IMG/VR virus record: IMGVR_UViG_3300038363_000197
Coordinates: 1 to 23,950 of that record
Length of the DNA stretch: 23,950 nucleotides
Source: a virus
Direction: 5' to 3' (one strand)
The notes under the pieces were generated by a model. The model saw only the letters and a list, made by a program, of their open reading frames with translations, searched no databases and was not told the origin of the DNA. Position numbers and translations under genes: made by a program. This document shows, piece after piece, positions 1-23,950 of the stretch; within the stretch, counting starts at the first letter, position 1, and every line of letters begins with the position of its first letter.

Positions 1-11
1 ACAAATTTACA

Positions 12-40
12 TTGACACCTAACCTAAATTGGTGTATACT
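12..40 (+). promoter_or_regulatory. Consensus sigma-70/A-type promoter of the rightward operon
   Basis: TTGACA lies at 12-17 and TATACT at 35-40 with exactly 17 bp between them. A second TATAAT at 46-51 has no good -35 at the right distance. The first gene starts at 124 after an AAAGGAGG at 111-118, leaving a leader of about 75 nt. This is probably the promoter of the long + strand gene array. Seen directly; its activity is inferred. Confidence 0.75.
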
Positions 41-123
41 ACCAGTATAATGAATAATAATATAACAAATAAAATTACCCGTTCCCGGCGACTAAGCTAT
101 AAACACAATAAAAGGAGGTTTAA

Positions 124-351
124 ATGGAAGAAAATAAACTACTTCAACACTGGGTAGACGAAGAGCTTGCTGTTGCAGATGCCGGTGACGGGACTTGGTG
201 GTGGACAAAACTCGGACTTACCAGTATAAGTAATATAAACAGAATGTATTTATCAGGTTTGTTATACGGTAAAAGCGTTCCCCACCATGCTCTTAATGAA
301 TTAGATAAAGACGGGTTTAATTCAGAAGGATTTTTATTTCAAGAAGATTAA
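124..351 (+). CDS. Hypothetical small phage protein (75 aa)
   Basis: I do not recognise this 75-aa protein. It is acidic, has a Trp-rich patch (GTWWWTKLGL, residues 23-32) and ends in an acidic tail. The ATG is preceded by AAAGGAGG at 111-118, an ideal ribosome binding site, so the start is well supported. It is the first gene behind the promoter at 12-40, a position often used in phages for early, host-directed proteins; that role is inference only. No membrane segment or cysteine cluster is visible. Confidence 0.7.
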   Translation: MEENKLLQHWVDEELAVADAGDGTWWWTKLGLTSISNINRMYLSGLLYGKSVPHHALNELDKDGFNSEGFLFQED

Positions 352-382
352 ACCAAACGGAGTATAATAAAAGGAGGTAAAA

Positions 383-907
383 ATGTCAGTTTTAGAAGAC
401 GCAGTAAGAAAAGTTTTACTTACAAATAAACCAACACTGATTAAATGTGCAGACACTAAAAACCAAGAATCAATTCGAATTATGCTTTATCATCTTAAAA
501 AGAAGATGCTCGACAAAAGTATGTCTGAAACCATCGGGATTACTAAACTTACCGGACCCGATAAGCTGCTTTATGTTAAGGTTTTTAAACGCCCAAAGAT
601 AGAGTTGTTTACTTTAGATAAAGATGGAAATATTATACCTATGGAAATGGATATAATGGAAGATGCGGAAGTGCAGAGGATTGTAGGTTTAATGAAAAGT
701 GATGGTAGGACTGAAGAAGAAATAGAAGAATTTATAGAAAGCAAAAGAAAAGAATTGGAAAGAGAAGAAAAAGGTATCAAAGAACCAGACTTTGCTACCC
801 TACACGAGGAAGAAAAAGAAGAAAGAAAAGCAATGGTTGCTGAAGATAGAAACACCGAAAAAAAAGAGATGAAAAAGATTCTTGAACAAGAGATGAAAGA
901 GGAGTAA
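383..907 (+). CDS. Hypothetical protein with charged C-terminal coiled coil (174 aa)
   Basis: The start has AAGGAGG six bases upstream. Residues 1-100 look like a small mixed alpha/beta domain. From about residue 105 to the end the chain is almost entirely Glu/Lys/Arg with spaced hydrophobics, predicting one long charged helix or coiled coil. I cannot assign a function. The reading frame on the opposite strand at 571-855 is only the Ser/Leu-rich shadow of this Glu/Lys-rich tail. It sits 31 bp after the first gene and is surely in the same transcript. Confidence 0.75.
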   Translation: MSVLEDAVRKVLLTNKPTLIKCADTKNQESIRIMLYHLKKKMLDKSMSETIGITKLTGPDKLLYVKVFKRPKIELFTLDKDGNIIPMEMDIMEDAEVQRIVGLMKSDGRTEEEIEEFIESKRKELEREEKGIKEPDFATLHEEEKEERKAMVAEDRNTEKKEMKKILEQEMKEE

Positions 908-919
908 AGAAGAATAAAG

Positions 920-1033
920 ATGTGGATTTTCTTCCTTATTTTTTATACCTATTTTGGTTGGATTTTAGTAGAATTAATTTTACTTTACATAGAAATAGAA
1001 AAGGAGATTAAAAAATGCCAACATTTAAATTAA
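920..1033 (+). CDS. Possible 37-aa single-pass membrane peptide
   Basis: An ATG at 920 opens a 37-codon frame ending at TAA 1031-1033. Residues 2-24 are strongly hydrophobic and aromatic (MWIFFLIFYTYFGWILVELI), a clear membrane segment, followed by an acidic/basic tail. It overlaps the start of the next gene by 19 nt. The ribosome site is weak: only AAGAAG-like purines are near, and GGAG at 901 is too far. A membrane peptide filling an otherwise empty 107-bp gap is plausible but not certain. Confidence 0.4.
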   Translation: MWIFFLIFYTYFGWILVELILLYIEIEKEIKKCQHLN

Positions 1034-1236
1034 CTATAAATTTACCAACAGGCTTTAATCAAATTTGTTTTACCAGAGTAATAAATAGTATAATTGCAAC
1101 ACTTCCGAGCGAGTACCCGCACTTAGAAGATGCTTTTGAATTACATAGACTTTGTGTAGAAACAGATTTTGCTTTAAGAAAACAATTTAACAGTATTAAT
1201 AAAAAAGGAGATAAATATGAAAACCATGAAGGCTAA
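1015..1236 (+). CDS. Hypothetical small protein (73 aa)
   Basis: This 73-aa protein is not recognised. The start is supported by AAGGAG at 1001-1006. Its sequence mixes a beta-like N-terminus (TFKLTINLPTG) with a helical C-terminal half. Its last 20 bases overlap the next gene, whose ribosome site (AAAAAAGGAG) lies inside this coding region, implying translational coupling. Confidence 0.65.
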   Translation: MPTFKLTINLPTGFNQICFTRVINSIIATLPSEYPHLEDAFELHRLCVETDFALRKQFNSINKKGDKYENHEG

Positions 1237-1477
1237 ATATGACCAAGATAATGCTTACCGCTGCATGGTAGACGCAATGAAAGCGCAGATATATGCTAAT
1301 CAATTTACTCCATCCGAAATGCGTGAAATGGCAGTACTCGCTTGCATTATGTACGAAATGGAAGCCCCTTCCCCACCTTCATTCGTGATCAGTCGAGATA
1401 CTGAAGCAGCTTTTAAAATCTTAGAAGACGTGAGGCTGAAAAATAATAGCCATTGCAACAGGCAGCAAAGCTGCTGA
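1217..1477 (+). CDS. Hypothetical small protein (86 aa)
   Basis: This 86-aa protein starts inside the previous gene behind AAAAAAGGAG and is probably translationally coupled to it. It appears helical, with several Met and Cys residues (AVLACIMYEMEAP near residues 39-51). The C-terminus is Asn/Gln/Cys-rich and runs into a small GC hairpin (GCAGC-aaa-GCTGC at about 1462-1474), just before a 17-bp repeat. No family is recognised. Confidence 0.6.
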   Translation: MKTMKAKYDQDNAYRCMVDAMKAQIYANQFTPSEMREMAVLACIMYEMEAPSPPSFVISRDTEAAFKILEDVRLKNNSHCNRQQSC

Positions 1478-1492
1478 TGAATTTAATATTAT
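1476..1492 (+). repeat. 17-bp direct repeat, copy 1
   Basis: GATGAATTTAATATTAT occurs here and again, base for base, at 1768-1784. Both copies lie at the 3' edge of a small gene and before the leader of the next. The copy here overlaps the stop of the 1217-1477 gene. Confidence 0.6.
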
Positions 1493-1513
1493 AAAAATTG
1501 CTTGGAGGTAAAA

Positions 1514-1738
1514 ATGGAAAGATACAAAGTTGATGAGCGTGTGGGGTGTATCGCAATTCTTGACACTGATATACCAACACCCAGTAACGGTTTGCATAGT
1601 GATGACAGACACATCGTAAAATACTGGCAGGGTGTCAATCTTTATAAGTGTTACAATAATCAAACCATGTGGCATGTGCCTGTTTTCCTTCGTCGTAGGG
1701 CCAGGAAGCTTTGTTATGCTATGAACGCAATTTTATAA
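1514..1738 (+). CDS. Hypothetical small protein (74 aa)
   Basis: I chose the ATG at 1514 rather than the upstream TTG at 1502, because TTGGAGG at 1502-1508 is itself the ribosome binding site. The 74-aa product starts MERYKVDERVG and ends with a very basic, arginine-rich segment (FLRRRARKL). It may touch nucleic acid through that tail, but no family is recognised. It is followed by a 129-bp gap with no gene. Confidence 0.6.
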   Translation: MERYKVDERVGCIAILDTDIPTPSNGLHSDDRHIVKYWQGVNLYKCYNNQTMWHVPVFLRRRARKLCYAMNAIL

Positions 1739-1767
1739 TAAGCCGTTACACCTGATTGCTTCGCACA

Positions 1768-1784
1768 GATGAATTTAATATTAT
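1768..1784 (+). repeat. 17-bp direct repeat, copy 2
   Basis: This is an exact second copy of GATGAATTTAATATTAT (copy 1 at 1476-1492). It sits in the gap 1739-1867, which otherwise holds only AT-rich leader sequence and the AAAGGAGG of the next gene. An 18-codon frame starts inside the repeat but has no ribosome site, so I do not call it. Confidence 0.6.
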
Positions 1785-1867
1785 TCAACCTATATCTCAA
1801 CACATCTGATCAAGGTTTTAACTAAGATTTTAAACGAAAATAAACATTTATTAAAGGAGGAGAACCA

Positions 1868-2062
1868 ATGGAACCAAGAAAGAGTATTAAAGAAACCCTG
1901 ATGCAAAGGGACAACATCTCTGAAAGTGAAGCTTTATCTCTGATTGGTGAAGCTATGGAACAGTTTCAAACTTACCTTGCTGAAGGTGACACGGAATCTG
2001 CAGAAGACATCTGCGGAGAGTATTTTGGCCTAGAACCCGATTATTTAGATGAGTTTATGTAA
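1868..2062 (+). CDS. Hypothetical acidic small protein (64 aa)
   Basis: The start has a perfect AAAGGAGG at 1853-1860. The 64-aa protein is strongly acidic and helical, rich in Glu/Asp through the second half. Small acidic phage proteins sometimes act as DNA mimics or host-factor inhibitors, but nothing here proves that. Same operon as its neighbours. Confidence 0.65.
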   Translation: MEPRKSIKETLMQRDNISESEALSLIGEAMEQFQTYLAEGDTESAEDICGEYFGLEPDYLDEFM

Positions 2063-2082
2063 ACTTTAAAAGGAGACTTAAA

Positions 2083-2307
2083 ATGAAACTATCTTTTGAC
2101 ATTTTATCAAGTACAATTTGTAGCTACAGTTCTTGTAAAAAACAAATTAAACAAAGACTTACCGAGAAACAAAATCCGAATACTCTTTGTTATACCCACT
2201 GGAAAGATAAAGAAGCCGGGCGAGGTCACTATATAGATCATCGGCAAAGAGCTAAAAGAGTTAGATTAGGTTTGAAAGTAAAAAGAAACCTTTTACAGCC
2301 AGCTTAA
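2083..2307 (+). CDS. Small putative zinc-finger protein (74 aa)
   Basis: A basic 74-aa protein. C12 and C18 (CSYSSC) in the N-terminal third and a CxxH-like pair (LCYTHW) around residues 45-50 could bind one zinc ion. The C-terminal half is rich in Arg/Lys (RQRAKRVRLGLKVKR), consistent with nucleic acid binding. The ribosome site is AAAGGAGAC. The zinc site is a reading of the pattern; the family is not recognised. Confidence 0.6.
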   Translation: MKLSFDILSSTICSYSSCKKQIKQRLTEKQNPNTLCYTHWKDKEAGRGHYIDHRQRAKRVRLGLKVKRNLLQPA

Positions 2308-2316
2308 AGGAAAAAG

Positions 2317-2511
2317 ATGAAAACTTTACTAACTTATCTTATAATAGCCCTTACATTTACCTTTATCGGGCATACTTGGAAAGGCTATTACCAAAATACC
2401 CAGACCCGGCTTGAAAGCGTTTGGCCGTCAAACTGGAATTACATACCACCAAGTTACTCAAAACATAAAGCCCCGAATCATTTACTTAAACAAAAAGCAC
2501 CATTGGGGTAG
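2317..2511 (+). CDS. Small membrane or secreted protein (64 aa)
   Basis: Residues 2-18 form a hydrophobic segment (LLTYLIIALTFTFIG) after a single Lys, giving either an N-terminal membrane anchor or an uncleaved signal. The remainder is Trp/Tyr/Pro-rich and basic and would lie outside the membrane. There is no lipobox cysteine. AAAGGA at 2306-2311 is the ribosome site. The function is unknown; superinfection exclusion or an accessory lysis role are possibilities only. Confidence 0.6.
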   Translation: MKTLLTYLIIALTFTFIGHTWKGYYQNTQTRLESVWPSNWNYIPPSYSKHKAPNHLLKQKAPLG

Positions 2512-2520
2512 GAGGAGAAA

Positions 2521-2724
2521 ATGACAAAAATCACTAACATATCAACAGAAGAATTGTTAAAAGATAGAGAGGATTCACTAAAAGACATCACAATATGTGA
2601 AGCAGCTCTTTTAACAAACATTCTGTCTTATTCCGGTGGATCAGTGGAAGAAAGACTTAATACCAATAAACAAATTGTTGGTTTTATTGAAGCTGAATTA
2701 GAACAGAGAAAGGTCAAATTTTGA
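2521..2724 (+). CDS. Hypothetical small protein (67 aa)
   Basis: This 67-aa, mainly helical, charged protein starts directly behind GGAGGAGAAA. Its stop codon TGA lies inside a 15-bp palindrome (2712-2726), so the end of this gene and that element are physically merged. No family is recognised. Confidence 0.65.
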   Translation: MTKITNISTEELLKDREDSLKDITICEAALLTNILSYSGGSVEERLNTNKQIVGFIEAELEQRKVKF

Positions 2725-2726
2725 CC
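2712..2726 (+). repeat. Palindrome GGTCAAAnTTTGACC, copy 1
   Basis: GGTCAAA-T-TTTGACC is a perfect 7+1+7 palindrome preceded by AGAAA. The same element recurs at 14263-14277 and 20017-20031, and with one mismatch at 8745-8759. This copy overlaps the stop codon of the 2521-2724 gene. It is a candidate protein-binding site, or as RNA a 6-bp hairpin. Confidence 0.75.
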
Positions 2727-2755
2727 ATTTCAACAACCAATAAAGGAGACTTAAA

Positions 2756-2989
2756 ATGATTAGCTCAAAAGAAGATTTAGAAAAATTTATAGAAGATATA
2801 GGCCAAAAAATGTCTGAAGCCGCAGAGTTATGTGAAAAAGCTGGAATACCATCACAAGCTTCAATTTTTTATACTATTGCCGGAAGTTATTATCATTCTC
2901 TTGAAGCAGTAAATACGTTAAAAGATACAATGCACGTTCATGCAACTATGTTGATAGAAGAACTAAAACATACATATAAAGGAGCTTAA
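2756..2989 (+). CDS. Hypothetical protein, first of a tandem paralogous pair (77 aa)
   Basis: This 77-aa helical protein shows a pattern shared with the next gene: a Leu-Cys/Ser segment, then AGI/AGV, six residues later IFxT, then a Gly and a Ser/His-rich turn (here residues 24-46). The two genes are adjacent (1 bp apart), so they look like an old tandem duplication. The ribosome site is AAAGGAGAC. The function is unknown; there are no transmembrane or zinc features. Confidence 0.65.
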   Translation: MISSKEDLEKFIEDIGQKMSEAAELCEKAGIPSQASIFYTIAGSYYHSLEAVNTLKDTMHVHATMLIEELKHTYKGA

Positions 2990-2990
2990 A

Positions 2991-3239
2991 ATGATAACCA
3001 CAGAAAAAGAAGCAACAGAATATTTAAAAGGCGTACATGATGTTTTATTTAGCCTATGCGATCTTTCAACTGAAGCCGGGGTTGAGCACCATACCAGAAT
3101 TTTTGCAACCTTGGGCTGTATACTATCTTCACACAGTATAAAAAATGAAATGATTTTAGCCTCTACACTTGTAAAGTTCGTACTTTTGATTGAAAAAGAA
3201 GAAGAAGAAAAAAGGGAGAATAGACAATGTCTGAATTAG
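2991..3239 (+). CDS. Hypothetical protein, second of a tandem paralogous pair (82 aa)
   Basis: This protein aligns by eye with the preceding 77-aa protein around residues 20-46 (TEAGV...IFATLG against EKAGI...IFYTIAG). The N-termini are also similar (MITTEKEATEYL against MISSKEDLEKFI). It ends in a Glu/Lys/Arg tail that overlaps the next gene by 13 nt. The start is behind AAAGGAGC. No function is recognised. Confidence 0.65.
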   Translation: MITTEKEATEYLKGVHDVLFSLCDLSTEAGVEHHTRIFATLGCILSSHSIKNEMILASTLVKFVLLIEKEEEEKRENRQCLN

Positions 3240-3466
3240 AAACCAACATAGAGCTTCCATTAACCATAGACTATGTAATTCACGAAGGGGAGCCCCGGAG
3301 CTACGACTTCCCAGGCTATGACGCCGAGGTAGAAATTATTTCCATTTCCCTCTTTGACAAAGAGTTCACCCCGGTTCAAGTAGAAATGTTCATAGCCGAA
3401 TTTGGAAAGGACAACTTGGATACACTCTGTTTTGAACACGCAAGAACAATTTATGATAATTATTAA
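3227..3466 (+). CDS. Hypothetical acidic protein (79 aa)
   Basis: An acidic 79-aa protein that begins inside the end of the preceding gene, behind AAAGGGAG. Its mixed beta/alpha pattern includes a Pro/Gly-rich loop (EGEPRSYDFPGYD, about residues 20-32). No cysteine cluster or membrane segment. The family is not recognised. Confidence 0.65.
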   Translation: MSELETNIELPLTIDYVIHEGEPRSYDFPGYDAEVEIISISLFDKEFTPVQVEMFIAEFGKDNLDTLCFEHARTIYDNY

Positions 3467-3478
3467 AGGAGGTAAAAA

Positions 3479-3742
3479 ATGGTAACAACCTGGAAAAACC
3501 CGTACAAAAAGAAAAAAGTTCGAACCACCGTACAGAAATGGTCATTTGAAAGACTATTCCACAACGCCGGTACTCTGGCCAGAACCAAGACTGCTATTAC
3601 AAAACTGGTTCTATCTGAATCCACTTTACCCAACGAGAGAATTTCCCTGCTTTTAGCCTTGGATCAGCTCAACCGGCTGGACTTTAAACTAAACAGAGTT
3701 GAATCTTTAAAAAGATACAAAAAGAAAATAAAGGAGGCTTAA
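3479..3742 (+). CDS. Hypothetical basic protein (87 aa)
   Basis: A very basic 87-aa protein: the N-terminus (KNPYKKKKVRTTVQKW) and C-terminus (RVESLKRYKKKIKEA) are Lys/Arg-rich around a helical, Leu-rich core. RNA or DNA binding is a reasonable guess from composition only. The ribosome site is AAAGGAGG. The next gene starts 1 bp after its stop. Confidence 0.65.
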   Translation: MVTTWKNPYKKKKVRTTVQKWSFERLFHNAGTLARTKTAITKLVLSESTLPNERISLLLALDQLNRLDFKLNRVESLKRYKKKIKEA

Positions 3743-3743
3743 A

Positions 3744-3968
3744 ATGAACGGCTGGACAGTAAGATGGGTTTTAGTACATAAAGACGGGGGTAGGGAGGTT
3801 AAAGTTAACGAGGTTTTAAAATCTGCAGGCGGAGAGAAATTTACATATAAAAGCGGATTCCCGCCTCATAAGTCAAGTTCTACCGGTAAGATACTGGTGG
3901 TAAGAAAAGGCTTCGAAAGAATCTTTTACCCGGGAGTTTTTAATCTTAAGTGGAAGGAGAATCACTAA
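3744..3968 (+). CDS. Hypothetical basic protein (74 aa)
   Basis: A basic, beta-rich 74-aa protein with a Gly/Lys-rich loop (SAGGEKFTYKSGFPPHKSSS) in the middle. It starts behind AAAGGAGG, within the tail of the preceding gene, and ends at TAA 3966-3968, which touches the next start (TAATG). Not recognised. Confidence 0.65.
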   Translation: MNGWTVRWVLVHKDGGREVKVNEVLKSAGGEKFTYKSGFPPHKSSSTGKILVVRKGFERIFYPGVFNLKWKENH

Positions 3969-4183
3969 TGGTTGAAAAATCCAAGTATAAAGTTACAATT
4001 AACTGGTACGGGGAGAACCATAGTTTTTATACCTCAACTCGAACTAAGCAAAATGCCCTTCAAAACGCTATGTCACAGCTAAGCAGAAAGCTTTTTGTAA
4101 GCTTGGTTTCAGTGCAAAATAAAGTTAATTATGGTTCTAACAATTATAAGATTTTAAAAGTGGAGGAGAAGAAAGATGACTGA
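3968..4183 (+). CDS. Hypothetical basic protein (71 aa)
   Basis: I place the start at the ATG at 3968, eight bases after AAGGAGA, overlapping the previous stop by one base. The upstream GTG at 3950 has no ribosome site of its own. The 71-aa product begins MVEKSKYKVTINWYG, with a beta-strand-rich start and a helical middle (KQNALQNAMSQLSRKL) that resembles small DNA- or RNA-binding folds. That is composition, not homology. It overlaps the next gene by 8 nt. Confidence 0.65.
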   Translation: MVEKSKYKVTINWYGENHSFYTSTRTKQNALQNAMSQLSRKLFVSLVSVQNKVNYGSNNYKILKVEEKKDD

Positions 4184-4760
4184 AATAAGAAAGTGCTATA
4201 ATATAAACTGCGAGCATTATGATAGTAGTAAACTAAATCACTGTACTACAAGTTTTGATAGGTATACTGAACAGTTTATTAATTGCCAAGATAGAATAGA
4301 AAAGGTAGAAAGAGAACCTGAAAAACCCAAAGAACTCGAAAAGTATAGAGTTGTAAAACCATTTAGTCTTTATGACATTGCAGCTGAAAATCCCTGCGTA
4401 AACGAGTTTTTAAAGCTAACACAAGAGGTTAAAAGGCATAAATATGGTGCAGCAGCTGAATTAGAAAACCTTACATGGACAACTGAAGCAGAACTCTCAT
4501 CCTTCCCTACACTTTTAAATAATCTTGACTGGGTGGAGCGACATTTCCCCGGAGCGATAGTTAAGAATAAAAAAGAAACTTTATTGTACCCTGGGATGAG
4601 AGTGAAAAGAGATTATACTTATATTGTTACTACAGATTTTAATCTTGTTAATACAGAAACAGGCGGGTTTTTACATACTGTTTCACCTGTAAAAACACTT
4701 GAAGAATTAAATATGAACTATTTTGATCGAGGTTTCACCATAGTAAAAAAGGAGAACTAA
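4176..4760 (+). CDS. Phage protein with N-terminal Cys cluster (194 aa)
   Basis: The first 40 residues carry four cysteines in the order C-x4-C-x10-C-x13-C (C7, C12, C23, C37), spaced for a zinc site. A Pro/Glu/Lys linker and a roughly 140-residue domain follow (MRVKRDYTYIVTTDF near residues 145-159). I recognise the Cys-rich N-terminus as a type common in phage hypothetical proteins but cannot name a function. The start is behind GGAGGAG and overlaps the previous gene by 8 nt, implying coupling. Confidence 0.7.
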   Translation: MTEIRKCYNINCEHYDSSKLNHCTTSFDRYTEQFINCQDRIEKVEREPEKPKELEKYRVVKPFSLYDIAAENPCVNEFLKLTQEVKRHKYGAAAELENLTWTTEAELSSFPTLLNNLDWVERHFPGAIVKNKKETLLYPGMRVKRDYTYIVTTDFNLVNTETGGFLHTVSPVKTLEELNMNYFDRGFTIVKKEN

Positions 4761-4762
4761 AG

Positions 4763-4939
4763 ATGAAACTAATCTTAGGTCTTTTAGTAATGACATCACC
4801 AATTTATATCTTACTTGGTTGGATTTGGTATTCAGATGGATTTACTCCAATGTTAAAAACTCTAACTGCTACATCCCTTATAGTTATAGGTGTTTTTACC
4901 ACAACTACGATAGCATTAAAAATTATGGACATAATTTAA
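4763..4939 (+). CDS. Small two-pass membrane protein (58 aa)
   Basis: An ATG at 4763, seven bases after AAAGGAG, opens a 58-codon frame ending TAA 4937-4939. The product has two hydrophobic segments (about residues 3-23 and 34-56) separated by a short polar loop with WYSDG. Two-pass proteins of this size in phages include holins and exclusion factors. There is no endolysin nearby, so a holin is not supported. The frame fills the otherwise empty gap 4761-4952 exactly. Confidence 0.65.
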   Translation: MKLILGLLVMTSPIYILLGWIWYSDGFTPMLKTLTATSLIVIGVFTTTTIALKIMDII

Positions 4940-4952
4940 AAGGAGAACTAAA

Positions 4953-5837
4953 ATGATAAAGAGACCTTTAAAAGCTCCCAACGACAGCATTGAAGACAAC
5001 CAGCTTCACTTACTATCCTACCCCGTTCTGGGCAGCCCTAAAATAGACGGCTTCCGTTGTTTAATAGATGGCACCCCGCGAACCAGCTCTATGAAACCTC
5101 AACCTAACCCGTATGTATTTGAAACTCTATCAGATCCAAGGTTAAACGGCTTAGACGGTGAATTGGTACTTGGAGAACCAAATGACAAGGATGCCTTTAA
5201 TAAGTCCACGGGGCCTTTGCGTAGAAAATACGGTCAGCCGGATTTCACCTTTTACACCTTTGATAACTTTCTAAACCCGAATCAGCCTTACGCACAGCGG
5301 TGGCTTTTAGCCGATAAAAAAGACTATCTTTTACCGAGAATTGTAATTCTTCCTCAAACTCCGCTATATGACAAAGAAGAGGTAATCGAATACACTAACC
5401 AATGCGTAGCTGATAACTACGAAGGGGCTATGATTCGATCCTTAAAATCTACCTACAAAGCCGGTAGAGCCACATTCAAAGAGATGAATATTTTCAAACG
5501 AAAACCTCTTACCGATGCAGAAGCTGTGATTATAGGCTTCAACGAGAAAATGACTAACTTTAATCCACAGGTTGAGGATGAAATGGGGCTTATGAAAAGA
5601 GCCTCGAATAAAGATTTAAAGGTAGGTGCCGGCACGCTGGGAAGTTTTATCTTGCAGTGCCCATTCTGGAACAAACCGTTTAACTGTACTGGTAAACTTA
5701 ACGACTCGGAAAAGCTAGACATCTGGAATAACCAAGAAGAGTTCCTTGGAAAAATTGTAACTTTTAAGTATCAACAATACGGCTCAATAGCTGCCCCGCG
5801 GCAGCCTATATTCCGCAGATTTTATAAAGAACTTTAA
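4953..5837 (+). CDS. ATP-dependent DNA ligase (294 aa)
   Basis: Seals nicks in duplex DNA by ATP-dependent adenylation of an active-site lysine. Nucleotidyltransferase motifs appear in order: motif I K30-I-D-G-F-R35 (K30 the AMP acceptor), an LDGELV element with E70, motif III around FYTFDNF (residues 100-106), motif IV EGAMIRS (157-163), and motif V FKRKP (181-185). A C-terminal OB-like region follows (GKIVTFKYQQYG). The length of about 294 aa fits small phage ligases of the T7 type rather than bacterial NAD-dependent LigA. The start has AAAAGGAG. It presumably joins Okazaki fragments with the phage polymerase encoded at 14304. Confidence 0.9.
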   Translation: MIKRPLKAPNDSIEDNQLHLLSYPVLGSPKIDGFRCLIDGTPRTSSMKPQPNPYVFETLSDPRLNGLDGELVLGEPNDKDAFNKSTGPLRRKYGQPDFTFYTFDNFLNPNQPYAQRWLLADKKDYLLPRIVILPQTPLYDKEEVIEYTNQCVADNYEGAMIRSLKSTYKAGRATFKEMNIFKRKPLTDAEAVIIGFNEKMTNFNPQVEDEMGLMKRASNKDLKVGAGTLGSFILQCPFWNKPFNCTGKLNDSEKLDIWNNQEEFLGKIVTFKYQQYGSIAAPRQPIFRRFYKEL

Positions 5838-5850
5838 AGAGGAGAAGAAA

Positions 5851-6024
5851 ATGGAAACCTTATTTGAGGCAATTAGAATTGTTATACAAGCTACCGGAGT
5901 TGCTGTATGGGTAGTGATTATATTTACTTTCAGCGGTATAGCAGCTTTAGCACTTAAAGATTGGTCAGGGTGGGGAAGACTAAAAAACTGGTGGTGGTTA
6001 GCTAACGGGGGAAGAGAAAGATGA
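5851..6024 (+). CDS. Small single-pass membrane protein (57 aa)
   Basis: An ATG at 5851 follows AAAGAGGAG. The 57-aa product has one strong membrane helix (about residues 15-36) and then a Trp-rich basic tail (LKDWSGWGRLKNWWWLANG). The stop TGA overlaps the next start (ATGA at 6021-6024), so the pair is coupled. The function is unknown. The tight fit between the ligase and the next gene, plus a good ribosome site, makes the call reasonable. Confidence 0.6.
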   Translation: METLFEAIRIVIQATGVAVWVVIIFTFSGIAALALKDWSGWGRLKNWWWLANGGRER

Positions 6025-6278
6025 AAACAATAGGTAGAAGTAAAGTACCACTATATCACCAGATACCAACAATGGTTCAGAATCTAAGTAAAAAACTCGA
6101 CGTATCTGTTAATATAGAAATCAGCGTCTGGCAACATAGTCACGAAACTGAAATAGAAGCAAAATTTTATCTTACCCTTGTACCAGGAGTTAAAACCGCA
6201 GACTGCTCTCGGTATGAATTTAAATCCTGGGAATCACTTGTAGATCATTATTATTATCTAATAAAAGAAGGAGTCTAA
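6021..6278 (+). CDS. Hypothetical small protein (85 aa)
   Basis: An 85-aa alpha/beta protein coupled to the preceding membrane peptide through an ATGA overlap, with GGGGGAAGAG upstream. No motif is recognised; two Trp and several His residues are spread through it. The next gene starts 1 bp after its stop, behind GAAGGAG. Confidence 0.65.
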   Translation: MKTIGRSKVPLYHQIPTMVQNLSKKLDVSVNIEISVWQHSHETEIEAKFYLTLVPGVKTADCSRYEFKSWESLVDHYYYLIKEGV

Positions 6279-6279
6279 A

Positions 6280-6483
6280 ATGTTACTAAAAATACACTCA
6301 AACTATTTCCAATACAAGCCAGAAGAAGATAGATTTTTATCCTACGCCCCGTCAACTCAGGCGTATTCCATCGGAACCTGGTTTAAATGCGGAGAAAAAG
6401 AAGTTCAATGGATTAGAAAAAAGGTGCTTGCGGGGTATGCTGAGGTTAAAGTCAAACTCCCGGGGTATACTAAAATATTTTAA
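6280..6483 (+). CDS. Hypothetical small protein (67 aa)
   Basis: A basic 67-aa protein, rich in Tyr/Trp/Lys in the first half (NYFQYKPEEDRF). The start is behind GAAGGAG and immediately after the previous stop. No family is recognised. Confidence 0.6.
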   Translation: MLLKIHSNYFQYKPEEDRFLSYAPSTQAYSIGTWFKCGEKEVQWIRKKVLAGYAEVKVKLPGYTKIF

Positions 6484-6496
6484 AGGAGACTTCCAA

Positions 6497-6904
6497 ATGT
6501 CAGAAATAGCAAAAGTCTGGTTTAACCAGGCCCGCAAACTCGAAGTAAACGAAGCTATATTTATCCGGGTAGCAAATAAATCTGAGCAGAATGATATAGC
6601 AACTGCACTGGAAAAAGAAAGAGAATTATTTTCAAATCTTAAACCTGTACACGCTTCACAACTGTTTATAAACAAAGTACTTAAAAACATGAAGCAGTAT
6701 GTGGTTTTGGAGCGAAAATACAGAGCCCCGTTTACAGCCTTTTTTAAGTCCACCAACGGAGAATTGTCTAAACTTACTATTGATCCCGATAGAGAAAGAC
6801 AATTAATGCTCATGGTGAAGGATAAAAAGTCCAGAAAGGAAATTGAAGAGGCTTTAAATGGTTTGACCGAAAGTGAAGAAAATGAGTATTTTCCTGGGAA
6901 ATAA
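6497..6904 (+). CDS. Hypothetical protein (135 aa)
   Basis: The start chosen is ATG 6497, seven bases after AAAGGAGAC; an open frame extends upstream to 6428 but would overlap the previous gene and lacks a ribosome site. The product (MSEIAKVWFNQ...) is helical and charged. The order is a helix-rich N-terminus, a basic middle (KQYVVLERKYRAPFTAFFKS) and a short acidic C-terminal helix (KEIEEALNGLTESEENE). It might bind nucleic acid, but I do not recognise it. It is the last gene before an internal promoter. Confidence 0.65.
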   Translation: MSEIAKVWFNQARKLEVNEAIFIRVANKSEQNDIATALEKERELFSNLKPVHASQLFINKVLKNMKQYVVLERKYRAPFTAFFKSTNGELSKLTIDPDRERQLMLMVKDKKSRKEIEEALNGLTESEENEYFPGK

Positions 6905-6927
6905 TTTTTAAAACTAGAATATTTTTC

Positions 6928-6956
6928 TTGTAAACTACATTTAATCATGGTATCAT
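6928..6956 (+). promoter_or_regulatory. Internal promoter upstream of the RHH gene
   Basis: TTGTAA (6928-6933) and TATCAT (6951-6956) are separated by 17 bp. Initiation would be near 6963, which makes the ATGs at 6964 and 6967 too close to the 5' end and favours the start at 6994. There is no gene between 6905 and 6993. Confidence 0.55.
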
Positions 6957-6993
6957 TCATTAAATGATGGAACAATCAAATAATGGGGTTAAG

Positions 6994-7158
6994 ATGAGAT
7001 ACGCACAGATAAGACTAACAGAAGAAGAATTTATTGAGGTAAAGAAAACAATTTTAAACGAGGGCGTATCTCTTGAAAATTTTATTAAAGAAGCTATAAA
7101 AGAAAAAATACTTTCAATTAAAGCTTTATCAACCGCTACGAAGAATATCTCTTCATAG
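6994..7158 (+). CDS. Small ribbon-helix-helix (Arc/CopG-type) protein (54 aa)
   Basis: The 54-aa product begins MRYAQIRLTEEEF, a short beta strand followed by two helices (EFIEVKKTILNEG and SLENFIKEAIKEKI), the pattern of RHH DNA-binding proteins of the Arc/CopG class. These dimerise and place paired N-terminal strands in the DNA major groove. The start at 6994 follows a GGGG; earlier ATGs at 6964/6967 lie at the predicted transcription start. It has its own promoter at 6928-6956, as expected for a self-regulated repressor. The target is unknown. A second, different RHH gene lies at 16935. Confidence 0.65.
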   Translation: MRYAQIRLTEEEFIEVKKTILNEGVSLENFIKEAIKEKILSIKALSTATKNISS

Positions 7159-7184
7159 CAACCTAACACAGGAGGAAAAATAAC

Positions 7185-7595
7185 ATGGCGAAGAATGAAC
7201 CACAGACAACAGCAGAAACACCAGCTCCAAAAGCAAAAAAGAAAAGGCTCAAAAAGGTAATTGATGGAACTGTTCTGACAATCACTGAAGGTCAAACAGG
7301 AGAAGTTCTTTCCCTGGATTTTGCAACTTTGCCAGACGGCATCCAGGCCCTCTTAGGCCCCTTTGGTTTAAGCCAGAAAATCGGGGATTCTGCAGCCGGT
7401 AAAAAGGGAGCAGAAGCAATTGCGGCCATGAACAAAGTCTGGACTGGTCTGTCAGAAGGTAACTGGTCTGTTCGTGCCCCCGCAGCTGAGAAGATTTCCA
7501 AGAAATCTATTCTTGGTAAGTTTGCCGATATGCCTAATGGTAAGGAGAAAGAATTGGCAGCTCAGCTTCTGAAAAAACTTGGTATTGTAGCCTAA
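7185..7595 (+). CDS. Conserved-type phage protein with Lys-rich N-terminus (136 aa)
   Basis: The start follows AGGAGG. Residues 1-26 are an Ala/Pro/Lys-rich, probably disordered tail (APKAKKKRLKKV at about 14-25). A compact domain then contains two Gly-rich turns. The sequence from about residue 80 on (AAMNKVWTGLSEGNW, then SKKSILGKF) is the kind seen in small DNA-associated phage proteins, but I cannot name one. It is the first gene of the recombination block and is followed by two strong hairpins, so it is probably expressed at a different level from the downstream nuclease. Confidence 0.65.
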   Translation: MAKNEPQTTAETPAPKAKKKRLKKVIDGTVLTITEGQTGEVLSLDFATLPDGIQALLGPFGLSQKIGDSAAGKKGAEAIAAMNKVWTGLSEGNWSVRAPAAEKISKKSILGKFADMPNGKEKELAAQLLKKLGIVA

Positions 7596-7609
7596 ACCAA
7601 GCAACCCAC

Positions 7610-7640
7610 GGAGTTAGTTTTCCGCTACCTTATTAACTCC
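7610..7640 (+). other. RNA hairpin after the 136-aa gene
   Basis: GGAGTTA (7610-7616) pairs with TAACTCC (7634-7640) around a 17-nt loop. There is no U-run after it. It stands directly before a second hairpin. Confidence 0.5.
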
Positions 7641-7648
7641 GAAACCCC

Positions 7649-7680
7649 GTAGGGAGAGTTTCTAACCAAATTCTCCCTAC
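7649..7680 (+). terminator. Probable intrinsic terminator or attenuator
   Basis: GTAGGGAGA (7649-7657) pairs perfectly over 9 bp with TCTCCCTAC (7672-7680), with a 14-nt loop, followed by acaaccTTTT. The U-run is short and displaced, so it may act as a partial terminator or a stabilising 3' structure for the upstream mRNA. The next gene starts at 7712. Confidence 0.5.
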
Positions 7681-7711
7681 ACAACCTTTTAACAAAAAAG
7701 GAAGAACTAAA

Positions 7712-8653
7712 ATGGAAAAAGAAATATTGTATTTGGACAACTCCGGTAGATCAACTTACTGTCAGTGTAAAAAGAAATACTTCTTACAAATTATCGAAGG
7801 TTGGCAATCTAACTTCGGTTCCACAGCTTTACGTTACGGCTCCTGTTGGCATGCAATTCAAGAAGGTTATCATAATTGGGTTAAGGAAAACGGCTGGCCC
7901 ACCAATCCTACTGATCAAATGTCAGCAATCAGCGTTGGTCTAACTATGGGTAATGAATCTTATATAAAAGAATCTGCAGAGAAAGAGTTCTATGATGACT
8001 ATAAGAATTTCAATACTGCTGTAGATATGCTTAATGCGTATGTAGATTACTTTATAGAAGATAAACAATACCTGGAAATCATACATACTGAAAAGAAATT
8101 TGAGTGTCCGATTGAACCTGAAAATCCCACCGAGGAAAAGCTTCTTCATAAACTGCCTCCGGTTATCTTTACTGGTAAAATTGACCAGTGTGTTAAGATG
8201 GACAATGTAAAGTGGTTACTAGATTTTAAAACTACCGGGTGGAGACTGGATCAGGTCATTGCAAAAGCCAACCGCTCCCCGCAGCTTATTGGTTATTCCT
8301 ATGCGGGTAAAAAGATTCTAGATTTTGAACCTCAGGGCTGTCTTTGTTCATTCGGCTACCTTGGTTCAACTAAATCCAGGGTAACTGGAAATTATGGAAA
8401 GGTTAGATTTGAATTTCGGAGAATCCCGCAGATCTATACTGCCGGGGATATTGCTGCTTGGAAACTCTCATTTATCTGCACAGCACGAGATATTTATCAG
8501 TCGCTGAAAGAAAACATCTGGCCGGAGTCGTTCGATAACTGCCACCAATACGGTGCGTGTTCTTATCTTAATCTTTGTCAACAGCATAAACCATACGAGG
8601 AGTTAAATTTTGAAGGCTTTCATGTAAATCATTGGAATGTCTTGGATGAATAA
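7712..8653 (+). CDS. PD-(D/E)XK nuclease, Cas4/RecB-like with Fe-S cysteines (313 aa)
   Basis: A predicted DNA exonuclease of the RecB/Cas4 superfamily. Visible elements in order: N-terminal cysteines C17/C19 (TYCQCKKKYFL), a conserved His in GSCWHAIQEGYH (H47), FTGKIDQ with D158, the LLDFKTT core (D171, K173), a QxxxY-like SPQLIGYSYA (Q191), and C-terminal C277, C283 and C289. One N-terminal and three C-terminal cysteines fit the [4Fe-4S] staple of Cas4/AddB-type nucleases, although the spacing C-x5-C-x5-C differs from the usual C-x2-C-x5-C. The ribosome site is AAGGAAG. The Sak4-like ATPase and SSB-like genes next to it suggest a phage recombination set. A tRNA-like RNA begins seven bases after its stop. 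Confidence 0.85.
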   Translation: MEKEILYLDNSGRSTYCQCKKKYFLQIIEGWQSNFGSTALRYGSCWHAIQEGYHNWVKENGWPTNPTDQMSAISVGLTMGNESYIKESAEKEFYDDYKNFNTAVDMLNAYVDYFIEDKQYLEIIHTEKKFECPIEPENPTEEKLLHKLPPVIFTGKIDQCVKMDNVKWLLDFKTTGWRLDQVIAKANRSPQLIGYSYAGKKILDFEPQGCLCSFGYLGSTKSRVTGNYGKVRFEFRRIPQIYTAGDIAAWKLSFICTARDIYQSLKENIWPESFDNCHQYGACSYLNLCQQHKPYEELNFEGFHVNHWNVLDE

Positions 8654-8659
8654 GAAATA

Positions 8660-8736
8660 TGCGGCGATTATCTTCGCGAGATGCTACGGATGGTTCCAGC
8701 GCAAATGCCAGGTTCGATTCCTGGTCGCCGCAACCA
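8660..8736 (+). ncRNA. tRNA-like element with CCA end and no readable anticodon arm
   Basis: GCGGCGA (8661-8667) pairs perfectly with TCGCCGC (8725-8731), and T8660-A8732 extends the acceptor to 8 bp. A8733 is then the discriminator and CCA (8734-8736) is encoded. The T arm is canonical: CCAGG, TTCGATT, CCTGG (8708-8724). The D-arm position holds ATCT/AGAT (8670-8682) with only a 5-nt loop lacking GG. The anticodon region folds best as GCT+GGA/TCC+AGC with a two-base bulge and a 4-nt loop (8683-8700), so no 5-bp stem with a 7-nt loop can be drawn and no anticodon assigned. Variable-region bases are 8701-8707. Alternatives: decayed tRNA, unusual functional tRNA, or tRNA mimic. Confidence 0.55.
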
Positions 8737-8744
8737 AACAGAAA

Positions 8745-8759
8745 CGTCAAAATTTGACC
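8745..8759 (+). repeat. Palindrome GGTCAAAnTTTGACC, copy 2 (one mismatch)
   Basis: CGTCAAA-A-TTTGACC matches the other three copies except for the first base, and is again preceded by AGAAA. It lies 8 bp after the tRNA-like RNA and before the next ribosome site. Confidence 0.65.
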
Positions 8760-8773
8760 ATGGAGAGTTTAAA

Positions 8774-8848
8774 ATGGAAACAATCTTATACACCACATTT
8801 ACTATTTGCTTTACAGTCGAAACTATTTTAGTTATAATATTAACCTAA
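8774..8848 (+). CDS. Possible 24-aa membrane peptide
   Basis: An ATG at 8774 follows GGAG with a suitable gap and opens a 24-codon frame ending TAA 8846-8848. It reads METILYTTFTICFTVETILV and then IILT, almost entirely hydrophobic and long enough for one membrane helix. The next gene's AAGGAGG follows directly. It may be a real micropeptide or only a leader; nothing decides this from sequence alone. Confidence 0.35.
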   Translation: METILYTTFTICFTVETILVIILT

Positions 8849-8863
8849 TTAAGGAGGAATAAA

Positions 8864-9151
8864 ATGTTTATTACATTTGCTAAAAAATGTGTTCTTTGTA
8901 ATGAAAAAGATACAAATTTAAGTAATGTTGATGGCTATGGTATTTATGGAGGTCTTAGAAAATATTTCCACAGAAATTGTTTACATAATATTTCTTGTGA
9001 TCCTGAACATTATAGTCATATCCAGGTTGATCAGGCTATACAAATAGTTGAAAAACTTGAGGAACTTAAACTAAAAGCAAGTTATCGAAGAAAACAATTT
9101 AAAGAAAAATGCAAAAAAATAAAAACTTTTTGTGTTAGTTCGGAGGAATAA
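8864..9151 (+). CDS. Small putative zinc-finger protein (95 aa)
   Basis: The start follows AAGGAGGAAT. C9-x2-C12 (KKCVLCNEK) is followed by H36-x2-C39 (YFHRNC) and a further Cys and His (ISCDPEHY), arranged for one or two zinc sites. The C-terminal half is a basic coiled helix (LKASYRRKQFKEKCKKIK). Nucleic acid binding is likely from this layout, but no named family fits. It sits just before the Sak4-like gene. Confidence 0.65.
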   Translation: MFITFAKKCVLCNEKDTNLSNVDGYGIYGGLRKYFHRNCLHNISCDPEHYSHIQVDQAIQIVEKLEELKLKASYRRKQFKEKCKKIKTFCVSSEE

Positions 9152-9156
9152 AGAAA

Positions 9157-9909
9157 ATGCCAAACGCTAAAGACGTTACAATAAACACAGAATGGTTAAA
9201 GATTATGTCAGTTGGAGAGTCCGGTACAGGGAAATCAGTATTCGCTTCGTCTTTTCCAACCCCCGGCTTTATCTTTGACTTTGGAAAAGAGATTCTTTCG
9301 TACAGGGGAAAAGATTTCAACTATGAACAATATGAGCTTACTGCCCGCGGCTGGGGTAAATTCGAGCAAGATTTTGTCCAAGTTAAAAAAGCTATCCTAG
9401 CCGAAGAATACAAAACTGTAATAATTGATAACCTTAGCTCAATGACAGATCTTTGTATGGAAAAAGCTTTGCAACTTGACCCAAAACGCTCTGCTACCAA
9501 CGGCCCCTTGTGGCAAGTGCACTATTCTATGGTTAAGAATCTCATGGAAGGTAAGCTTCGTCAAATGCTGAATCTCAACTGTAACTTGGTATTTATAGCT
9601 CATCTTGACACTATCCATGATGACGCAGGAGCGGTGATTGGTGTAGAACCTAGCTTGACTGGAAAGCTGTCTGGAGATGTCCCTGCGTACTTTGATGAAG
9701 TTTACTATCATTTTTCCAGAAAGGTAAATAATGATACCAAATTCTTTATTCAAACTATCCCAATAGGTAGAAATCATGGAAGAAGCCGGGCTTCAGGAAA
9801 AGAACGCCTATTACCTGATATTATTGAAAATGATTATACTGAAGTTATGTCATATCTCACTGGAGATAAAGTAAAACCGAAAGCTAAACCAGTACCACAA
9901 AGGAGGTGA
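9157..9909 (+). CDS. Sak4-like RecA-fold ATPase (phage nucleotide-binding protein, 250 aa)
   Basis: A P-loop ATPase with Walker A GESGTGKS (residues 20-27) close to the N-terminus and Walker B TVIIDN (87-92, D91). These fit the phage RecA-like single-strand annealing/recombination family often called Sak4 (AAA_24). A basic tail KPKAKPVPQRR ends the protein. Family members stimulate annealing and recombination together with the cognate SSB, and a probable SSB gene follows at 9994, which supports the call. The start has TCGGAGGA. The last codons encode a perfect 12-base match to the 16S anti-Shine-Dalgarno region, described separately. Confidence 0.82.
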   Translation: MPNAKDVTINTEWLKIMSVGESGTGKSVFASSFPTPGFIFDFGKEILSYRGKDFNYEQYELTARGWGKFEQDFVQVKKAILAEEYKTVIIDNLSSMTDLCMEKALQLDPKRSATNGPLWQVHYSMVKNLMEGKLRQMLNLNCNLVFIAHLDTIHDDAGAVIGVEPSLTGKLSGDVPAYFDEVYYHFSRKVNNDTKFFIQTIPIGRNHGRSRASGKERLLPDIIENDYTEVMSYLTGDKVKPKAKPVPQRR

Positions 9910-9910
9910 T
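9899..9910 (+). promoter_or_regulatory. Perfect anti-SD complement with no gene behind it
   Basis: AAAGGAGGTGAT is a full 12-base complement of the conserved 16S rRNA 3' end and is stronger than most ribosome sites in the window. It lies across the last codons of the Sak4-like gene. Downstream there is only ATG AAC TAA at 9930; the next gene starts at 9994 behind its own site. Reading on in the +1 frame would add about ten residues. The role is unknown. Confidence 0.5.
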
Positions 9911-9993
9911 ATAGGCACAGTAAAAAACTAATGAACTAACCAAACAAGACTATCACGAAAACCAAAAAACTAACAAAACGTAGGAGATTTAAA

Positions 9994-10521
9994 ATGGCTA
10001 AAGGAAGTACAGCAAAAGTAGAAGTAGAAGACAATTATCCAGAAGAAGAAGGTGCACTCGGTGGATTAAACTTTAACGTAGAAGACGAGTATAAAGCTGA
10101 CCCGCTGGTTCCAAATGGTACTTATCACGGAGTGGTTACAAAGGTATCATTTGTCCCCGCAACCTGTAGCATTATCTGGAGTATCTGCTTGCACGACAAC
10201 GGGGGAGTATTATCCGATGATGAAACACCTATCGACGGGGCTTATGTAATGTATGTTAATTCTCTGCCCAGGCCCGGCGATGAAGATCTGATGACCCCTT
10301 CAGGAAAGTCCACAAAACGCCAGTGGAAAATTAATGCTCTTTCTGAGTTCAGTAAAATCCTCGACATAGATATGTCAACTCCATCTGTTATTCTTCAGGC
10401 ATTAGAAGAGGGAATCTGGATTGGAATTGAAGTTGATGTAGATGTGGCTATTGAGGAGTACAAAGGTAAGTTTAATTCCAAAGTTAAACTTGGTGGAATT
10501 AGAAAGAGCTTGCTTTATTAA
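9994..10521 (+). CDS. Probable phage ssDNA-binding protein (DUF669-like, 175 aa)
   Basis: The 175-aa acidic protein starts behind TAGGAG. After an acidic N-terminal segment (VEVEDNYPEEEG) it shows the layout of phage OB-fold SSB-like proteins: a PNGTYHGVVTKV strand pair near residue 40, a central beta region, and a C-terminal EEYKGKFNSKVKLGGIRKS (about residues 153-171) that matches the conserved end of the DUF669/phage SSB group. Partners are expected to be the Sak4-like ATPase upstream and the polymerase. It is followed by a dense cluster of RNA hairpins. The family call rests on the C-terminal motif and context. Confidence 0.6.
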   Translation: MAKGSTAKVEVEDNYPEEEGALGGLNFNVEDEYKADPLVPNGTYHGVVTKVSFVPATCSIIWSICLHDNGGVLSDDETPIDGAYVMYVNSLPRPGDEDLMTPSGKSTKRQWKINALSEFSKILDIDMSTPSVILQALEEGIWIGIEVDVDVAIEEYKGKFNSKVKLGGIRKSLLY

Positions 10522-10531
10522 GCTTAACAAC

Positions 10532-10562
10532 ACCCTTCACGCTTCGGCGCACCCAGAAGGGT
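10532..10562 (+). other. Nested hairpin with UUCG tetraloop after the SSB-like gene
   Basis: ACCCTTC (10532-10538) pairs with GAAGGGT (10556-10562). Inside, CGC-TTCG-GCG (10540-10549) is a textbook cUUCGg tetraloop hairpin. No U-run follows at once, so it is either a 3' mRNA stabiliser or part of a compound terminator with the next hairpin. Confidence 0.6.
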
Positions 10563-10568
10563 TACTAA

Positions 10569-10586
10569 GTAAGTAGTAATACTTAC
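10569..10586 (+). terminator. 7-bp GNRA-type hairpin with weak U-run
   Basis: GTAAGTA (10569-10575), loop GTAA, TACTTAC (10580-10586), then acTTTT at 10587-10592. This could end transcription after the SSB-like gene, but the stem is AT-rich. Confidence 0.4.
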
Positions 10587-10596
10587 ACTTTTGTGT

Positions 10597-10660
10597 GGGG
10601 AGAAGGATACGAACGGATGACTGCTGTGACCGAACACAGAGGAAGGTGAGTTCACTCCCC
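10597..10660 (+). ncRNA. Structured RNA element, copy A of two
   Basis: Outer stem GGGGAG/CTCCCC (10597-10602 with 10655-10660), an inner GAAC/GTTC stem (10611-10614 with 10649-10653 region), and an apical hairpin CTGTG-accgaa-CACAG. The purine-rich joints GGATGACTG and AGGAAGGTGA are also present in copy B at 11330-11392, while the apical stem differs in sequence but keeps its pairing. This is good evidence for a conserved RNA. It matches no RNA family I can name. Confidence 0.7.
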
Positions 10661-10717
10661 ATTCAAACAAATAATATAACAATGTGATGTATTAAATTGA
10701 ACTTCAAGGAAAAGGAA

Positions 10718-11041
10718 ATGAAAATTTTCAGCGATAAATCAATCATCGGGCAAAATCAATGCACCACCAATGATGGAAAAGAAAGACTGTGGGGATGGTT
10801 TGAATTAAGTTATGCCAGTTTTTTAGTTATTCCAAGAGTTTTGATGCACTCGATGCCCGATGATTGGCAGAACCAAATGGCTTCCTTGCTTGAAGAATAT
10901 CAAGATACCTTCCCAAACCAACCAGATATTGGAACAAGGGTTCAGGCTACAAAGAACGGCAAACTTACCAAAATGCCAGAATTTTTAAAAAACTATCGGC
11001 ACCCTGATCATAGGGCTATCGAAAAGATTAAAGGAAAATAA
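10718..11041 (+). CDS. Conserved phage protein of unknown function (107 aa)
   Basis: I chose ATG 10718, behind AAGGAAAAGG; an upstream TTG at 10697 would add seven residues without a ribosome site. The sequence pattern (RLWGWFELSYASFLVIPRVLMHSMP, residues 23-47, written here as RLWGWFELSYASF then LVIPRVLMHSMP, followed by DDWQNQMASLLEEY) is one I recognise from hypothetical proteins of many phages of Gram-positive hosts. A C-terminal NYRHP motif is also typical. No function is established to my knowledge. It lies between the two copies of the structured RNA. Confidence 0.7.
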   Translation: MKIFSDKSIIGQNQCTTNDGKERLWGWFELSYASFLVIPRVLMHSMPDDWQNQMASLLEEYQDTFPNQPDIGTRVQATKNGKLTKMPEFLKNYRHPDHRAIEKIKGK

Positions 11042-11043
11042 AA

Positions 11044-11319
11044 ATGCTTAATCCTTTTAAAAAAGAACGCTTCATAGTTTGGCACAATGATACTGCTGAT
11101 CGTGTGATTGTTGAAAGAAATTGGTTTCAACGGTTGTTGTATCCTATTTGTTTTGCAACTTGTAGTGAAAGTATGAAGTCAAGTAGGATCAAAATTAATA
11201 TTGAAGCTGCCGAGAAGTTTATTGAGCATATAAAATCACATCTTGCCGATGATGAATACGTCGTTTGTAAGATATGTGGGAAATCCGTTGAAGAAATATA
11301 TATAGATTCAACTAAATAA
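11044..11319 (+). CDS. Hypothetical protein with C-terminal CxxC (91 aa)
   Basis: A 91-aa basic protein starting 2 bp after the previous stop, behind AAAGGAAAA. The N-terminal half is Trp/Phe/Arg-rich (ERNWFQRLLYP). The C-terminus carries CKICGK (about residues 75-80), half of a zinc knuckle, with two more Cys at about 37-40 that could complete it. The gene lies between the two structured RNAs. The family is not recognised. Confidence 0.65.
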   Translation: MLNPFKKERFIVWHNDTADRVIVERNWFQRLLYPICFATCSESMKSSRIKINIEAAEKFIEHIKSHLADDEYVVCKICGKSVEEIYIDSTK

Positions 11320-11329
11320 TATAACAAAT

Positions 11330-11392
11330 GGGGAGAAGGATTAGAACGGATGACTACTGCAATAAAAGCAGAGGAAGGTGAGTTCACTCTCC
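11330..11392 (+). ncRNA. Structured RNA element, copy B of two
   Basis: A 63-nt relative of the RNA at 10597-10660. The outer stem GGGGAG (11330-11335) pairs with CTCTCC (11387-11392), using one G-U where copy A has G-C. The apical stem is CTGC-aataaaa-GCAG instead of CTGTG-accgaa-CACAG, a compensatory change. The joints GAACGGATGAC and GAGGAAGGTGAGTTCACTC are shared. It begins 10 bp after the stop of the 91-aa gene. Confidence 0.7.
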
Positions 11393-11406
11393 ACACAAAA
11401 AATTTT

Positions 11407-11498
11407 TTACCCAGAGAAGCCCAAAAGAGAATCATTGAAATTAGCTATTATGTCAGCGCATAGAAAACTAACTAAATAACCCCGGTTTCTCTGGGTAA
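11407..11498 (+). promoter_or_regulatory. 15-bp inverted repeat closing a 92-nt leader fold
   Basis: TTACCCAGAGAAGCC (from 11407) pairs with GGTTTCTCTGGGTAA (ending 11498) over 15 bp with a single G-U. The enclosed sequence contains a smaller CTAT/ATAG hairpin. The stem ends five bases before the AAAGGAGG (11504-11511) of the ParB-methyltransferase operon. It looks like a leader RNA that could gate ribosome access or transcription. No riboswitch class is recognised. Confidence 0.6.
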
Positions 11499-11514
11499 TC
11501 TTTAAAGGAGGAAA

Positions 11515-11763
11515 ATGCAACTAGAAAATTTATATACAAATTTCGGGGAGTCTTCTCCTGAAGCTCAAGCGGCGTATGTATCCGAATACCGCTTAAAGCG
11601 GGCTATTGATATGGAAAAGACTCCTACCTGGCCTAAACCTAAAAAGGTTTCGAAAGCTAAAAATCCCCCGTTAACAGAAGAAGAAAAAGTTTTAATGACT
11701 TTAATGGGACTAAAGAAAAAAGATATATTTGCTATGAGAAAAGGAGATTATAACGATGCTTGA
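11515..11763 (+). CDS. Hypothetical basic protein before ParB-methyltransferase (82 aa)
   Basis: The start follows AAAGGAGG and the base of a long stem (11407-11498). The 82-aa protein has a helical N-terminus, a Pro/Lys-rich linker (TPTWPKPKKVSKAKNPP) and a C-terminal helix pair (EEEKVLMTLMGLKKKDI). It overlaps the ParB-methyltransferase gene by 8 nt, so the two are co-translated. It could be a small partner of that enzyme, but the sequence does not show a known one. Confidence 0.65.
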   Translation: MQLENLYTNFGESSPEAQAAYVSEYRLKRAIDMEKTPTWPKPKKVSKAKNPPLTEEEKVLMTLMGLKKKDIFAMRKGDYNDA

Positions 11764-13072
11764 CAACAAGCTCCACACAGTAGACCCAACCACTATAATC
11801 ATAGATGATGCTCAACCCCGACAAAGGAAAGACATCGGGGAGATTAATAAACTAATAGCCTCTATACAAACCTACGGACAAATTCAACCAATAGTTGTAA
11901 CCCGAGACATGGTACTTATAGCCGGGGGAAGGCGACTTGCTGCTTGCCTTGCCGGTGGATTCCAAGCTAAAATATGTTATTCTGATGAAATGGACCCGCT
12001 TACCTTAAAAGAACTCGAGCTAGAAGAAAACATCCAGCGGAAAGCTCTAACCCCTGCAGAAGAGTGCTTTGCCATAGACAGCCTGGTACAGCTTAAACAA
12101 AAGAAATATGGAAAACCGACTCAAGGTAGAACCGGCGGATACACGCTTGAAAATGCTGCAGAAGCTATCGGGAAAACAAAAGGAAATGTAATTGAAGCAA
12201 TCCAGATGGCTGATATGTTAAGACAATTTCCAGATCTATCCCAGGGTAAAACCAAGTCCGAGATTAAAAGGTCATACAAGGGTTTACAAAGAATCCAGCA
12301 AAACATAACCGCTTTAACAGATTTTAAAACTAAGTTAAAGGATGAAAAAAGATTCAATTTAGTAAACATGCCTGCTGAAACCCATCTACCAAGTATGAAA
12401 ACCAATTCTATTAATCTTTTGTTTACAGATCCTCCCTATGGTATAGATATAGATAAAAATGCTATGACCACGGGAGGAAAAACCGGCGGGAATCTCACCA
12501 ACACAGGTATAACATATGAAGATAATCTTGCATATGCTACAAAGCTGCTAACCACGCTCGCAGAAGAATCGTACCGCATCACAAAGGAATCCGGACACGC
12601 CTATATATTTTGCGGTCGGGATAGGTTTATATTTGCCCTTCTTTACGATCTTATGCTAAAGGCAAAATGGGATGTCTTAAAATGGCCGATTGTCTGGGTA
12701 AAAGGTAATTCTGGACAAAACAACCAGCCAGATCGCTGGCCAAGTTCTGCATACGAAGCTATTCTCTTTGCTAGAAAACCGTCTTCAAAGGTTATACTTC
12801 AAGGTAAACCAGACTGGATTCAGTGTGATATAGTCCCGCATGGACAGAAAACTCACCAAGCTGAAAAACCCGTCACACTGTGCAAAGAGTTAATAAATAG
12901 AGTAGCTTTGCCGGGAGATACCCTCTATGATCCCTTTGCTGGTTCCGGAGCTATTATCCAGGCTGCTTGTGAAATGAAACTTATAGCTACAGGCTGTGAA
13001 AAAGGTATTGAATCTTTTGCTACAGCACTCGCAAGACTTAATAAATGGAAAGAAGGAGAGGAAAATGATTAA
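11756..13072 (+). CDS. ParB-like domain fused to DNA methyltransferase (438 aa)
   Basis: A two-domain protein. Residues 8-110 form a ParB/Srx-type domain: a QPIVVTRDMVLIAGGRRLAA run (GGRR at 57-60) and ELEENIQRKALTPAE (87-102). Residues 125-160 look like the following helix-turn-helix region. The C-terminal half is an amino-methyltransferase of beta-class order: motif IV DPPYG (225-229) before the SAM-binding motif I DPFAGSG (392-398), with HQAEKP (367-372) between. DPPY indicates N6-adenine or N4-cytosine transfer. Such fusions are known in phages and probably protect phage DNA from host restriction. No restriction endonuclease is adjacent, so it is an orphan methyltransferase. Confidence 0.88.
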   Translation: MLDNKLHTVDPTTIIIDDAQPRQRKDIGEINKLIASIQTYGQIQPIVVTRDMVLIAGGRRLAACLAGGFQAKICYSDEMDPLTLKELELEENIQRKALTPAEECFAIDSLVQLKQKKYGKPTQGRTGGYTLENAAEAIGKTKGNVIEAIQMADMLRQFPDLSQGKTKSEIKRSYKGLQRIQQNITALTDFKTKLKDEKRFNLVNMPAETHLPSMKTNSINLLFTDPPYGIDIDKNAMTTGGKTGGNLTNTGITYEDNLAYATKLLTTLAEESYRITKESGHAYIFCGRDRFIFALLYDLMLKAKWDVLKWPIVWVKGNSGQNNQPDRWPSSAYEAILFARKPSSKVILQGKPDWIQCDIVPHGQKTHQAEKPVTLCKELINRVALPGDTLYDPFAGSGAIIQAACEMKLIATGCEKGIESFATALARLNKWKEGEEND

Positions 13073-13382
13073 AATTAAAAATTTAAGATACGAGAAGTTA
13101 AAAAATCCCTGGGACGTAAAAGTAGATCGTTCTTCCACACTAGGAAATCCTTTTATTTTAAACGCAAAAAGAGATAGAGAAAGTGCCTGTAGTAATTATG
13201 ATAAGTATTTTAAAGTTAGAGTTAAATCTTATTCAGCAGAAAATAAACGCTTTTATGATGAACTTGATAGGCTTAAAGAACTGTATAAATTATATAATAA
13301 ACTTAATCTTTTTTGTTGGTGCAGCCCAAAACAGTGTCACGCAGAAACAATAAAAACATATTTAAAAGGAGAGGAAAAATGA
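13065..13382 (+). CDS. DUF4326 protein (105 aa)
   Basis: The start at 13065 follows AGGAGAGGAAA and overlaps the methyltransferase end by 8 nt; the open frame extends upstream to 12996 but only inside that gene. It shows the DUF4326 pattern: GNPF at residues 27-30, a charged helical middle, and a C-terminal LFCWCSPKQCHAETI with the CxC...CH cluster that defines the family. The biochemical role is not established as far as I know; the Cys/His cluster suggests metal binding. More AT-rich than the methyltransferase before it. Confidence 0.75.
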   Translation: MIKIKNLRYEKLKNPWDVKVDRSSTLGNPFILNAKRDRESACSNYDKYFKVRVKSYSAENKRFYDELDRLKELYKLYNKLNLFCWCSPKQCHAETIKTYLKGEEK

Positions 13383-13447
13383 TGGAAGAGCGAAGTAAAA
13401 TTATACTTTCTTCCGTAATACAAACAATAGATTTATTGGAGATTTAA
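13379..13447 (+). CDS. Possible 22-aa peptide
   Basis: ATGATG at 13379 overlaps the stop of the DUF4326 gene (ATGA) and has AAAGGAGAGG upstream. The frame runs 22 codons (MMEERSKIILSSVIQTIDLL then EI) to TAA at 13445. Its last codons hold the ribosome site TTGGAG of the next gene at 13449. It may be a real coupled micropeptide or just a translational bridge. Confidence 0.4.
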   Translation: MMEERSKIILSSVIQTIDLLEI

Positions 13448-13448
13448 A

Positions 13449-13769
13449 ATGCCTAAACCCAAAATAACCATGAGTCAAAAAGTCGTATCTAATGAAGTAA
13501 AGAAACCTAAATACGATCAGATTTGGCAGACACAACAAGCTATAAATATGGCTATATCAGAAGAACGTGTGGTCAGGTTTAAAACTGGAAAATCCAACAA
13601 AGAAATAAAACGTGAAATTACTGACCTTCGTGGATGCTTACTCCGTAAACCTGACAAACACTCAGATGAAGTAGCCGTAATTCCACCTTGGATAAATGAT
13701 TTTTGTTTTGAAGAGAAGGTGGATGAAAGCTTAATAGTGATACCTAAACCAAGGATTTATAAGCCATAA
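13449..13769 (+). CDS. Hypothetical protein (106 aa)
   Basis: A basic 106-aa protein starting 2 bp after the stop of a 22-codon frame. A Lys-rich N-terminus (MPKPKITMSQKV), a helical region and a Pro-rich end (IVIPKPRIYKP) are visible. It has no cysteine cluster or membrane segment. Not recognised. Confidence 0.65.
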   Translation: MPKPKITMSQKVVSNEVKKPKYDQIWQTQQAINMAISEERVVRFKTGKSNKEIKREITDLRGCLLRKPDKHSDEVAVIPPWINDFCFEEKVDESLIVIPKPRIYKP

Positions 13770-13782
13770 AGGAGAAAATAAA

Positions 13783-14052
13783 ATGCCTTACTGCGATAAT
13801 TGTTCAAACACTGTGTCTAAAGAAGCAATAAAAACAACTAAAACCGGGGCTTGTATAAAGTGTGGAAAACAAGTAAAGAAAGTAAAACACTTATCAAAGT
13901 CTGAAAAACTTGCTGCAGAACACTGGGATTTTATATACTCCACCATTGAAGCTCACACTGGAATGGAAAAGGGTTCAAAGGATTACATAACCTGTAAACA
14001 TCACTACTTAACCGCATTTATACACGGCTTTAAACACGGAGAAGAAAGATGA
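13783..14052 (+). CDS. Zinc-ribbon phage protein (89 aa)
   Basis: Two CxxC pairs, C4-x2-C7 (YCDNCSN) and C24-x2-C27 (ACIKCGK), make an N-terminal zinc ribbon. The C-terminal part, HWDFIYSTIEAHT and then CKHHYLTAFIHGFKHG, is a pattern I know from small conserved phage proteins with a histidine-rich end (AFIHGFKHG). The function is not known. Its stop overlaps the next start (ATGA). Confidence 0.7.
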   Translation: MPYCDNCSNTVSKEAIKTTKTGACIKCGKQVKKVKHLSKSEKLAAEHWDFIYSTIEAHTGMEKGSKDYITCKHHYLTAFIHGFKHGEER

Positions 14053-14258
14053 ATAAAAACACTGACCTACAAAAGCAAGCTGATGATCTTGCAAAAGAAG
14101 CAAAAGTATTATTAAATAGTATATTTTGTCAAATATTAAAACTTGATCAAAAAACTGGTTTACAAGGAGTTGATAGATTAGTAGACTGTATAATCGGTAG
14201 TGCGATATTAACTGTAGCTTCGGTTATGGAAACAGGAGAAAAAAAGAAACAAGATTAA
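14049..14258 (+). CDS. Hypothetical helical protein (69 aa)
   Basis: A 69-aa helical protein coupled by ATGA to the zinc-ribbon gene, with CGGAGAAG upstream. The sequence consists of two helices with a Leu/Ile repeat and a Lys-rich end. It is followed four bases later by a palindrome (14263-14277) and then the polymerase gene. Not recognised. Confidence 0.65.
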   Translation: MNKNTDLQKQADDLAKEAKVLLNSIFCQILKLDQKTGLQGVDRLVDCIIGSAILTVASVMETGEKKKQD

Positions 14259-14262
14259 GAAA

Positions 14263-14277
14263 GGTCAAACTTTGACC
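14263..14277 (+). repeat. Palindrome GGTCAAAnTTTGACC, copy 3
   Basis: A perfect GGTCAAA-C-TTTGACC preceded by AGAAA, between the end of the 69-aa gene (14258) and the ribosome site of the DNA polymerase (14304). It is identical over 20 bases to copy 4 at 20017. Confidence 0.75.
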
Positions 14278-14303
14278 ATAATCCTTAAACAAAAGGAGAA
14301 AAA

Positions 14304-16709
14304 ATGCAAGTAAACCTCATAGGCCCCGCTGATGCTCAAATCATGCTTGTCGGAGATGCCCCAAGTGAAGAAGATTCTAAAACAGGATTACCGTTTTCAG
14401 GAACACCGGGGCGAACCCTTGATAACTTACTTACACAGGCTGAAATTGCCAGATACAAATGCCTTTTAACAAACGTAGCTAAAGAATACCCTCCTGCCGG
14501 AAGAATCTCTTACTTCTTCGAGGATAAAAAATGTACCATACCTAAGCCTAAACTCCAGTACTGGGTAGATGAATTAAAAGCGGATTTAGAATTATACAGA
14601 CCTAATATAATTATAGCTCTTGGTCCCATCGCTCTCTGGGCTTTAACTGGAGAGAAGAAAATCTCTATCTTCCGTGGGTATATTTTACCTTGCAAGCTAG
14701 TAAAAGGTCTAAAAATAATTCCTATTTATTCCCCGCAGTCAGTCACATATGATTGGAAACTATACTTTCAAACAGTAATAGATTTTCGCAAAGCTTTAAC
14801 TCATTCTAAATTCCCCGAGATTCCTGAAACAAAATCCATTTTCCTTCCAAACGTAGGTCTACAAAGATTCATTACCTATATGGAAGAGTGTATGGAGCAC
14901 CCGGAATGGGATAAGCTCGCCATAGATGTAGAAACTGTCCAACCAGGCTCTCATATTGAGGAACTTGGTCTTAGCCACCATCCCGATTTTGGTATATCTA
15001 TATTTCTTCTCAAAGGCAGAGCTCCAGCTTTACCGGAAAAAGATGAGCTTTTACTCTGGCAAACCTTTGCTAAATTAATAACTATGAAAAAGTTAGTAAT
15101 GCAAAACGGGGCTTACGACACCGGGGTACTTTGGTTCAACCAGCATATTTTATGCAAAGATCTCTACATGGATACCCTGATAGCTGCCCACGTATGCTGG
15201 CCGGAACTTCCCCGTGACTTAGGCTTTCTCGGCTCGGTATGCTTAGATGTAAAGCCTTGGAAAGGCGGTTCTGCAAAAGACCAAGATTACAACCCGGCTG
15301 ACGCAGCTAACACACTCGGTATAGCCGAAGTTCTTGATATAGAACTCGACAAGCAAAAAGTCCGCCCAACCTTTGAGTTCGAAATGAGTTTAATCCCCGT
15401 AGCTCTTATGATGCAGCTCCAGGGTATAAAAGTTGATACGGAGATTCAAGCTAAGCTTATAGAAATCTGGACAAAGAAAAGAGATAAGATGCTTTCTGAA
15501 TTGAACACCATTGTAGGCAGGGAGATAAACTTCAACTCTTCTCAACAAATGCAAGTACTTTTATACGATGAACTTAAACTCCCTATACAGTGGAAGAGAA
15601 GAAAGTCCAAGAACCAAAAGCGAACTAAAACTGTTGACGCTGCGGCTATCAGAAAATTATCCAGGCTTGTACCAGATAACCCTATTTTTAACTTATTCTT
15701 AGATTATAAAAAAGCTAATACTTTACTTAAGTTTCTTGATGTAAAGCTATCTGAAAACGACACCGTACACACCAGTTACAATATCACCGGAGCAGCATCT
15801 GATGATGAGGAAGATACTAAAAAAACCAAACGTAGCTTCGGTAGATGGAGTTCTTCGGGATCTATAATCCTACCCTTTGGAAGTGGAAACCTTCAGAACA
15901 TACCACCGGAGGCCAGGAAAATGTACAAGGCTAGAAAAGGGTGGAAAATTATAGAAGCTGATTATGCCCAGGCTGAAGCAGTAATAGTTGCACACCTTAC
16001 CGGAGATCATAAACTTAAGAAAATGTTTAAAGATTCTTTCGGTCTTTCTAATAGTGAAAAAACTGCCCTCGGCTACGACATTCACAAAATGACTATCGCC
16101 GACATGCTTGGAATTGACTTCTCCCTGGTAACAAAAGAAATCAGAACTATTGGTAAAACTGTCAGGCATGCGAATTCTTATTCTGCTGGCCCGACAGTCC
16201 TAGCCAATCGCTTGGGTATAAAACTCTCCGAAGCTAAAGTATACATGGAGCTTTACCATAGAGCAAATCCAACGCTTCGCATATGGCATACTTCTATCCA
16301 GAATGATCTAAAAAGATCTAGAACTTTAACAAATCTTCTTGGTAGAAAACACCGGTTCTTGGATCGCTGGGGAGATGGACTTTTTCGTTCAGCTTATTCA
16401 TACATACCCCAGTCAACTATCGGGGACCTGCTAAACGTAGCCTTAAAAAAAGTATACGATAGTCTTTCATCCCTGCCATATGAAATGGAAATCTTACTCC
16501 AACTCCACGATGCTATTTATGTAATGATAAAAGATGAAAATATAGATCATACTGTAAGGCATTTACGAAAGCTGATGTTAAACCCACTCACCTATTATGG
16601 CGAAGAATTCATAGTAGATGTAGATTTCAAAGTGAAGACTTCCTGGGCAGAAGGTGAGGAATTGGATATAAGCTGGCGAAGCGAAGAGCTGAAAAATGGA
16701 TTTGTGTAA
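14304..16709 (+). CDS. Family A DNA polymerase with N-terminal UDG-like domain (801 aa)
   Basis: Replicative DNA polymerase. Residues 1-170 resemble a family 4/5 uracil-DNA glycosylase: VGDAPSEED (16-24), GLPFSGTPG (28-36), LLTNVAKEYPPAGR (54-67), IIALGPIALWAL. The usual His-Pro of glycosylase motif B is replaced by Ser-Pro (S143-P144), so activity is doubtful. A 3'-5' exonuclease follows, with D208/E210 (IDVET), NGAYDT and a YNPADA motif. Polymerase motif A is D553-YAQAE; motif B has R614, K618 and Y626; motif C is LHDAIYV (H735, D736, with A737 where Glu is usual). UDG-like N-termini on phage Pol A are known, for example in SPO1. The start is behind AAAAGGAG. Confidence 0.92.
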   Translation: MQVNLIGPADAQIMLVGDAPSEEDSKTGLPFSGTPGRTLDNLLTQAEIARYKCLLTNVAKEYPPAGRISYFFEDKKCTIPKPKLQYWVDELKADLELYRPNIIIALGPIALWALTGEKKISIFRGYILPCKLVKGLKIIPIYSPQSVTYDWKLYFQTVIDFRKALTHSKFPEIPETKSIFLPNVGLQRFITYMEECMEHPEWDKLAIDVETVQPGSHIEELGLSHHPDFGISIFLLKGRAPALPEKDELLLWQTFAKLITMKKLVMQNGAYDTGVLWFNQHILCKDLYMDTLIAAHVCWPELPRDLGFLGSVCLDVKPWKGGSAKDQDYNPADAANTLGIAEVLDIELDKQKVRPTFEFEMSLIPVALMMQLQGIKVDTEIQAKLIEIWTKKRDKMLSELNTIVGREINFNSSQQMQVLLYDELKLPIQWKRRKSKNQKRTKTVDAAAIRKLSRLVPDNPIFNLFLDYKKANTLLKFLDVKLSENDTVHTSYNITGAASDDEEDTKKTKRSFGRWSSSGSIILPFGSGNLQNIPPEARKMYKARKGWKIIEADYAQAEAVIVAHLTGDHKLKKMFKDSFGLSNSEKTALGYDIHKMTIADMLGIDFSLVTKEIRTIGKTVRHANSYSAGPTVLANRLGIKLSEAKVYMELYHRANPTLRIWHTSIQNDLKRSRTLTNLLGRKHRFLDRWGDGLFRSAYSYIPQSTIGDLLNVALKKVYDSLSSLPYEMEILLQLHDAIYVMIKDENIDHTVRHLRKLMLNPLTYYGEEFIVDVDFKVKTSWAEGEELDISWRSEELKNGFV

Positions 16710-16721
16710 ATATTCGTTTTA

Positions 16722-16799
16722 ACGGGGGTTTTCGGTTGGTTGGTATACGGGTATCAATAATTTTTAAAACGTCCATTTTGACCCCAACAAACGCCCCGT
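16722..16799 (+). other. Long-range stem in non-coding segment after polymerase
   Basis: ACGGGG (16722-16727) pairs with CCCCGT (16794-16799), and inside this GTTGG (16735-16739) pairs with CCAAC (16784-16788). The loop holds an AT-rich run and GTCCATTTTGACC, a degenerate relative of the four palindromes. Candidate 3' UTR fold, terminator region or origin; the segment 16710-16934 has no convincing gene. Confidence 0.45.
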
Positions 16800-16804
16800 A
16801 TTTG

Positions 16805-16838
16805 ATCCGCCCGGAGTTAGCCCGGTTTTGGTGCGGAT
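16805..16838 (+). other. GC-rich hairpin before the RHH/HNH cassette
   Basis: ATCCGC (16805-16810) pairs with GCGGAT (16833-16838). Within it CCGG (16811-16814 region) can pair with the second CCGG. There is no U-run on the + strand. It is unusually GC-rich for its surroundings. Confidence 0.45.
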
Positions 16839-16852
16839 ATAGACTGTATAAC

Positions 16853-16885
16853 AATGGTTGACAATAATTAATAATGGTTGACAAT
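16853..16885 (+). repeat. Tandem 13-bp operator-like repeats
   Basis: AATGGTTGACAAT occurs at 16853-16865 and 16873-16885, exactly 20 bp apart, about two helical turns. The second copy contains the -35 element of the promoter. This is the expected geometry for cooperative binding by an RHH repressor, and an RHH gene is the first gene downstream. Confidence 0.65.
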
Positions 16886-16906
16886 GTATATTAAATATGG
16901 TATAAT
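16878..16906 (+). promoter_or_regulatory. Perfect consensus promoter of the RHH/HNH cassette
   Basis: TTGACA (16878-16883), a 17-bp spacer, TATAAT (16901-16906). The -35 lies within the second 13-bp repeat, so a protein bound there would block transcription. The RHH gene starts at 16935. Confidence 0.85.
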
Positions 16907-16934
16907 ACACTAAACATTAAATAGGAGATATACC

Positions 16935-17078
16935 ATGAAACAAATTGGCTTAAGAATTAAAGAAAGTTTATTATCTTGGCTTTTAAAACAAGCTGAAAAA
17001 GAAAATAGAACATTAAGTAATTACATTATTACTATTCTTCTCGAAGAAAAAAATAGAGAGGAATTAAAAAATGAATAA
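16935..17078 (+). CDS. Small ribbon-helix-helix (CopG/Arc-type) regulator (47 aa)
   Basis: A 47-aa protein starting behind AGGAGATATACC. MKQIGLRIKESLLSWLLKQA, then EKENRTLSNYIITILLEEK, gives the RHH layout: a short N-terminal strand (KQIGLRI), helix 1, a turn, and helix 2 beginning TLSNYI. It is probably an autorepressor acting on the two 13-bp repeats at 16853-16885, which overlap its own promoter. It overlaps the HNH gene by 8 nt, so the regulator and endonuclease are co-translated. It is different in sequence from the RHH protein at 6994. Confidence 0.7.
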   Translation: MKQIGLRIKESLLSWLLKQAEKENRTLSNYIITILLEEKNREELKNE

Positions 17079-17649
17079 TAAACTAACATATGAAAGATTA
17101 CATAAACTAATTTATTATGATCCTTTACTAGGTCATTTTTATTGGACAAGTAAAGCTAAAAATAAAAAGAAAGGTAAAAGAGCTGAAAGTAGATCTGGAA
17201 TAAACTATAGATATATTACTATAGATAAAATAAATTATCCTGCACATAGATTAGCTTGGTTTTATATGGAAGGTTATTTTCCTGAGTGTGATATAGATCA
17301 TATAAATAGATATAAATATGATAATAGATGGAAAAATTTAAGGCATGTTTCACGTTCCTGTAATGTACGAAATAGTAAAATAAATATAAGAAACTCTTCT
17401 GGTGTCACTGGAGTTACAAAAAGCGGGAATGGTTGGTGTGCTTCTATTGGTTGGAGAAATAAGCGTATTCCTTTAGGTTATTATAAAGATTTTACTTTTG
17501 CTGTAATTGCTCGACTTGAAGCAGAAGTAAAACTTAATTATCATGATTGTCAAACTACTTCTACAGCGGTTAAATACTTATTAGATTTAAAAAGGGAGTG
17601 CAAAATCCTATGCACCAAAATACATTTACAATATTCACCGCAGCCTTAA
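17071..17649 (+). CDS. HNH homing endonuclease with AP2 DNA-binding domain (192 aa)
   Basis: A free-standing homing endonuclease. The HNH_3-type core shows AHRLAWFYMEG (H59), DIDHIN (H77), NRWKNLR (N89) and N98; an AP2-like domain follows at about residues 108-152 (SGVTGVTKSGNGW, then GYYKDFTFAVIARLEAE). These enzymes nick or cut a target near their insertion site and spread by repair; genes for them often sit beside phage DNA polymerase genes, as here. The DNA is more AT-rich than the polymerase gene, consistent with a separate origin. The start has GAGAGGAATT and overlaps the RHH gene; its end overlaps the next gene by about 40 nt. Confidence 0.85.
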   Translation: MNNKLTYERLHKLIYYDPLLGHFYWTSKAKNKKKGKRAESRSGINYRYITIDKINYPAHRLAWFYMEGYFPECDIDHINRYKYDNRWKNLRHVSRSCNVRNSKINIRNSSGVTGVTKSGNGWCASIGWRNKRIPLGYYKDFTFAVIARLEAEVKLNYHDCQTTSTAVKYLLDLKRECKILCTKIHLQYSPQP

Positions 17650-17846
17650 CTATCCTGGCCCTGACTGGCGTAGTCTTGAACATAAAAAAGAAGATAGCTT
17701 GTTTTTACATATGGTTCTTTACAAATGCATCATGGGCTGTGATTGATTTTTACAAAGGGATTCCAATGCAAGGTATTTTGTTTACTATTTATACCGTACT
17801 TGCTATATATGGAATAATAGAATGGAGGAAAAAAGAAAGTGAATAA
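17610..17846 (+). CDS. Small PnuC-like membrane protein (78 aa)
   Basis: The start chosen is ATG 17610, eleven bases after AGGGAG; the GTG at 17598 is part of that ribosome site. Three hydrophobic segments are visible (residues about 5-24, 30-45, 50-70). The order NIKKKIACFYIWFFTNASW, then GIPMQGILFTIYTVLAIYGIIEW, is the pattern of short PnuC-related phage membrane proteins. True PnuC transporters of nicotinamide riboside are about three times longer, so transport is not claimed. The gene begins inside the end of the HNH gene. Confidence 0.65.
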   Translation: MHQNTFTIFTAALTILALTGVVLNIKKKIACFYIWFFTNASWAVIDFYKGIPMQGILFTIYTVLAIYGIIEWRKKESE

Positions 17847-18216
17847 CACTGTACTAATCTCAGTGAATACAATCCCGGAGCGGGATCAAACTATAAAAGA
17901 CCTTTATAAATCCCTCACCAATAAACAAAATAAGCTATTTATAATTCAGAAAGACCGAGTGAATAGAATAAAAATATTCCACATTAAAGGTGGACTGCAA
18001 ATCCTTGTCAGTACATATGTCGTAGTGGTACTTCCCGTGCTGCTTGACTTTTCTCCACTTGATTCAATCGAAGGTACAGTTGATTTTCGGCTTGATAACA
18101 CTATTGATAAATTAGTGAAGCTCACCGGAAGACTCTGTGTACTACAGGGTAAAAAGAGTATAAAAGGTACAAAAGGTGCTGAGAACTTACGAAAAGCTTT
18201 AACTACTATATTTTAA
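17839..18216 (+). CDS. Hypothetical protein (125 aa)
   Basis: A GTG start at 17839 with GGAGG at 17824-17828; the gene overlaps the membrane protein by 8 nt. The 125-aa protein is alpha/beta, with LFIIQKDRVNRIKIF and a hydrophobic strand (VSTYVVVVLPVLLDFSPL) like a buried strand of a P-loop or Rossmann core, but no Walker motif is present. The C-terminus is Lys-rich. Not recognised. A remnant of a helicase-like domain is conceivable but unproven. Confidence 0.6.
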   Translation: MNNTVLISVNTIPERDQTIKDLYKSLTNKQNKLFIIQKDRVNRIKIFHIKGGLQILVSTYVVVVLPVLLDFSPLDSIEGTVDFRLDNTIDKLVKLTGRLCVLQGKKSIKGTKGAENLRKALTTIF

Positions 18217-18227
18217 GGAGAATTAAA

Positions 18228-18458
18228 ATGAAAGCTCAAAAAATAACAGTTACTACTAAAGGTGGACTACTTGCTGCATTTGAATGTGCTAAGGATTATT
18301 ATGGTCCAACTCATATCGCTATAAAAAGAAAATTAAAAGATGGGTTGATTATTTTATCTCCTAGTGGAAAATCAGTAGATACTAAAACATACATCAAAAA
18401 CATCACAGCAGCCAAAAAGAAAATCAGAAGAATATCAGCAAAAGAACTATTATCCTAA
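18228..18458 (+). CDS. Hypothetical basic protein (76 aa)
   Basis: The start follows AAGGAGAATT. The product is a basic 76-aa protein with a Lys/Arg-rich C-terminus (AAKKKIRRISAKELLS). Its position directly before the DUF3987-type ATPase suggests a replication-linked role, but the sequence does not name it. Confidence 0.65.
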   Translation: MKAQKITVTTKGGLLAAFECAKDYYGPTHIAIKRKLKDGLIILSPSGKSVDTKTYIKNITAAKKKIRRISAKELLS

Positions 18459-18475
18459 AAAGGAATATTCTAAAA

Positions 18476-19696
18476 ATGCCTAGAAACCTACCAAACTGGC
18501 TTGATTCATATGTAAAGTTACAAGAAAACACTGAACCTGCTACTATCTTTGACACCTGGGTTGGATATTCTGTAATAGCTGCAGCACTTCGCCGAAAGGC
18601 TAAATTACAACTCGGCAGGTTAACATACTACCCCAACCTCTATCTTGTACTTGTAGCAGACCCCGGGATTGCTCGCAAAACTCAGGCGATTAAATTTGGA
18701 ATAAACTTCCTTGACACCATCCCCGAGATACGAACCTGTGCAGATTCATCTACAAAAGAAGCTATGACAGATGACATAGAAAACTCCGCAATAGACGAAC
18801 TCGACCCAGATAATAAATTTAAAACAAATGCTGGGATTTACCGACATTCTTCGCTGAATATAATCTCCAAAGAATTCGAATCATTTCTTGGACAGAAAAA
18901 AGAAAATACCCGAATGCTTACAGCACTTACAGATCTTTTTGACTGTCCGGCTGATTGGTCAAGCCGTACCAGGCACGGTACTTCTAACGTAATAGTCAGA
19001 CCTTGGATTAATCTTCTCGCAGCAACCACTCCCGACTCCCTAGCGAACTCTCTCCCCGCATCTGCAATTGGTGGAGGCCTCACTTCCCGTGTGTTATTTA
19101 TCTGGGCAGAAAAGAAGAAACGTCGAGAAGCTATCCCAGAAATGACAGAAAAGGAAAAAAAGCTTCAAAAACTCCTAGAAGCTGATCTTTATCAAATTTC
19201 TCTTATATCCGGCGAATACCAGATGTCTAAAGAATGTAAACTAAACTGGGTAAATTGGTACAACAACTATGATGAAGACGAGGGAGGCGAAAGAATATGT
19301 ACTGATAAGTCTTTTTCAGGTTGGTATTCAAGAAAACCTACATACATAATAAAGCTTTCAATAATCAGAGCTGCTGCAACTTCACAAAAGCTTACAATCG
19401 AGTGGCATCATGTAAAGGAAGCTATCGAAGCTATAAAACAAGTAGAAGGTGTAATGGGAAACGCTTTTAAAGCTATCGGCAAGTCTGAAATCACATCAGA
19501 AATAGATACGGTTTTTCAAATAGTCCAGAAGGCAGGATGGGTTTCTGAAAATAATCTAATGTCAATTATCTGGAGAGATATAGATGCTACAAAATTCGCT
19601 AATGTGATTGAGACGGTTATTAAGACTGGTAAAATTTCCAGGGAGTATAAAGGACCTAACTCTGAACCAGGGGTTTGGTATTGCTGGAGGGGATAA
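18476..19696 (+). CDS. DUF3987-type P-loop ATPase, probable replication helicase component (406 aa)
   Basis: A phage ATPase of the DUF3987 group. A degenerate Walker A, ADPGIARKT, lies at residues 61-69 (K68, T69; the first Gly is Ala). An acidic NIISKEFESFLG (E133) takes the Walker B place. PWINLLAATTPDSLANSL and then GGGLTSRVLFIW (199-210, R205 the likely arginine finger) are the hallmarks of the group. The C-terminus looks like a winged-helix tail. These proteins are thought to replace a DnaB-type helicase in some phages, or to work with a primase; no separate primase is visible here. The start has AAAAAGGAAT. Confidence 0.75.
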   Translation: MPRNLPNWLDSYVKLQENTEPATIFDTWVGYSVIAAALRRKAKLQLGRLTYYPNLYLVLVADPGIARKTQAIKFGINFLDTIPEIRTCADSSTKEAMTDDIENSAIDELDPDNKFKTNAGIYRHSSLNIISKEFESFLGQKKENTRMLTALTDLFDCPADWSSRTRHGTSNVIVRPWINLLAATTPDSLANSLPASAIGGGLTSRVLFIWAEKKKRREAIPEMTEKEKKLQKLLEADLYQISLISGEYQMSKECKLNWVNWYNNYDEDEGGERICTDKSFSGWYSRKPTYIIKLSIIRAAATSQKLTIEWHHVKEAIEAIKQVEGVMGNAFKAIGKSEITSEIDTVFQIVQKAGWVSENNLMSIIWRDIDATKFANVIETVIKTGKISREYKGPNSEPGVWYCWRG

Positions 19697-19717
19697 ATGA
19701 ATTTAAAGGAAAAGAAA

Positions 19718-19987
19718 ATGAACAAAGAAATTATAGGCGTGGTAGTAAAATTTAATGATCTTTATATTTGTTTACCAAAGCCTAATCGACATAGTGATGT
19801 AATTTATTATGCTTACTATACACTTAAATTAGATCTACCAATTCACCAAAAATTATCTAATTCAGGATTTTACTTAAATGATGGAACATTTTTAAACAGA
19901 TTAGAAGCTCTTGCGTATGCAAAAGCTAATAGTTTATTAATTAATCAGCAAGCACATACACAATTATATAGTGAGGATTTGTGGTAA
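19718..19987 (+). CDS. Conserved-type small phage protein (89 aa)
   Basis: The ATG at 19718 is behind AAAGGAAAAG; another ATG at 19697 would add seven residues and touches the previous stop. The product has the pattern DIPxH/DLPIHQK, GFYLNDGTFLNRLEALAYAKANS (residues about 49-71, split here as GFYLNDGTFLNR and LEALAYAKANS) that I know from widespread small phage proteins with a (T)G-x-F-x-x-R-x-E-A core. Function unknown. It is the last gene of the rightward unit. Confidence 0.65.
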   Translation: MNKEIIGVVVKFNDLYICLPKPNRHSDVIYYAYYTLKLDLPIHQKLSNSGFYLNDGTFLNRLEALAYAKANSLLINQQAHTQLYSEDLW

Positions 19988-20016
19988 AAGCTGACCCTTC
20001 TAAATCCACCAAGAAA

Positions 20017-20031
20017 GGTCAAACTTTGACC
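20017..20031 (+). repeat. Palindrome GGTCAAAnTTTGACC, copy 4
   Basis: GGTCAAA-C-TTTGACC preceded by AAGAAA and followed by GTTTTACTT, in the 51-bp gap between converging genes. Here, unlike in the other copies, the hairpin plus T-run could also work as a bidirectional terminator. Confidence 0.7.
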
Positions 20032-20038
20032 GTTTTAC

Positions 20039-23000
20039 TTATCTTGAAATTTTTCTTTTCTTTCTTTGAATTTTTCTAATAGCATTTTTACCCTTAGGTT
20101 TTTGAATCTTTCTAATTCTGCTAATAGCATTCTTACTCTGATTCTTCTCTCTATCTTTTTCAACTTTTTCAAGTCCCTTACCCCAACGGTAATAATAGAA
20201 CTTTCCTACCAACGGGATAGACTTAGTAAATTCAAGACCCTTCCCGTCACCCGCTGAAACCACATCCCTGAATATAGAATTTATAAACTGTGTAGGAGGA
20301 AGAATTTGTTCAAGCAGTGCCCCGGGACCTTCTCTTCTAATCTTACTCGTAGTATATCGTGATATAGCCAGCCCCGAAATTCTACCCACAACAGTGTCTG
20401 ATATATTAATAGGTTTACCAAGAAACAAGTCTATTAAAGTATCCCCTGTAGCTTCCATTAAGGTTAAAAAGAATGCTATTTTAAACAGGTTTTTAATGCC
20501 TTGTATTCTGGTACCAGGCTTGGCTATTTGCTGAAAAACCTTTCTTCTATATACATCAAACTTTTTCAAGTCAAAAGATTTAAGCATATAAGCTATTCTA
20601 GCATTTCCACCTTCTATAAACCCCTGCGGGAGTTCAGAAAGCGTAGCAGGTTGATATTCTGATAATTTTCTTAGTAGATAAAGTTTAACATCTCTTGATT
20701 TTACCCCACTTCTAAAATCTTCCATTAAAGCATCTGTTCGATTTTCAAATATAGGTATGAGTTTATTTATAAAAGCATCTCTAACCTTAATATCTTTACT
20801 CTTTGCCTTTCTAACCGCTATATCATATGCAGCATTTATTAACATCTCTTTCCCAATAGCATCTATTTTTGTCAACCAAATAACTCTAAACACACTATCT
20901 ACAGCTTTTGCAGACAAGGTCTTATCACTAAATTCCGCCCCAATTTTACTAATCCCAAGATCTTCTTTTGTAAATCTCGAGCCGTATTTTTGCGAAATAA
21001 AGTTACCGACCATTGCCTTAACAAAAGCTTTACCTGAAGCAAAAGTCCCGTTCTCTATCATAGACCAACCAATATCACCGACTTGCCGAAGTGCTGACGC
21101 CGGGGAGCCCATAACGTCTATCACAGCTACGTTTTTAAAGGTGGTAACAATTCCACTAGTTCCAACAGGGTTAAATCTAGCATGAAGCATTGACCTTAGT
21201 TCAAGTTCCTGGCTCGGGGTAAGTCTCTTCTCTTTAGATACCCTTAAAATATACGCCCCAATAGTTTCGTTTAAATCCAGGCCCTCTATTTTATAGTCTC
21301 CAAAAAGTTTTTTAGCTTCTACTGCTAAAACTATATCATTGACATAGCGTAAAAGAGCACTGTTAGAATCCCCGTAAAACTCCATTATTTCAGGGCCAAT
21401 TTTCTTTAACTTTCTAAGCTTTAGTTGTCCCGGTTTAGAAAGCGTAATTCTTTCATCAGCATAACCTCTAAACAACGAATTTACAAGTTTAATTTCTTCC
21501 TCATTAGTTAGCTTTCTACCAAGTTTTTTCTCTTTAGCTTCAATAAAAAATTCTATCGTAGATCTATTACCAGTCTCATACAAATAATCCATAAGACCTT
21601 CAAAATCTATAATCTGCCGAGGATGGTAATCTTTTAAATAATTAAACTTATATCCAACTGCTCTAGCTTCGTTACCAATAGCATCAAGCATACCCCGAAC
21701 TTTTTTATACTCTTCTTCCATCCCGTACTTCTCTACCAGCCCATCTATTTCTTTTTTGTTCCGCTCTTTCCTCGCAAGATCAAAAGTATCATAATCTTTC
21801 TTAGACATTTTAGTAGTTTTTTCTATAAACGGAAGCATTACATCTTTAGCTATTTTTTCTACCTTAACCCCGGTGTCTAACTCAAATTCGATTATTTTAT
21901 TCTTTATACTTGGACTTATCTTTTCAAGCCTGGTAGTGAGTGCTCCAAGTTTTTCATCTAGTAATTTTTTAGTTCTTTTAATGTTTCTTTTTGTAGCTGC
22001 TTTTATTTCTCTAACCGGGATTGTAACAGCCCCCTTTTCATTTTTTAAGGGTCTTTTTAACCCTTTCCAAATTTCACCTATGTACTTCTTAACCTTAACC
22101 CACAGATCCCCTAGAGCTCCTTTCATCTTTTTCTGCCAATCGAAGTACCGCTGTTTTCCACCTGTATAATAATGTTTTCCTAGAGTTTCCAGGTGTGGAA
22201 TTGCTGCTTTTATATCTTTTCCCAGGTCCCGAATTGCTTTTACAGCTTCAACTGGATCAAACCCGGAGGTAAGTTTTACTCCACCTCTATCCCGTACTTG
22301 TCCATGTCTTTCAACATCTGTTGTAGATTTTTTCTCGTCGGAGAATTGTCCAACCCTTCGTTGTTCAGGGACATATTCAGAGAAGATCGGAGAGATCGTC
22401 CCTGCTTTTTGTATATCTTCGAGAGCTTTTGTAGCGTGTCTGATATCTGATTCGTATTTTTTAAAGAACTCATAAGCTTGTGCCTCCATTTTATGTTTTG
22501 AAAATCCTAAATCTCTTTCTATTCTATGAAACTCTTGAACAAAAGATAAATAATGTCCATTTGCATTTGTGTGAGCGTATTCATGTGTAAGTGTACTAAT
22601 TAACCCAATAGCTGCACTTTCTAATTCTTTATCTTTTGCTTTAATTTGTGTCGGTGTTAATTCATTTATAGTTTTTGTACCGTAAGGTAATCCATCTACA
22701 TCTTTTAAAAACGTATCTAAATAAGTAAACGGATTTACCACTACATAATCCTCTTTAAGTATACCACTTTTTGGTCTAAAACCGTGTACACCTGCGTAAG
22801 TTGTAATTGCTACATTTTGTTGGGGTACGTTAGTCTGTTTACCAATTGTATCGCTATGTAATTTAGTAATTTCACCAAGTTCACTAAACATCTTTGGATA
22901 CTGCTTTAACACTTTTACAGCTTCTACAGTAGATCCTGTAATAGGAATAATAAATTTTGTATCACTTATTTTTGGTGCTGAATTAAAAAGTCTTTGTATA

Positions 23001-23950
23001 TCTTTTTTAATTGTATCAGCAATTTTTTTATTTAATTCAGATAAAGTTTTACGTATCGCACTTTTAACTTTTGACTCAACTTTAGCTGTTAATGTGGTTC
23101 TATTTACAACAAAAGGATAATTTGCTATATCAGAAGCTTCTGGCGTTTTAATAAAATTTATTTCAATTTCAAAATTAGGTTTTTTAGCAATAGAAAAGTT
23201 TAAACTACTACGTTTAGGTACGTCAGGTAAAAGAAGACCTTTATTAAATACTTTTACTCTTACGTCTTTCATTTCTTCACTAGACCAACCATACGGTTTG
23301 GTTTTAGGAAATTTAATCTCTACATCACTACCTTCAACAGAAAACTTTTCTACATCAAAAATACTATCTATATTTTCCCATTTAGGTGATTTAACATCAA
23401 CTACTTTAACATCTATACTAGGGGTTAATCCAGTTTCTTTTAGTTCTTTATCTGACTTAAAATCTTTCATTACTTTTACTGTTTGCCCAGTTCTAAGTCC
23501 GTCACCAAAAGTTTCTAGTTCAGCAAGAACTCTATGTGGTTGAATACCATATTCACCTATTGAATTTTGCCCCTTTTTAAGTATAATTCTAGTTCCGGTT
23601 TTACTATTATCTGCTACTTCTTTTATTTCTTTATTAACATTATTCTTAAGCATATAATCTTCACTGGTACCCCAGATTTTGCTTTGTACTTTCTTTCCTG
23701 TTGTAGGATCAATACCTACAGTAACAATATCAAACGAATCAGGCCAACCCATAAACGCAAGTTTAGCTTGACCAAAACCGCCCATATCTTCAGCACCTTT
23801 AGTACCTTGCTCATATAAAATTATAAGATCAGATGTTGCAATTTGCGGTGACATACCTTTACCGTAGTCTGTCATAGCTAAAATACCATCATTTATATAT
23901 ACTTCTAATGGTTTTGTAGTATAGTCTCTCATAGCATCAAACGAATTTTG
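20039..23950 (-). CDS. Large polyvalent phage protein: GHKL ATPase, metzincin-like protease, LPD38-like C-terminus (5' end outside window)
   Basis: At least 1303 codons; the frame is open to the window edge, so the ATG at 23930-23932 is internal. Codons just before it read QNSFDA, the GHKL N-box. Counting from that Met: D22-YGKG (DxGxG), GGFGQAK (51-57) and GTRIILK (113-119) complete an ATPase of the HSP90/MutL/histidine-kinase fold. HEYAHTNANGH (450-460) gives HExxH with a third His at the metzincin position. A FDP...GKHYYTGGKQRYFDWQKKM region (about 558-602) and a PVGTSGIVTTFKNVAVIDVMG-type region with SPASALRQVGDIGW (about 922-956) resemble domains of large polyvalent proteins, including LPD38. 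The C-terminus is very basic. Probably a virion protein injected with the DNA. GC is lower in the N-terminal part. Confidence 0.8.
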   Translation of the reverse strand, partial: QNSFDAMRDYTTKPLEVYINDGILAMTDYGKGMSPQIATSDLIILYEQGTKGAEDMGGFGQAKLAFMGWPDSFDIVTVGIDPTTGKKVQSKIWGTSEDYMLKNNVNKEIKEVADNSKTGTRIILKKGQNSIGEYGIQPHRVLAELETFGDGLRTGQTVKVMKDFKSDKELKETGLTPSIDVKVVDVKSPKWENIDSIFDVEKFSVEGSDVEIKFPKTKPYGWSSEEMKDVRVKVFNKGLLLPDVPKRSSLNFSIAKKPNFEIEINFIKTPEASDIANYPFVVNRTTLTAKVESKVKSAIRKTLSELNKKIADTIKKDIQRLFNSAPKISDTKFIIPITGSTVEAVKVLKQYPKMFSELGEITKLHSDTIGKQTNVPQQNVAITTYAGVHGFRPKSGILKEDYVVVNPFTYLDTFLKDVDGLPYGTKTINELTPTQIKAKDKELESAAIGLISTLTHEYAHTNANGHYLSFVQEFHRIERDLGFSKHKMEAQAYEFFKKYESDIRHATKALEDIQKAGTISPIFSEYVPEQRRVGQFSDEKKSTTDVERHGQVRDRGGVKLTSGFDPVEAVKAIRDLGKDIKAAIPHLETLGKHYYTGGKQRYFDWQKKMKGALGDLWVKVKKYIGEIWKGLKRPLKNEKGAVTIPVREIKAATKRNIKRTKKLLDEKLGALTTRLEKISPSIKNKIIEFELDTGVKVEKIAKDVMLPFIEKTTKMSKKDYDTFDLARKERNKKEIDGLVEKYGMEEEYKKVRGMLDAIGNEARAVGYKFNYLKDYHPRQIIDFEGLMDYLYETGNRSTIEFFIEAKEKKLGRKLTNEEEIKLVNSLFRGYADERITLSKPGQLKLRKLKKIGPEIMEFYGDSNSALLRYVNDIVLAVEAKKLFGDYKIEGLDLNETIGAYILRVSKEKRLTPSQELELRSMLHARFNPVGTSGIVTTFKNVAVIDVMGSPASALRQVGDIGWSMIENGTFASGKAFVKAMVGNFISQKYGSRFTKEDLGISKIGAEFSDKTLSAKAVDSVFRVIWLTKIDAIGKEMLINAAYDIAVRKAKSKDIKVRDAFINKLIPIFENRTDALMEDFRSGVKSRDVKLYLLRKLSEYQPATLSELPQGFIEGGNARIAYMLKSFDLKKFDVYRRKVFQQIAKPGTRIQGIKNLFKIAFFLTLMEATGDTLIDLFLGKPINISDTVVGRISGLAISRYTTSKIRREGPGALLEQILPPTQFINSIFRDVVSAGDGKGLEFTKSIPLVGKFYYYRWGKGLEKVEKDREKNQSKNAISRIRKIQKPKGKNAIRKIQRKKRKISR

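Follow-up and report, generated by a model that had tools for sequence, protein, structure and literature searches.

The window (the whole stretch of DNA that was analysed, 23,950 bases) is an IMG/VR virus record. It is phage DNA and encodes a Sak4-like annealing protein, PolA, a ParB-methyltransferase fusion and a primase. Two copies of a small RNA element lie within it, each with an outer helix (P1) and an apical helix (P3) separated by internal-loop strands, which we call joints. The features of this region are the following:

10529 to 10586, + strand: two hairpins just 5' of copy 1, ACCCUUC/GAAGGGU and GUAAGUA/UACUUAC
10596 to 10661, + strand: RNA copy 1, 66 nt; P1 UGGGGAG/CUCCCCA; P3 CU-G-CUGUG/CACAG-AG; joints AAGGAUACGAACGGAUGA between P1 and P3 on the 5' side and GAAGGUGAGUUCA after P3
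10718 to 11041, + strand: ORF114, cassette gene, 107 aa from ATG; PHROG 3527 (unknown function)
11044 to 11319, + strand: ORF91, cassette gene without family match
11306 to 11328, + strand: AT-rich linker ATTCAACTAAATAATATAACAA, from the end of ORF91 to copy 2; linker plus RNA form an 87-bp present/absent unit
11329 to 11393, + strand: RNA copy 2, 65 nt; P1 with one G-U pair; P3 CU-A-CUGC/GCAG-AG
11407 to 11498, + strand: 15-bp long-range hairpin directly 3' of copy 2

Copy 1 is located between ORF114 and a gene without family match, which from its position we take to be ssDNA-binding-like. Copy 2 begins 9 nt past ORF91.

Elsewhere in the window, an N6/N4 DNA methyltransferase with a ParB-like N-terminus is encoded as one fused ORF (11756-13072), and a uracil-DNA-glycosylase-superfamily domain is fused N-terminally to PolA, a DNA polymerase I-like ORF (14304-16709). 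The - strand ORF at 20039-23932 (1297 aa) gave no Pfam or PHROG match; by eye, it shows a GHKL-like N-terminus (DGILAMTDYGKGM) and a HEYAH zincin-like motif, as phage polyvalent proteins do. Additionally, four near-identical palindromes (AGAAAGGTCAAA-TTTGACCAT) were observed at 2707-2728, 8740-8761, 14258-14279 and 20012-20033. They are spaced by 5.5-6.0 kb, three of the four are at gene ends, and they look operator- or terminator-like.

An earlier note had described a pair of related RNAs of about 64 nt with shared joints. Both copies exist, with a true extent of one base more at either end, and the conserved 11-mer and 19-mer, GAACGGATGAC and GAGGAAGGTGAGTTCACTC, are identical at each site; in the case of the 19-mer, 0.02 matches at up to 3 mismatches are expected by chance. 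Each copy folded better than its shuffled versions (z of -2.67 for copy 1 and -2.52 for copy 2). The swap of a G-C for a G-U pair in the outer stem was confirmed. The compensation claimed for the apical stem turned out to be thin: one pair changes from U-A to C-G, but the adjacent pair is lost (G-C to A.A). Because only this one apical pair differs on both sides, the two copies alone are too weak for a claim of selection on RNA shape.

Covariance searches, as proposed at the time, and pattern searches gave six more distinct sequences with covarying outer and apical stems, bringing the family to eight, which is small. The outcome that the note had named as refuting, a covariance search returning the two window sequences alone, thus did not occur. 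Exact two-part patterns in IMG/VR matched only the near-identical phages L001-L005, five close relatives that all keep copy 1, and looser patterns gave the remaining members. Five more phage contigs, most of them unrelated, contain homologues: L097 and L100 carry compact forms, L098 has a longer apical loop, and in L073 and L063 about 100 nt replace the apical loop. The copy-2 allele was found in three more contigs, L062, L066 and L088 (a viral-looking contig of a Desulfobacula MAG), and there, as in L001, its P1 is perfect. A covariance model, R2, built from members found by the freer patterns, scored 70-92 bits for all members and at most 18.7 bits for the others among the 51 sequences searched. 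Because most members were found with patterns fixing part of the 5' joint, the invariance of this joint is partly built in. The last IMG/VR pattern, in which the first half of the 5' joint was free while its second half and the 3' joint were bound, gave no further members; both this pattern and the first relaxed one returned, besides known members, only chance matches, mostly coding-like.

Searching cultured phages and plasmids by blastn gave no member, with short chance matches only. With R2, 395 genomes of the Desulfobacula phylum gave the L088 contig and a weak match, L115, while in three other phyla (299, 296 and 299 genomes) the only match was L160, a weak one. It was rejected, as it resembles the start of a reading frame (SD and ATG) and as 299 genomes would yield such a match by chance; L115, similarly weak, was rejected too. 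In total, the L088 contig was the only member in about 1,290 genomes from four phyla. All of these searches, by blastn as well as with R2, covered samples under strict filters, which leaves room for rare members.

Across the homologues, P1 and P3 covary. In a model-fitted alignment, both helices were paired except for one cell in the outermost P1 pair, and eight pairs changed on both sides. The covariation score was 0.40; shuffled alignments gave 0.15, with none of 500 reaching the observed value, and sliding the partner gave 0.15 or less. A structure-blind MAFFT alignment showed P1 and P3 100% paired, again with eight pairs changed on both sides, and a score of 0.37 versus 0.16 (0 of 500), the slid partner reaching at most 0.12. 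RNAalifold, applied to a structure-blind alignment of six members, recovered P1 and P3 independently. Of 88 cells in the core stems, 85 are Watson-Crick, three are G-U and none is A-C, as RNA would show. Moreover, P1 can be extended outwards to 9 bp in L001 (copy 2), L066, L097 and L100, to 14 bp plus two G-U pairs in L098 and to 16 bp in L063, with differing sequences. Altogether, a real, selected RNA structure is practically certain, and its shape is clearly under selection, as the earlier note had held.

Overall, the RNA is rod-shaped. Both helices vary, the outer P1 measuring 6-16 bp and the apical P3 being closed by a loop of 5-7 nt, 33 nt or about 100 nt; the asymmetric internal loop between them is fixed. 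About 27 positions are near-invariant, the fixed ones being AAGGAU..G...GGAUGACU in the 5' strand and AG.AAG.U.AG.UCA in the 3' strand. The conservation noted for the purine-rich internal loops thus extends to the family, with joints nearly fixed over eight distinct sequences. Regarding the three stems originally drawn, the outer and apical ones are right, but the middle one, GAAC/GUUC, found no support: it is 84% paired without any compensatory change, and other members read GCCC, GCAC or GCAU in this strand. An alternative pairing, GGAU/GUUC, proposed by RNAalifold is almost invariant, so that covariation neither supports nor excludes it.

The apical insertion of about 100 nt in L063 and L073 can form an H-type pseudoknot. 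In L063, AAUCCCG would pair with CGGGUAUU and CCUGACAC with GUGUCAGG; in L073, CUAACCCUG would pair with CAGGGUUUAG and CCUGAUAC with GUAUCGGG. These pairs differ between the two contigs and are all standard, apart from a single U that bulges from the 3' strand of the first helix. An apical pseudoknot is likely, as judged from these two sequences. Also in L063 (reverse-strand coordinates 7430-7665), an imperfect inverted repeat of the CGCAGAGACGCAGAG type encloses the element, lengthening P1 well past 16 bp.

The surroundings of the element were compared between contigs. L062 and L036, with flanks 99.9-100% identical, show a clean difference of 87 bp, made up of the RNA and a single AT-rich linker. 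This linker, ATTCAACTAA.TAATATA, is found on either side of the RNA as an 18-nt direct repeat, and a near-same linker also follows copy 1 (10661-10682). In the same way, copy 2 is present in L001 and its site is empty in L002. What the window has in common with L062, L066 and L088 is essentially ORF91, ORF114 relatives and HNH-type genes, and ORF91 also occurs in unrelated phage contigs, in some followed by the RNA and in others not. The element is not essential to the lineage, because relatives at 50-75% protein identity (L043-L046 and L049) are without it. The two copies had been described as flanking two genes. This holds in the window genome, but elsewhere ORF114 is absent (L001, L002 and L004) and copy 2 is gone from L002 and, as far as the contig end shows, from L005. 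Since the genes and copy 2 are gained and lost separately, it is incidental that the copies form a pair around two genes.

The RNA is intergenic, in several cases 7-9 nt past a stop codon and 9-56 nt ahead of the next start, and it shares its strand with the flanking genes wherever these are well resolved, which is less the case in L098 and L063. It sits at the joints of shuffled gene cassettes. The genes downstream are ORF114, a gene that we read from its sequence as NinB-like, endonuclease VII, a DnaJ-like gene and unknowns. Judged from these contig comparisons, the element is exchanged among phages as a module of about 87 bp made of linker and RNA.

Regarding the surrounding genes, ORF91, ORF114 and the NinB-like gene shuffle among L033, L036, L062 and L066 (contigs up to 131 kb), and the ORF91/ORF114 region shows sharp joints at ATTCAACTAACTAATATA and AAGGAAAATAAAAATGCTTAATCC. 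In L097 (8366-9819), an HNH endonuclease gene stands right behind an ORF that by eye is thymidylate-synthase-like; a second copy of the C-terminal region of this ORF follows the HNH gene, and the RNA comes a few hundred bases further.

The neighbouring hairpins were also compared with shuffled sequences. The two hairpins 5' of copy 1 gave a z of -3.6 (0 of 200 shuffles equal). The hairpin 3' of copy 2 (z of -3.6) contains a terminator-like inner stem at 11481-11495, and L100 has an analogous 18-bp hairpin 3' of its RNA (z of -6.0) that ends in UUUU. Downstream hairpins were seen in two distinct cases, with a clear U-rich end in L100 only. A consensus search of 10400-11600 on the + strand found no sigma-70-like promoter, other phage promoter types being outside this consensus.

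The statement that no named family is recognisable was borne out by Rfam. At the gathering threshold of Rfam 15, the window, L062, L063, L066, L073 and L088 gave no match, and permissive searches gave chance-level matches only, the best being L063 to freshwater-1 with 19.1 bits against a cutoff of 72. ARAGORN found no tRNA or tmRNA. By these comparisons, the element represents a previously unnamed RNA family, carried between genes by several otherwise unrelated phages.

The function that we infer for this demonstrated structure is that of a gene-independent cis expression element, forming a new phage RNA family whose loops would bind a general factor in a put-like manner, a reading to which we assign a probability of about 0.4. 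The RNA would be transcribed within a polycistronic mRNA, in intergenic position, and would act in cis. The invariant loop nucleotides would be the putative binding site for the general factor; candidates are RNA polymerase during transcription, as for HK022 putRNA, and some other protein of the host or phage. Any cassette landing behind the RNA would then be expressed. The indifference to downstream genes, the intergenic position, the fixed loops and the movable habit argue for such a general cis element rather than a metabolite switch. Points against this reading are the small size of the family, the presence of a following hairpin in two cases only, the negative search for a sigma-70-like promoter and the lack of the module in the relatives at 50-75% protein identity.

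A close comparison is HK022 putRNA, an RNA of ~70 nt of which this one phage has two related copies. It is located downstream of PL and PR, folds into a V of two stem-loops, acts in cis on the sequence that follows without a dedicated trans-acting protein factor and mediates antitermination through the beta' zinc-binding domain (PMC9378689). The element resembles it as a structured RNA of about 70 nt with two related copies in one phage and, putatively, in acting in cis on whatever follows without a dedicated trans factor. In contrast, it lies between varied genes, shows no recognised sequence similarity to putRNA and is one rod with internal loops; two adjacent stem-loops were not found, as covariation backs a single rod of P1, loop and P3. 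Because copy 2 and the L100 RNA are just ahead of strong long-range hairpins, an antiterminator would be useful there, and an RNA helping polymerase past hairpins, as HK022 putRNA does, would fit.

Other phage RNAs share single traits with the element. The PeSLs of T4-like phages, as cited in PMC4503421 (Arbiol 2010, Comeau 2014), consist of an early promoter and a stem-loop, which the 2014 title calls a terminator. So described, they are small regulatory cassettes that place a stem-loop where shuffled phage genes meet, as the element would be. In contrast, the element is elaborate in structure, its internal loops are invariant, no promoter was recognised in it, and its phages are not recognised as T4-like. 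The orphan phage motifs manA and wcaG share with the element covariation support, an unassigned function and occurrence in phages and metagenomes, but they are upstream of themed metabolic genes (PMC2864571), and no Rfam model of such motifs matches the element.

The main rival to a cis expression element, which we consider unlikely, is a new class of small self-cleaving ribozyme, in which the fixed loop would be a catalytic core between two variable helices and cleavage would separate cistrons or free an RNA end. The element is indeed compact, with strict loops, freely varying helices, tolerated apical insertions up to about 100 nt and no coherent downstream gene. On sequence inspection, UGA opposes GAA beside P3, so that sheared G-A pairs may form in tandem, as they do in the hammerhead core. 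The hatchet and pistol ribozymes were likewise bioinformatic discoveries (PMC4604424, PMC4604425), and with these and the hammerhead the element shares its shortness, fixed loops, variable helices and indifference to neighbour genes. However, the architecture differs, any catalysis is putative and no Rfam ribozyme matches: the core reads CGGAUGA...GAAG where the hammerhead has CUGAUGA...GAAA, and the third stem, and with it the three-way junction, is absent. Furthermore, about 27 near-invariant positions exceed the highly conserved nucleotides of hatchet (13) or pistol (10), and no cleavage site can be predicted.

It is less probable, and in our view rather doubtful, that the loops bind a small molecule as a riboswitch-like aptamer controlling the next gene. 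The invariant joints and variable helices would suit an aptamer, and copy 1 and the L098 RNA are in a plausible 5' UTR, but the downstream genes share no pathway or consistent theme, the module moves independently of them and there is no common expression platform.

A short ORF encoding a leader peptide or small protein instead of a structured RNA is very improbable. All members do have an SD-like AAGGAU and, 8-9 nt further, an AUGACU, and the copy-2 type and L097 read alike (MTTAIKAEEDEFTPHSTN, MTVAIKAKEVKFTPHYK...), but the SD-AUG match was built into the search patterns. The frame breaks between members (copy 1 and L100 use another frame, L073 and L063 stop within the apical domain) and lengths span 10-37 aa, so that no peptide is conserved, and coding cannot explain compensatory changes or a P1 of 16 bp.

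Least of all do we favour an element acting as DNA hairpins (transposon ends, a recombination site or a single-strand origin): the clean indel with its direct repeats would suit it, but P1 stays paired though its sequence varies, unlike transposon ends read by a transposase, no recombinase is encoded within, recombination between the flanking repeats explains gain and loss, and the core stems contain G-U pairs and no A-C. Three further ideas were discarded: a resemblance of the joint GAGGAAGGUG to 16S rRNA, because the sequence there is GAAGUUGA or GAAGCUAA in other members; a kink-turn, as the strand arrangement does not fit; and an RNase III site, as compact members have only helices of 7-9 bp and 4-7 bp around a large loop, which is more conserved than such sites need.

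In conclusion, with somewhat less than an even chance in its favour, the element may represent a new functional class of RNA in phages: an antiterminator that is self-sufficient and has no relation to putRNA, or else a novel ribozyme that cleaves itself. In either case it would spread among phages as a plug-in module of about 87 bp before newly acquired genes. The variation within the family, with mini forms and pseudoknotted apical forms of about 100 nt, suits direct tests with short synthetic RNAs. Newly acquired phage genes need immediate expression to be kept. If true, such cassettes could simply be plugged into the phage transcript by means of a portable RNA module that moves by itself and precedes unrelated genes.
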